From Aquabacterium fontiphilum (GTDB lineage: Bacteria > Pseudomonadota > Gammaproteobacteria > Burkholderiales > Burkholderiaceae_C), in contig NZ_JAAAPN010000003.1 in assembly GCF_009909205.1 (NCBI RefSeq), positions 248,001-312,000 on the forward strand: DNA of 64,000 nucleotides, in the 5' to 3' direction. Under the pieces are notes generated by a model that did no database searches, had not been told where the DNA came from, and saw only the letters and a program-made list of their open reading frames with translations. A program made the translations under genes and the position numbers. The number at the start of each line of letters is the position of its first letter. Within the stretch, counting starts at the first letter, position 1. Positions 1 to 64,000 of the stretch are shown here, one piece after another.

Positions 1-306
1 CCCGCTGCCGAGGGCGGGGGGCTGATCCTGCATTACGACCCCGCCATCGCCGAGCCGTTCAAGACCATGAACGCCGACAGCGCCGCCAGCGGCGAAGCCA
101 TGTTGTGGCAGGTGTACGACGCCTTGCGTTGCGAGGTGCTGCTGCTGCGCGGCGCCGATTCCGACCTGCTTGATCGCGACACGGCGGTGGCCATGAGCGA
201 GCGTGGGCCACGCGCGCAATTGGTCGAGTTCGCCGGGGTGGGCCATGCTCCCACGCTGGTTGCCCCGGATCAGATCGACGTGGTCAGCCGCTTTTTGCTT
301 GCATGA
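1..306 (+). CDS. alpha/beta-fold hydrolase, C-terminal part (5' truncated by window edge)
   Basis: The reading frame is open from base 1 and gives the last 101 residues of a protein. It shows the usual end of an alpha/beta hydrolase: a strand with an acidic residue (VLLLRGADSDLL), then a loop with the probable catalytic histidine (GVGHAP) and a short final helix. The nucleophile elbow lies outside the window, so the substrate cannot be judged. The stop codon overlaps the relA start (ATGA), so the two genes are probably co-transcribed and translationally coupled. The family call is fairly safe; the exact function is unknown. Confidence 0.75.
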   Translation, partial: PAAEGGGLILHYDPAIAEPFKTMNADSAASGEAMLWQVYDALRCEVLLLRGADSDLLDRDTAVAMSERGPRAQLVEFAGVGHAPTLVAPDQIDVVSRFLLA

Positions 307-2606
307 AAACGGGTTCGCTCCAGCCCGGCAAGGACGGGGGCGGCCACGCCGCCATCGTCGAGCTGACGGATACCTGGCGCACAGGGCAGTCCGATGAGGC
401 TGCGCTCGACGAGGCGCGTGCGCTGTTGGCGCGCGCCCGTGCGTTCGCCGAGCCCCTGCTGACGGGGCAGCGCTTCGACACCGGCGAGCCCGCACTGGAA
501 CATGCCGATGGCGTCAGTGCCATTCTGCAAGGCATCGGTGCCTCGCCTGCGCTGCGCGCGGCTGCCTACCTGGTCTACGCCAGCGAGTACCTTGCCCAGC
601 CCGAGGAGGTGATCGAGCGCGCGTTTGGCGAAGCCTCGGCTCGCCTGGTGGCTCACACGCGCGCGCTGGTCCAGGTGCAGCGCAATGCCCGTGACGCCTG
701 GCAGGACCAGGTCGACGGCCCCTTGCCGGCCGAGCAGGTCGAGCGCATCCGCAAGATGCTGCTGGCCTTCTCGCGCGACCTCCGCGTGGTGCTCATGCGG
801 CTGGCCTCGCGGCTGCAGACCTTGCGGCATTTCGCGCAGTCGCGCCTGGCCTGCCCCAAGGCGCTGGCTCGCGAATCGCTGCAGGTCTTCGCACCGCTGG
901 CCAACCGGCTGGGCATCTGGCAGATCAAGTGGGAACTGGAGGACCTGTCCTTCCGCTTCCTGATGCCCGACACCTACCGCAGCATCGCGCGCGCGCTCGA
1001 TGAAAAGCGGCTGGAGCGCGAGCAGCACATCGAGCAGATCCGCACCCAGGTGCAGCAGGCCCTCAACGAGGCGGGCATCGGGGCGCTGGTGCAGGGGCGC
1101 CCGAAACACCTCTACAGCATCTGGAAGAAGATGCAGGGCAAGAACCTGCCGATCGACAAGGTGTTCGACATCCGCGCGCTGCGGGTGATCGTGGCCGATG
1201 TGCCGGCCTGTTATGCCGCGCTCAGCCGAGTGCACGAACTCTGGCACGCCATGCCAGAGGAGTTCTCCGACTACATCGCCAAGCCCAAGGCCAATGGGTA
1301 TCAGTCGCTGCACACGGTGGTACGTGATGAACTGGGTCGCTCGATCGAAATCCAGATCCGCACCCAGGCCATGCACGAGCATGCCGAAAGTGGCGTGGCT
1401 GCCCACTGGGCGTACAAGGAGGCTGGCACCAAGGGCTATGCGGGCGTACAGGCAGCGGGCGACTTCGAAAGCCGTGTCGCCGAGGCGCGCAAGACGGTGC
1501 TGCGCCAGTTGCTGGCATGGGAGCGTGATCTCGCCGCGGCCGACGATGCGCACAACGGCGGTGTGGGCGGGCAGGGCGGCGAGCCACACCGTGGGCTGTT
1601 TGATGACCGCATCTATGTGTTCACCCCCGGGGGCGACATCATCGACCTGCCGGCCGACGCCACACCGGTCGACTTCGCTTACACGCTGCACACCAACCTG
1701 GGACACCGCTGTCGAGGCGCCCGCGTCGACGGGGCCATGGTGCCGCTGAACACGCCACTCAAGAGCGGTCAGACGGTCGAGATCGTCTCGGCCAAGGAAG
1801 GTGGCCCGTCGATGGACTGGCTCAACACCGAGTTGGGCTACCTGCGCAGCCAGCGCGCCCGCGCCAAGGTGCGCGCCTGGTTCAACGCCATGGCCCAGCA
1901 GGCCACCATCGCCCGTGGCCGCGAAGCGGTCGAAAAACTGCTGCAGCGCGAGGGCAAGACTGCCACCAAGCTCGATGACCTGGCGGCCAACCTCGGTTTT
2001 CGCAGCGCCGATGCTCTGTTCGAGGTCGTGGGCAAGGACGAGTATTCATTGCGCAACATCGAGCAGGTGCTGCGCCCGGCCGAGCCCGAGCAGGATCCGG
2101 ATGCCTTCATCGCCCAGCGCCTGTCGCGTGGTGAGGCGCAAGTGCCCAGCGGCGATGGTCGCGGCGTGCTGGTCGTGGGCATGGATTCGCTGCTGACCCA
2201 GCTCGCACGGTGTTGCAAGCCCGCGCCACCCGACCCCATTGGCGGCTACGTGACGCGCGGCAAGGGCGTGGCCGTTCACCGGCTGGATTGCCCCAACTTC
2301 CGGCAGATGAGCTACCGCGACGGTGAACGCATCATCCCTGTGGCCTGGGGCCGACAGGCCACGCACGAATCGGCCCACTACGCCGTGGATGTGCTGGTGG
2401 AGGCGCACGATCGCTCGGGCCTGTTGCGAGACGTGTGCGACGTGCTGGCCCAGGGCAAGACCCATGTCCTGTCCATGCACAGCCAGACCACGCGTGACCG
2501 CGTCACCATCACGCTCACCGTGCAGACGGCCGATACGGCGCGCCTGGCATCACTGTTGGCCAAAGTGTCGCAAATCAGCGGCGTTTTGCGAGCACGTCGA
2601 AAATGA
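303..2606 (+). CDS. relA: RelA-type (p)ppGpp synthetase (GTP pyrophosphokinase), hydrolase domain degenerate
   Basis: The 767-residue RelA/SpoT homologue makes the stringent-response alarmone from ATP and GTP/GDP. Domains in order are a degenerate HD hydrolase region (about 45-190), the synthetase domain (about 240-370, with RPKHLYSIWKKM, FDIRALRVIV and ANGYQSLHTVV), a TGS domain (about 434-500, starting DDRIYVFTPGG) and a C-terminal ACT domain (about 690-767). Where SpoT-type enzymes carry the metal-binding His-Asp of the HD motif, this protein reads AAYLVYASEY. The (p)ppGpp hydrolase is therefore presumably inactive and this is the RelA-type, synthesis-only paralogue; a SpoT should exist elsewhere. 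The ATG overlaps the stop of the upstream hydrolase gene. Confidence 0.95.
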   Translation: MKTGSLQPGKDGGGHAAIVELTDTWRTGQSDEAALDEARALLARARAFAEPLLTGQRFDTGEPALEHADGVSAILQGIGASPALRAAAYLVYASEYLAQPEEVIERAFGEASARLVAHTRALVQVQRNARDAWQDQVDGPLPAEQVERIRKMLLAFSRDLRVVLMRLASRLQTLRHFAQSRLACPKALARESLQVFAPLANRLGIWQIKWELEDLSFRFLMPDTYRSIARALDEKRLEREQHIEQIRTQVQQALNEAGIGALVQGRPKHLYSIWKKMQGKNLPIDKVFDIRALRVIVADVPACYAALSRVHELWHAMPEEFSDYIAKPKANGYQSLHTVVRDELGRSIEIQIRTQAMHEHAESGVAAHWAYKEAGTKGYAGVQAAGDFESRVAEARKTVLRQLLAWERDLAAADDAHNGGVGGQGGEPHRGLFDDRIYVFTPGGDIIDLPADATPVDFAYTLHTNLGHRCRGARVDGAMVPLNTPLKSGQTVEIVSAKEGGPSMDWLNTELGYLRSQRARAKVRAWFNAMAQQATIARGREAVEKLLQREGKTATKLDDLAANLGFRSADALFEVVGKDEYSLRNIEQVLRPAEPEQDPDAFIAQRLSRGEAQVPSGDGRGVLVVGMDSLLTQLARCCKPAPPDPIGGYVTRGKGVAVHRLDCPNFRQMSYRDGERIIPVAWGRQATHESAHYAVDVLVEAHDRSGLLRDVCDVLAQGKTHVLSMHSQTTRDRVTITLTVQTADTARLASLLAKVSQISGVLRARRK

Positions 2607-2615
2607 TGCTATAGT
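2586..2615 (+). promoter_or_regulatory. putative promoter of tRNA-Val, nested in the 3' end of relA
   Basis: TTGCGA (2586-2591) and TATAGT (2610-2615) are separated by 18 bases. They sit about 11 bases before the mature 5' end of the tRNA. The -35 box lies inside the last codons of relA. Assignment is from spacing and hexamer match only. Confidence 0.4.
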
Positions 2616-2626
2616 CATGGTCTTCC

Positions 2627-2703
2627 AGGCGCGTAGCTCAGCTGGTTAGAGCACCACCTTGACATGGTGGGGGTCGTTGGTTCGAGTCCAATCGCGCCTA
2701 CCA
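2627..2703 (+). tRNA. tRNA-Val (anticodon GAC)
   Basis: A complete cloverleaf can be folded. The acceptor stem AGGCGCG (2627-2633) pairs with CGCGCCT (2693-2699). The anticodon stem CCACC/GGTGG closes the loop TTGACAT, with GAC at 2661-2663, and the T-arm contains GGTTCGAGTCC. The discriminator is A2700 and CCA is encoded at 2701-2703. It decodes GUC (and GUU by wobble) valine codons and is a single tRNA gene, followed directly by a terminator. Confidence 0.96.
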
Positions 2704-2713
2704 AACGGTAGAG

Positions 2714-2748
2714 AAGCCCGGTTCAACGAAAGTTGCACCGGGCTTTTT
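2714..2748 (+). terminator. rho-independent terminator after tRNA-Val
   Basis: AAGCCCGGT (2714-2722) pairs with ACCGGGCTT (2737-2745). An inner stem CAAC/GTTG is capped by a GAAA tetraloop, and a T-run follows at 2744-2748. It ends the relA/tRNA transcript before phaR. Confidence 0.85.
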
Positions 2749-2795
2749 CCTTGGTGGCTCCCATACAATGCGTCCGAACAGACGAGGAGTCATGG

Positions 2796-3404
2796 ATGAG
2801 CACTGCCCCCCGCCAGCGACGCGCTGCCACGGCCGACCCCTCCCCCGCGCATGATGCGCCCGAGGGGGACGCGCCCGCAGCCGATGCGCCACCAGGCGGC
2901 GCTGAATTCGGCGCAGTGCGCGTCATCAAGAAGTATCCCAACCGCCGTCTGTATGACACACGCACCAGCAGCTACATCACGCTGGCCGAGGTCAAGGATC
3001 GCGTCATGGCGTGCGAGCAGTTCGTCGTGATCGACGCCAAGACCGGCGAAGACCTCACGCGCAGCATCCTGCTGCAGATCATTCTGGAAGAGGAAACGGT
3101 CGGGATGCCGATGTTCTCGACCCAGTCGCTGGCGCAGATCATCCGCTTCTACGGCCACACCATGCAGGGCATGATGGGCAACTATCTGGATCGCAACATC
3201 CAGTCCTTCATCGACCTGCAATCCCGCCTCGCCGAAACTTCGGTCAAGAACCTGCAGCACAACCCGATGCAAAGCCTCATGGGCGGCTATCTGGAGCAGT
3301 CGCAAAAACTCTTCCAGCAGATGCAAGAGCAGATGACCAAACAGGCCGAGACCCTGATGGGCAACCTGGGCACAGGCCTGGGCGGCACCAAACGCGAAGA
3401 CTGA
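2796..3404 (+). CDS. phaR: polyhydroxyalkanoate synthesis repressor PhaR
   Basis: The 202-residue regulator binds both DNA and polyhydroxyalkanoate granules and represses phasin and PHA genes until polymer accumulates. After a 40-residue Ala/Pro/Asp-rich head comes the PhaR DNA-binding domain (VRVIKKYPNRRLYDT, from about residue 42). The accumulation-regulator repeat follows (MFSTQSLAQIIRFYGHTMQG), with a Met/Gln-rich C-terminal helix. The ATG at 2796 is chosen because GAGGAG lies seven bases upstream; a longer in-frame extension would begin inside the terminator hairpin. PHA synthase genes are not in this window. Confidence 0.92.
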   Translation: MSTAPRQRRAATADPSPAHDAPEGDAPAADAPPGGAEFGAVRVIKKYPNRRLYDTRTSSYITLAEVKDRVMACEQFVVIDAKTGEDLTRSILLQIILEEETVGMPMFSTQSLAQIIRFYGHTMQGMMGNYLDRNIQSFIDLQSRLAETSVKNLQHNPMQSLMGGYLEQSQKLFQQMQEQMTKQAETLMGNLGTGLGGTKRED

Positions 3405-3431
3405 AGGCGCTGGCGCAGCGCAGGTCGCTGC

Positions 3432-4106
3432 TCAGCTGCCCAATGCGGCCCGCAGAACGGGCCAGACGTTTTCCAGCATCACCGGATGCGCGCGGGCCAG
3501 CGGGTGGATGCCATCGGGCTGGAACCAGTCTCGGGCGTCGGCGCGATCTGCCACGCCCTGCAGCAGGAAGGGTACCAACGGTGCGCCCGTGCGTTCGGAC
3601 ACCCGCTGATACACGCGGGCAAAGTCCTCTGCGTAGCGACGACCATAGTTCGGTGGCAGTTGCATGCCCACCAGAATCGGCCTGGCACCGGCTTCCTTGG
3701 CCAGCGTCACCATCGCAGACAGGTTGTCCTCGGTCGTCTTCAGCGACCAGCCACGCAGCGCGTCATTGCCACCCAGTTCGATCAGCACATGGGTGGGCTT
3801 GTGGGTCTGCAAGAGGGCCGGCAGGCGGGTGCGTCCGCCCGCTGTGGTTTCGCCGCTGATGCTGCCATTGATGACGGTCGCGCCCGGGCGCTGCTGTCGA
3901 AGCCGCTGCTCCAGCAAGGCCACCCAGCCCGTGCCGCGGGCAATGCCGTACTCTGCAGACAGGCTGTCGCCCAGCACCAGAATGCGCGCACCGGGCGTGG
4001 CTGTGGCCACCCTGGCCACCGCGGGACCAGCCACCAGCAGGCCGCAATAACCCAGCAGCGTGAGACCCAAGCGCCGTCGCGTACAGTCGCAAGCCATCGC
4101 CTTCAT
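3432..4106 (-). CDS. tesA: secreted GDSL arylesterase/lysophospholipase (TesA family)
   Basis: The 224-residue periplasmic SGNH-hydrolase has a cleavable signal peptide (basic CTRRR followed by a Leu/Val-rich core ending AVA). All four family blocks are visible: VLGDSLSAEYG with the nucleophile Ser, the Gly block NGSISGETTAGG, the Asn block GGNDALRG, and DGIHP with the Asp-His pair. The family hydrolyses short- to long-chain esters and thioesters. It diverges from an ABC ATPase, as E. coli tesA does from ybbA. The frame is open further upstream, so the start at 4106 is chosen for the signal peptide; 4097 is possible. Confidence 0.9.
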   Translation of the reverse strand: MKAMACDCTRRRLGLTLLGYCGLLVAGPAVARVATATPGARILVLGDSLSAEYGIARGTGWVALLEQRLRQQRPGATVINGSISGETTAGGRTRLPALLQTHKPTHVLIELGGNDALRGWSLKTTEDNLSAMVTLAKEAGARPILVGMQLPPNYGRRYAEDFARVYQRVSERTGAPLVPFLLQGVADRADARDWFQPDGIHPLARAHPVMLENVWPVLRAALGS

Positions 4107-4122
4107 CACTTTCGTTTGCCTC

Positions 4123-4830
4123 ATGTCCATCGACACCGTGCCTGCCCGATCCGCTACCGCCTCCGACCTGGCCCTGGATGTACAGGGCGTCAGCAAGGTG
4201 GTGTCCGATTCAGGTGGCCCGCTGACCATTCTGCATGAGGTCGGCCTGCAGGTGCCCCGTGGTCAAACCTTGGCCATCGTGGGGGCATCCGGCTCGGGCA
4301 AGAGTACGCTGCTGTCCTTGATGGCGGGGCTGGACGTGCCCACCACTGGGCGCGTCGTGCTGTGTGGGCAATCGCTGTTCGAGCTGGACGAGGATGCGCG
4401 TGCGGCCCATCGGGCGAGGCATGTGGGTTTCGTGTTCCAGAACTTCCAGCTGATCGGTCACCTGAGCGCGCTGGAAAACGTGATGTTGCCGCTCGAGTTG
4501 CTGGGTGACCGTCAGGCGCGCAGCAAGGCGCAGGACATGCTGGCGCGTGTGGGGCTGGCCGAGCGCCTGGGCCACAAACCCGTGCTGTTGTCAGGCGGTG
4601 AGCAACAGCGCGTGGCGCTGGCGCGCGCCTTTGTGGTGGGGCCTGAGATCCTGATGGCCGATGAGCCGACCGGCAGTCTGGACCATGCCACCGGTGCGTC
4701 GGTCATGGATCTGATGTTCGCGCTCAACCGCGAGCAGGGCACGACGCTGGTTCTCGTGACGCATGACCTCCAGATCGCCGCGCGCTGCGAGCGCACGGTG
4801 CGCATCCAGGCCGGCCGCCTCAGCGGTTAG
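4123..4830 (+). CDS. ABC transporter ATP-binding protein, YbbA/LolD-like
   Basis: The 235-residue ATPase shows Walker A (GASGSGKST, about residue 56), signature LSGGEQQRVALARA, Walker B ILMADEPTG and H-loop LVTHDL. It groups by motif and size with the MacB/LolD/YbbA class that partners an FtsX-like permease. The divergent tesA neighbour supports YbbA. The expected ybbP permease is not downstream; rlmB follows ten bases later. The permease may therefore be elsewhere or lost. The start at 4123 (MSIDTVPARS) leaves 16 bases to the tesA start; an upstream in-frame ATG would lie inside tesA. Confidence 0.88.
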   Translation: MSIDTVPARSATASDLALDVQGVSKVVSDSGGPLTILHEVGLQVPRGQTLAIVGASGSGKSTLLSLMAGLDVPTTGRVVLCGQSLFELDEDARAAHRARHVGFVFQNFQLIGHLSALENVMLPLELLGDRQARSKAQDMLARVGLAERLGHKPVLLSGGEQQRVALARAFVVGPEILMADEPTGSLDHATGASVMDLMFALNREQGTTLVLVTHDLQIAARCERTVRIQAGRLSG

Positions 4831-4839
4831 GATGCCGGG

Positions 4840-5586
4840 ATGAGTCTGAAACCCCTGTTCGGCTTCCATGCCGTCACCGTGCGGCTGAAGGTCGCACCCG
4901 AGTCCATTCGCGAGCTGCATGTCGACGCCACCCGGCGCGATCAGCGCATGAAGCAGTTCCTGGCGCGCGCCGAAGAAGCGGGCGTCGCTGTCATCGCCAG
5001 CGACGACGAGCGCCTCAGCAAACTCTGCGGGACCCACCGTCACCAGGGCGTGGTGGCCCGCGTGACCGCGCTCAGCCAGGCCCGATCGTTGGACGACCTG
5101 CTGGATGAACTGGCCGAGCCACCCCTGCTGCTCGTGCTCGACGGCATCACCGATCCGCACAACCTGGGCGCCTGCCTGCGCGTGGCCGATGGCGCCGGGG
5201 CACATGCCGTCATCGCACCCAAGGACCATGCCGTAGGCATCAACGCCACGGTGGCCAAGGTGGCCAGCGGCGCGGCTGAAACCATGCCTTATTTCATGGT
5301 GACCAACCTGGCGCGCACGCTGGGTGAACTGAAAGAGCGCGACATCTGGGTGGTCGGCACATCCGACGATGCGCCCCAGAGCCTGTACGAGGGCAACTAC
5401 GTGACGCCGACGGCGCTGGTCCTGGGTGCTGAGGGCACGGGCATGCGCCAGCTCACGCGCAAGCATTGTGATGCCCTGATCAGCATCCCCATGCTCGGCG
5501 CCGTCGAGAGCCTCAACGTCTCGGTGGCCAGCGGCGTATGCCTCTATGAGGCGCGGCGTCAACGCCTGGCGGATAACCGGGACTGA
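4840..5586 (+). CDS. rlmB: 23S rRNA (guanosine-2'-O-)-methyltransferase RlmB
   Basis: This 248-residue SPOUT-class enzyme methylates the 2'-OH of G2251 in the peptidyl-transferase P-loop of 23S rRNA. The N-terminal substrate-binding domain begins [12 protein letters not shown]. The C-terminal trefoil knot contains [29 protein letters not shown] and the SAM-pocket segment [18 protein letters not shown]. It begins ten bases after the ABC ATPase gene and probably shares its transcript. Its end overlaps the convergent MFS gene by 28 bases. Confidence 0.94.
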
Positions 5587-6746
5587 GCCCGCATGGCCCA
5601 GGCGCTGAGCGCCAGGGCCACCACCATCCAGCCCAGCCCCAGCCAGTGCAGTTCGCTGTAATCGTGGTGGGTGAGGATCCAGCTGCCACCCGATGCGCCC
5701 ACGGCATGGCCCAGGTAGATGGCCGAGGTGTTGAGCGCCATCAGGGCGGGGGCCAGGCGCGGCGACAGGCCGCCCAGACGGGCTTGTTGCCCCGAGTTGG
5801 TGGCAAAGCCGCTCAGCGCCCACGGCACGAGCACGATTGCCAGCCCGACCAAGGTGGTGGCCAGCGGCCACATCACCAGGCTCACGGCCATCATGGCCAG
5901 CGTGAACGTGACGGCCTGCGCGGCACCCAGGCCATCGACCACTCGGTTGAGCACCAAGTTACCGGCCAAGGCCAGCCCGCCAAACCAGGCGAACATCAGG
6001 CTGATCTGCTCGGGAGAGGCATCAAAGACGTTGCGGTAGTAGGGGGCAGCGTAGGCCAGCAAGGTGAACTGCCCGGCGCTTTGGCAGGCGGTCACGGCGA
6101 TCAGCGCCACCAGCAGGGGCGAGCGCGCCACCTTGCCCCATGAGCGCATGGACAGTGCAGGGGGCTTGAGGCCATGTGGCACGGTGCGCCACACCAGCCA
6201 GGCCGCAGCCAGCGAGCCCGCGGCCACAAGCAGCATCGCCACCCGCCAGCCCATGCGCTCACCCACCCAGGCGGCCAGCGGCATGCCGGCCACCGAGGCG
6301 ATCGACCACCCCATGAACACGAAGGTGATGTGCCGACCGCGATGAGCCGGGGTGCTCATGAAACCGATGGTGGCTGCCGCTTGCGGCGTGAACACCGCAG
6401 CCGACAGCACGGTCAGCGCCCGCACGGGCCACAGCCAGTCGTAATCGGGCGCCGCGGCGCTCAGCGCATGGCCGATGGCGTACCAGACCATGGCCCAGCT
6501 GAGCAGCCGTCGACGATCCATGCGGGCCACCAGCGTGGCCAGAACCGGGGCGCCCACGCCCATCATCACGGCGGCAATCGCCAGCAGTTCGCCCGCCTTG
6601 GCCACCGAAATCGACAGCGAAGCCGTCAGGTCATTGAGCGTGCCGCCCACGACCATCACGCCGCAGCCGATCATGAAGTTGCCCACGAGCAGCGACCACG
6701 ACGTGGCGCGCATGCCCTCCCGGCTCAGACTGCGTTCGGCCTCCAC
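5559..6746 (-). CDS. MFS transporter (sugar/drug efflux-like)
   Basis: The 395-residue protein has about twelve hydrophobic segments arranged as two six-helix halves. The loop [19 protein letters not shown] between helices 2 and 3 matches motif A of the major facilitator superfamily. Overall it resembles the AraJ/SotB/YdhP efflux group, but the substrate cannot be read from sequence. It starts 13 bases after the hydroxyacid dehydrogenase gene and is likely co-transcribed with it. A second possible start is 6713 (MRATSW). Confidence 0.82.
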
Positions 6747-6759
6747 TGCTTGGTCCCGC

Positions 6760-7767
6760 TCAGCGCTGTACTTTCAACGCCTCGGGGTTGACGATGTTGG
6801 TCGGATTGCCGGCCAGGTAGGCCAACAGGTTGTCAAAGGCCTGGCTGAACAGGGCTTCGTAGTTGCCTTGCTCCACAAAACCGATATGCGGCGTGCAGAC
6901 GGCATTTTCGATGCGGAGCAACGGATGCCCCTGCAGAATCGGTTCGCTTTCGAACACATCGACGGCGGCCATGCCAGGCCGGCCCCGATTCAGTGCGGCC
7001 ACGAGGGCGCCTTCCTCAATGAGCTCGGCGCGGGAGGTGTTGACCAGCAAGGCCGTGGGTTTCATGCGGCTGAGGTCATCAAGTTTCACGATGCCGCGTG
7101 TGTCGTCCGTCAGCCGCAGATGCAGGCTGAGCACATCGGCAGCTGCGAAGAAGGCGTCGCGCGAGGGCGCCGCAATGAGGCCATCCTGCTGGGCCTGTGC
7201 GCGCGAGGCTTCGCTGCCCCAGACCACCACGTGCATGCCGAACGCGCGACCGTAACCCGCCACCAGCTTGCCGATACGGCCATAACCCCAGACGCCCAGC
7301 GTCTTGCCCTGCAGCGTCATGCCCAGACCGAAATTGGTGGGCATCGACGCAGACTTCAGTCCTGCCTGTTGCCAGGCGCCATGCTTGAGGTTGCCGATGT
7401 ACTGGGGAAGTCGGCGCATGGACGCCATCACCAGTGCCCAGGTCAACTCGGCGGTGGCCACGGCATCGGCCGTGCCTTCGGCCACGGCAATGCCCAGTCG
7501 GGTGCAGGCGTCCAGGTCGATGTGAGAGCCGACCGGTCCGGTCTGGCAGATGAGGCGCAGCTTGGGCAGCTTCTCAAGCAAGGCGCGCGGGAAATGGGTG
7601 CGCTCGCGGATCAGCACCAGGGCTTCGGCGTCTCTCAGACGCACGGCCAGCTGGCCGATGCCCTTGACGGTGTTGGTGAAGACCTTGGCAGACAGGCCAT
7701 CCAACTTGGCTGCGCACGGAAGCTTGCGGACGGCGTCTTGGTAGTCGTCCAGGATGATGATGTTCAT
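6760..7767 (-). CDS. D-2-hydroxyacid dehydrogenase family protein
   Basis: The 335-residue NAD-dependent oxidoreductase has the glyoxylate/phosphoglycerate dehydrogenase fold. The NAD-binding motif is GVWGYGRIGKLVAGYGRAFG. The catalytic Arg (NTSRAELIEEG), Glu (VFESEP) and His (TPHIGF) are all present. The substrate is unknown; phosphoglycerate, hydroxypyruvate or another 2-oxoacid are all possible. It is the first gene of a two-gene minus-strand unit with the MFS transporter. Confidence 0.87.
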   Translation of the reverse strand: MNIIILDDYQDAVRKLPCAAKLDGLSAKVFTNTVKGIGQLAVRLRDAEALVLIRERTHFPRALLEKLPKLRLICQTGPVGSHIDLDACTRLGIAVAEGTADAVATAELTWALVMASMRRLPQYIGNLKHGAWQQAGLKSASMPTNFGLGMTLQGKTLGVWGYGRIGKLVAGYGRAFGMHVVVWGSEASRAQAQQDGLIAAPSRDAFFAAADVLSLHLRLTDDTRGIVKLDDLSRMKPTALLVNTSRAELIEEGALVAALNRGRPGMAAVDVFESEPILQGHPLLRIENAVCTPHIGFVEQGNYEALFSQAFDNLLAYLAGNPTNIVNPEALKVQR

Positions 7768-7854
7768 GGCAGATCGCGGTTCAGCCTGCCATTGTGCTAC
7801 GGGCGCATTGTCCCTTCGCGTAGCTTTGTAAAGTGCGACGGAAAAGTACCTTGC

Positions 7855-8340
7855 TTACCAGCTCGTCACACGCGCGTGGCGAGGCTCGCCTTGCTTGAAC
7901 GAGCGAACCGGGAAGTGGGCATCGAGGCTGTCGACGCGGGCCTGGGCCTCGATCTGCCCCCGGTGCACGGCAATGGCCTTGAACACATCTGCGCGTAGGT
8001 GCCACAGTTCGCGCAAGGAGCGCGCGCACTCGATGCGGTCGCGCACCTGGTTGGCGCGGGCGGATTGCAGATCCCACAGCGCATTGCGGAATTCGGCGCG
8101 CACGCGGTTCAGGGCACTCAGCGGGGGCGCGGGCGGCGTGGGGTCTTCGAGATCCCAGAGCCATTGCCAGGTGCGGCTGACCCAGCGCTTCCAGGCCGGC
8201 TCGCTGCGCCAGAACAGGGCCGGCGGGGCGGTTTCCTGCCGTCGAAAGTCAGAAGACGGCATGACGTCCATCGCGGACGTCTGGGTCTGGAAGCCCGAAA
8301 AATCGTCTCGCCGTGATTCGTCAGAGAAAAACCTCGCCAT
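7855..8340 (-). CDS. hypothetical protein, Trp-rich centre
   Basis: The 161-residue soluble protein is not recognised as a characterised family. Its first 50 residues are polar (MARFFSDESRRDDFSGF). A Trp-rich segment follows (WKRWVSRTWQWLWDLEDP), then a Pro stretch and a long charged helix rich in Arg and Glu (about 75-140). There is no signal peptide or convincing membrane helix. The ATG at 8340 is preferred because GAGGG lies five bases before it. It stands alone on the minus strand between the dehydrogenase and bfd. The coding call rests on length, start signal and codon bias. Confidence 0.6.
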   Translation of the reverse strand: MARFFSDESRRDDFSGFQTQTSAMDVMPSSDFRRQETAPPALFWRSEPAWKRWVSRTWQWLWDLEDPTPPAPPLSALNRVRAEFRNALWDLQSARANQVRDRIECARSLRELWHLRADVFKAIAVHRGQIEAQARVDSLDAHFPVRSFKQGEPRHARVTSW

Positions 8341-8440
8341 GGTGCCCTCGCTCACCGGCCGCAGCGTGCGACCGTGGGAGGTTTATCGGCGAGAAAGGGG
8401 GGCGGCTTGAGGGGGAGAAGCGCGGTCAGCTACGGTCTGA

Positions 8441-8662
8441 TCAGGCCATCGCCGGCATGGCGATGCCGACCCAGTCGCCCACAGTCGCGCGGCGCTGTTG
8501 AGATTTTGCGTCGTGGAAAACCTCGCGGGCACAGCTCTCACAGCAGCCGCAGCAGGTCGCCACTCCGGTGTCGGCCTGCAAGCTCTCAAAAGACGCACAT
8601 CCCTGCTGCACATGGCGAGAGATGTCCTTGTCCGAGACGCGGTGGCAGACGCAAACAATCAT
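8441..8662 (-). CDS. bfd: bacterioferritin-associated ferredoxin
   Basis: The 73-residue [2Fe-2S] protein delivers electrons to bacterioferritin to release stored iron. The N-terminal MIVCVCHRVSDKDI and the cluster TCCGCCESC give the cysteine pattern of the family. The ATG at 8662 has GGAG nine bases upstream; a GTG nine bases earlier is in frame but less likely. It lies directly downstream of bfr on the same strand. It has its own near-consensus Fur site 37-55 bases before the start, so it is expected to rise when iron is scarce while bfr is regulated separately. Confidence 0.93.
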   Translation of the reverse strand: MIVCVCHRVSDKDISRHVQQGCASFESLQADTGVATCCGCCESCAREVFHDAKSQQRRATVGDWVGIAMPAMA

Positions 8663-8698
8663 GAGAGGCACTCCGGCGGTGAAGTGGATGCATTATCG

Positions 8699-8717
8699 AA
8701 TAAGAATAATTCGCATG
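8699..8717 (-). promoter_or_regulatory. Fur box upstream of bfd
   Basis: On the minus strand the 19 bases read CATGCGAATTATTCTTATT. This matches 16 of 19 positions of the Fur consensus written as AATGAGAATTATTCTCATT, and the central GAATTATTCT is perfect. It sits in the 120-base gap between bfr and bfd, in the position for repressing bfd. No second copy was seen ahead of bfr. Confidence 0.75.
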
Positions 8718-8782
8718 CAATACCCCGAAGCGAGTGCCCCCGACTCCGGCAGGGGCGGGAGGCGGCCTGCCGGCTGAGCGCT

Positions 8783-9259
8783 TTACTCGGGCGTCCCCAT
8801 GATCGACTGCAGGTAGTTCTGCGCGCCGACCTTGCCGATCAGGTCGATCTGCGTCTCCAGAAAATCGATGTGTTCCTCGGTGTCGTCAAGGATGTGCTGC
8901 AGCAGGTCGCGGGAGACGTAATCCCGCACCGATTCGCAATAGGCAATGCCGTCCTTGATGGTGGCCTGCGCGGCCGTTTCCAGCTTCAGGTCGCATGCCA
9001 GCAGTTCGGGCACCGACTCGCCGATCAAGAGCTTGCCGAGATCCTGCAGGTTGGGTAGCCCGTCGAGCGCGAAAATGCGCTCCATCAGGCGGTCTGCATG
9101 CTTCATCTCACCGATGGACTCCTCATACTCCTTCTTGGCCAGCTTGTCGAAGCCCCAGTGCTTCAGCATGCGGTAGTGCAGGAAGTACTGGTTGGTGGCC
9201 GTCAGCTCGTTCTTGAGCTGGGCGTTCAGGTGCTCGATGACTTTCGGGTCGCCTTTCAT
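8783..9259 (-). CDS. bfr: bacterioferritin
   Basis: The 158-residue haem-binding ferritin oxidises and stores iron in a 24-subunit shell. The haem ligand Met52 is present, as are ferroxidase ligands Glu18, Glu51, His54, Glu94 and His130. At position 127, where the E. coli protein has the sixth ligand Glu, this protein has Thr (DDTEEHID). The ATG at 9259 follows AGAAAGGA with a six-base spacer. The next gene downstream is bfd, its redox partner. Confidence 0.96.
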
Positions 9260-9361
9260 GGGGAATCCTTTCTGGGGGTGGGGCCCTGCGCCATTGTGGG
9301 GCATTTCGACGGAATCGCCTGCAGGTGACAGTGGCGTGACTGGCCATCATGGCGGATCGGT

Positions 9362-9367
9362 TATACT
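9362..9367 (+). promoter_or_regulatory. putative -10 element for carAB
   Basis: TATACT lies about 178 bases before the carA start. The best upstream partner, GTGACT at 9336-9341, has a poor 20-base spacer, so the -35 assignment is uncertain. It would give a long leader of about 170 bases. Confidence 0.35.
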
Positions 9368-9440
9368 CCTAAGGTTTACCCGCAACCACCCCCCGCCTAG
9401 CGAAACCCCGACCGTTTCCTGTACCGGAATCGTATCTGTC

Positions 9441-9499
9441 ACGTCTGTACGACGGCTGCTCACGCCTCGCAGCGGAGCAGCGCGATCCACGGCAGACGT
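9441..9499 (+). promoter_or_regulatory. structured 5' leader of carAB
   Basis: Two nested perfect stems are visible: ACGTCTG (9441-9447) with CAGACGT (9493-9499), enclosing GCTGCTC (9455-9461) with GAGCAGC (9475-9481). The structure ends about 45 bases before the carA start. No U-run follows, so it is not a plain terminator. Leader control of carAB is known in other bacteria, but its role here is inference. Confidence 0.4.
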
Positions 9500-9544
9500 C
9501 GTCAGGGCAGAGCTGGGCGCGCACTACAAACGGAGAAAGAACCC

Positions 9545-14006
<4,462 letters not shown>

Positions 14007-14059
14007 ACTCCGCATCAACAAGCGGAGTGCCTCGGCCCTCCGCTGCTGCGAACATGAGG

Positions 14060-14104
14060 GCCGCGCCCGGCCACCGTCCGATCAGACGGCTTACCGGGTG
14101 CGGC
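14060..14104 (+). promoter_or_regulatory. large nested stem-loop ahead of greA
   Basis: Three consecutive perfect 5-bp helices stack into one hairpin: GCCGC/GCGGC (14060-14064 with 14100-14104), CCCGG/CCGGG (14066-14070 with 14094-14098) and CCGTC/GACGG (14074-14078 with 14085-14089). A smaller hairpin ACTCCGC/GCGGAGT (14007-14028) precedes it right after the carB stop. Neither is followed by a T-run. It may be a carB processing or termination structure, or a greA leader element. Confidence 0.45.
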
Positions 14105-14145
14105 TCTCGTCCATTCACGAGAACCTTTTCAAGCGAGACAAAGCC

Positions 14146-14622
14146 ATGTCGACCATTCCTCTGACCAAGCGCGGCGCCGAGATGCTCAAGGAAGAACTGC
14201 ATCGCCTCAAGCATGTCGAGCGTCCGGCCGTGGTCAACGCCATTGCCGAGGCGCGTGCGCAAGGCGATCTGTCCGAGAACGCCGAGTACGACGCGGCCAA
14301 GGACAAGCAAGGCTTCATAGAAGGCCGCATCATGGAGATTGAAGGCAAGCTGGCGGCGGCCCAGATCATCGATCCTTCCTCGCTCGACGCAGGCGGTCGC
14401 GTGGTCTTCGGTGCCACTGTCGACCTGGAAGACGAAGACAGCGGCGAGGCTGCGACTTACCAGATCGTTGGCGAAGACGAGGCCGACATCAAGAAGGGCC
14501 TGATCTCCATCAACTCACCCATCGCGCGCGCTCTGATTGGTAAGGAAGCCGGTGACGTCGCCTCGGTCCAGGCGCCCGGCGGGGTGCGCAATTACGAGGT
14601 CATGGCGGTTCGCTACGTCTGA
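14146..14622 (+). CDS. greA: transcription elongation factor GreA
   Basis: This 158-residue secondary-channel factor of RNA polymerase stimulates cleavage of backtracked RNA. The N-terminal coiled coil contains the family signature [17 protein letters not shown], with the acidic tip residues, and the C-terminal FKBP-like domain ends [10 protein letters not shown]. Length equals E. coli GreA. The start [14 protein letters not shown] is standard for the family. It follows carB as in many proteobacteria and is preceded by two hairpins. Confidence 0.97.
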
Positions 14623-14631
14623 GGCGGCGCC

Positions 14632-15075
14632 ATGAGCCAACTGAAGCGGCTTCAAGCCTGGCTGGCCGGCTTGTGGGCGGGCAGCGTGCTCGCCGTCGGC
14701 GGCATTGCTGCCCCCAGCCTGTTTGCCGTACTGGAGCGGGCCCAGGCCGGTGCCGGGGCAGGGCGCATCTTCGCCATCGAAGCCAACGTGAGCCTGGCCT
14801 TGGCCATCCTGCTGTTCCTGCTGGAGCGCAGGCGCGTCCGGGACGCAGTCGAATCCGGTCAGTCGCAGTCAGCGATGTCGCTGAGCCTTTTGCTGGTGCT
14901 CGCCGCCTTGTTCCTGACCATTTTTGGGCAGCATGTGCTGCATCCAATGATCGAGGCAGCCAAAGCCGGCCAGGCCACAGCCCTGTCGTTCGGTGCCTTG
15001 CATGGCATCTCTGCAGCGCTTTACTGGGTCAAGGCGGCGGTGGTGCTGACCCTGGCCTGGCGTCTGACGGCGTGA
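14632..15075 (+). CDS. DUF4149 (TMEM205-like) membrane protein
   Basis: The 147-residue protein has four predicted membrane helices: AWLAGLWAGSVLAVGGIAA, NVSLALAILLFLLE, LSLLLVLAALFLTIFG and LYWVKAAVVLTLAW. Length and the polar segment QHVLHPMIEAAK before the last helix match DUF4149. No biochemical role is established. It starts nine bases after greA and is probably part of that transcript. Confidence 0.75.
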   Translation: MSQLKRLQAWLAGLWAGSVLAVGGIAAPSLFAVLERAQAGAGAGRIFAIEANVSLALAILLFLLERRRVRDAVESGQSQSAMSLSLLLVLAALFLTIFGQHVLHPMIEAAKAGQATALSFGALHGISAALYWVKAAVVLTLAWRLTA

Positions 15076-15086
15076 GAGGCGGCGTC

Positions 15087-15557
15087 TCAGTCGCCTTTCT
15101 TCTTGCTTTCCATGCGCTTCTTGGCGCGCTTGATCAGGCCACCCGGGGTCACGCGCTGGTTACCCAACACCTTGACCTTCTTGATCTCCGGTCGCCCGCT
15201 GCCATTCTTCGAGAACTTGAGGATCTTGACTTCCCGAGGAGCGGCGCCGCCCTTGTCGCGCTCGCTAGCGGTAATCTTCTCGGGGATCGGGCGCCACAAC
15301 ACCAGCAGCTTGCCAATGTGCTGGATGGGAGCCGCATCCAGTTGGTCGCAAAGTTGGGTAAAGATGGCCTCGCGCTGTGCGCGGTCGTCTCCTAGCACGC
15401 GGACCTTGATCAGGCCATGGGCCTTCAGGGCGGCATCGGTTTCCTTGACGACGGCGGGCGTCAAACCGTCGCCGCCGATCATGACGACGGGATCCAGATG
15501 GTGCGCATCAGCGCGGTGGGCACGGCGCTCCGCCGTGGTCAGTTCAATTGCAGGCAT
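15087..15557 (-). CDS. yhbY: YhbY-family CRM-domain RNA-binding protein
   Basis: The 156-residue protein has an N-terminal CRM domain (about 1-95), with [18 protein letters not shown] standing where most CRM proteins have the GxxG loop. YhbY associates with pre-50S particles. The Lys/Arg-rich tail of about 55 residues ([18 protein letters not shown] at the end) is longer than in E. coli YhbY (97 residues) and probably adds RNA contacts. It is divergent from rlmE, another large-subunit assembly gene, with 17 bases between start codons. Confidence 0.88.
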
Positions 15558-15574
15558 CCCTCTATTATCGAGCC

Positions 15575-16270
15575 ATGAAAGTCAAAACGAAAAGCAAAAA
15601 GGTCAACAAGGCCTGGTTGAACGACCATGTCACGGACCCGTACGTGCGGCTGGCACAGAAAGAAGGCTTTCGTTCGCGTGCGGCTTACAAGCTCAAGGAA
15701 ATCGACGAGACACTCCAGCTGATCCGGCCAGGTCAGTTGGTGGTTGACCTGGGCGCAGCACCTGGCGCCTGGAGCCAGTATGTGCGGCGCAAGTTTGCGC
15801 CCAAGGAGGCCGGCGCGGGCGGCGCAGCCACCGGGGCGCTCAACGGCACCATCATTGCGCTCGACTTGCTGGAGTTCGAGCCGATCGAAGGCGTGCAGTT
15901 CATCCAGGGTGATTTTCGTGAGGCAGAGGTGCTCGCGCAACTCGAGGCGGCCGTCGGTGGGCGGCCCGTTGATGTGGTCATTTCCGACATGGCGCCCAAT
16001 CTCAGCGGCATTGCGTCACACGATGCGGCTCGGATCGCCGATCTGGTCGAGTTGGCCATCGACTTTTCGCAGCAGCATCTGAGGAAGGACGGAGCCCTGG
16101 TCTGCAAGGTGTTCCATGGCAGTGGCTACAGCCAGTTGGTCGAGTTGTTTCGGGCCCATTTCAGGGTGAGCAAGGCGATCAAGCCCAAGGCTTCGCGCGA
16201 CCGATCGTCTGAGACGTTTCTGGTGGGCATCGGCCTCAAAACCGCGACAGCAGGAACCGCGTCAGGATGA
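15575..16270 (+). CDS. rlmE: 23S rRNA (uridine2552-2'-O)-methyltransferase RlmE (FtsJ/RrmJ)
   Basis: This 231-residue SAM-dependent enzyme methylates U2552 in the ribosomal A-loop. The N-terminus is basic ([18 protein letters not shown]). [13 protein letters not shown] supplies the first catalytic Lys, [14 protein letters not shown] is the SAM motif, [11 protein letters not shown] carries the Asp, and [11 protein letters not shown] the second Lys. A Gly/Ala insert (GAGGAATGA) is seen after the SAM motif. The ATG at 15575 is chosen because it gives the family N-terminus. As in E. coli it precedes ftsH. Confidence 0.94.
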
Positions 16271-16319
16271 CGTCGAGAAATCCGGTGCTTCAAAGGGGAT
16301 TGGGCGACGCCACGCGGGG

Positions 16320-16347
16320 CTTGACTGCACTAGAATGATCCCCACAT
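16320..16347 (+). promoter_or_regulatory. sigma-32 (heat-shock)-type promoter for ftsH
   Basis: CTTGACT (16320-16326), a 13-base spacer and CCCCACAT (16340-16347) fit the RpoH consensus CTTGAA / CCCCATNT with the correct spacing. No good sigma-70 pair was found in the same gap. E. coli ftsH is RpoH-controlled and FtsH degrades RpoH, so this would be the expected feedback. Confidence 0.6.
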
Positions 16348-16455
16348 ACCGCGAAAACCAGGTCGTTTGGTGCCGGGTTTTTCGAATCTGCATGCGGTGT
16401 GGGGATGCATCCAGCATCAGCCGCAAGCAGGTGAGTTTGGGTTGAAGGAGACGCG

Positions 16456-18366
<1,911 letters not shown>

Positions 18367-18384
18367 GTCAGCTACGCCAATCGC

Positions 18385-18413
18385 GAAACGGGGCCCAGGC
18401 CCCGTTTCTTTTT
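18385..18413 (+). terminator. rho-independent terminator after ftsH
   Basis: GAAACGGGGC (18385-18394) pairs with GCCCCGTTTC (18399-18408) around a CCAG loop, followed by TTTTT. It separates ftsH from folP-glmM. Confidence 0.88.
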
Positions 18414-18427
18414 GGGACCTCCACGAT

Positions 18428-19288
18428 ATGACCTTGCAAGCCTTGCCAGCCGGCGCCACGCGCGTCTGGCAGACGACCGGCCACGCCATCGACCTGCAGC
18501 AGGTGCGGGTCATGGGCATCGTCAACGTCACGCCCGACTCCTTCTCAGACGGCGGGCAGCATGCCCAGGCGGCCGCTGCCGTGGCGCATTGCGAAGCCCT
18601 GCTCAAGGAGGGGGCTCACATTCTGGACATCGGGGGTGAGTCCACCCGTCCTGGTGCGCCAAGCGTGTCGGCAGACGAGGAATGGGCCCGCGTGGCACCG
18701 GTTCTCTCGGCGGCGCTCTCGATGGGGGTGCCGGTATCGATCGACACCTGGAAGCCCGAAGTCATGCAACGGGCCCTGGACGTTGGCGTGGACATCGTCA
18801 ACGACGTGCGGGCGTTGCAGGCGCCTGGTGCGTTGGCTACTGTGGCGACCCACGGGCGCTGCGGGGTGTGCCTCATGCACATGCAGGGGATGCCGGCGAC
18901 GATGCAGGTGGCGCCGAACTACGCTGACGTGGTCGATGAGGTGGCGAACTTCCTGCGCGGGCGCCGCGACGTGGTGGAAGCCGCCGGCGTCGCCCGCGAT
19001 CGCATCGTGCTGGACCCGGGCATCGGCTTTGGCAAGACGGTAGACCACAACCTGGCTCTGCTGCAGCAGCAGGCCAGGCTGCACGAACTGGATTGCCCGC
19101 TTCTGGTGGGTTGGTCACGGAAATCCACCTTGGGCGCCATCACCGGGCGCCCGGTTAGTGAGCGCCTCGTGCCCAGTGTGGCCGCCGCATTGGCCAGCGT
19201 GCACCGTGGCGCGCGCATCGTCCGCGTGCACGACGTGGCCGCCACAGTGGATGCGCTGGCCGTGTGGCGTGCCGCCGGGCTGGTCTGA
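18428..19288 (+). CDS. folP: dihydropteroate synthase
   Basis: This 286-residue TIM-barrel enzyme of folate synthesis joins para-aminobenzoate to hydroxymethyl-dihydropterin pyrophosphate and is the target of sulfonamides. Both family signatures are present: [15 protein letters not shown] and [26 protein letters not shown] and GWSRKSTLG are the later pterin/phosphate loops. The ATG at 18428 is used because a longer in-frame extension would cover the terminator hairpin. folP-glmM directly after ftsH is a common proteobacterial order. Confidence 0.95.
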
Positions 19289-19340
19289 CACTTTCGGGGC
19301 TTTTTGGCCCGACAATCGCGCCCACGGAGACCGAAACCAC

Positions 19341-20678
19341 ATGAGCAGACAGTACTTTGGCACCGATGGCATCCGCGGCACGGTCGGATGCAACCCCATT
19401 ACCCCCGACTTCGTGTTGCGTCTGGGCCATGCCGTGGGGCAGGTGTTGCGGCAGAGCGAGCCCCGTCCAACGGTGCTGATTGGCAAGGACACGCGTGTGT
19501 CGGGCTACATGCTCGAGTCGGCCCTGGAAGCGGGTTTTGCCTCTGCGGGCGCGGATGTGGTGCTCACGGGACCGTTGCCCACCCCGGGTGTGGCCTACAT
19601 GACGCGCGCGCTGCGTCTCAGCCTTGGCGTGGTGATCAGTGCTTCACACAACCCCTACCAGGACAACGGCATCAAGTTCTTCTCGGCGGACGGTGAGAAG
19701 CTGCCCGACACGTGGGAGCTGGCGGTGGAGTCCGCGCTGACTGCATCCCCGAAATGGGTGGATTCCCATAGCCTGGGCAAGGCGCGTCGACTGGAAGATG
19801 CCCGCGGCCGCTACATCGAGTTTTGCAAGAGCACGTTTGCGCCGCACCTCTCGCTCAAAGGGCTCAAACTGGTGGTGGACGCCGCCCATGGCGCCGGGTA
19901 CCAGGTTGCCCCTCATGTCTTCCACGAACTTGGCGCCGAGGTGGTGCCGGTGGGTTGTGCTCCGGATGGTTTCAACATCAACGAGGGGGTCGGGGCGACC
20001 CACCCCGAGGCGTTGCAGGCCGCGGTGCGGGTCCACGGTGCCGACTATGGCATTGCGTTGGATGGCGATGCCGACCGTCTGCAGATGGTCGATGCCAGTG
20101 GCCGACTGTTCAACGGAGACGAACTCTTGTATGTGATGGCGGCTGATCGGCTGGCACAAGGCGAAGCCGTGCCGGGGGTGGTCGGTACGCTGATGACCAA
20201 TATGGCGGTGGAGCTGGCGCTTCACCAGCAGGGCGTAGGCTTTGTGCGCGCGAAGGTGGGCGATCGCTACGTGCTGGAGGAGCTCAATCGGCTCGGCTGG
20301 GTGCTGGGCGGTGAGGGTTCCGGCCACTTGCTGGCGCTGGATCGCCACACCACGGGTGATGGCATCGTCAGCGCGCTGCAGGTCCTGCAGGCCGTGGTGC
20401 GTGCGCGACGCAGCTTGGCCGATTGGCTGGAGGGTGTGTCGCTGTTTCCACAGAAGCTGATCAATGTACGCCTGCCGCAGGGCTTTGATTGGCAGGCGCA
20501 CGCACCGCTGGCTGCTGCCCGTGAAGCGGTGGAAACCGAGTTGAGCGGGCGGGGCCGCGTCCTGATCCGCGCCTCGGGCACCGAGCCCGTGCTGCGCGTC
20601 ATGGTGGAAGCACAACGGGCGCAGGATGCTGAATCCTGCGCCCGTCGCCTGGCTGACAGCCTCCCCGCTGCCGCCTGA
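19341..20678 (+). CDS. glmM: phosphoglucosamine mutase
   Basis: The 445-residue enzyme converts glucosamine-6-phosphate to glucosamine-1-phosphate for peptidoglycan and LPS precursors. The N-terminus is FGTDGIRG. The phosphoserine loop is [15 protein letters not shown] (Ser near residue 101), the Mg site DGDADR, the sugar-specificity loop GEGSGH and the phosphate-binding loop [11 protein letters not shown]. The start is set at 19341, where the family N-terminus [13 protein letters not shown] begins. It forms an apparent operon with folP (52-base gap). Confidence 0.96.
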
Positions 20679-20712
20679 TGCTGCCGCCGGCACGCGCCGC
20701 GGCAGCTCCCCC

Positions 20713-21225
20713 TTACTTCTTGGCAGGCGGCACCATCACGGTGTCGATCACGTGAATGATGCCGTTGCCGGTGGTGATGTCGGCACGTTGCACCATGCCA
20801 TCTTCCACAGTGATGAAATCGCCCGCTTTGGAGATGCCGATCTTGGTGCCGGCCGCGGTGGTCACCGTCACGTTCTCCTTGATGCTGTCCTTGCTGTGGA
20901 GGCCCGGCACCACATGGTGCTGCAGCACGGTCTTGAGCTGCTGGGGGTCTTTGGACAGCGTGTCCAGTGTCGCAGCCGGCAGGGCCTTGAAGGCTTCGTC
21001 GTTCGGCGCAAACACCGTGACAGGGCCTTGAGCCTGCAGCGTCTCAGTCAGGCCGGCCTGCTGCACCAGCTTGTAGAACGTGCTCAGGTCGGCCTGCTGG
21101 CTGGCTGCAGCCACCACATTGGCGGGCGGCGTGGCCGGCGTGGTGGATGCGCAGCCGGTCAGGGCGATCAGCGCAGCGGCCATGGCGGCAGTCAGGGTAT
21201 GTTGCGGGATACGGCGAAAGGTCAT
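20713..21225 (-). CDS. fasciclin (FAS1)-domain lipoprotein
   Basis: The 170-residue exported protein has a signal peptide ending in the lipobox LTGC, so it is probably a lipoprotein. A short Thr/Pro/Ala linker leads into one FAS1 domain (about 45-170) with VTVFAPNDEAF near its start and NGIIHVIDTVMVPP at its end. FAS1 domains serve adhesion or surface interactions; no enzyme activity is expected. The ATG at 21225 follows AGGAGAA with a good spacer. It diverges from pstS, and three Pho half-sites in its orientation lie 60-90 bases upstream, so it is probably induced by phosphate starvation. Confidence 0.88.
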   Translation of the reverse strand: MTFRRIPQHTLTAAMAAALIALTGCASTTPATPPANVVAAASQQADLSTFYKLVQQAGLTETLQAQGPVTVFAPNDEAFKALPAATLDTLSKDPQQLKTVLQHHVVPGLHSKDSIKENVTVTTAAGTKIGISKAGDFITVEDGMVQRADITTGNGIIHVIDTVMVPPAKK

Positions 21226-21285
21226 GGGTTCTCCTGTAAAAGCTCCCGGACAGAATGGAGCATGGCGAGAAGATAAAAATGTCAT

Positions 21286-21314
21286 GTGACAAATGGGTGA
21301 CGGTCAGATGACAA
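21286..21314 (-). promoter_or_regulatory. triple Pho half-site array ahead of the fasciclin lipoprotein gene
   Basis: On the minus strand three 7-mers lie in exact 11-base register: TTGTCAT (21308-21314), CCGTCAC (21297-21303) and TTGTCAC (21286-21292), with 4-base spacers. The PhoB consensus is CTGTCAT repeated every 11 bases. The array ends 60 bases before the start codon, a normal place for a PhoB-activated promoter. Confidence 0.65.
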
Positions 21315-21394
21315 TTCACTGTTGGGCGCACACGCAGTCGCCCGGCTCGAGTGCACCAGAGAGGTGCGCGCTTCCATGACACACGCATTGTTTT

Positions 21395-21412
21395 CTGTCA
21401 TATTCGCGTCAC
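21395..21412 (+). promoter_or_regulatory. Pho box ahead of pstS
   Basis: CTGTCAT (21395-21401), a 4-base spacer ATTC and GCGTCAC (21406-21412) form a standard two-half-site Pho box. The first half-site is identical to consensus. It lies 63 bases before the pstS ATG. It points in the opposite direction to the array serving the fasciclin gene. Confidence 0.8.
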
Positions 21413-21475
21413 AAACGCTTCTTACAGTCCGGCCTGTTCCCAATTGGTCTGTCTGAAGACGAGAAAGGCGTTCAC

Positions 21476-22513
21476 ATGATCCTCAAGATGATCCGCACTG
21501 CCGCTGCTGCTGCCACTTTCGCAGCCCTGACTGGTGCCGTGATGGCTCAGAGCGTGACCGGGGCTGGTGCCACGTTCCCGGCTCCCCTGTATTCCAAGTG
21601 GGCTGCTGGCTACAACGCTGAAACGGGCGTGCGCATCAACTACCAGTCGGTGGGTTCCGGTGCCGGCCTGCGCCAGATCCGTGGCAAGACCGTCGACTTC
21701 GGGGCTTCCGACATGCCGCTGAAGGACGACGAACTGGCCAAGGATGGCCTGATGCAGTTCCCGACGGTGATCGGCGGCGTGGTGCCCGTGGTCAACATCA
21801 GGGGCGTTCAGCCGGGTCAGCTGCGCCTGACGGGTGAAGTTCTGGGCAACATCTACCTCGGCAAGATCACTCGCTGGAATGACCCCGCCATCACGGCGCT
21901 GAACCCGGGCGTTGCGCTGCCGGATGCAGCCATCGCGCCGGTCCGCCGCGCCGACGGCTCTGGCACCACCTTCATCTTCACCAACTACCTGTCCAAGGTG
22001 AACGCGGAGTGGAAGTCCAGGGTGGGCGAAGGCACCGCCGTGAACTGGCCGGCCGGTGCCGGCGGTAAGGGCAACGAGGGCGTTTCCGCTTTCGTGATGC
22101 GTCTGCCGAACTCGATCGGCTACGTTGAATACGCCTACGCCAAGCAAAACCGCATGTCGCACGTGCAGATGCGCAACGCGGCTGGCGCGTTCGTTCAGCC
22201 CAGCGATGACTCCTTCAAGGCCGCAGCGTCGGGCGCCGACTGGAACAAGTCGTTCTATCAGATCCTGACGAATCAGCCGGATCGTGGTGCATGGCCCATC
22301 ACCGGTGCAACGTTCATCATGATGCACCTCAAGCAGGACAAGCCGCAGCAGGCCATCGAGTCGCTGAAGTTCTTCGACTGGGCTTTCAACAAGGGCGACA
22401 AGGCTGCTGAGGAGCTGGTTTATGTGCCGCTGCCCCCCAGCGTGAAGGATCTGGTCCGCAAGGAGTGGACCAAGATCACCGACGCCTCGGGTAAGGCCAT
22501 CTCCATCAAGTGA
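21476..22513 (+). CDS. pstS: phosphate ABC transporter, periplasmic binding protein
   Basis: The 345-residue protein captures inorganic phosphate in the periplasm for PstCAB. The signal peptide ends MAQS. The mature part begins VTGAGATFPAPLYSKW, followed by YQSVGSGAGLRQI and VDFGASDMPL, and RADGSGTTFIFTNYL forms part of the phosphate site. AAAGG lies seven bases before the ATG. It leads the phosphate operon, behind a Pho box and followed by an attenuating hairpin. Confidence 0.97.
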   Translation: MILKMIRTAAAAATFAALTGAVMAQSVTGAGATFPAPLYSKWAAGYNAETGVRINYQSVGSGAGLRQIRGKTVDFGASDMPLKDDELAKDGLMQFPTVIGGVVPVVNIRGVQPGQLRLTGEVLGNIYLGKITRWNDPAITALNPGVALPDAAIAPVRRADGSGTTFIFTNYLSKVNAEWKSRVGEGTAVNWPAGAGGKGNEGVSAFVMRLPNSIGYVEYAYAKQNRMSHVQMRNAAGAFVQPSDDSFKAAASGADWNKSFYQILTNQPDRGAWPITGATFIMMHLKQDKPQQAIESLKFFDWAFNKGDKAAEELVYVPLPPSVKDLVRKEWTKITDASGKAISIK

Positions 22514-22534
22514 TCCACGTGGATCGCTGATCAG

Positions 22535-22570
22535 ACCGGGCACTTGGACGCCGAGTGCCCGGTTTCTTGT
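22535..22570 (+). terminator. attenuator/terminator between pstS and pstC
   Basis: ACCGGGCACT (22535-22544) pairs perfectly with AGTGCCCGGT (22554-22563), and TTCTTGTT follows. Its place in the 119-base pstS-pstC gap would let PstS be made in excess over the membrane subunits. The T-run is imperfect, so read-through is likely. Confidence 0.7.
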
Positions 22571-22632
22571 TGTAGCGCCTCAAGCAGTCACAGCTTCATG
22601 CAAACCGCTCGCCACGATGACGGAGGTCTTGA

Positions 22633-23658
22633 ATGACCGCGATTCTTCCCGCCGGCATGGATGATGCCGGCTCTCGTCCAGACGATCTTCGCCGTCCCAT
22701 GACCAATCCCCCAGAACGCCGCGTCTCCGCCCCATGGGCGGATGCTCTGTTTGCCTTGCTGGCCCGAGGCGCCGCCATCCTGACCCTGTTGCTGCTGTTT
22801 GCGATCATTGCGTCGCTGGTCGTCGGCGCGTGGCCCTCCATCCAGGAGTACGGCATCAGCTTCCTGTGGCGCAGTGAATGGGATCCCGTGCAGGACCAGT
22901 ACGGTGGCCTTGTGATGATCTACGGCACGCTGATGACGTCGTTCATCGCTCTGTTGATCGCCGTGCCAGTGAGTTTCGGCATTGCCCTGTTTCTGACTGA
23001 GTTGTCGCCTTCGTGGCTCAAGCGCCCCCTGGGCATTGCCATCGAGTTGCTGGCGGCGGTTCCGTCGATCGTGTACGGCATGTGGGGCCTGCTCGTGTTT
23101 GGCCCCATCCTGTCAACCTATGTGCAGCAGCCGCTGCAGGCAGCCACCGAAGGCATTCCGTATCTGTCCGCGCTGTTTTCCGGCCCTCCGGTGGGCATCG
23201 GTATCCTGTCGGCCGGCATCATCCTGGCGATCATGATCATCCCGTTCATCGCTTCCGTGATGCGGGACGTGTTCGAAGTCACGCCCCCGCTGCTGAAGGA
23301 GTCGGCCTACGGCCTGGGTTCGACCACCTGGGAGGTGGTCTGGAAGGTCGTGCTGCCCTACACCAAGACGGGTGTGGTCGGCGGCATCATGCTGGGTTTG
23401 GGGCGTGCGCTGGGTGAAACCATGGCCGTCACGTTCGTGATCGGCAACATGAACCAGCTTGACAGCCTGTCGCTGTTCGAGGCGGCCAACAGCATCACCT
23501 CGGCGCTGGCCAACGAGTTTGCCGAAGCGAACGTGGGCCTGCACCAGGCCTCGCTGATCTACCTCGGCCTCGTGCTGTTCTTCATCACCTTTGTCGTGCT
23601 GGCGTTCTCCAAGATCCTGCTGGCGCGCCTCAAGAAGTCGGAAGGAGCGCGTTCATGA
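22633..23658 (+). CDS. pstC: phosphate ABC transporter permease PstC
   Basis: The 341-residue inner-membrane permease has about six helices. The binding-protein-dependent transport signature is [19 protein letters not shown], where the cytoplasmic EAA loop contacts PstB. The N-terminal 35 residues are polar. GGAGG lies seven bases before the ATG at 22633. The stop overlaps the pstA start by four bases. Confidence 0.96.
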
Positions 23659-24512
23659 GCGCCGAACTGCAACTGCAGCGTGCGCGGATGCACGCGTCGC
23701 GCAAGCGCGTCAACATCATCGCGCTGACCCTGTCGCTGGCGGCCATGGCTTTCGGTCTGGTCTGGCTGGTTTGGATTTTGTTCGAGACGGTCCGGCTCGG
23801 CATCGATGGCCTGACGATGGCCACCTTTACCCAAATGACGCCTGCGCCGATGGAGGAGGGCGGTCTGGCCAACGCCATCATGGGTTCGCTCATCATGGTG
23901 GGGCTGGCCACGGCCATCGGCACGCCCGTTGGCATGCTGGCTGGCATCTACCTGGCGGAGTATGGTCAGCAAGGGTGGCTGGGCAGCCTGACGCGCTTCA
24001 TCAACGACATCCTGTTGTCGGCCCCTTCGATCGTGATTGGTCTGTTCATTTATTCGGTGGTGGTGGCCCGCACGCTCACCTTCTCCGGCTGGGCCGGCGT
24101 GCTGGCCCTGGCCCTCATCGTGGTGCCGGTGGTGATCCGCACGACCGAGAACATGCTGATGCTGATCCCCAATGCGCTGCGTGAAGCCGCTTATGCGCTG
24201 GGCACGCCGAAGTGGAAGGTCATCCTGACCATCACGCTGAAGTCCGCCCGGGCTGGTGTGATCACGGGCATCCTGCTTGCTCTGGCGCGCATCGCCGGCG
24301 AAACGGCGCCGTTGCTGTTCACCGCGCTGTCCAACCAATTCTGGAACACCGACCTGGGCTCGCCGATGGCCAGCCTGCCGGTGACCATCTTCAAGTTTGC
24401 GATGAGCCCGTTCGAGAACTGGCAGAAACTGGCCTGGGCCGGTGTCTTCCTGATCACGCTGGGTGTGCTGACGCTCAACATCATCGCTCGTACCCTGTTC
24501 CGCCAGCGCTGA
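23655..24512 (+). CDS. pstA: phosphate ABC transporter permease PstA
   Basis: This 285-residue partner of PstC has six predicted helices. The EAA-type loop is seen in [14 protein letters not shown] and [18 protein letters not shown]. The start overlaps pstC in ATGA, so translation is probably coupled and the two subunits made in equal amounts. A 38-base gap precedes pstB. Confidence 0.96.
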
Positions 24513-24550
24513 TGGCGCGGCACGCACCTTACTGACGGAGATCCAAAATC

Positions 24551-25336
24551 ATGGATGCCAAGGTTCAAAACGCCACCCCTGCAAAGGCCAAGCTGTCTGT
24601 TCGTGACCTGAACTTCTACTACGGCAAGTTCCACGCGCTCAAGAACGTCAACATGGAGCTGCCCGAGAACAAGGTCACGGCCTTTATCGGGCCGTCTGGC
24701 TGCGGTAAGTCCACACTGTTGCGCACTTTCAACCGCATGTTCGAGCTGTATCCTGAACAGCGTGCCGAAGGCCAGATCCTGCTGGATGGCCAGGACATCC
24801 TGACATCGCGGGAGGATGTGTCGCTGATCCGCGCCCGCGTGGGCATGGTCTTTCAGAAACCGACGCCCTTCCCGATGTCCATCTACGAGAACATCGCCTT
24901 TGGCGTGCGCCTGTTCGAGAAGCTGTCTCGTTCGGAGATGGACGAGCGCGTGGAGTGGGCGCTGAAGAAGGCTGCGCTGTGGAACGAAGTCAAGGACAAG
25001 CTCAACCAGAGCGGCTCTGGCCTGTCCGGGGGGCAGCAGCAGCGTCTGTGTATTGCCCGGGGCATCGCGATCAAGCCCGAGGTGTTGCTGCTCGACGAAC
25101 CCTGTTCGGCCCTGGACCCGATTTCCACCGGCAAGATCGAAGAGCTCATCCACGAGCTCAAGAACGACTACACCGTGTTGATCGTGACGCACAACATGCA
25201 GCAGGCTGCCCGTTGTTCCGATTTCACGGCCTACATGTACCTGGGCGAGTTGATCGAGTTCGGTGCCACTACCGATATCTTCATGAAGCCCAAGCGCACC
25301 GAGACCGAAGACTACATCACCGGCCGTTTCGGTTGA
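24551..25336 (+). CDS. pstB: phosphate ABC transporter ATP-binding protein PstB
   Basis: This 261-residue ATPase drives PstCA. Walker A is GPSGCGKST, the Q-loop [11 protein letters not shown], the signature [14 protein letters not shown], Walker [14 protein letters not shown] and the H-loop IVTHNMQQA. The N-terminus [18 protein letters not shown] is typical. GGAG precedes the ATG. With PhoU and PhoR it also forms the phosphate-sensing complex. Confidence 0.97.
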
Positions 25337-25378
25337 TGAGCTGGCCAACCCATACCAACACAGAAGACGGAGCAGCCC

Positions 25379-26086
25379 ATGTCCGACAAGCACCTCTCCA
25401 GCCAGTTTGATGCCGAGCTCAGCGGCGTGTCCACACGCGTGCTGGAAATGGGCGGTCTGGTCGAGTCCCAGATCGCGCAGGCCATTTATTCACTGACGCA
25501 TTTCAGCGGCGATGTGGCCACCCAGGTTCTGCAGACGGAAGCCCGCGTGAACCTGCTGGAGATGGAGATCGACGCCGATCTGTCGACCATCATCGCGCGC
25601 CGTCAGCCGACGGCACGTGATCTGCGACTGCTGATCGCCATCTCCAAGACGATCGGCAACCTCGAACGGGTGGGCGACGAGGCCGCGCGCATCGCGCGGA
25701 CGGTGCAGCGCCTGATCAACACCGGCGTGTCAACGCGGCTGCGCCTGCCGGTGAGCGATGTCTCGTTCGAGGCTTCCCTGGCCACCGCCTCACTGCGTCG
25801 CTCGCTGGATGCATTTGCGCGCCTGGACACCCAGGCTGCACTCGAAGTGATCAAGGGCGACAACGAGATCGACGCCGAGTTTGACGGCCTGATGCGCAAG
25901 CTCATTACCTACATGATGGAAGACCCTCGCACCATTTCGGCCTCCATCGATCTGGTGTTCGTGGCCAAGGCGATCGAGCGCGTGGGTGACCACGCCAAGA
26001 ACCTTGCCGAGCAGGTGATCTACATCGTCAAGGGCGCCGACGTTCGGCACAACACCCCCGAAGACGTCGAGTCCATCATCAAGTAA
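25379..26086 (+). CDS. phoU: phosphate signalling regulator PhoU
   Basis: This 235-residue all-helical protein is made of two three-helix PhoU repeats (about 10-110 and 115-225). Each holds an E/DxxxD metal-binding pattern, for example EMEIDADLSTIIARRQP and GDNEIDAEFDGLM. It passes the transport state of PstSCAB to the PhoR kinase and keeps the Pho regulon off when phosphate is plentiful. It sits between pstB and phoB, the usual place. Confidence 0.95.
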   Translation: MSDKHLSSQFDAELSGVSTRVLEMGGLVESQIAQAIYSLTHFSGDVATQVLQTEARVNLLEMEIDADLSTIIARRQPTARDLRLLIAISKTIGNLERVGDEAARIARTVQRLINTGVSTRLRLPVSDVSFEASLATASLRRSLDAFARLDTQAALEVIKGDNEIDAEFDGLMRKLITYMMEDPRTISASIDLVFVAKAIERVGDHAKNLAEQVIYIVKGADVRHNTPEDVESIIK

Positions 26087-26104
26087 GCCCGTCGGGAGCC
26101 AAGC

Positions 26105-26806
<702 letters not shown>

Positions 26807-26818
26807 CCGCCCCGACTT

Positions 26819-28162
26819 GTGATCGTTGAATCCAATTCTTCGTGGCTGCTGTCGCGCGTGGGTGCGCGCCTGCTGTCTGCGCTGGCCGGCGGGCTGGCCG
26901 GATGGGGGCTTGGGGAGTGGCTGGGCTATCCCACCACACTCGCATTCGCGGGCGCCGGCGTGGCGGTCCTGACGCTGTCGGTGGCCGACACCCTCAAGGG
27001 AAACGAACTCCTGGACTGGCTGCGCAATCCAGACGCTGACCCGCCAGAGCTGCCCGGTCTGTGGGGCGAGGTGGCACACCGCATCCGGCGCCTCGTGATC
27101 CAGCGCAACCAAGCCGTCACCCACGAGCGCGCACGGCTGGATCAGTTCCTGTCAGCCATCGAGGTTTCGCCCAATGGCGTGATGCTGCTTGACGAGACGG
27201 ACCACATCGTGTGGCTGAGTTCGGTGGCAGCAGACCATTTCGGCCTGAATGCCCGTACAGACCTGCAGCAGCGAGTGACCAACCTCGTTCGCTACCCCAG
27301 CTTTGTCCAGTATCTGGCAGCGGGCGACTACCGTGAGCCGGTGAAGTGCGTGGTGGCGCGTGGCGCGCTGACGCACATGCAGGTTCACGTTCGCGTTTAC
27401 GGCGAGGGCATGAAGCTGGTCGTGTCGCAGGACATCTCCGAGCGCGAACGGGCCGACACCATGCGTCGTGACTTCGTGGCCAACGTGTCGCACGAGATCC
27501 GCACGCCCCTGACCGTGCTCAGTGGCTTCATCGAGACCATGGCCACGCTGTCATTGACCGAGGTCGAGCGCAAGCGCGTGATCGAACTCATGACGCAGCA
27601 GGCTGCCCGCATGCAGACGCTGGTGGCCGATCTGCTGACGCTGGCGCAGATTGAAGGCAGCCCCCGGCCCGCTTCCGACCGCTGGATGTCGCTGGAGGCC
27701 ATGCTGCGTCGCATAGAAAGCGACGGTCTGGCCCTGTCTGCGGGGCGCCACCGACTGGCTTTCCACATCACCGACGCAGTCGGGCTGTCCTTGTCCGGTG
27801 TGGAGACGGAATGGCTCAGCGCCATGGGCAATCTTGTGTCCAATGCCATTCGGTACACGCCCGAGGGCGGGGCAGTAGAGGTCAGCTGGGTGAGCCGTGC
27901 GGATGGAGGCGGCGAGTTCCGTGTCAAAGACACGGGTATTGGCATTGCGCCCGAGCATTTGCCGCGCCTGACCGAGCGCTTCTATCGCGTGGACGGCAGC
28001 CGCTCGCGGGACACGGGGGGGACCGGCTTGGGGCTGTCCATCGTCAAGCACGTCATCCAGCGCCACGGCGGTGAGCTGAAGGTCACCAGTGAGCCTGGCA
28101 AGGGTTCGGTGTTCAGTCTGACGGTGCCACCCACGCGGGTGCGCAGTGCTGAAGCAGACTGA
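26819..28162 (+). CDS. phoR: phosphate regulon sensor histidine kinase PhoR
   Basis: The 447-residue kinase has two N-terminal hydrophobic stretches (about 10-60), a charged linker and a PAS domain (about 100-200, SAIEVSPNGVMLLDE). Dimerisation and phosphotransfer occur at His in NVSHEIRTPLTVL, and ATP-binding boxes are NLVSNAIRYTPEGG, DTGIGI and GGTGLGLSIVKH. It starts with GTG 12 bases after phoB. It lacks a large periplasmic domain, as expected when phosphate is sensed through PstSCAB-PhoU. Confidence 0.95.
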   Translation: MIVESNSSWLLSRVGARLLSALAGGLAGWGLGEWLGYPTTLAFAGAGVAVLTLSVADTLKGNELLDWLRNPDADPPELPGLWGEVAHRIRRLVIQRNQAVTHERARLDQFLSAIEVSPNGVMLLDETDHIVWLSSVAADHFGLNARTDLQQRVTNLVRYPSFVQYLAAGDYREPVKCVVARGALTHMQVHVRVYGEGMKLVVSQDISERERADTMRRDFVANVSHEIRTPLTVLSGFIETMATLSLTEVERKRVIELMTQQAARMQTLVADLLTLAQIEGSPRPASDRWMSLEAMLRRIESDGLALSAGRHRLAFHITDAVGLSLSGVETEWLSAMGNLVSNAIRYTPEGGAVEVSWVSRADGGGEFRVKDTGIGIAPEHLPRLTERFYRVDGSRSRDTGGTGLGLSIVKHVIQRHGGELKVTSEPGKGSVFSLTVPPTRVRSAEAD

Positions 28163-28163
28163 T

Positions 28164-29855
28164 TCAGTCAGCCCGCCGGTACAGCACCAGCTTTTCCGAG
28201 TTGCGTGTACGCTGGTTGTAGACACCAACCTTGTGCCAGCCTGCAAACTCGCGGCTGCGGGCATCGGCTGTCAGGCGCTGAACCATCCAGTCGCACGCAA
28301 AACCTTCGTTGCGCATCAGCGGACGGCCGTCGACCTTGTGTTGCCCGAAGTAGGCCACCGCCGTCAGCATGGCTGGCGGCACGTCAGGGGCGCACACCGC
28401 CACGCCGTCTGGCAACTGTGTGCGTACCCGGTCCATCAGCAAGCGATGGCTGCGCCCTTGGTCCAGCAGGGGCAGCAGCAGCGTCATGAACAGCAGCCAA
28501 CTGAGCGTCACGCCACCTGCAGGCAGCACCAGGCTTTTCCACATGGCGTGGCTGCGTCGGGCGGTTCGCCAACGCACCAGCGCCAGCCAAGCCAGCGTGC
28601 CTGCAATGGCCAACAGGAGCGCCAGCAGTGAAAAATCGGCCTCGTAGCCGGGTACCCGTTTCGACAGGTTGGCGGCCAGTCTGGCCGGCTGGCCCAGGTG
28701 CATTGCGCTGTAAGCCAGCCAGATCGCCAAGGCTGCCACGCTGAAGAACAACACCGAGAACCAGTCGATGGCGGCCCCCAATCCGCGCAGCAGGATCGGC
28801 AAAGCAAACGCGGCCAGCACTGCCAGTGCAGGCAGGGCCATCAGCAAGGCTTGCTGGTCGGCACCCATCACAAAAGCTGCGATCATGACCAGTACACCGA
28901 CCAGCAGGGGCGCCGCAATGTGCCGCCGCAGCAGTTGACGCCGCCAGTGCCACAGCGTCAGCAAAGCCAGCGGCAGGGTGGGCCAGGTAAACCAGATCAT
29001 CAACTCGGCAAACGCGCCCCAGGCGGGTGTGCGCGAGACCTTCCACTCCCAGCCTGGCTGTCCCAACGCGATCATGCCCAAGGTGAGGGCGGCCGCCAGC
29101 GCCATGCCCAGTACGATGCGCACCATCTGGGCACCTCGGTGGGGATGGCTGGAGCGCCAGCAGATCAGCAAGCCGACGCCACCGAGGAACTGCGCCAGAG
29201 CAGGGCTGCCGCTGCCCGCCAGCACGGGAAGGCTGATCAGCGCTGCCCAGCCGGCTTGGCGTGGATGTTGATCGAGGGCGGCCAATCCGTATAGGAAACC
29301 GGTGGCGCCCGCGAGCTGCAGCAATTCCGGTGTGGTTTCGTGTCCGAGTTGCAGCAGGCCGAGGCTGGCAATGAGCGCCAGCAAGGCACCGTCGGCCGTG
29401 GCGCGGGCGTAGTCTCGGGGCGCGGCCTCGCCGCCAAAGGCCAGCGGCAACGGGCGTGCCGCGTCGGTATGGGCCAAATGGTAGGCGGCGTACCAGGTCA
29501 GCGCCAGCACCGCACCCAGCACCGCGGCAAAAGCCAGGCGGGCGGCCAGCGCTGGGTCCAGCCAAGGATCGAGTGCGGTGATGAAGGCCGCCCCCAGCCA
29601 ATAGGGCAGCAGGCCGCCGGAGTCTGGTGCGATGCCGCCGATATTGGGACTCAACCACGATGACTGGCCCTGCGCCAGGCTCCACATCTGGCCGAACGAC
29701 GCGATGTCATGGTTCTTCCAGGGGTCGCGCCCGACGATGCCCGGCAGCACGTACGCCGCACACAGCAGCCACAGTGCCCAGCGCGGCAACGGTTGGGCGG
29801 ATTTCCGGGTGACCAGTGCAGGGGAGGCAGCGTGATGCAGAGAGTCCTGGGGCAT
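28164..29855 (-). CDS. multi-pass membrane protein, GT-C (ArnT/PMT-like) glycosyltransferase family
   Basis: The 563-residue integral membrane protein has about twelve helices. The first periplasmic loop (GRDPWKNHDIASFGQMWSLA) corresponds to the catalytic loop of family 39/83 lipid-linked-sugar transferases. In those an acidic pair follows a similar context; here the pair is His-Asp. The C-terminal periplasmic part (about 440-563) is soluble. The lipid or protein acceptor is unknown. The ATG at 29855 is chosen because an earlier in-frame start would cross the rpmE terminator. It is convergent with phoR, one base apart. Confidence 0.7.
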   Translation of the reverse strand: MPQDSLHHAASPALVTRKSAQPLPRWALWLLCAAYVLPGIVGRDPWKNHDIASFGQMWSLAQGQSSWLSPNIGGIAPDSGGLLPYWLGAAFITALDPWLDPALAARLAFAAVLGAVLALTWYAAYHLAHTDAARPLPLAFGGEAAPRDYARATADGALLALIASLGLLQLGHETTPELLQLAGATGFLYGLAALDQHPRQAGWAALISLPVLAGSGSPALAQFLGGVGLLICWRSSHPHRGAQMVRIVLGMALAAALTLGMIALGQPGWEWKVSRTPAWGAFAELMIWFTWPTLPLALLTLWHWRRQLLRRHIAAPLLVGVLVMIAAFVMGADQQALLMALPALAVLAAFALPILLRGLGAAIDWFSVLFFSVAALAIWLAYSAMHLGQPARLAANLSKRVPGYEADFSLLALLLAIAGTLAWLALVRWRTARRSHAMWKSLVLPAGGVTLSWLLFMTLLLPLLDQGRSHRLLMDRVRTQLPDGVAVCAPDVPPAMLTAVAYFGQHKVDGRPLMRNEGFACDWMVQRLTADARSREFAGWHKVGVYNQRTRNSEKLVLYRRAD

Positions 29856-29888
29856 GGAGGCGTGGTCAGGCGGGCGCGCCAATGGCAG

Positions 29889-29920
29889 CGAAAAGAAAAA
29901 GGGCAGCCTTGGCTGCCCTT
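29889..29920 (-). terminator. rho-independent terminator after rpmE
   Basis: Read on the minus strand, AAGGGCAGCC pairs with GGCTGCCCTT (29899-29920) and is followed by a pyrimidine run CTTTTTCTTTTC-like (29889-29903). It separates rpmE from the downstream membrane protein gene. Confidence 0.82.
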
Positions 29921-29966
29921 GTCGTCCAGGTTTGCCGCACCCCGCGCAGGCGGGGCGCGCCACAGA

Positions 29967-30224
29967 TCACTTGCGGAACTGGGCAAACTTGTTGCGGAAC
30001 TTCTCGACGCGGCCACCCAGGGTGTCCACGCTCTTTTGCTGACCCGTGTAGAAGGCGTGCGATTCAGACGAGGTTTCCAGCTTGAACAGGGGCACTTCGC
30101 GGCCGTCTTCCAGCTTGATGGTTTCCTTCGTGGGGGCGCACGAGCGGGTCACGAACTTGAAGCCGTTGGACTGATCCACGAAGCAGACGTCGCGGTAGTT
30201 GGGGTGAATACCTTCTTTGGGCAT
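29967..30224 (-). CDS. rpmE2: 50S ribosomal protein L31, type B
   Basis: The 85-residue protein has the type B pattern, starting [16 protein letters not shown] and ending [16 protein letters not shown]. It lacks the CxxC zinc motif of type A L31; single Cys residues remain at VCF and RSC. Zinc-free L31 can replace the zinc form when zinc is scarce, although in many betaproteobacteria type B is the main copy. The start at 30224 is the family N-terminus. It lies 93 bases after rho on the same strand. Confidence 0.95.
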
Positions 30225-30317
30225 GGCGAAAACCTCTTGCTGTGTGCAACATCGGGAGCCACCAGGCCCCATGCCTGGCACTTTCCGACAGCCGGAAAAC
30301 CGAAGATTATATGCGAA

Positions 30318-31589
30318 TCAACCGCCTCGGCGCATCATGTCGAAGAAGTCGTGGTTGTTCTTCGTCGACTTCATCTTGTCCAGCACGAACTCCATCGCCT
30401 CGATTTCGTCCATGGGATACAACAGTTTGCGCAGGATCCAGCTCTTTTGCAGGATCTCGGGCTTGAGCAGCAGTTCCTCGCGGCGCGTGCCGGACTTGTT
30501 GATCAGGATCGAGGGGTAGACGCGCTTTTCGGCCATGCGACGATCCAGGTGGATTTCGCAGTTGCCGGTGCCCTTGAACTCTTCGTAGATCACTTCGTCC
30601 ATGCGGCTGCCGGTGTCGACCAGGGCCGTGCCGATGATGGTCAGCGAGCCGCCTTCTTCCACATTGCGGGCCGCACCGAAGAAGCGTTTGGGGCGTTGCA
30701 GCGCGTTGGCGTCCACACCACCGGTCAGCACCTTGCCGGAACTGGGCAGCACGTTGTTGTAGGCGCGGGCCAGACGGGTGATCGAATCCAGCAGGATGAC
30801 CACGTCCTTCTTCAGTTCGACCAGGCGCTTGGCGCGCTCGATCACCATCTCAGCCACTTGCACGTGGCGCTGGGCTGGCTCGTCGAAGGTGGAGCTGATG
30901 ACCTCGCCGCGCACGGTGCGCTGCATCTCGGTCACTTCCTCTGGGCGCTCATCGACGAGCAGCACGATCAGGTGCACATCAGGGTGATTGGCCACCAGCG
31001 CATGCGCCAGGTTCTTCATCATCACCGTCTTGCCGCTTTTGGGCGGGGCCACGAGCAGGGCGCGCTGGCCTTTGCCAATGGGCGCGATCAGGTCGATGAT
31101 GCGGCTGGTGATGTTGTCGTCATGCTTGCCGCTGGCGCCTTCGCGTTCGAGCTTGAACTGCTCTTCAGGGAAGAGGGGCGTCAGGTTCTCGAACATCAGC
31201 TTGTTCTTGCTGACTTCGGGGGGCAGGCCGTTGACGCGGTCGACCTTGACCAGGGCAAAGTAGCGCTCGCCGTCCTTGGGCACGCGCACTTCGCCTTCGA
31301 TCATGTCGCCGGTGTGCAGGTTGAAGCGGCGCACCTGGCTGGGCGACAGGTAGATGTCGTCCGTGCTGGCCAGGAAACTGGTGTCCAGCGAGCGCAGGAA
31401 GCCGAAGCCGTCAGGCAGGACCTCCAGGACGCCGTCGCCGAAGACCTGCTCGCCTGCCTTGGCGCGCTTCTTCATGATGGCGAACATCAGCTCCTGCTTG
31501 CGCATGCGGGCGACGTTCTCGATTTCGAGGGCTTCGGCCATCTCCACAAGCTTGGAGATGTGCAACGCCTTCAGTTCGGAAAGATGCAT
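30318..31589 (-). CDS. rho: transcription termination factor Rho
   Basis: The 423-residue hexameric RNA helicase ends transcription at rho-dependent sites. The N-terminal helical region begins [18 protein letters not shown]. The primary RNA-binding OSB fold contains [12 protein letters not shown]. The ATPase has P-loop VAPPKSGKT, Walker B-like [16 protein letters not shown] and Q-loop and R-loop residues further on. Length is close to E. coli Rho (419). The frame stays open about 220 bases upstream, but homology places the start at 31589. It has a long structured leader. Confidence 0.98.
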
Positions 31590-31660
31590 GGATGGTGACC
31601 CTGCTGAACAAACTGCACCGTCTGTGCATACCAGCAAACCTGTCGAAGGCTGGCCGGCAT
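31571..31660 (-). CDS. possible 29-residue leader peptide overlapping the rho start
   Basis: An ATG-initiated frame ([20 protein letters not shown] and nine more residues) ends 16 bases inside rho in another frame, overlapping the rho start codon. E. coli rho is preceded by a leader open frame (rhoL, 33 codons). No convincing Shine-Dalgarno is seen, and short frames are frequent in GC-rich DNA, so this is only a candidate. Confidence 0.15.
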
Positions 31661-31813
31661 GACGTGCGTTGAACTGTCTTGGGGGAGGGGAACGGCCTGG
31701 AGGCCGCCGCACCGTGTGCGGCACGCGATCAGGAGCGTTGTGTCTGACCGCGTCACGAGCCTCCAGGTTGCAGGAGGCTGACGGGGCCGCAGGTCGCTTT
31801 AAAGACAACCTGC
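31590..31813 (-). promoter_or_regulatory. long structured rho leader
   Basis: From the predicted start site to the rho ATG the leader is about 224 bases. It contains at least three perfect hairpins on the minus strand: GCAGGT/ACCTGC, AGCCTCC/GGAGGCT and GCCGCAC/GTGCGGC. Rho is autoregulated by termination in its own leader in E. coli; the same is inferred here. Confidence 0.4.
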
Positions 31814-31819
31814 GCCCGC

Positions 31820-31825
31820 ATTATA
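31820..31825 (-). promoter_or_regulatory. -10 element of rho promoter
   Basis: On the minus strand this is a perfect TATAAT just downstream of the trxA stop codon. A -35 match (CTGACG, 31846-31851) has a long 20-base spacer, so it is uncertain. It would place the rho start site near 31813. Confidence 0.45.
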
Positions 31826-31847
31826 GGCGCATAAAGACGCCGGCTCG

Positions 31848-32177
31848 TCAGAGCGTGCCGTCGATGAAGGCCGTCAGCTGGGCCTTGGACAGGGCGCCGA
31901 CCTTCGTGGCGGCCAGCTGGCCATTCTTGAAGATCATCAGGGTGGGGATGCCGCGGATCCCGAACTTGGCAGGAACCTCGCGGTTCTGGTCCACATTCAT
32001 CTTGGCAACGGCCAGCTTGCCTTCGTAATCCTTGGCGACTTCGTCCAGGATGGGGGCGATCATCTTGCATGGGCCACACCACTCGGCCCAATAATCGACC
32101 AGCACGGGCTGGGCGGATTGCAGGACGTCGGCTTCGAAAGAGGCGTCGGTGATGTGCTTGATCAGTTCGCTGCTCAT
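31848..32177 (-). CDS. trxA: thioredoxin 1
   Basis: This 109-residue redox protein reduces disulfides in the cytoplasm. The active site WCGPCK lies at residues 32-37, with the buried Asp in VLVDYWAEW and the cis-Pro loop [11 protein letters not shown]. Length matches E. coli TrxA. The ATG at 32177 follows AGAAGGA with seven bases between. trxA upstream of rho on the same strand is a conserved proteobacterial pair. It diverges from the AddB-like gene. Confidence 0.97.
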
Positions 32178-32299
32178 GGAAAATCCTTCTGGGGCTGGCG
32201 GCCCGCCCGGCGTTGTTCGGGCTTGTCCGCTGGCGAGAGTGGGAAGATTCTGACACAGAAGATGCGGCCGACCGCGGCCATCACAAGAGACCGTATTCA

Positions 32300-35233
32300 A
32301 TGACCTCGATAGACGCAGCCTTTGCCGGCGCGGCGCAAACCCCCGCCGAGGACATGGGCAAAGGCTGGGCGGTTCGCCCGTGGTCCTGGCCCAGGCGCAA
32401 CGACGCGCGGGCTCAGTGGGCAGCCTGGTCGCGGGAGGCCGCAGCCGCGCTGGCCGAGCGGGGGCTGCCGGCGCGCGAGGCGCTGGTGGTGGTGCCGGTA
32501 GGTGCGCTGGTTCCCGTGGCGCGTTCGGCCTGGGCGGCTGCTGTGGGAGGGTGGCTGCCCCGGATCGATACCGTGGCGGGCTTGATGGCCGACGTGGCCT
32601 GGGAGCATGTGCCACGCACCATACGTGGATGGCCCCAGGTCGCCATGGATCCGATGCTGGACACTCTCCAGGCCGGGCGGCTGCTGGCCCAGGTGGACTG
32701 GGCTCGAGAGTGGGCGCAGGCTGATCCGCGGGCGCACGAACACGCAGTCGAGCAAGCTGTGGGGCTGGTGCACACCTGGTTGCGGCGGTTGCAAGGTTGT
32801 GCACCCGACGCGCGAGGCGAACTCGCAGCCCGCTGGCGGCAGGCGTTTCCGGGTGGTGCCCAGGCGGGTGCCCCTGGCTGGCGCGAACAGCGCCTGACCG
32901 CATGGTCGCTGGACTGGGCGCTGGCCTGCGCTGAGCAGGGCTTTGCCAGCGACGCGCTGTTTGCATGGCGGCCGTCCGCCTGGCTGGTCGTGACGGCGGG
33001 CACCACTGTGGCGCCGGGCAGCGAGGGAGCCGTGACGCAGGCGCTGTTGCGCCACGCCCACGCTGGCGGCCACCCGGTCTGGTGGTGGGCGGCGGAACCC
33101 GCGGTCGCCGCACACGCACAGCTTGCGGATCCGGTCGGTGAGGGGGCGCTGCGCTTGAGCGCCTGTGCCGATGCGGAAGACGAGGCTCAGGCGTGCGCAG
33201 CGCATCTGTTGGCCCGGGTTGCCGAGGGCAGGGCACAGGCGGCTGCCGGACGCGTGCCCGATCCTGCGGCGCTGATCGCGTTGGATCGCAGCCTGATTCG
33301 CCGGGTGCGGGCCCTGCTGGACGAGCATGGGGTGGTGCAGGCCGATGAAACCGGCTGGAAGCTGTCGACCACGCGGGCTGCTGCTGCCGTGACGCGTCTG
33401 GTGGCTGCGGCCAATCCGAGGGCGAGCACGGACGAACTGCTGGACTGGCTCAAGTCGGGTTGGGTGGATCTTGCGCGGGTGGCGTCGGCAGACGGTGCCT
33501 GGAGCCGTGAGCGGGGCCGGCGTGCGGTTGGTTTGCTCGAGGCATGGTGCCGCCGTCACAGGCTCATGGGGGCGTGGCAACTGGTGGCCGTTGTGCCCGC
33601 GGAGGCCGGCGAGCTGCCCGACCGGGTCTTGCCTCGGCTGCCGGACGGCAGGCAAGCCATGCCGGAGGACGCGCAAACGCTCTGGCAATGGGCCCGCAGC
33701 GAACTGGTGGCGCTCCAGAAGTGTTGGCAGCGCGGCGCTGTGCCGTTGCAGCGCTGGTTGGCGGTGCTGCAGGAGGCGCTGGTAGGTACGGGTGCGTGGG
33801 GGGCGCTGCAGGCTGATCCTGCTGGCGACTGCCTGTGTCGCACGCTGCGTCTGAGTGAGGGCGCTGTCGATCCGGCCGAGGGCTGGGCCCAACTGGCGCG
33901 GCAGACCCGTCTGGACGGCGGCGCGTTCATGCGCTGGCTGGCTGCGGCGATGGAGCGTGTGGTCTATCGGCCCCCCGCACCGTCCACACCTGCAGAGGTG
34001 GTGGTGACCACGCTGGCGCGGGCGGTACTGCGACCGTTCTCGATGGTGGTGATGCCAGGTGCGGATGAGCGGCATCTGGGTGCCTTGCCCGTTGCCGACG
34101 GGTGGCTGAGTGCGCGCGATCTGGCGCGACTGGATCTTGCTGCGCCTGCGATCTTGCATGCGGCACAGTGGGAAGCCTTTTCGCTGGTGATGACCCAGGC
34201 CGACGTGGTCGCCCTGTATCGCCGTGCCGACGGCGCGGAAGGCCGCGAGCCCAGCGCGTGGCTCATGCGGTGGGCTCTTGTCTACCAGCAGCCTTGGCTG
34301 CCGGCGCGCGATGCTCGGGTGGCCACAGCCATCGCGCCCAGACCAACGCTGCGCCCCGCACCTCGGCTGAACGCTCAGTCGGCGGCCGGGGCGCAGCCGC
34401 CGTTGCCCGACAGGGTGTCGGCCACGACCTACGAGGCGCTGCGACAGTGCCCCTATCGCTTCTACGCGCGGGCCATTCTGGCTTTGCGCGAACACGATGA
34501 ACTGGAAGAAGGGCTGGATGCTTCGGACTACGGTAGTTGGCTACACGAAGTGCTGCGCAGTTACCACGCCGAGCGCGAAGCGCAACTGGCGTTGCGGACG
34601 CCCGACGAGGAGGTGGCAGCCTGGCTGTCTGCGGCAGAGCGTGTGGCGCGCGAGCACGGCATGGATCGGGACGGGCAGCGTCCGTACTTCCGGCCGTTTC
34701 TGGCCAGCCTGCCCAACCTTGCGAGAGCCTATGTGGCCTGGCTGATGACACACGAGGGCGGCGGGTGGCGCCTGCGACACAGCGAGTGGCCCGTGCAGTT
34801 GACGGTGCCCACCAGTGCCGATGAATCCGTGACCCTGGAGGGGCGTCTAGACCGGCTCGATGTGCGGCACGGTGCAGATGGCGCGGAACGGTTTGTGCTG
34901 GACTACAAGACAGGCAGCCTCAGCCGGCTCAAGCAGGCGGTGCAGCAGCCCCTGGAAGACACGCAGCTGGTGTTCTACGCTTTGCTCGGCGGGGCGGATG
35001 ACCCGGTGCAGGCAGCCTATCTCCATCTGGCGCCCGACACGGTGACGCCGGTCGCTCATCCTGATGTGCGCGAGCATGCTGATGTGTTGTTGAGTGGGTT
35101 GACAAATGACTGGCAGCGTCTGCGCGAGGGCGCCCCCATGCCAGCTTTGGGCGAGGGCGGCCTGTGCGAGCGCTGTGAGGCGCGCGGGCTGTGCCGCAAG
35201 GATCACTGGGCACCGGAGCCTTCGACACCATGA
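32300..35233 (+). CDS. AddB-like PD-(D/E)XK nuclease / inactivated helicase subunit
   Basis: The 977-residue protein is probably one subunit of an AddAB-type enzyme that resects double-strand breaks for recombination. No Walker A is visible in the helicase-like N-terminal two thirds. The C-terminal nuclease domain has [29 protein letters not shown] and the catalytic DYKTGS (Asp868, Lys870). Four cysteines (717, 956, 959, 965) match in order and spacing the iron-sulfur staple of AddB (one Cys, then CxxCxxxxxC). The stop overlaps the start of the AddA-like gene by ATGA. The start at 32300 is uncertain, as only a weak ribosome site is seen. Confidence 0.85.
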
Positions 35234-38200
35234 GCCAGGCTGCATACATCGCCAACGGCCAGACTGTGCCGGCCGAGCGCTTTTATGAACTGGCCTGCGA
35301 TCCGGCCCGCAGTGTCGTGGTCGAGGCATGCGCTGGCGCAGGCAAGACCTGGATGCTGGTCTCACGTATCTTGCGTGCCTTGCTTGATGGCACCGCGCCC
35401 CAGCAGATCCTCGCCATCACGTTCACCCGCAAAGCGGCAGGCGAGATGCGCGAGCGGCTGTATGGCTGGCTGAACGCTTTTGTGGCGCTCGACGATGTGG
35501 CGCTGGGCAACGAGCTGCGCATCCGCGGCGTGGCGGCTGAGCGCGTGCCCGAACTCGCGGACCGGCTGAGAACGGTTCACCGCGCGTGGCTGACCGAGGG
35601 GCAGGGGGTCGACATTCACACCATCCATGGTTGGTTCTCGCGCCTCGTGAAAGCGGCGCCCTTGGATGTGCTGGCCGAGCTGGGACTGCCGCCAGAGTTG
35701 CAGCTGATCGAGGACATCGGCGACATATGGGACGAGCTGTGGGGGCGGTTTCTGCGGCGCGTGGACGCATGCGCCGAGCAGCCCGAGGTCGCAGCGTTTG
35801 CGTCATCGTTCGATGTGATGGTGCAGGAAGCCGGGAGCCACAATCTGGCCGCCTGGCTGCAGCGGGCCGTGGCGCAGCGCATGGAGCTGATCCTGGCGCA
35901 CCAGGCGGGGACGTTGCTGGACGGCGTGCCTGACGCGGCGACCTGGGACGACGCCTGGGCCGGCTGGGCGGTGCCTGAAGAGGCCGCTTGCGACCCCCGG
36001 CTGGTGGCCCGATTTCAGCAACTGGCCGCCGCCCTGGGTGCCATCGACAAGAAGAAGCCCCAGGCGGCTGCTGAGGCCATGACCGATGCGCTGTTGCTGG
36101 CCGATCCACGCGCGCGTGCCGAGGCGCTGTGCAAGGCGCTGCTGACGGCCAGCGGTGAACCCCGCAAGCAACTGGGCGACGTCGATGTGCTTCCAGACCT
36201 TGGCTGGGCGCAGGACTGGCTGATGCGTCTGCAGCAGGCCATGGACCAGCAGGATGCGCACGCCTGGCACACGCACATGGTGTTGCTGTGTCAGCTGATG
36301 TTCGAGGAGTATGGCCGTTTCAAGCGCGAACGTGGATTGGCCGACATGAACGATCTGGAGCTGGGCGCAGCGCGGCTGCTGGCCGATCCGGTCCTGTCCG
36401 GGTGGGTACAGGAGCGGCTGGATGCCAGGGTGCGCCATGTGCTGATGGATGAGTTCCAGGACACCAGCCCGCTGCAGTGGCAGGCCTTGCGGGCGTGGCT
36501 GGAGGGCTATGCTGGCGCCGGAGGTGGGCGCAGCGGGCAGGCGCCTGTGCGCGTCTTCCTCGTGGGCGATCCCAAGCAGAGCATCTACCGCTTCAGGCGC
36601 GCAGAGCCTCGCGTCTTCCAAGCGGCGCGGCAGTTCGTCGTCGAGGCTTTTGCAGGCGAGTTGCTCGCGTGTGATCACACCCGTCGCAATGCGCCCGAGG
36701 TGATCGAGCTGCTCAACGAGGCCATGTCTGCAGCCGCTCAGGCGGGCATGTTTCCTGACTTTCGCCCCCACACCACTGCATCAAGCGACATTGGCGCGGT
36801 GCACGTGATGGCAGACGTCTTGCGACCCGAGAAGCTGCAAGCCGATGCCAACAGCTGGCGCGATGCGCTCACCACGCCGCGTGAGCAGCCCCAGGCCACC
36901 GCAAAGGAAGCCGAGGCGTGGCAGGTGGCTCGCGCGGTGGCCTGGCTGGTGACACAGGAGGGCATTCCGGCAGAGGAGGTGTTTGTACTGGCGCGCCGCC
37001 GTGCGCCGTTGATGATGGTGGCAGCCGCGCTGGACGAGCTCGGTGTGCCGCATCTCGCCCCGGACGACACCCTGCTTGTGGACACCCCCGAGGTGCGAGA
37101 CCTGGTGGCACTGCTGGACGTGCTTGTCTCTCCGCAACACGACCTGTCACTGGCGCAGGTATTGCGCAGCCCCCTCTTTGGCGCGCAGGACGAAGACCTG
37201 ATGCGCCTGTCTGCGGCTTGCCGTCTCATCGGAACGGGCACGACGTGGTGGGAGGCGCTGATGTCCCTGGCCGCCAGTGCCCCGGTGGAAGAGTTGGCCG
37301 AAGACGATGTGCTGCGGCAGGCCGGCGCGCAGCTCGCCCGTTGGGCTGCGCTGGCCGAGGTGCTTCCGCCACACGACCTGCTGTCGCGCATCGTGCACGA
37401 CAGCGCCTTGAGGCAGCGCGTGCTGGCTGCGGTGCCGCCAAGCCAGCGTCAGCAGGCGGTTTTTCACATCGACGCATTGCTGACTCAGGCGCTGGCGATG
37501 GACGCTGGCCGTGATGCCACGCCCTATCGCTGGGTCAGGGCGCTCAAGCGCTTGCCCGTCAAGCTGCCGCCGCGCACGCAGCACGGCGCTGTCCAGCTGT
37601 TGACCATCCATGGTGCCAAAGGGCTGGAGGCACGGGTGGTGTTCCTGATCGATACCGACCCGGCCCCAACGCGCGCCGACAGCTACAGCCTGCTGATCGA
37701 CTGGCCTCCGGAGCAGGGGAGGCCGGCGAAGGTGGCGTTCGTTCGCTCCGAGCGCAAGCCGCCGCCGAGTCTCACAGCCCTTTTTGCGGCAGAGGCGCTG
37801 GCTGCGCAGCGCGAAGAGATGAATGCGCTGTATGTGGCGATCACCCGGGCCAAGGAGCGGCTGGTGATCAGCCGATCTCCGGGGCGTCTGACGCGCGACG
37901 ATTCCTGGTGGCGGCGGCTCACGGCGTGCGGGCCGCTGCAGGAAGCCGTGCCCTGGCAGCCCGAAGCGCTGCTTGCGGCCGACTGCGCGCCGGACCGTGC
38001 GGCCGAGGCGCAGCCTGTCACGGTGCGGTGCCTGCCTGCTTTGCGATGGCCCGCGGCATCGGCCAAGCTCTCCGGCGAGGGAGAGACGCAGGCCCAGCCA
38101 GATGCGCGTTCGGATGTGCAGCGTTTGGGCGAGACCGTCCACCGGGCGCTGGAGTGGCTGACGCGGCTGCCCGCCGCGCGGCGCACCCCGGAACGGGTGG

Positions 38201-38589
38201 TTCGTGCCGTCACCCACGCCGTGGCCGAGGTGGGGCTGGCGGCCTCCTGGGTCGCGCAGGCTGAGCAGCAGGTCCGCACCATTCTGACGAGCGGGCAAGC
38301 GGGCCCCTTGCTCACGCCGGAGAGGGTGCTGTGGGCCGGTAACGAGGTGCCGCTTCAGCATGAGGGGCAGCTGTTGCGCATCGACCGTCTTGTGGCGGTG
38401 CCGCACGGGGAGGGCCGGTTGTGGTGGGTGATCGACTACAAGCTGGGTCACCGGCCGGAAGGTGATGCGCAGTACCTGCGTCAGATGCAGCGTTATGTGG
38501 CCGCGGTGCGCGCGCTGCAGCCGGGTGAGCCGGTGGCCGCCGCCTTTGTCACCGGACAGGGAGAGTGGGTGCCAGTGGCACAGCCGTGA
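35230..38589 (+). CDS. AddA-like UvrD-family helicase-nuclease
   Basis: The 1119-residue superfamily 1A helicase has a C-terminal PD-(D/E)XK nuclease. Walker A is EACAGAGKTWML (Lys39), motif Ia ITFTRKAAGEM, motif II VLMDEFQDTSPLQW (Asp407, Glu408), motif III VGDPKQSIYRFR, motif V TIHGAKGLEARVVF and motif VI ALYVAITRAKERL. The nuclease has GETVHRALEWL and DYKLGH (Asp1069, Lys1071). With the overlapping AddB-like partner it should form a helicase with two nuclease sites, replacing RecBCD. The short form lacks any RecC-like partner nearby. Confidence 0.92.
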   Translation: MSQAAYIANGQTVPAERFYELACDPARSVVVEACAGAGKTWMLVSRILRALLDGTAPQQILAITFTRKAAGEMRERLYGWLNAFVALDDVALGNELRIRGVAAERVPELADRLRTVHRAWLTEGQGVDIHTIHGWFSRLVKAAPLDVLAELGLPPELQLIEDIGDIWDELWGRFLRRVDACAEQPEVAAFASSFDVMVQEAGSHNLAAWLQRAVAQRMELILAHQAGTLLDGVPDAATWDDAWAGWAVPEEAACDPRLVARFQQLAAALGAIDKKKPQAAAEAMTDALLLADPRARAEALCKALLTASGEPRKQLGDVDVLPDLGWAQDWLMRLQQAMDQQDAHAWHTHMVLLCQLMFEEYGRFKRERGLADMNDLELGAARLLADPVLSGWVQERLDARVRHVLMDEFQDTSPLQWQALRAWLEGYAGAGGGRSGQAPVRVFLVGDPKQSIYRFRRAEPRVFQAARQFVVEAFAGELLACDHTRRNAPEVIELLNEAMSAAAQAGMFPDFRPHTTASSDIGAVHVMADVLRPEKLQADANSWRDALTTPREQPQATAKEAEAWQVARAVAWLVTQEGIPAEEVFVLARRRAPLMMVAAALDELGVPHLAPDDTLLVDTPEVRDLVALLDVLVSPQHDLSLAQVLRSPLFGAQDEDLMRLSAACRLIGTGTTWWEALMSLAASAPVEELAEDDVLRQAGAQLARWAALAEVLPPHDLLSRIVHDSALRQRVLAAVPPSQRQQAVFHIDALLTQALAMDAGRDATPYRWVRALKRLPVKLPPRTQHGAVQLLTIHGAKGLEARVVFLIDTDPAPTRADSYSLLIDWPPEQGRPAKVAFVRSERKPPPSLTALFAAEALAAQREEMNALYVAITRAKERLVISRSPGRLTRDDSWWRRLTACGPLQEAVPWQPEALLAADCAPDRAAEAQPVTVRCLPALRWPAASAKLSGEGETQAQPDARSDVQRLGETVHRALEWLTRLPAARRTPERVVRAVTHAVAEVGLAASWVAQAEQQVRTILTSGQAGPLLTPERVLWAGNEVPLQHEGQLLRIDRLVAVPHGEGRLWWVIDYKLGHRPEGDAQYLRQMQRYVAAVRALQPGEPVAAAFVTGQGEWVPVAQP

Positions 38590-38713
38590 AATAAGGCCCG
38601 GAAAACCCATGTTTGAAGGCCATTGGCTGCGGCTTGCATGGTGTGCAATGACACAGTAACAAAGGGTTGCCAGTCGGGCAGCCCCTTGCGTTTGACACGA
38701 GGATCGTCTCCCC

Positions 38714-40555
38714 TTGCCGCACGCCATGGCTGCCTCCCCGCCGACCACCGCGCAGAACACCCGCATGATCGGGCGCTTCGAGCTGCGCCAGATGCTGGGC
38801 CGTAGCCACGCGTCCAGCGCCTGGCTTGCATTCGATCCGCGCGCGCAGCAGGAGATGTTGCTGTGCGTGCCGCGCGCCCTGCCCAGCACCAACGCCGAGC
38901 GCGACGCATGGACGCAGGATGTGCTGTCGGCCACTCGCCTGAAGCATCCGCGCCTGGCCGAGGTGGCCGAAATCGGCGTCCATGAGGGCTGGCCCTTCGT
39001 GGCTTGCGCCCGTCAGGGTGTGACGCTGGCTGAACGCGTCTCGTCCGGCACACCCCTGACGCCCATGGAAGTGGCCGCTTTGGTTGTGGACGTGCTGGAA
39101 GGGCTGGCCTACGCGCACGACGCCGGTGTAGCGCACCGCGACATCGGCCTGCACACCGTGGTGGTCGATCAGGCTGGTCACGCCCAGGTTGCTGCCTTCG
39201 GGGTGGGGCTGGAACAGCTGGCGCCCAACCAGGTGTCCAGACCCGCCCGCAACCGCCAGGAAGCCCGCGAAGCTGCCGAACGCGACGTGCTGACTGTGGG
39301 CCTGCTGATGTACCGCCTGCTGGCCAACCACCCGGCGTTGGACGAAGCGGACTTTGGTCGTGCTGCTCGCCGCGTGGGCCCGGAGATCGTGCGCTTGCCG
39401 TGGACCACGCCGCATCCCGTGCCTGACACGCTGCGCGCCATCGTGAACCGCGCTACCGACCGACAGCATCGGCAGCGTTATCTGAACGCCCGCACGTTGC
39501 TCAGCGCGCTGCAGGGCTGGATCAAGACCAACTCGCAGGAAGCAGGCGGGCCGCTGCTGCTGTTGCTGGATAGACTGGACGCGGTCGGCGTGTTGCCGGC
39601 CCGCCAGGGGGCCGAGCGCGCGATGATCGCCTCGCTTTCCCAGGAAACGCTGCGCGTGGACGACTTCGTGGATGTCGTGGTGCGCAACCCGGCGCTGGTC
39701 TGGGAGATGCTCCGTTCGGTGAACGTGGCGGCCTTCCGCACACGCAGCGCGGATGAGGGCACGACCACGCTGTCGCGCGCGGTGATGTTGCTGGGGCAGG
39801 ATGGCATTCGCCGCGTGGCGGCGGGCGTTCGGGCCTGGCCCGGTGTGCTGACCGCCCAGTTCTCCAGGTCAGAAGAGGGGGGGCTGGCAGCGATCGACGC
39901 GCTTGAGCGCGAGCTTCGGCTGTGCTGTCTCGCCGGGCACGTCGCCCGTCTGATGGCGCCGTTCTCGATCCACGACGAAGAAGCGGCGGCAGCGGCAATG
40001 TCTCAGCGCCTCGGCTGGCTGCTGGTGCTGTATCACTTCCCTGAGGAGTCGGCGCAGATCAGCCGGCTCATGCAGCCTGCCCCGCCGTCGGAAACGGGGG
40101 GAGCGTCCAACCCGGGCATGAGTCTGGACGCGGCGGCCAGCGCCGTCCTTGGCGTGAACCTGGATGACCTGTCTGCTGCGGTGATGCGCCACTGGGGATT
40201 TCATGAGCGGCTGATCCAGGCGGCACGCCCGCTCAGCCGTAGCAGTCCGGTGCGCAATCCGACCACGCCTGAAGAGACCCTGAGGGTGGTGGCCAGCCTG
40301 GGCAATGAGTTGGCGCTGACGACCACGTTGCAACACGATCGTCAGCCCTCGGCCGTGCACCAGACCTATCTGAGGTATGTACGTCCGTTGCAGCTGACGC
40401 CGAAAGAATGCACCCTGACGCTTGATCATGCCATTCGGTTGCTCGATGGCCGGCCGACCGATCCGGCCGTGACCGCGCAACGCGCCGCCGCCCGGGCCGC
40501 AGCGGCCGCCGCAGCAGCGGCTCAGCAGGATACGTCGAGCTCGGTCAGCGGCTGA
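38714..40555 (+). CDS. pseudokinase-HDOD fusion protein
   Basis: The 613-residue protein joins a Ser/Thr-kinase-like domain (about 18-280) to an HDOD domain (about 300-490) and an Ala-rich tail. The kinase fold is recognisable ([30 protein letters not shown]), but key residues are gone. The glycine loop is degenerate, the ATP Lys strand reads LLCVPRAL, HRDLKPxN is HRDIGLHT and DFG is AFG. It is thus a predicted pseudokinase. HDOD domains lack HD-phosphohydrolase residues and act in signalling. A TTG at 38714, ten bases after GAGGA, is used; ATG at 38726 is the alternative. The stop overlaps convergent pyrD by 11 bases. Confidence 0.75.
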
Positions 40556-41579
40556 GCGCCTGCGCGCACTCGCGCACCAGATCGGGCCCCTTGTAGATGA
40601 GGCCGGTGTAGATCTGAACCAGATCGGCGCCCGCATCGCGCTTGGCGCGTGCATCGGCCCCGCTCATCACGCCGCCCACGCCGATGATGGGGTAGCGCGG
40701 GCCCAGCGCCGCGCGCAGCAGGCGGATCACCTGGTTGCTGGCCTCAAACACCGGCGCGCCGCTCAGGCCACCCGTTTCCTCGGCGTGCGGCAGCCCCTGG
40801 ACCGCCTCACGCGAGATCGTGGTGTTGGTGGCGATCACGCCGTCGATGCCGTTCTTCTCAAGCGTGGCGGCAATGACTCCGACCTGGGCCTCGTCGAGAT
40901 CGGGCGCGATCTTCACGAACATGGGCACGGTTCGGCCGTGGCGGCCGATCAACTGCTGGCGTCGCTCCTGCAGCTGGCCGAGCAAGGCGTCCAGTGCCTC
41001 ATCGCTTTGCAGCGCACGCAGGTTCTTGGTGTTGGGCGAGGAGATGTTGACCGTGATGTAGTCGGCGTGCGGGTACACGCCTTCCAGGCAGATCAGGTAG
41101 TCGTCCACCGCCTGCTCGATGGGCGTGGCGGCGTTCTTGCCGATGTTCAGCCCCAGGATGCCGCCGTTGGCCCGAAACCGCGCTTGCTTGACGTTGGTCA
41201 GAAAGCTGTCCAGCCCTTCGTTGTTGAAGCCCAGGCGGTTGATCAAGGCGTTGGCCTGTGGCAGTCGGAACATGCGAGGCTTGGGGTTGCCGGGTTGGCC
41301 CTTGGGGGTCACGGTGCCCACCTCCACGAACCCGAAGCCCATGGCACCCAGACCATCGATCACGCGGCCGTTCTTGTCCAGGCCAGCGGCCATGCCGATG
41401 CGGTTGGGAAAGCGCAGCCCTGCGACCTCGACCGGGTCATCCACCCGTCGCGCGCCCCACAAGCAGGCCAGCGGCGTGTTCTGGAACTGGGCAAGCGCAC
41501 CGATGGTGAGGTCGTGGGCCGTCTCGGGGTCCATGCTGAACAGGACGGACTTGGGCAGGGCGTAGGGAACGAGGGCCAT
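40545..41579 (-). CDS. pyrD: dihydroorotate dehydrogenase (quinone), class 2
   Basis: This 344-residue FMN enzyme of pyrimidine synthesis passes electrons to the quinone pool at the inner membrane. The N-terminal helices typical of class 2 are present ([18 protein letters not shown]). AAGLDKNG and NRLGFNNEG line the FMN pocket, NISSPNT carries the catalytic Ser, and GVGGVMSG and [10 protein letters not shown] bind phosphate. The start at 41579 is the family start. It is unlinked to carAB, which lies 27 kb away. Confidence 0.96.
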
Positions 41580-41715
41580 CTTCCAGGGTGAAGGCAGTAC
41601 AAATCGAACCCAGTATTGTCCCTCATCGGCGGCGACGCAGACTGAGGCGGGAAGCGGCGACCCGTGTGGCAAACTGCGCCCCCACTTTGTTTGCGACTGA
41701 AGACGGGGTTCTCGC

Positions 41716-44064
41716 TTGGACAAGATCCTGATGCAAATTGCGGCCGAGCTGAAAGTTCGGCCTGCGCAAGTCAACGCAGCGGTTGAGCTGCTGGATGGGG
41801 GCGCCACGGTGCCTTTCATTGCCCGTTACCGCAAAGAGGCCACCGATGGCCTGGACGACGCGCAACTGCGTGAGCTGGAGGTGCGTCTGGGCTATCTGCG
41901 CGAGCTGGAAGATCGCCGCGCGGCCGTGCTGAAAAGCATCGACGAGCAGGGCAAGCTGACGCCCGACCTGCGCGCGGCCATCGAGGCCGCCCCGACCAAG
42001 CAGGAACTGGAAGACCTCTACCTGCCGTACAAGCCCAAGCGCCGCACCAAGGGCATGATCGCCCGTGAGGCGGGTCTGGAGCCCTTGGCCGACAAGCTCT
42101 TCGCCGATCCGTCACTGGATCCTCAGGCGGAAGCCGCCGCCTTCATCAACGCAGAGGGTGGCTTTGCCGATGCCTTGGCCGTGCTGGATGGCGTGCGCGA
42201 CATCCTGTCGGAGCGCTGGGCCGAAGATGCGGCCCTCGTGGGCAAGATGCGCGACTGGCTGTGGGACGAAGGCCTGTTCAAGTCCAAGCTGATGGACGGC
42301 AAGGACGAGCACAACCCGGACGTGGCCAAGTTTCGCGATTACTTCGACTACGACGAGCCGATCCGCACCGTGCCGTCACACCGGGCTCTGGCGGTGTTTC
42401 GAGGACGGGCGCAGGAAATCCTGGACGCCAAGCTGGTGCTGGATGAAGAGGTGGTGCCGGGGCAGCCCACGCTGGCCGAAGGCCGCATCGCGCACCACCT
42501 GAGCTGGCGCCACGCCAAACGGCCAGCAGACGAGCTGATTCGCAAGACGATCGCATGGACCTGGAAGGTCAAGCTGTCGCTGAGCCTGGAGCGCGACCTG
42601 TTTGCCCGCCTGCGCGAGCAGGCCGAAGCCACGGCCATCAAGGTTTTTGCCGAGAACCTGCGCGATCTGCTGCTGGCTGCACCTGCTGGGAAGCGCGTGG
42701 TGATGGGGCTGGACCCGGGCATCCGCACCGGTGTGAAGGTGGCCGTGGTGAGCGACACCGGCAAGGTGCTGGACACCCACACCGTCTACCCGCACGAGCC
42801 CAAGCGCGATTGGGAAGGCAGCATCCACACCCTGGGCCGTCTGTGCGCCCAGCATGGCGTGAACCTGATTGCCATCGGCAACGGCACGGCCAGCCGCGAA
42901 ACCGACAAGCTCGCGGGCGACCTGATCAAGCGCATCCAGCAGATGGCCCCGGGCACGCCCATCGAAAAGGTGGTGGTGAGCGAGGCCGGCGCGTCGGTGT
43001 ATTCCGCCTCTGAGTTTGCCAGCAAGGAGCTGCCGGAGCTGGACGTGAGCCTGCGGGGCGCCGTGTCGATTGCCCGCCGGCTGCAAGACCCGCTGGCCGA
43101 GCTGGTGAAGATCGATCCCAAGAGCATTGGCGTGGGGCAGTACCAGCACGATGTCAATCAGAGCGAATTGGCCCGCACGCTGGATGCCGTGGTGGAAGAC
43201 TGCGTGAACTCGGTGGGCGTGGACCTCAACACGGCCTCCGCGCCGCTGCTGGCGCGGGTGTCGGGCCTGAGCGCGGCCGTGGCCAACAGCATCGTGCGCT
43301 GGCGCGACGCCAACGGCGCCTTCCGCAACCGCAAGCAGCTGATGGACGTGGCCGGGTTGGGTGCCAAGACCTTCGAGCAGGCGGCGGGCTTTTTGCGCAT
43401 CCGTGATGGCGACAACCCGCTGGATTTGAGCGGCGTGCACCCCGAGACCTACCCCGTGGTCGAGAAGATGATTGCCGCCACCGGCAAGCCCGTCAACGAG
43501 CTGATCGGCCGCAGCGATGTCCTGCGCACGCTCAAGCCCGAGGCCTTTGCAGATGAGCGCTTTGGTGCCATCACCGTCAAGGACATCATCGCCGAGTTGG
43601 AGAAGCCGGGCCGCGACCCCCGCCCGGACTTCAAGGTGGCCCGCTTCAATGATGGGGTGGAAGACATCAAGGACCTGAAGGAAGGCATGGTGCTGGAGGG
43701 CACCGTGAGCAACGTCGCCCAGTTTGGTGCCTTTGTGGACCTGGGCGTGCACCAGGACGGCCTGGTCCACGTGAGCCAGCTGGCCAACAAGTTCGTGAGC
43801 GACGCCCGTGAGGTGGTCAAGACCGGCGACATCGTCAAGGTGAAGGTGCTGGAAGTGGACTTGGCCCGTAAACGCATCTCGCTGACCATGAAGATGGACG
43901 CGCCCACGGGTGCCAAGGCCGCCGGGGCGGGGCGCGACAACAGCTTCCGGCCAGCGGCCCGCAGTGAACGGCCTAGCACGGGCGGGCGCGGCGGTGCGGC
44001 TCAGCCAGCGCAGGGGCAGTCGGCCATGGCGGCGGCGTTTGCCAAGCTACATGGCAAGCGATGA
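41716..44064 (+). CDS. tex: Tex-family RNA-binding transcription accessory protein
   Basis: This 782-residue Tex homologue binds nucleic acid through a C-terminal S1 domain (about 655-725, [20 protein letters not shown]) and affects transcription of toxin and virulence genes in relatives. The N-terminal Tex domain begins [14 protein letters not shown] YqgF-like RNase H fold is seen in [18 protein letters not shown]. Helix-hairpin-helix segments (about 495-560) include [20 protein letters not shown]. The start appears to be TTG at 41716, giving the usual MDKIL N-terminus; the first ATG is five codons in. The tail is Arg/Gly-rich. Confidence 0.95.
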
Positions 44065-44087
44065 GCGGGCGCTAAGCCACCCAGTGG

Positions 44088-44480
44088 TCACTGCACCCAC
44101 TTGCCACCCTGGGCCTCGCATCCGGCCTTGCTTGCCTTGAGCAGTTCGGCATCGCGCTTGTAGTAGGAGAAGTTCATGCCGCCACCCATGGCGTTCTGAC
44201 AGCGCGCCTGCGGGGCTGCGGGGCACGATGCCATGTAGGTGATCTTGGCTTTGTAGCGCGCATCGTTGAAGGGGTTGCCCATCCACTGGCACGCCTCCTT
44301 GAACTGTGCCGGGGGCATGCTGCGGTTCTCTGCACAGTCGTTGATCACGACACGTTGTCCGGCCATGGTGAAGTCGCCTTCCAGCAGGCAGGCTTTCTCG
44401 CTCGCCGCGGCCCCGCCGTGCATCACGAGCAGCGTTGACACCACGGCAATTCGGCAAACAGTTGGGCGCAGCAAGGGCAT
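44088..44480 (-). CDS. small secreted hypothetical protein with six cysteines
   Basis: The 130-residue protein is not recognised as a named family. A signal peptide is clear (RPTVCRIAVVSTLLVMHGG, then AAAS). The mature part of about 100 residues has six cysteines, which could form three disulfides in the periplasm. It contains the segments FTMAGQRVVINDC and SYYKRDAELLKASKAGC. The ATG at 44480 follows GGAGGATC with a good spacer. It diverges from the next unknown gene, with 68 bases between start codons. Confidence 0.65.
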   Translation of the reverse strand: MPLLRPTVCRIAVVSTLLVMHGGAAASEKACLLEGDFTMAGQRVVINDCAENRSMPPAQFKEACQWMGNPFNDARYKAKITYMASCPAAPQARCQNAMGGGMNFSYYKRDAELLKASKAGCEAQGGKWVQ

Positions 44481-44548
44481 GAGATCCTCCAGAGTGTGTA
44501 TGGTTGAAGCATACAGTGGGCGAACCAACGACAGCTTCAGGGGAAATG

Positions 44549-45070
44549 ATGAACGATGCAAGCTCTGCCATGGCCGTTTGTCTGTTCAGTCCGGATCACA
44601 CGACCGCGTTGGCCACGGTCGCGGCCACCTTGGTTGCCGCTGCGGCACTTTATTTTGCCCGCTGGTATTACGTGTCCGAGCAGATGGGGCGGTTGCATAA
44701 CCGCTTGCTCGAGCTCAACAAGATGGCAGTCGAGCACCCGCAGGTCGCCAAGGACTTCTTCGATCTCCAGCATGCTCCCGTGCAGGGCTACTTTTCGGGC
44801 GCCGCGAAGCGGGGGCGGCGGCTGTACGCGCTCAGGGGCTATGTGCTGTTCCGGCTGAACGTGTATGAAGAAGCGTTCTGCGCTACCCAGGGGCCGTATG
44901 CCAGCGGGACCTCGCGCGGCAAGGCATGGCAGCACTACATCAAGAAGAGTTTCGATCACCCCTTGATCCAGGAAATGTTTGCCCAGACGGCCGATCAGTT
45001 CGACGAAGATTTTGTGCGCTTCATTGAGCGCAATGAACTGCCTGGTGGCGACCTGTATCGCCCCGACTAG
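44549..45070 (+). CDS. hypothetical membrane-anchored protein
   Basis: The 173-residue protein is not recognised. One N-terminal membrane helix (about 20-40, ATVAATLVAAAALYFARWYYV by its ends) is followed by a soluble, mostly helical domain rich in aromatic and charged residues. That domain contains EHPQVAKDFFDLQHA and SFDHPLIQEMFAQTADQFDE. The soluble part is probably cytoplasmic by the positive-inside rule. AGGGGA precedes two adjacent ATGs; the second (44549) has better spacing than the first (44546). Confidence 0.6.
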   Translation: MNDASSAMAVCLFSPDHTTALATVAATLVAAAALYFARWYYVSEQMGRLHNRLLELNKMAVEHPQVAKDFFDLQHAPVQGYFSGAAKRGRRLYALRGYVLFRLNVYEEAFCATQGPYASGTSRGKAWQHYIKKSFDHPLIQEMFAQTADQFDEDFVRFIERNELPGGDLYRPD

Positions 45071-45100
45071 GGCCGGTGGTCGGCAGGCAGCTGCGCGACT

Positions 45101-47452
45101 TCAACGCCGCGCCTCTCGCAGCAAGCGCATCCCGTTGGCCACCACCAGCAGGCTGGCGCCCACATCCGCAAACACCGCCATCCACAGTGTGGCGACACCG
45201 GCCAGTGACAGGGCCATGAACACAGCCTTGATGCCCAGGGCCAGCACGATGTTCTGCACCAGCACGCGGTGTGTGGCGTGGCTCAGACGGATGAAGCGCG
45301 CGATCTTGCGCGGGTCGTCGTCCATGATGGCGACATCGGCGGTTTCGAGGGCGGTGGCGGTGCCCGCGGCGCCCATGGCCAGACCGATGTCGGCGCGGGC
45401 CAGCGCGGGGGCGTCGTTCACCCCGTCGCCCACCATGGCCACTTCGCCGTGCTCGGCTTGCAGGGCTTCCACGGCGCGCAACTTGTCTTCGGGCATCAAG
45501 GGGCCGCGCGCATCGTCGATGCCGATCTGGGCCGCGATGTGACGTGCGGTCTGGGCGTTGTCCCCGGTGAGCATCACGGGCTTGACACCCAGCGACTTCA
45601 GTTGCGTCACGGCATCGCGGCTTTCCGGGCGCACAGCATCAGACACGGCCAGCAAACCGAGCACGCTGCGTTCATCCACGAGTGCGAACACCGTCTTGCC
45701 TTCATCGGCCAGCGCCTGCATGCGCGCCCGGGTGGGCGCATCGTCCAGACCCCGAGCAGCCAGCAGACCGAGGTTGCCCAATGCCACGGCACGGTCGCCC
45801 CCATCCGTCTTCGCCACGGCGGCCACGCCCTGGCCAGGCAGGCTCCTGAAACCGCTGATCGGCCACAGCGGCTGACCAGCCGCCGCGGGCTGGCTGCGCC
45901 ACGCCGCCACCACGGCGCGGGCCACGGGGTGGGTGCTCTGTGCATCCAGTGAGGCCGCCAGGCGCAAGACAGACTCAATCGGGTAATCCGGGCGTCCCTC
46001 CACGTCGCTGAGCATCGGGCGCCCCTGGGTGAGCGTGCCGGTCTTGTCGAGCGCCACGGCGCGAATCCGTCGCCCCCCCTCCAGGAACACGCCGCCTTTG
46101 ACCAAAATGCCCAGGCGGGCCGCGGCGGCCAGGCCAGACACCACGGTCACCGGCGTGGACACAACCAGCGCGCAGGGGCATGCGATCACCAGCATCACCA
46201 GTGCCTGGTAGAGCCAGTCCTGCCAAGGCGCATCCGTCAGTACCGGGCCCAGCACGGCCACGCCCACCGCCACCGCCACCACGGCCGGTGTGTACACCTG
46301 CGCAAACCGGTCCACAAAACGCTGGGTCGGCGCGCGTTGTGACTGTGCCTGCTGAATGGCGTCGGCCATGCGGGCCATCGTGCTGTGCGCGGCGGTGGCC
46401 GTGACGCTGGCCTCCACCAGACCGTCTGCCACCACGGTCCCGGCGTACAGCGGGTCACCTGGCTGTTTGTCCACGGGCAGGCTTTCGCCCGTGATGGGCG
46501 CCTGATCTACCGCAGCGGTGCCCGCCGTCACGCGGGCATCCAGGGGCACGCGTTCGCCGGCGCGCACGCGGATCGTCTGTCCGATCTGAACGGCTTGCGC
46601 AGGGCGCTCTGCCCACACATCGGCCGCCACACCCACCCCGTCAGGGGGCGAAGCCGTCTTGACCCACGCAGTCTCTGGCGCGTAGGCCGCCAGCGACGCG
46701 ACCGCCTTGCGGGCGCGTTCAAGCGACAGCGCCTCGATGGCTTCGGCCAGCGCAAACAGAAAGACCACCATGGCCGCCTCGGCCCACTGGCCGATCACCA
46801 TCGCCCCAACAACGGCCAGCGTCATCAGAAAGTAGATGTTGAGCGTGAAGTGCCGCAGCGCGATCCAACCCTTGCGCAGTGTCGGCCCGCCGGCCAGGCC
46901 CAATGACAGCAGCGCCAGCACCACCACCGGCACGCCCGATTCATCGCCTGTCTGCCAGGCCACGACCTCGGCCGCCGCTGCGCACAGGCCTGCGGCGCCG
47001 AGGGCGAACCGGGTCCGGCTGCTCAGCGCAGGCGGAGGCGGCTCAGGTCGTGCCCCCGCCTCCAGCAGGCGAGGCGCCATGCCCAGCTCGGTGAGGGCCT
47101 GCTCCAGTTCGCCCGTGTCGCTCAGGCGGTGGTACACGGTCAACTCCCTGGCCAGCAGGTTGAAATCCAGCCGCACGACGCCGGTCATGGGCTCCAACCG
47201 GTTGCGGATCAGCCGCTCTTCGGTGGGGCAGTCCATCTGGTCGATCCGATAGCGAGCCGAGGCAGCGTCTGCAGGTGGTGCGCCGGGAGCTGACAGGCCC
47301 CTGCCCACCAGGTCCTGCGGCGTACAACAGTCATCGTGACCGGTATGACCGTCATGCGCGTGAGTGGGCGTGGCAGCCGGCGGAGGCGCCGGTATCGGGG
47401 CGCCGACGGCGCGGATGGGGATGACCTTGCGGGTGGGGCGCGGTTCACTCAT
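45101..47452 (-). CDS. heavy-metal translocating P1B-type ATPase (ZntA/CadA-like)
   Basis: The 783-residue pump exports divalent metals such as Zn, Cd or Pb. The N-terminal tail is His/Cys-rich (THAHDGHTGHDDCC), followed by one HMA domain whose metal motif is QMDCPTEE, with a single Cys. Eight membrane helices are expected, with CPC in VIACPCALVVSTPV. The phosphorylation site is DKTGTLT, the hinge GDGVNDAPAL, and TGES lies in the actuator domain. CPC and the MDCPTEE domain favour Zn/Cd/Pb over copper. The start at 47452 lacks a good ribosome site. No MerR-type regulator is adjacent. Confidence 0.9.
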   Translation of the reverse strand: MSEPRPTRKVIPIRAVGAPIPAPPPAATPTHAHDGHTGHDDCCTPQDLVGRGLSAPGAPPADAASARYRIDQMDCPTEERLIRNRLEPMTGVVRLDFNLLARELTVYHRLSDTGELEQALTELGMAPRLLEAGARPEPPPPALSSRTRFALGAAGLCAAAAEVVAWQTGDESGVPVVVLALLSLGLAGGPTLRKGWIALRHFTLNIYFLMTLAVVGAMVIGQWAEAAMVVFLFALAEAIEALSLERARKAVASLAAYAPETAWVKTASPPDGVGVAADVWAERPAQAVQIGQTIRVRAGERVPLDARVTAGTAAVDQAPITGESLPVDKQPGDPLYAGTVVADGLVEASVTATAAHSTMARMADAIQQAQSQRAPTQRFVDRFAQVYTPAVVAVAVGVAVLGPVLTDAPWQDWLYQALVMLVIACPCALVVSTPVTVVSGLAAAARLGILVKGGVFLEGGRRIRAVALDKTGTLTQGRPMLSDVEGRPDYPIESVLRLAASLDAQSTHPVARAVVAAWRSQPAAAGQPLWPISGFRSLPGQGVAAVAKTDGGDRAVALGNLGLLAARGLDDAPTRARMQALADEGKTVFALVDERSVLGLLAVSDAVRPESRDAVTQLKSLGVKPVMLTGDNAQTARHIAAQIGIDDARGPLMPEDKLRAVEALQAEHGEVAMVGDGVNDAPALARADIGLAMGAAGTATALETADVAIMDDDPRKIARFIRLSHATHRVLVQNIVLALGIKAVFMALSLAGVATLWMAVFADVGASLLVVANGMRLLREARR

Positions 47453-47545
47453 GGGCGGAGGGGAGCCATCGGGCGCGTGGCCTTGCACAATCACACGCCA
47501 CATTGGACACCGATTTGACGCAGCCTGCTGAGCTATCCTCACTGC

Positions 47546-48616
47546 ATGAAGGCTTTGCACATCCACGCGGGCGAACGCGCCCGCCAGCACATTGCGCGCC
47601 AAGGGCTGACGCCAGACGATGTGCGACTCGTGCCTGCGGCAGCAGGGGGGCCGAAAGGCCTGATGCTGACGCACTTGGACCAGCATCTGTTCGGTGAGTG
47701 GCTGCCGCGGTCGCAGCACACCGTGCACCTGGTGGGCGCGTCGATTGGCGCTTGGCGCATGGCGACTGCGGCCATGCCCGATGCGGCCGCGGCGTTCGCT
47801 GCCCTGGCCCATGGCTACATCCACCAGCACATCGAGCCCGAGCCGGGGCGCCGGTTTCCGTCGGCCGCCCGGATCACCGCAGGCTTCACCCAAACCTTGC
47901 AGGATTTCTTCGGCGATGCGGTACCGGCGCTGCTTGCGCACAACCGCTTCAAGCTGCACGTGTTGACGTCGCGCGGCCGGCAGGTGCTGCATCGTGGTAC
48001 GCCAGCACGCACTGCCCTGGGCTTTGCCGGGCTGGCCCTGAGCAACACGCTGAGCCGCAAGGCAGTGGGCGCCTTTCTGGAGCGCACGGTCTTCTCCGCC
48101 GATGGCGGCGCGCTGCCCGTGCCCCTGAACGACCTGCCCACCCGCCACGTGGCGCTCACGGCCGACAACTTCATGCCCGCCATGCTGGCCTCATGCAGCA
48201 TCCCCTTCATGCTGGAAGCGGTGCAGGCCATCCCCGGGGCACCAGCCGGTGCGCATTGGGACGGCGGGCTGGTGGACTACCACTTCCACTGGCCTTACGC
48301 CTCGATGAAGGAAGGGCTGGTGCTGTATCCCCACTTTCAGCGCCAGGTCGTGCCAGGCTGGCTGGACAAGGGCTTGCGCTGGCGCCACCGGCCGACCCCC
48401 TGGCTGGACAACCTCGTCGTGCTGGCGCCCAACCCGGCCTGGGTGCGCACGCTGCCGCGCGGCAAGCTACCGGATCGCACAGATTTCAAGCAGCTTGCCC
48501 CCGCCGAGCGCATGGCGGTGTGGACCGAAGCGGTAGGGCGCTCGCGCCAGTTGGCCGATGAGTGGCAAAGCTGGCTGGCCCGCGGTTGCCCGGCCGACGA
48601 GTTGCAGCCGCTGTGA
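47546..48616 (+). CDS. patatin-like phospholipase family protein
   Basis: The 356-residue protein has a patatin fold with a Ser-Asp dyad. The oxyanion region is AAGGPKGLML near residue 33, the nucleophile Ser lies in LVGASIGAWRM (GxSxG) and the Asp in WDGGLVDYHFHWPY. The family hydrolyses acyl esters of phospholipids; the in vivo substrate is unknown. No signal peptide is visible. It diverges from the metal ATPase. Confidence 0.85.
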   Translation: MKALHIHAGERARQHIARQGLTPDDVRLVPAAAGGPKGLMLTHLDQHLFGEWLPRSQHTVHLVGASIGAWRMATAAMPDAAAAFAALAHGYIHQHIEPEPGRRFPSAARITAGFTQTLQDFFGDAVPALLAHNRFKLHVLTSRGRQVLHRGTPARTALGFAGLALSNTLSRKAVGAFLERTVFSADGGALPVPLNDLPTRHVALTADNFMPAMLASCSIPFMLEAVQAIPGAPAGAHWDGGLVDYHFHWPYASMKEGLVLYPHFQRQVVPGWLDKGLRWRHRPTPWLDNLVVLAPNPAWVRTLPRGKLPDRTDFKQLAPAERMAVWTEAVGRSRQLADEWQSWLARGCPADELQPL

Positions 48617-48647
48617 GGAATAAGCAGCAACTGGCTACACTGATGGC

Positions 48648-49988
48648 ATGGATTCAGCCAACAGCCTGTTCCTGATTGCGGCCCTGATTGCGGCCAGCGC
48701 ATTCTTTTCGATCACCGAGCTCTCTGTGGCGGCCGCGCGGCGCATCCGCCTGCGCCAGATGGCCGACCAGGGCGATGCACGTGCGTTGCGCGTGATGGCC
48801 GTGCAGGATGAGCCAGGCGACTTCTTCACTGCCATCCAGATTGGTGTCAACGTGGTCGCCATCTTGGGCGGCGTGGTCGGGGAGGGGGCCTTTGCACCGC
48901 TGGTCATGCAGTGGCTGCCTGGCTGGCTCGTGCCCGCTCAGCATGCGGCCTCGGTGGCCAGCGTCGTGTCTTTCGTGCTGGTCACCAGTCTGTTCGTGCT
49001 GCTGGCCGATCTGTTTCCGAAGCGCCTGGGCATGACTGCGCCGGAACAGATTGCGGTGCGCGTGGTCGGGCCCATGTTTGCTTTCCTCGGATTGACACGG
49101 CCCATCGTCTGGTTCTTCAAGCGGCTGACCGATACGCTGTTTCGCGGCCTCGGGTTGCCAGAGCGACGAGACGATGCGATCACCCCTGACGACATCCTGG
49201 CCATGGCCCAGGCGGGGGCAGAGTCCGGCGCCATCAATACGCCCGAGCATCACGTCATCGAGAACGTGATCGAGCTGGACACCCGTGTGGTTAGCAGCGC
49301 CATGACCCCGCGCGACCGGATCGTCTACCTGCTGCGTGATGACACCGAGGCGCTGATTCGTGCCCGCATCGACCAGAGCCCGCATTCGACCTACCTGGTT
49401 TGCGACGGCGACATCGACCACGTGGTGGGTTATGTCGATGCCAAGTACTTGCTCAGCCGTGTCATCAACAACCAGCCCATCGATCTACAGGCCGAAGGTC
49501 TGATCAAGAAGGTGCTGAGCGTGCCTGACCGCCTCACCCTGTCAGAGATGCTCACCCAGTTCCGCCAGGCCTACGAAGACTTCGCAGTCATCGTCAACGA
49601 GTACAGCCTGGTGGTGGGCATCATCACGCTCAACGATGTGATGAACACCGTGATGGGCAGCCTGGTGGCGCCTTTGGATGAAGACCTCATCGTGCAGCGC
49701 GATGCCGATTCGTGGCTGATCGACGGCGTCACGCCCATCCCCGACGTGCTGCGCGCGCTTGATCTCGACAGCCTGCCCCACGAAGACGAATACGAAACCC
49801 TGGCAGGCTTCCTGATGGTGATGCTCAGGCGCATCCCGCGCCGCACTGACAGCGTCACCTACGGCGGTTACCGCTTCGAGGTCATCGACGTGGACAACTA
49901 CAAGATCGACCAGGTGATGGTGACGCGGCAGCCAGCAGCTGCCGCGTCAACCGGCGATCACATCGACGCGGACAGCAGCGCGCGGTAA
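48648..49988 (+). CDS. hemolysin family protein: DUF21 + CBS pair + CorC/HlyC domain
   Basis: The 446-residue CNNM-type membrane protein has a DUF21 domain with about four helices (1-185), a tandem CBS pair (about 205-335, starting MTPRDRIVYLL) and a C-terminal transporter-associated CorC domain (about 345-430). Relatives take part in Mg/Co homeostasis; the hemolysin name is historical. The last 31 bases overlap the end of the convergent alcohol dehydrogenase gene. Confidence 0.9.
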   Translation: MDSANSLFLIAALIAASAFFSITELSVAAARRIRLRQMADQGDARALRVMAVQDEPGDFFTAIQIGVNVVAILGGVVGEGAFAPLVMQWLPGWLVPAQHAASVASVVSFVLVTSLFVLLADLFPKRLGMTAPEQIAVRVVGPMFAFLGLTRPIVWFFKRLTDTLFRGLGLPERRDDAITPDDILAMAQAGAESGAINTPEHHVIENVIELDTRVVSSAMTPRDRIVYLLRDDTEALIRARIDQSPHSTYLVCDGDIDHVVGYVDAKYLLSRVINNQPIDLQAEGLIKKVLSVPDRLTLSEMLTQFRQAYEDFAVIVNEYSLVVGIITLNDVMNTVMGSLVAPLDEDLIVQRDADSWLIDGVTPIPDVLRALDLDSLPHEDEYETLAGFLMVMLRRIPRRTDSVTYGGYRFEVIDVDNYKIDQVMVTRQPAAAASTGDHIDADSSAR

Positions 49989-51094
49989 TCGTCGGCCGTG
50001 GCGATGCGCGGGTTGGTCTTGTGGCAGTGATCGGCCAGGGCGCCGGTGATCACGCGGTCGAACCAATCGGTCTGAACGCCCAACTCGCCCAGCCCTTTGG
50101 GCAGACCCAGTTGCGCATTCAGATCGCGGATGGCAGCGGGAATGTCGCCGCCGGATGACAGCCCCATGACGCGCGCCATGCGGTCAAGGCGACGCTCTTT
50201 CTGGATGGACTCGGCCTCGGCGTTGAAGGCCACCACCGCGGGCAGGAACATGGCGTTGAGCGTGCCGTGGTGCAGTTTGGGATTCACGCCGCCCAGGCTG
50301 TGGCTCAGGCTGTGGACGGCACCCAGGCCTTTTTGAAAGGCCATGGCGCCCTGCATCGAAGCGCTCATCATGTTGAGTCGGGCCTCCCGGTCGCTGCCGT
50401 CGCGGGTGGCGCGCACGATGTGATGCCAGGCACGCTCCAGGCCGTCCAGCGCGATGCCGTCCGCCGGCGGGTTGAACGCCGGTGCCATGAAGGTCTCCAT
50501 ACAGTGGGCGATGGCGTCCATGCCGGTGGCGGCCGTCAGCGCGGGGGGCAGTCCCAGCGTGAGTTCCGGATCACAGATGGCGGCCTTGGGCATCAGGTTC
50601 CAGGAGTGGAAGCCCAGCTTGCGCCCATCGTCCACGATCACGATGGCGCCCCGCGCCACTTCGCTGCCGGTGCCCGCCGTGGTCGGCACCGCGATCACCG
50701 GCGCGGCCTGGGCGGTGATGCGAGGCGAGCCGCCCTCGATGGTGGCGTAGGTCTTCAGTGGCCCGGGGTGGGTGGCCATGATGGCCAGGCCCTTGGCCAG
50801 GTCGATGCTGGAGCCGCCGCCCACGGCGATCAGGCCATCGCATCGGCCAGCCTCCCAGACCGCCAGCGCGGCGCGCACAGACGCCTCCGTCGGGTTGGGC
50901 GGCGTCTGGTCGAACACCGTGACGGGGACATCCTTGAGCGCATCCAGCGCTTTCTGCAGCACCCCTGCGGCGCGCACGCCCGCATCGGTCACGATCAACG
51001 GGCGCTGAATGCCGATGCGCGCGCATTCGTCTGCCAGCAGCCGGATGGCGCCGTATTCGAACTGGATCTGTGTCAGGTAGAGGATGGTGGCCAT
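49958..51094 (-). CDS. iron-containing (group III) alcohol dehydrogenase
   Basis: The 378-residue NAD(P)-dependent enzyme has nucleotide-binding loop GGGSSIDLAKG and the family segment PTTAGTGSEVARGAIV. Metal ligands are the Asp upstream of GMDAIAHCMETF, the His there, and those in SLSHSLGG and LHHGTLNAMF. It reduces aldehydes or oxidises small alcohols or diols; the substrate cannot be told. It is monocistronic and divergent from the TetR regulator gene. Confidence 0.9.
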   Translation of the reverse strand: MATILYLTQIQFEYGAIRLLADECARIGIQRPLIVTDAGVRAAGVLQKALDALKDVPVTVFDQTPPNPTEASVRAALAVWEAGRCDGLIAVGGGSSIDLAKGLAIMATHPGPLKTYATIEGGSPRITAQAAPVIAVPTTAGTGSEVARGAIVIVDDGRKLGFHSWNLMPKAAICDPELTLGLPPALTAATGMDAIAHCMETFMAPAFNPPADGIALDGLERAWHHIVRATRDGSDREARLNMMSASMQGAMAFQKGLGAVHSLSHSLGGVNPKLHHGTLNAMFLPAVVAFNAEAESIQKERRLDRMARVMGLSSGGDIPAAIRDLNAQLGLPKGLGELGVQTDWFDRVITGALADHCHKTNPRIATADDYRALLSASM

Positions 51095-51263
51095 GGTGTC
51101 TCGCTCAGGTGTGGTTGTCGGGCTGCGTTGACCGCGTCACAACACACTGTAGCAATGCGGCGCCAGGGCGGAGCGACCCCCGCGATTGCGGGTATACCCA
51201 TTTTTGTCGACGGTCTGTCGTGTCACGACGCCGACTCTGGCATACCATACGCACCCGTTACAT

Positions 51264-51277
51264 GAAACGGGCGTTTG
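51264..51277 (+). promoter_or_regulatory. PsrA-type operator ahead of the TetR regulator gene
   Basis: GAAAC (51264-51268), four bases GGGC and GTTTG (51273-51277) match the PsrA consensus (G/C)AAAC-N2-4-GTTT(G/C). An overlapping perfect palindrome CGTTTGAAACG spans 51272-51282. It ends 30 bases before the start of the regulator gene, so autoregulation is likely. Confidence 0.6.
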
Positions 51278-51307
51278 AAACGTTCGTACTGCGGAGCGTG
51301 CATTTCC

Positions 51308-52090
51308 ATGGCCAGCGCAGCCCCCCGGCTTTCACCTGCAGATACCAAGACCCGCATCCTCGACGCAGCCGAGACGCTGTTCGTCCAGGGCGGGTTCGAA
51401 TCCATGTCCATGCGGCAGATCACCAGCGCCGCAGGGGTGAACCTGGCTGCCGCCAACTATCACTTCGGCAGCAAGGACGCGCTGATCCAGGCCGTGCTGG
51501 CGCGACAACTCGACCCACTCAACGATCACCGCATCGCCATGCTCGATGTGCTGGAGCGCCACCTTGGCGCCAAACTGCGCTGCGAACACGTGCTGGTGGC
51601 CATGTTCCTGCCGGCGGTGCGCATGGGCCGCGGCACCAGCGAGTCGGCCCGCCGCTACCTGCATTTCCTCGGGCGGGCGTACACGGACCCGTCGCCAGTG
51701 GTGCGCGAATTCATCGACACGCATTACGTGCAGACGCTGGCGCGCTTTTTCTTTGCCTTTCAGCGCACGCTGCCCGATCTGGCGCGTGAAGACCTGGGCT
51801 TTCGACTGAACTTTGCCATGGGCGCCCTGGCGGGCATCCTGGCCGGCGGCAACACGCAGCGCCTGATCCGCGAGTTCACGCAGGGGCAGGGCGACCACGA
51901 GGCCATGATCTTGTCGCGCTTGGTTTCCCTGATGGTTGCTGCGCTGCGCGCACCGCTGCCGGGGCCGAGTGAAACCAATCTGATCGACGAAATCGTGCAC
52001 CTGCCCGGGCTCGCCAGCCTGGGACTGCCCCCCGATGTTCCCCCCGCGTCTGCGCCTGAACCGGCGCAGGCGGCCTCGCTTCAGAACTGA
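51308..52090 (+). CDS. TetR/AcrR-family regulator, PsrA-like
   Basis: The 260-residue repressor has an N-terminal helix-turn-helix (about 12-60, ending ANYHFGSKDALIQAVL) and a C-terminal ligand domain of the PsrA/CerR type (about 95-205). PsrA proteins respond to long-chain fatty acids or their CoA esters and control beta-oxidation. The following genes encode fatty-acid enzymes, and a PsrA-type operator lies 30 bases upstream, both supporting this. The start at 51308 gives the usual short N-terminal arm. Confidence 0.82.
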   Translation: MASAAPRLSPADTKTRILDAAETLFVQGGFESMSMRQITSAAGVNLAAANYHFGSKDALIQAVLARQLDPLNDHRIAMLDVLERHLGAKLRCEHVLVAMFLPAVRMGRGTSESARRYLHFLGRAYTDPSPVVREFIDTHYVQTLARFFFAFQRTLPDLAREDLGFRLNFAMGALAGILAGGNTQRLIREFTQGQGDHEAMILSRLVSLMVAALRAPLPGPSETNLIDEIVHLPGLASLGLPPDVPPASAPEPAQAASLQN

Positions 52091-52191
52091 GGTGAGTGCT
52101 GTTTCGCCGCGACACCGGTAGGTATCGCATCCGACCCACCTGGCCGATCGACACTGTTCACGTTCACGGCCCTGTACCTTGAAAGACACGC

Positions 52192-53601
52192 ATGAAAGAC
52201 GGTTACCTGGACTTTGCCAACTCGCCCATGGGCGCCAAGCTCGTCAATGCGCTGGGGTTGCCCAAGCCCATGCAACTGGAGCGTTACAAGGCCGGTCAGC
52301 CTGTTGTGCGCGGTACCGTGCTGGTGGGCGGTGGCGGTGAGCCGCAGTTGCTGTCGCAGCTTGCGGCCTTTTTCAAGGACATCGGCGCGCAGACGCTGGC
52401 CCACGAGCGCCTGCCGCAGTGGGTGTCGGTGGCCAACCAGGCGGGCCTGACCACGGGCCGCTGGGGTGGCAATGGTCAACCCGGCGAGAAGGTCAAGGCC
52501 CTGGTATTCGACGCCACAGGCCTGGAAGACAGCACGCAGAGCGATGCGCTGTACTGGTTCTTCCACGACGCCGCTCGTTCGTTGCTGCCCTGTGGCCGCG
52601 TGGTGGTGATCGGCCGCCCGCCCGAAGACTGCGCCTCGCACCGCAAGGCAACCGTCCAGCGTTCGCTCGAGGGCCTGACCCGCTCGCTGGGCAAGGAACT
52701 CAAGAAGGGCGCCACGGCCCAACTCGTCTACGTGGCCGAGGGCGCCGAGGGCGAGATGGAGTCGACGCTGCGCTTCCTGTTGTCGCCACGCTCGGCCTAC
52801 GTGTCGGCCCAGGTGATCCGCATTGGCCGCCCCGTGGGCGAGGTCGTGAAGCCGGCTGACTGGGGTCAGGCCCTGGCCGGCAAGAAGGTTCTGGTGACCG
52901 GTGCCTCGCGTGGCATCGGCGAGGCCATCGCCGAGGTGGTGGTGCGCGAGGGCGGGCAGGTGATCTGCCTGGACGTGCCCCAAGCCCAGGCCCCGCTCGA
53001 AGCGGTGGCCAAGCGCCTGGGCGGCAAGGCGATCGCGCTGGACATCGGCGCGCCCGACGCCCCGGCCAAACTCATCGAGGCTGCCAAGGCCGATGGCGGC
53101 TGGGACGTGCTGGTGCACAACGCCGGCATCACCCGCGACAAGACGATTGCCAACATGAAGGAGCACCTGTGGCAGCTGACGGTCAACGTCAACCTGTCCA
53201 CCCAGGAGCGCATCAATGAAGCCATGGTCGAGAGTGGCGCGCTCAAGGCTGGCGGCCGCATCGTCTGCGTCTCGTCGATCTCGGGCATCGCCGGCAACAT
53301 GGGCCAGACCAACTACGCCGTCTCCAAGGCCGGCGTGATCGGCATGGTGCAGAGCACCGCGCCCATCTACGCGCAAAAGGGCATCACCATCAACGCGGTG
53401 GCGCCTGGCTTCATCGAGACCCAGATGACGGCCGCCATCCCGTTCGCCATCCGCGAGGCCGGTCGCCGCATGAACTCCATGAGCCAGGGCGGCCAGCCCG
53501 TGGACGTGGCCGAGGCCATCTGCTGGTTCGCCAGCCCCGCCTCCAGCGGCCTGACGGGCAACGTCATCCGCGTGTGTGGTCAGAGCCTGATCGGCGCCTG
53601 A
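52192..53601 (+). CDS. high-molecular-weight 3-oxoacyl-ACP/CoA reductase (FabG4-like SDR)
   Basis: The 469-residue protein has two Rossmann-like parts. The N-terminal half (about 1-215) is a degenerate domain without the glycine motif. The C-terminal half is a full short-chain dehydrogenase with TGASRGIGEAIAEVV, NAGITRD and the catalytic NYAVSK. This build is that of HMwFabG such as mycobacterial FabG4, which prefers NADH and CoA substrates. It is followed by MaoC and thiolase genes with short gaps, so a role in beta-oxidation-type metabolism is more likely than in the core fatty-acid synthase. Confidence 0.9.
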   Translation: MKDGYLDFANSPMGAKLVNALGLPKPMQLERYKAGQPVVRGTVLVGGGGEPQLLSQLAAFFKDIGAQTLAHERLPQWVSVANQAGLTTGRWGGNGQPGEKVKALVFDATGLEDSTQSDALYWFFHDAARSLLPCGRVVVIGRPPEDCASHRKATVQRSLEGLTRSLGKELKKGATAQLVYVAEGAEGEMESTLRFLLSPRSAYVSAQVIRIGRPVGEVVKPADWGQALAGKKVLVTGASRGIGEAIAEVVVREGGQVICLDVPQAQAPLEAVAKRLGGKAIALDIGAPDAPAKLIEAAKADGGWDVLVHNAGITRDKTIANMKEHLWQLTVNVNLSTQERINEAMVESGALKAGGRIVCVSSISGIAGNMGQTNYAVSKAGVIGMVQSTAPIYAQKGITINAVAPGFIETQMTAAIPFAIREAGRRMNSMSQGGQPVDVAEAICWFASPASSGLTGNVIRVCGQSLIGA

Positions 53602-53617
53602 GCAGAGCGCAGCAGTC

Positions 53618-54478
53618 ATGAAGACGATCGTCGTCAACAAGCTGCCCGGCGCCATCTCCTTGAGCCTGGGCGCCCTGCGCTCGAGCAGCAAGAAGAACGT
53701 CGCCGTCGACGCCTTGCCCGCTGTGACCTATGTGCGGCCCAAGGTGAAGGTGGATGCACGCCACGTGGCGGCATATTCGCGTGTGTGCGGCTTCACCCCT
53801 GCCCACGGCGTGCCGCTGACCTACCTGTTCACCCAGGCCTTCCCGCTGGCCATGATGCTGTTCGGCAGCAAGGCCTGCCCATGGCCCGCCATGGGCATCG
53901 TCCACCTGTCGAACCACATCCGCCAGCATGCGCGCATCTCGGCGGGTGACGAGTTGCGCATCGAGCTGACCACCGGCGCCTTGTTCGCCCATGACAAGGG
54001 CCAGGTCTTCATGCTGCACTTCCGCGCTTTCCGGGGCGAGCAGCTCGTCTGGGAAAACGACATGACAGCGCTGCGCATGGGCGTGCGCAACCCGCGTGGG
54101 CCGAAGTACGAAAGCCAGCTCGGGGATGCTGGCGTGCTGTCGCACCAGGCTGATTTCTTCGCAGCCGGGGGCATCGGGCGCCGCTATGGTCGCGTCTCGG
54201 GCGACATCAACCCGATCCACCTGACCGCGATCACGGCCAAGTTGCTTGGCTTTCGCAAAGCCATTGCCCATGGCATGTGGACCAAGGCCCGCGCGCTGGC
54301 CACGCTGATGCCGCGTGAAGCCATCGAGCGTGCCGAAGCGGTGGTTGATTTCAAGACGCCGCTCTTCCTGCCCGCTCGCGCATCCATGTGGACGACCCGT
54401 GCCGATCATGGCGCGCTGTTCGAGGTGCGCAACGCCAAGGGCGACAAACCCCATCTGCGCGGCCGCGTGCAGTACTGA
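53618..54478 (+). CDS. MaoC-family hydratase/dehydratase
   Basis: The 286-residue protein has double-hotdog length. The R-specific hydratase motif is in the second half (YGRVSGDINPIHLTAITAKLLG), with the catalytic Asp and His, and ends in a segment AIAHGMWTKARAL. The family hydrates enoyl thioesters or dehydrates 3-hydroxyacyl thioesters. It starts 16 bases after the FabG4-like gene and resembles HtdX by size and neighbours. Confidence 0.87.
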   Translation: MKTIVVNKLPGAISLSLGALRSSSKKNVAVDALPAVTYVRPKVKVDARHVAAYSRVCGFTPAHGVPLTYLFTQAFPLAMMLFGSKACPWPAMGIVHLSNHIRQHARISAGDELRIELTTGALFAHDKGQVFMLHFRAFRGEQLVWENDMTALRMGVRNPRGPKYESQLGDAGVLSHQADFFAAGGIGRRYGRVSGDINPIHLTAITAKLLGFRKAIAHGMWTKARALATLMPREAIERAEAVVDFKTPLFLPARASMWTTRADHGALFEVRNAKGDKPHLRGRVQY

Positions 54479-54511
54479 CCCACAAGATCTCAGCATTCAG
54501 AAGGATTCAAC

Positions 54512-55801
54512 ATGAACACTGTCCGTCGCGTCGCCATCATCGGGGGCAACCGCATTCCTTTCGCCCGCTCCAACACCGTCTACTCGCATGTCTCCAACCA
54601 GGACATGCTGACGGCCACCCTGCAGGGTCTGGTCGACCGCTTCAACCTGCATGGCAAGCGCCTGGGCGACGTGGCCGCCGGCGCCGTGATGAAGCACAGC
54701 CGTGACTTCAATCTGGTGCGCGAGTCGGTGCTGTCGACCACCCTGGCGCCCGAAACCCCGGCCTTCGACCTGCAGCAGGCTTGCGGCACCGGCCTGGAGG
54801 CCGTGATGCTGGTGGCCAACAAGATCGCGCTGGGTCACATCGAATCGGGCATCGGCGGCGGTGTGGACACCACGTCGGATGCGCCCATCGGCGTCAACGA
54901 GAAGATGCGCAAGATCCTGCTCGAAGCCAACCGCGGCAAGAGCACGGGCGAGCAGCTCAAGACGCTGGCCAAGATCCGCCCCTCGATGCTGGTCAAGCCC
55001 GCCATCCCGAAGAACGGCGAACCGCGAACCGGCTACTCCATGGGCGAGCACGCTGAGTTGATGGCACGCGAGTGGGGCATCCCCCGCGAAGAGCAAGACC
55101 AGCTTGCCTTCCTGTCGCACCAGAACCTGGCCCGCGCCTACAAGGATGGCTTCTTCGCTGACCTGATGACGCCGTTCAAGGGCGTCAGCAAGGACAACAA
55201 CCTGCGCGAAGGCCTGACCATCGAGAAGCTGCGCTCGCTCAAGCCCTGCTTCGACAAGAAGATCGCGCCTGGCCAGGGCACGCTGACCCCGGGCAACTCG
55301 ACCCCGCTGACCGATGGCGCCTCGGCCGTGCTGCTGGGCAGCGAGGAGTGGGCCAAGGCCAACAACCTGCCGGTGCAGGCCTACATCACGTTCAGCGAAG
55401 TGGCCGCCGTCGACTTCTTCAACAAGAAGGAAGGCCTGCTGATGGCGCCGGCCTACGCCGTGCCGCGCATGCTCGAACGCGCGGGCCTGACCCTGCAGGA
55501 CTTCGATTTCTACGAGATCCATGAAGCGTTTGCGGCTCAGGTGCTGTGCACGCTGAAGGCCTGGGAAGACCCCAAGTACTGCAAGGAGCGTCTGGGTCTG
55601 GACAAGCCGCTGGGCTCGATCGACCGCAGCAAGCTCAACGTCAACGGCTCGTCGCTGGCCGCTGGCCATCCGTTCGCGGCCACCGGCGGCCGCATCGTGG
55701 CCTCGCTGGCGAAGATGCTGGCGCAAAAGGGCTCGGGCCGTGGCCTGATTTCCATCTGCGCGGCAGGCGGACAAGGCGTTGTGGCCATTCTGGAACGCTG
55801 A
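54512..55801 (+). CDS. acetyl-CoA C-acyltransferase (thiolase)
   Basis: The 429-residue thiolase has the acylated Cys in DLQQACGTGLEAV, the His in YEIHEAFAAQVL and the final catalytic Cys in ICAAGGQGV. VNGSSLAAGHPFAATGGR is the GHP loop. Length and the insertion between residues 120 and 160 fit the FadI/FadA2 long-chain group more than PhaA. It is in line with the reductase and hydratase genes, 33 bases apart, and is followed by a terminator. Confidence 0.92.
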   Translation: MNTVRRVAIIGGNRIPFARSNTVYSHVSNQDMLTATLQGLVDRFNLHGKRLGDVAAGAVMKHSRDFNLVRESVLSTTLAPETPAFDLQQACGTGLEAVMLVANKIALGHIESGIGGGVDTTSDAPIGVNEKMRKILLEANRGKSTGEQLKTLAKIRPSMLVKPAIPKNGEPRTGYSMGEHAELMAREWGIPREEQDQLAFLSHQNLARAYKDGFFADLMTPFKGVSKDNNLREGLTIEKLRSLKPCFDKKIAPGQGTLTPGNSTPLTDGASAVLLGSEEWAKANNLPVQAYITFSEVAAVDFFNKKEGLLMAPAYAVPRMLERAGLTLQDFDFYEIHEAFAAQVLCTLKAWEDPKYCKERLGLDKPLGSIDRSKLNVNGSSLAAGHPFAATGGRIVASLAKMLAQKGSGRGLISICAAGGQGVVAILER

Positions 55802-55834
55802 GCTCGGCGTTGCTAGACTGACAGTTGAACGAAG

Positions 55835-55856
55835 AAGGGGGCATTTGCCCCCTTTT
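55835..55856 (+). terminator. rho-independent terminator after the thiolase gene
   Basis: AAGGGGGC (55835-55842) pairs with GCCCCCTT (55847-55854) around ATTT, ending in TTTT. It separates the reductase-hydratase-thiolase unit from fadD. Confidence 0.85.
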
Positions 55857-55911
55857 GACGGTTGAACAAGCTGCCCGCAGCAGGACACGGCGCAGCACAC
55901 GAGGAGACACC

Positions 55912-57654
55912 ATGACGCAGACCGCCACCGCCCACGCCAACCCCCGCCCGTCGATCGTCAACCCGGACGGAACCACCAACCGCATCTGGTTGTCGTCGTA
56001 TGTGGAAGGGGTGGTGCATGACATCGATGTCAACAAGTACCGCTCCCTGACCCAGTACTTCGACGAATGCATGGCCAAGTTCCGCGACCGCCCTGGCTTC
56101 GTCAGCATCGGCACCGAGCTGATGAATTCGCGGCTTGAGCGGCTGGTCAAGGAGTTCGCCGGCTGGCTGCAGAGCCAGGGCGTCAAGAAGGGCGATCGGG
56201 TGGCCATCATGCTGCCCAATACCTTCCAGTACCCGGTGTGTCTGTTCGCCGTGCTGCGCATCGGCGCCATCGTGGTCAACGTCAACCCGCTGTACACGGC
56301 GCGCGAGCTGAACCACCAACTCAAGGATTCCGGGGCAGAAACCATCATCGTGATGGAGAACTTCGCCAAGACGCTGCAAGAAGCGCTGCCGGGCACCAAC
56401 GTCAAGCGCATTGTGCTCACGCAGATCGGTGACCTGCTGTCTGACAGCGTCATCAACGCCAAGGGTCGCCTGCTGAACTTCGTGATCCGCAAGGTGCAGA
56501 AGATGGTGCCCGAGTACAAGTTGCCCGGCGCAATCTGGATTCGCGACGCGCTCAAGGCCGGCAGCAAGGTGAAGGTCAAGGACGCCGAGGTGCACCCGGA
56601 TGACCTTGCTTTCCTGCAATACACCGGCGGCACGACTGGGGTGTCGAAGGGCGCCATGCTGACGCACCGCAACGTGCTGACGAACTGCCAGCAGGCGCTG
56701 GCTTTTGCTGAAGGCCAGCTCACCGGCGACACCGAAACCGTGGTCACGCCGCTGCCGCTGTACCACATCTTCTCGTTGACGGTGAACTGCCTGATCTTCA
56801 TGGCGCTCGGTGGCCGCAACATCCTGATTGCCAACCCGCGCGACACCAAGCGCGTGATGATGATCCTGAAGAACGAGAACTTCAGCGGCATCACCTGCGT
56901 GAACACGCTGTATGCCTCGTTCCTGGACGACCCCGAGTTCCGTAAGCGCAACTTCTCGAACCTGAAGCTGGCGGTGTCCGGTGGCATGGCGCTGCAGCGC
57001 AGCATTGCCGAGCGCTGGAAGGAAGTCACGGGCAACTCGATCGTCGAAGGCTATGGCCTGACCGAGTGCTCGCCCATCGTCACCCAGGCCCCTGTGGATC
57101 TGAAGAAGCCGCAGCCCGCCTTCACGGGCTCGATCGGCGTGCCCGTGCCCTCGACCGAGGTGCGCATCCGTCGCGAAGATGGCTCCTGGGCCGAAATCGA
57201 CGAGCCGGGCGAACTGGTCGTGCGTGGCCCGCAGGTCATGAAGGGCTACTGGAATCGCCCCGAAGAAACCGCCAAGGTCATCGACCCGGAGGGCTGGCTG
57301 GCCACGGGCGACATTGCCGTGATGGACGAGAAGGGCTTCCTCAAGATCGTGGACCGCAAGAAGGACATGATCCTGGTCTCGGGCTTCAACGTCTATCCGA
57401 ACGAGATCGAGGATGTCGTGGCCATGCACCCCGATGTCAAGGAAGTGGCCGCCGTGGGCGTGCCCGATGAGGTGGCGGGCGAGCGCGTGAAGGTCATCAT
57501 CGTGCCGCGCAGCCCGAGCCTCACCAAAGAGTCGGTGCTGGAGCATTGCCGCAAGTACCTGACGGGCTACAAGATTCCGCGCGTGATCGAGTTCCGGGAC
57601 ACCGAGTTGCCCAAGACGCCGGTGGGCAAGATCCTGCGCCGCGAGCTGCGCTGA
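55912..57654 (+). CDS. fadD: long-chain-fatty-acid-CoA ligase
   Basis: This 580-residue AMP-forming ligase activates fatty acids to acyl-CoA. The ATP motif is QYTGGTTGVSKGAMLTH, the adenylate motif VEGYGLTECSPIV, and the FACS signature region is GWLATGDIAVMDEKGFLKIV, then DRKKDMILVSGFNVYPNEIE. The catalytic Lys lies near the end (PKTPVGKILRREL). GAGGAG precedes the ATG at 55912 by five bases. It lies alone between a terminator and the hotdog-GNAT gene. Confidence 0.95.
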   Translation: MTQTATAHANPRPSIVNPDGTTNRIWLSSYVEGVVHDIDVNKYRSLTQYFDECMAKFRDRPGFVSIGTELMNSRLERLVKEFAGWLQSQGVKKGDRVAIMLPNTFQYPVCLFAVLRIGAIVVNVNPLYTARELNHQLKDSGAETIIVMENFAKTLQEALPGTNVKRIVLTQIGDLLSDSVINAKGRLLNFVIRKVQKMVPEYKLPGAIWIRDALKAGSKVKVKDAEVHPDDLAFLQYTGGTTGVSKGAMLTHRNVLTNCQQALAFAEGQLTGDTETVVTPLPLYHIFSLTVNCLIFMALGGRNILIANPRDTKRVMMILKNENFSGITCVNTLYASFLDDPEFRKRNFSNLKLAVSGGMALQRSIAERWKEVTGNSIVEGYGLTECSPIVTQAPVDLKKPQPAFTGSIGVPVPSTEVRIRREDGSWAEIDEPGELVVRGPQVMKGYWNRPEETAKVIDPEGWLATGDIAVMDEKGFLKIVDRKKDMILVSGFNVYPNEIEDVVAMHPDVKEVAAVGVPDEVAGERVKVIIVPRSPSLTKESVLEHCRKYLTGYKIPRVIEFRDTELPKTPVGKILRRELR

Positions 57655-57684
57655 GTGCGGTGTAGCGGGTGCATACTCAAGGGC

Positions 57685-58536
57685 ATGCACCCCCGCTTTC
57701 AACACCGCTTGCGCGTCCGCTGGGCCGAGGTGGACGCACAGAAGGTGGTCTTCAACGGCCACTACCTGACCTACCTCGACGTCGCCGCCACCGAATACTG
57801 GCGCCATGTGGGCCTGCCGTATCCGGATGCCTGGGCCCGGCTGGGCTGCGATGTCTACGTACGGCGCAACACGCTCGAATACCACGCACCCGCCCAGCTT
57901 GATGACTGGTTGAGCATCGGCGTGCGTTGCGCCCGCATGGGCAACTCGTCACTGACATTGAACTGGGAAGCCCGGCGAGATGGCCAGTTGCTGGTCAGCG
58001 GCGAGGTGGTCTATGTCTGCGTGAGTCTGAACGACGGGCGGCCATGCACCGTCCCGGCGTCGGCACGCGCCCAGCTCGATGCATACGAGGCCACACAGCC
58101 GTGCTGGCTGACCCACCTGGGCGACTGGCGGGCCCTGGGCGAGCAGGCTGCCGCCGTGCGGCGAGCGGTGTTCATCGAGGAGCAAGGCATTGCCGAATCC
58201 GAGGAATGGGACGATGACGATGCGCGCGCCCACCATGTTGTCGTGACGAATCTGGACGGATGGGCGGCGGCCACCGGGCGGCTCATTCCGGACGAGACGC
58301 CTGGACGCGCGCGCATCGGGCGCATGGCGGTGATGCGCTGCGCGCGGGGCGTGGGCCTGGGTCGCAAGGTGCTGGAGGCGCTGGTCGACCAGGCCCGTGC
58401 GATCGGCCGACCGCAATTGAGCCTGCACGCGCAGTGCAGTGCCCAGGCGCTGTATGAATCGGCGGGCTTTCAGCCGGTGGGCGAGGTGTTCGACGAGGTC
58501 GGCATCCCGCACCGCAAGATGGTGCTCACGCTTTGA
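57685..58536 (+). CDS. fusion of YbgC-like hotdog thioesterase and ElaA-like GNAT acetyltransferase
   Basis: The 283-residue protein has two domains. Residues 1-135 form a 4HBT thioesterase (LRVRWAEVDAQKVVFNGHYL), with the YbgC-type catalytic Asp followed by the NGHYL motif. Residues about 140-283 form a GNAT acetyltransferase (VRRAVFIEEQGI; the acetyl-CoA loop is RMAVMRCARGVGLGRKVL). The frame is continuous with no internal start, so the fusion looks real. The thioesterase should act on acyl-CoA, which fits the neighbouring fadD. The start at 57685 gives the normal hotdog N-terminus. The end overlaps the NRDE gene by 11 bases. Confidence 0.85.
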   Translation: MHPRFQHRLRVRWAEVDAQKVVFNGHYLTYLDVAATEYWRHVGLPYPDAWARLGCDVYVRRNTLEYHAPAQLDDWLSIGVRCARMGNSSLTLNWEARRDGQLLVSGEVVYVCVSLNDGRPCTVPASARAQLDAYEATQPCWLTHLGDWRALGEQAAAVRRAVFIEEQGIAESEEWDDDDARAHHVVVTNLDGWAAATGRLIPDETPGRARIGRMAVMRCARGVGLGRKVLEALVDQARAIGRPQLSLHAQCSAQALYESAGFQPVGEVFDEVGIPHRKMVLTL

Positions 58537-59515
58537 CCATCTTCAACACCGGCGCCTTGATGAGGTTGCGTGCGCGAGTGCGCTTCATCGGGGGCAGCAC
58601 GTGGTTGTCCTGCTCTGACACCTCGGAACTCTCGAACACCTCTTCGGTGCGCAAGGCCGGTGGCGGCAGCGTGGCCTGAAGACGTGCCACATCGGCTTGT
58701 GCCATCGTGTGGCGCGGCGGCCAGTTCTTCAAGGTCACACGGCGTAGCAGCGCCACGCCGCCCTTGGCGCTGAAGGTGCGTTCATACACGTGGGTGACCA
58801 GTCGCTTGTGCTGGCGCTCGGTGATGATGACCGTGGAGCAGCGGGTGCCGTAGGTGCCGTCCGGGGTGCGGATGAAGCACGACGACAGCATGCGCTCCCA
58901 CTCCATGGGCACACCGGTGTGCGGCAGGTGGGCGTCAGCGGCCTGCTCTGGGTTGGACAGGGCGTCGAGCAGCACATCGGCCATGCGCTCGACATCCTGC
59001 TCGGGGCTGAGCGCCGATTTAAGCCGCGCCTTGAGCTGCTGGACCTTGGGCCAGGGCGTGTTCAGCGCCGCGTTCGACAGCCCGAAGATGCCTTTCTGAA
59101 GCCGTTCGGGGTAGAGCTGCCGGTTGTTGAGCCAGAAGCATTCACCCTGTGCGAAATCCAGCGCGATCATGTTGAAGCCGTTGTAGCCCGACATGGCCAG
59201 GCGTGGCCACAGCGTGGCCATGCCGACATCTCCTTTGAGCCATTGCGGCACGATCTGTCCACGCGAGGGGGCTTGTGGATCGATGTCCAGGGGATTGCGA
59301 ATGTTGGTGACCAGTCCCAGCCGACCTTCGGCCGTCAGGCCCAGCCAGGTGCCGCCTGCAGAAAGGTCTCGGCCGCCAAGAATGGCGGGGCCGCCTTCCT
59401 CGGGCTGCCACCAGGTCAACCGGGCTGCTGGGCGGTCAAAAAACTCGTCTCGGTTGGCCGCCAGAACAAAGGGAAAGCGGCTGTGCTGATCAAGGGCAAA
59501 GGCGGCAAGGCACAT
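58526..59515 (-). CDS. NRDE-family (TANGO2-like) protein
   Basis: The 329-residue protein has the family N-terminus MCLAAFALDQHSRFPFVLAA, then NRDEFFDRP, followed by GGRDLSAGGTWLG. It belongs to the NRDE/TANGO2 group, which shares the Ntn-hydrolase-like start with Cys2. The biochemical role in bacteria is not settled. It is convergent with the hotdog-GNAT gene. Confidence 0.88.
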   Translation of the reverse strand: MCLAAFALDQHSRFPFVLAANRDEFFDRPAARLTWWQPEEGGPAILGGRDLSAGGTWLGLTAEGRLGLVTNIRNPLDIDPQAPSRGQIVPQWLKGDVGMATLWPRLAMSGYNGFNMIALDFAQGECFWLNNRQLYPERLQKGIFGLSNAALNTPWPKVQQLKARLKSALSPEQDVERMADVLLDALSNPEQAADAHLPHTGVPMEWERMLSSCFIRTPDGTYGTRCSTVIITERQHKRLVTHVYERTFSAKGGVALLRRVTLKNWPPRHTMAQADVARLQATLPPPALRTEEVFESSEVSEQDNHVLPPMKRTRARNLIKAPVLKMVKA

Positions 59516-59554
59516 CGGTCGACTCCGGTACGGCAGGCGTCAGGCGGCGGTGAA

Positions 59555-59917
59555 TCAGGCTTCAAAAGAAGCGGTCGAGGCGGTCGAACAGTCAGTGAAT
59601 CGCTCGATGTGGCGCTCGCCGATCCACTGCAATGGCAGCCTGTCCACCTCGGCCAGCAGATCGGCCTCAAATGCACCACCGATGCCCTCGGGGTGCTCGT
59701 AGACCTCCATCCAGGTAGCGGGCGCATCGGCTTTCACGTCGTCCGATCGCCGCATCAGCCGGGCCACCAGACCCGGCCAGCGCGCGCGCATCCCGTGCTG
59801 CATGGCTTGCACCGCCTCCAGCCAAGCCTGCTGGTGAGCAGCGGGCACCCGGTAGTACACAAACAGCGCCGGGCGCCCCTCAGCGGTAGCCCCGTCCTTC
59901 AACCGTTGACCATCCAT
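59555..59917 (-). CDS. DUF4936 family protein
   Basis: The 120-residue soluble protein has a ferredoxin-like pattern (ALFVYYRVPAAHQQAWLEAV, then a TWMEVYEHP strand). The combination matches DUF4936, a small betaproteobacterial family of unknown function often found near NRDE and ygfZ genes. It ends 39 bases before the NRDE start and may be co-transcribed with it. Confidence 0.72.
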   Translation of the reverse strand: MDGQRLKDGATAEGRPALFVYYRVPAAHQQAWLEAVQAMQHGMRARWPGLVARLMRRSDDVKADAPATWMEVYEHPEGIGGAFEADLLAEVDRLPLQWIGERHIERFTDCSTASTASFEA

Positions 59918-60018
59918 GGCGTCAGACTAGCCCAAATTGTGCTGTGCAACAGGCGCCGCCAACGCACAACCGGGCTTTGCAGGGCGAAATGCCGTTAACG
60001 ATTCGACGAGCCCGCCCG

Positions 60019-60951
60019 TCATGCATCCGCCGACGTGACGTCGTAGGGCAGGGGCAGCAAGGTAAGCGCTGGCCCTGCGTCGCCGCCGAGGTGCAGCGCC
60101 GCATCGCTGGCTTGGAGCTTCAGCTCGATCAGCGCCAGCACCGAGCCGTCGCCTGACTCGGGTGAGGCGGCCGCGTTGACCACCATGCCGGCCGGCTGGC
60201 CCGGATCGGCCGCGCTGTATACCTCCTGGCCGGCCTGCATGGGGGTGTGGCCGCGCGCGAGAAACAGCCGGCGCTTGAGCGTGCCGCGGTACTGGCTGCG
60301 CGCGACCACCTCTTGGCCTGGGTAGCAGCCCTTTCGGAAGTTGACGCCGCCCAGCACCTCATAGTTCACCATCTGCGGCACGAACTGGTCAGCCGTGGCG
60401 GCCGTGATGTGTGGCACGCCGGTGAGCACCTGCAGCCAGGCCCACTGCGCCGCATCCAGCGTCGGGCCTGTGGCCAGACGCGTTGCGGCAACGCCCGCAG
60501 GCAGCAGGGCGCAGCCCAGCGCTGAACCCGTTGCGGTGCGGTGCTGACCGGGCAGCGGCACGAAGCCTTCTGGCGCATGGCCGCCATGCGTGTCCGGCCA
60601 TGCAGCGCCCACGACCGACAGCTCGTCGCTGGCGTCGCGCAGCTTGCACTGCGCCCGCAGCACGAACATCGTCAGGCGCTTGAGCGTGCTGGGCAACAAG
60701 CTACGGTCGAGCACAAGCCAGAAACGCTCGGCGTCGGCACGCCAGACCCACAGGCTGGCCAGCATCCGCCCCTTGGGCGAGCAATAGGCCGCCAGCGCGG
60801 GCTGGCTCACGGGCAGTTGCACGATGTCCTGGCTGAGCTGGCCATGCAGAAAGGTGGCCGCATCCGCGCCGGTGGCTACGATCACGCCCAGATGGCCGAG
60901 CGCACAGCTGCCTTGCCAGGCAGTGGTATCCGAGAGGAGGGTGGTGTCCAT
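60019..60951 (-). CDS. ygfZ: tRNA-modifying / Fe-S-assembly folate-binding protein YgfZ
   Basis: This 310-residue GcvT-like protein uses tetrahydrofolate to help maintain certain Fe-S enzymes such as MiaB. The hallmark K-G-C-Y-x-G-Q-E motif is present in FRKGCYPGQEVVARSQYRG. The N-terminus (LGHLGVIVATGADAATFLHG) and SQDIVQL match the folate-binding half. The start is 60951. It diverges from mltG, an arrangement found in many proteobacteria. Confidence 0.93.
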   Translation of the reverse strand: MDTTLLSDTTAWQGSCALGHLGVIVATGADAATFLHGQLSQDIVQLPVSQPALAAYCSPKGRMLASLWVWRADAERFWLVLDRSLLPSTLKRLTMFVLRAQCKLRDASDELSVVGAAWPDTHGGHAPEGFVPLPGQHRTATGSALGCALLPAGVAATRLATGPTLDAAQWAWLQVLTGVPHITAATADQFVPQMVNYEVLGGVNFRKGCYPGQEVVARSQYRGTLKRRLFLARGHTPMQAGQEVYSAADPGQPAGMVVNAAASPESGDGSVLALIELKLQASDAALHLGGDAGPALTLLPLPYDVTSADA

Positions 60952-60990
60952 GTGCTGATTATGATGACGGGTGTGAAGTCCGATCTCCTC

Positions 60991-62037
60991 ATGCCCCGTT
61001 TGCCCCTGACCCCGCCTCGACAAACCGGTGGCGCGCTGCGCAGCGCGCTCATGCTGCTCATGGGGGTGGCGCTGATGCTGGCTGGCCTGGCGGCCTGGTG
61101 GGTTACGCGGCCCTTGCCGCTGCGCGGTGGTGTAGCCGTCGAGTTCTCTGTCGAGCAAGGCAGCACCCCGAGGGATGTGGCCCGTGGCTGGGTAGAGGCG
61201 GGTGTGGAGGACTCTGACTGGCTGTTGTTCCAGTGGTTCCGCGTGTCCGGGCAGGCGCGGCAGATCCGTGCGGGCAGCTATGAATTGCCTCCAGGCAGCT
61301 CGGCCCGCGACCTGCTGCGCATGATGGTGCGCGGCGATGAGCGGCTGGCCACGGTACGTTTGATCGAGGGCTGGACGTTTGCGCAATGGCGCGCCGAGCT
61401 GGCGAGGGCAGACGGGCTGAAGCCCACAACGTCCGGGCTGTCTGCTGAAGAGATCATGGTGTTGCTCGAGCGGCCCGGTGTGGCGGCAGAAGGGCGCTTT
61501 TTCCCCGACACCTACGCGTACGCAAAAGGCTCGACCGATCTGGCCGTGATGCGGCGGGCGCTGCATGCCATGGAGCATCGGCTGGAGGAGGCCTGGCAGC
61601 AGCGCCAAGCCAACGTGCCACTCGCCAGCATGGAGCAGGCGCTGATACTGGCGTCAATTGTTGAAAAGGAAACCGGGCAGGCAGATGACCGTGCATTGGT
61701 GGCCGGGGTGTTTGCGAACCGGCTGCGCATCGGCATGCGTCTGCAGACCGATCCCACCGTGATCTACGGCTTGGGTGAACGTTTCGACGGCAACCTTCGC
61801 AAGATCGATTTGCAGACCGACACGCCGTACAACACCTACACTCGCGCCGGCCTGCCGCCCACGCCAATCGCCATGCCCGGCAAGGCGTCTTTGCTGGCCG
61901 CCGTGAGGCCGGCCGACACGCGGGCGCTGTACTTCGTCGCCCGAGGCGACGGCAGCAGCGTCTTCAGCAACACGCTGGACGAGCACAATCGCGCCGTCAA
62001 CCGCTATCAGCGTCAGCTCAGAAGCAGCACACCATGA
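60991..62037 (+). CDS. mltG: endolytic murein transglycosylase MltG (YceG)
   Basis: The 348-residue inner-membrane protein has one N-terminal membrane helix (about 20-40) and a periplasmic YceG domain. It cleaves nascent glycan strands. The catalytic Glu lies in [31 protein letters not shown] and [18 protein letters not shown] are family signatures. The start is uncertain: in-frame ATGs also exist at 60961 and 60964, but TATGAT at 60960-60965 looks like a -10 box. The stop overlaps tmk by ATGA. Confidence 0.9.
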
Positions 62038-62657
62038 ACCAGGGCAAAGGACGTTTCGTCACCGTCGAAGGCATCGACGGGGCAGGCAAAACCACGCACC
62101 TGCGCACCATCGAGCAGGCCTGGCGTGAGGCCGGACACGAGGTGGTGTGCACGCGCGAGCCCGGCGGCACGCCTGTGGCTGAATCCTTGCGCGAAATGGT
62201 GCTGCACCAGCCCATGGACCCGCTCACCGAATCGCTGCTGGTGTTCGCGGCCCGCCGTGACCACCTGGGGCAGGTGATCGAGCCGGCGCTGGCGCGGGGC
62301 GCCTGGGTGCTGTGCGACCGCTTCACCGACGCCACCTTTGCCTACCAGGGCGGTGGCCGTGGGTTTGACGAGGCCGTCCTGAGCCAATTGGAGCAATGGG
62401 TGCAGCAAGGTCGTCAGCCGGACGTGACCATCCTCTTCGATCTACCTCCAGCTGTCGCAGCGGCTCGCTTGCGCGACGCGCGCGCACCAGACCGTTTTGA
62501 GGCTCAGGATGTCGCCTTTTTCGAGCGTGTGCGTCAGGGCTACCTGCGCCGGCAGGCTGCCGACCCCGGTCGGTTCGTCGTGGTACAGGCCGATCGCACA
62601 CCCGACGAGGTGGGCGCGGCCTTGCTGGCCGCCTTGCGTGAGCGGGGGGTGGCATGA
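62034..62657 (+). CDS. tmk: thymidylate kinase
   Basis: The 207-residue enzyme phosphorylates dTMP to dTDP. The P-loop is [10 protein letters not shown], the DR(Y/F) motif [17 protein letters not shown], and the lid region [14 protein letters not shown] has Arg residues of the bacterial type. It overlaps mltG and holB by four bases on each side, so the three genes are probably translationally coupled. Confidence 0.97.
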
Positions 62658-63694
62658 GCGCCACCACCGCACTGGCGCCCTGGTTGTTGGGCCCGCTCCA
62701 GCAGGCGCTCGACCAGGTGCGGGGTCATGCCCTGCTGGTCCATGGGCAACCGGGTGTCGGGCAATTTGACTTCGGTTTGGCGCTGGCCTCTGCCTGGTTG
62801 TGCGAGGCGCAGGACGGCCAAGGCGCGCCGCTCAGGCCCGCGTGTGGCCGCTGCACGGCCTGCCACCTCATCCAGGCGAGGGCGCACCCGGACCTCATGG
62901 TCCTCCTGCCCGAGGCGCTGGAGGCCGCGCTGGGCTGGTCGGCGGCGTCGGACGACGATGGCAAGTCCGAGCCGGCCGGCAAAGGACGCAAGCCCAGCCA
63001 AGAGATCAAGGTCGAGGCTGTGCGGCGCGCGGTGGCCTTTTCTCAGCACACCTCGTCGCGCGGTCGAGCCAAGGTGATCCTGATCCATCCCGCTGGGCGC
63101 ATGAACACCGTGTCAAGCAACACGCTGCTCAAGACGCTGGAAGAGCCTCCTGGCGCGGTGCGCTTCATCCTGTCGGCCGTGGGCTCGGTCGATGGCATCC
63201 TGCCCACCATCCGCAGCCGCTGCCAGATGTGGCATCTGGCCTTGCCCGACGCGGAGCCGGCGGTGCGCTGGTTGTGTGCACAGGCCGAGGGGCTGTCGGA
63301 GGGGGATGCGGCCCTGCTGCTGGCTGCCGCCGGCGGCGAACCCGGCACGGCGCTGGACAGGTTGACGCAAGGCCTGACCGCTTCAAGCTGGCGCGGGCTG
63401 CCTGCTCAGGTGGCGCAAGGGCAGGCCGGCGCGATGGCGCAATGGCCGTTGCCCCTCGTGATCGAGACACTGCAGAAGCTCTGTCTGGATCTCTCTGCCG
63501 TGTCGGTGGGTGGACAGCCGCATTACTTCGAGGCCGCGAGCCTGCCTGCGCCGCCACCGCTTGCCCGGCTGCTGGCTTGGCACAAGCAGCTGCAACAGGT
63601 GGCCCGACATGCCGAGCATCCTTGGCACGCCACCTTGCGGCTGGAAAGCCTGCTTGACCAAGCTGCACTGGCTCTTCGGCGGCGCGCGGCCTGA
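62654..63694 (+). CDS. holB: DNA polymerase III delta' subunit
   Basis: This 346-residue stator subunit of the clamp loader carries a degenerate P-loop ([14 protein letters not shown], no GKT), as expected for delta'. The zinc module has the CxxCxxC run [12 protein letters not shown] preceded by a further Cys. The sensor/arginine region is [19 protein letters not shown], followed by [10 protein letters not shown] with the SRC motif. The C-terminal collar domain is about 210-346. A 20-30 residue insertion (about 100-120, Gly/Lys-rich) is seen before the EVRRAVAF-like helix. Confidence 0.93.
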
Positions 63695-63777
63695 GGTGTA
63701 TGGGAATGTAAACGCCCCCCGGACTGGGGGCTAGTTCACACCCTAACGGGGGGGCACCGCGTTACACTGCGCCCACG

Positions 63778-64000
63778 ATGAGTGACTTTCAGACCACCGC
63801 CATGCCGTCCGCGTTCGCGGGTGCGGCGCCCGGCAAGCTGTCTTCCGGCCTGGGCGGATCAGCAGGTGCATTGCCCGCTTCTGGCAGCGCGGCGCGTCCG
63901 AGCGTCATTCAACTTGTCTTCCGCGAAAAGGGCGCGCTGTATGCTGCCTACATTCCGGCTTTCACCGATGGCGGGCTGTTCGTGCCCACCACCCGTGAGT
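63778..64000 (+). CDS. pilZ: PilZ-domain type IV pilus assembly protein (3' truncated by window edge)
   Basis: The first 74 residues are visible. After a Ser/Ala/Gly-rich head of about 40 residues comes PSVIQLVFREKGALYAAYIP and GGLFVPTTRE, matching the start of PilZ, needed for type IV pilus biogenesis in relatives. The order tmk-holB-pilZ is conserved in pseudomonads and betaproteobacteria. The rest lies beyond base 64000. A TACACT at 63762-63767 could be a -10 box, but operon read-through from holB (83-base gap) is equally possible. Confidence 0.85.
   Translation, partial: MSDFQTTAMPSAFAGAAPGKLSSGLGGSAGALPASGSAARPSVIQLVFREKGALYAAYIPAFTDGGLFVPTTRE

Follow-up and report, generated by a model that had tools for sequence, protein, structure and literature searches.

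The window analysed here, a 64 kb stretch of DNA whose coordinates count from its first letter, carries a small fasciclin (FAS1) gene, fas1, on the minus strand, divergent from the run pstS-pstC-pstA-pstB-phoU-phoB-phoR (21476-28162, plus strand). This arrangement raises the question of whether fas1 is itself controlled by PhoB and, if so, what a FAS1 lipoprotein may do in phosphate-starved cells. In those parts of the open-access PMC literature that were consulted, with subscription papers lying outside them, no fasciclin gene under PhoB or in the Pho regulon was found. The features concerned are as follows.

20713-21225, minus strand: fas1, encoding a 170-residue lipoprotein with one FAS1 (fasciclin) domain, a signal peptide, the lipobox LTG/C and Ala at +2
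21270-21275, minus strand: -10-like hexamer TATCTT of the presumed fas1 promoter, the final six columns of the matrix match
21286-21314, minus strand: Pho array facing fas1, three PhoB-type half-sites in 11-base register
21395-21412, plus strand: Pho box facing pstS, with the two half-sites CTGTCAT and GCGTCAC (matrix match)
21423-21428, plus strand: -10-like hexamer TACAGT of the presumed pstS promoter (matrix match)
21476-22513, plus strand: pstS, phosphate-binding protein (NF008171, 471.9 bits, cut-off 339)
22633-23658, plus strand: pstC (NF008435, 519 bits, cut-off 502)
23655-24512, plus strand: pstA (NF008430, 497.6 bits, cut-off 439)
24551-25336, plus strand: pstB (TIGR00972, 401.4 bits, cut-off 343.2)
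25379-26086, plus strand: phoU (TIGR02135, 202.9 bits, cut-off 130.25)
26105-26806, plus strand: phoB, the presumed activator (TIGR02154, 342.8 bits, cut-off 296.2)
26819-28162, plus strand: phoR (TIGR02966, 388.5 bits, cut-off 334.2)

The fas1 gene, its product and the intergenic region

All seven genes of the pst-pho run are named by NCBIfam models that score above their cut-offs, including those for PhoB (TIGR02154) and PhoR (TIGR02966), the pair that a Pho regulon calls for. On the side away from pstS, fas1 is adjoined by glmM. Although the reading frame of fas1 is open from 21285, the ATG at 21225 is the better start, since AGGAGA lies just 5' of it and a signal peptide with the lipobox LTGC follows. 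With the gene so delimited to 20713-21225, the Pho array is placed upstream of it.

The fas1 product matches Pfam PF02469 with 129.3 bits over residues 46-166 (curated cut-off 22). Its lipobox, LTG/CA, has no Asp at +2, as is expected of an outer-membrane lipoprotein. A simple pattern calls a lipobox in 52 of 56 fas1 homologues, and the lipobox Cys is absent from two of those in Aquabacterium. According to the +2 rule for lipoprotein sorting, an Ala at this position sends the protein to the outer membrane, and from its sequence the fas1 product is probably an outer-membrane lipoprotein. Values of dN/dS for fas1 lie at 0.07-0.23 in four close pairs of relatives. The predicted model of the protein, with a mean pLDDT of 81.7 that is low in the signal peptide, adopts the FAS1 fold (TM-score 0.94 to 2ltb, by target length) and resembles the FAS1 structures of TGFBIp, periostin, CupS and a Rhodobacter protein; TGFBIp and periostin are among its best solved relatives.

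Candidate PhoB sites were scored with two matrices. One covers 34 bases, comprising two half-sites plus the -10 element, and its training set consisted solely of 40 pstS promoters lacking a close FAS1 neighbour; these places were taken in the order of the PstS list, with close-FAS1 neighbours skipped and genome G102 passed over. The other is an E. coli PhoB matrix built from 58 published ChIP-seq sites (PMC10294691). On the minus strand, the half-sites facing fas1 read TTGTCAT (21314-21308), CCGTCAC (21303-21297) and TTGTCAC (21292-21286), spaced by 11 bases, and the array scores 17.7 bits with the pstS-trained matrix and 17.9 with the E. coli matrix. The box facing pstS scores 38.4 and 17.1 bits, respectively, its match spanning 21395-21428 with the hexamer included. 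The first-pass annotation had described three half-sites in exact 11-base register facing the fasciclin gene, as well as a separate Pho box facing pstS; both are confirmed, the former at 21314-21286 on the minus strand and the latter at 21395-21412 on the plus strand.

Such sites go beyond what chance would give in the window. The triple pattern YGTCAYN5YGTCAYN5YGTCAY matches once, and in none of 100 dinucleotide shuffles, while the pair pattern matches four times against an expected 0.14. With the E. coli matrix, the best match in the 64 kb is the fas1 site (17.9), followed by the pstS site (17.1), and the other fas1 half-site pair comes fourth. The two top sites, those of fas1 and pstS, are the only ones in the window to reach 14 bits with the pstS-trained matrix. 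The third-best E. coli matrix match (15.2), AGTCACGCCACTGTCACC at 9324-9341 on the minus strand, lies some 60-80 bases ahead of a minus-strand ATG and stays below 14 bits with the pstS-trained matrix.

Across the whole genome, the pair pattern has 18 matches, and its reversed control none. Three of the 18 belong to fas1 and pstS. Others stand before phoX, ppk2 and ppk1, scoring 28.8, 7.8 and only -12.6 bits, respectively, with the pstS-trained matrix; a further three make up a four-half-site array (0.0 bits) before an olsB-like acyltransferase gene. No phosphate gene was identified beside nine of the matches, and some matches fall inside open frames. In E. coli, many sites are bound by PhoB yet inert, intragenic ones according to the title of PMC10294691. 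The array before the olsB-like gene (contig C2, 144674-144712) has its four half-sites in 11-base register. The gene, which resembles an OlsB-type ornithine N-acyltransferase, matches Pfam PF13444 and scores 180 bits with the NCBIfam olsB model, below the cut-off of 350; the array suggests that ornithine lipid synthesis may also be phosphate-controlled in this organism.

Conservation and specificity of the Pho array

The arrangement of the window recurs among relatives. Within 200 genomes of the family, some of them incomplete, some FAS1 match is found in 114 and some PstS match in 182. Close FAS1 homologues, defined by a match better than E=1e-33 (a threshold set after a gap from 1.5e-33 to 3.4e-28 had been seen), occur in 57 genomes that represent 47 of 141 genera, with no close homologue in the other 143 genomes. 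In 56 of the 57, the homologue is divergent from pstS, an arrangement that for two genomes (G019 and G140) was settled by tblastn on fetched stretches; the exception is G083. In a separate collection, covering the best 80 of 455 relatives, the divergent pair is also present at nine named loci from Aquabacterium, Paucibacter, Roseateles and unassigned beta or Burkholderiales bins, and the flanks examined at the other 71 loci hold no PstS like that of the window at E 1e-10.

When the intergenic regions were scanned towards fas1, all 54 beat their shuffles, with at most 2 of 200 shuffles scoring as high. The co-occurrence check proposed in the first-pass annotation, a FAS1 gene with Pho boxes beside pstS in related genomes, has thereby been run and comes out in favour of the pairing. 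The median score facing fas1 is 15.2 bits versus -19 for 1080 shuffles, and 28 of the 54 regions reach at least 15 bits versus none of the pooled 1080, although three regions score below 5 bits (L113, L118 and L121). The fas1 matches are weaker than those of pstS, for which the median is 33.5 bits. Three genomes kept out of the 54 and scored separately, G019, G083 and G140, give 14.3, 6.3 and 15.5 bits; the homologue in G083 is unlinked, and its match, at only 6.3 bits, is still reached by none of 500 shuffles. At the nine named loci, the scores range from 7.9 to 31.3 bits, values reached by no more than 1 of 200 shuffles. The E. coli matrix places 49 of 54 fas1-facing and all 54 pstS-facing regions above the 95th percentile of shuffles.

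Other FAS1 genes do not share this feature. No facing box was seen upstream of 21 other FAS1 genes of the family, which were the first of its weaker FAS1 matches (best -12.9 bits; G106, included among them, -24.2 bits). Thirteen FAS1 loci of the order (L228 and L230-L241) have no facing match of 2 bits, none of the 68 more distant loci with enough upstream DNA (out of 71) reaches 5 bits, and the other FAS1 places in the window's own genome (L002-L004) have no match of at least 0 bits. A general link between FAS1 genes and Pho control is rejected by the family, order and distant loci; the box is kept in orthologous fas1 promoters and is absent from paralogues.

The fas1 promoters also have an architecture of their own. 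A third half-site, 11 bases upstream and outside the matrix, matches in at least 5 of 7 letters in 41 of the 54 fas1 promoters, compared with 7 of 54 pstS promoters, 4 of the 40 pstS promoters used as controls and 5.4% of random 7-mers, so that a triple array is what fas1 promoters typically have. In relatives, the weaker half-site is often the middle one. Their -10-like columns hold T in 50, A in 54 and the final T in 54 of 54 promoters, counts that come from columns of the very matrix that selected the sites. One fas1 promoter (L142, in G019) has four half-sites in register: TTGTCAT, TGGTCAC, AAGTCAC and TTGTCAC.

Unlinked and rearranged copies are found in other families. In family f13, two genomes (G258 and G211) have fas1 and pstS on different contigs with fas1 boxes of 18.4 and 18.9 bits, a score matched by 0 of 500 shuffles, and a third (G341) has the divergent form with 20.6 bits. 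In genus g195 of family f10, two genomes (G256 and G452; loci L229 and L264) carry pstS-pstC-pstA-pstB-fas1 on one strand. The box before pstS there scores 30.6 and 27.6 bits, no match at 5 bits lies directly before fas1, and phoU was not found in the stretch read around the run.

The region upstream of pstS is also of interest in genomes where it holds no FAS1 gene. A reverse box of at least 15 bits occurs in 10 of 40 such pstS regions. At loci L205-L214, the gap 5' of pstS is often occupied by a ppx, ppk2 or LivK-like gene that is divergent and has its own reverse Pho box; Pfam names ppx at L208, ppk2 at L213 and a periplasmic binding protein at L211, and by eye L206, L209, L210, L212 and L214, and perhaps L205, resemble ppx. 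It is as if the gap upstream of pstS collected phosphate genes. Like fas1, these ppx and ppk2 genes point away from pstS and have a reverse Pho box of their own, but they encode enzymes of polyphosphate metabolism and not an envelope protein. A LivK-like gene is also present 3' of fas1 in G083 (L244). Reading was extended in 20 of the FAS1-less pstS regions. In six of them glmM precedes pstS on the same strand, at a distance of 106-253 bases in five cases and of 472 bases at L215, and none of the six has a reverse box of at least 8 bits.

It might be argued that the minus-strand array belongs to the control of pstS, providing extra PhoB loading or pst autoregulation, and that fas1 is simply adjacent; the two arrays do lie some 80 bases apart within one intergenic region. 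Pho half-sites are directional, however, and the spacing of the array in relatives fits a -10-like element on the side of fas1. Furthermore, the glmM-pstS regions without FAS1 lack such a reverse box and the two unlinked fas1 genes of family f13 keep theirs, which makes an array serving pstS only quite improbable. That the array is a chance similarity is hardly credible: half-sites are short and some pair matches in the genome do fall within open frames, yet the shuffle counts, the conservation and the independent matrices all reject it.

On the evidence of these promoters, fas1 is very likely a member of the Pho regulon, activated by PhoB at low phosphate, with an exported, probably outer-membrane lipoprotein as its product. 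Membership had already been proposed in the first pass, and it now draws support from conservation across genomes, the specificity controls, the retention of the box in unlinked orthologues and the independent E. coli matrix. We infer the following course of events. Phosphate shortage would cause PhoR to phosphorylate PhoB. PhoB dimers would then occupy the head-to-tail array at 21314-21286 and bring RNA polymerase to the -10-like hexamer at 21275-21270, inducing fas1, with the separate two-half-site box driving pstS on the opposite strand. After export, the fas1 product would receive its lipid at Cys25 and, with Ala at +2, be directed to the outer membrane, and the FAS1 domain may then act from the periplasmic or outer face. 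The system resembles the E. coli-type PhoB/PhoR regulon in having PhoB and PhoR equivalogs beside pstSCAB-phoU and direct-repeat Pho boxes with an 11-base period that fit the E. coli ChIP-seq motif. It differs in that the controlled gene is a FAS1 lipoprotein, and in that three half-sites are typical of fas1 and two of pstS.

The FAS1 clade and the possible role of its lipoprotein

The Pho-linked proteins form a distinct group. In a tree made by a quick method with six long rows left out (L002, L004, L017, L021, L050 and L063), 70 Pho-linked FAS1 rows are separated from 81 others by one branch with an SH-aLRT of 99. On this tree the Pho-link label changes once. With the long rows included it needs two changes, because a very long-branched FAS1 of the window's own genome (L004) falls beside a Pho-linked row. 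The lipobox Cys is present in 96% of the Pho-linked clade versus 1% of 85 other FAS1 rows, of which about 4 in 10 are gapped at that place. The clade is distinguished by the residues of the lipobox and by others that are mostly hydrophobic or small, and a comparison of them gave no basic pattern and no functional hint. The protein shares its fold and sequence with single-domain bacterial FAS1 proteins such as Rhodobacter 1w7d, cyanobacterial CupS and MPT70, whereas the lipobox Cys, the Pho box and the pst neighbourhood belong to this clade. The fas1 gene thus appears, from its sequence and setting, to encode a lineage-specific and probably PhoB-controlled FAS1 lipoprotein.

What the protein does can be suggested with less assurance, and the roles put forward in the first-pass annotation, in adhesion or as an aid to phosphate scavenging, are speculative. 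A role in adjusting the envelope or surface of phosphate-starved cells is only weakly inferred, with about an even chance of being correct, and is placed ahead of direct help to PstSCAB. The product could be a dedicated helper of Pst that, for instance, keeps PstS or phosphate close to the outer membrane or to a porin. Its gene lies in the neighbourhood of pstS in 56 of 57 genomes, and the pstSCAB-fas1 run that two genomes from a different family carry keeps such a role under consideration, but shared control alone would also give this neighbourhood, and the clade-special residues display no basic pattern. An envelope or adhesion role is the likelier because close homologues are missing from 143 of the 200 family genomes though 182 have a PstS match, and we regard the helper role as doubtful.

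By analogy with the FAS1 proteins that mediate adhesion in animals, the product could instead be an adhesion or biofilm factor induced by phosphate shortage, a reading to which we give somewhat less than an even chance. The FAS1 domain is supported by Pfam, sequence and structure, with TGFBIp and periostin close at hand. Against this, there is a single short domain in which no adhesion-specific residues could be named, and FAS1 domains also occur in CupS and in carotenoid-binding proteins. A parallel may exist in mycobacteria, where the antigens MPB70 (structure 1nyo) and MPB83 are FAS1 proteins located, as the fas1 product may be, at the cell surface. A review lists APA, MPB83/MPB70 and PstS1 together as adhesins that increase in phosphate starvation, wording that may concern PstS1 only (PMC12757957). 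These proteins belong to another phylum, and no PhoB box is shown for them there. If the statement does hold for MPB70, it would be a precedent for a phosphate-responsive FAS1 protein in another phylum.

A more specific form of the envelope role is tentative, with the balance of probability against it. Here, the Burkholderiales branch of FAS1 lipoproteins would be a dedicated envelope part for phosphate starvation, acting in the periplasm with PstSCAB, for instance to keep PstS, or surface lipids and sugars that lack phosphate, in place at times when phosphate-bearing envelope parts are scarce. In some genomes, fas1 would then be the distal gene of the pst run.

The function of small bacterial FAS1 proteins has been a long-standing blank. 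As the Pho-linked proteins form one clade and have a clear promoter signature, phosphate shortage offers a concrete condition under which to test them, and the three-half-site rule can serve in looking for the same control elsewhere. From its promoter and its relatives, fas1 looks like an overlooked part of the phosphate-starvation response in related bacteria, one by which the classic regulon of certain freshwater and soil bacteria would gain an envelope protein.
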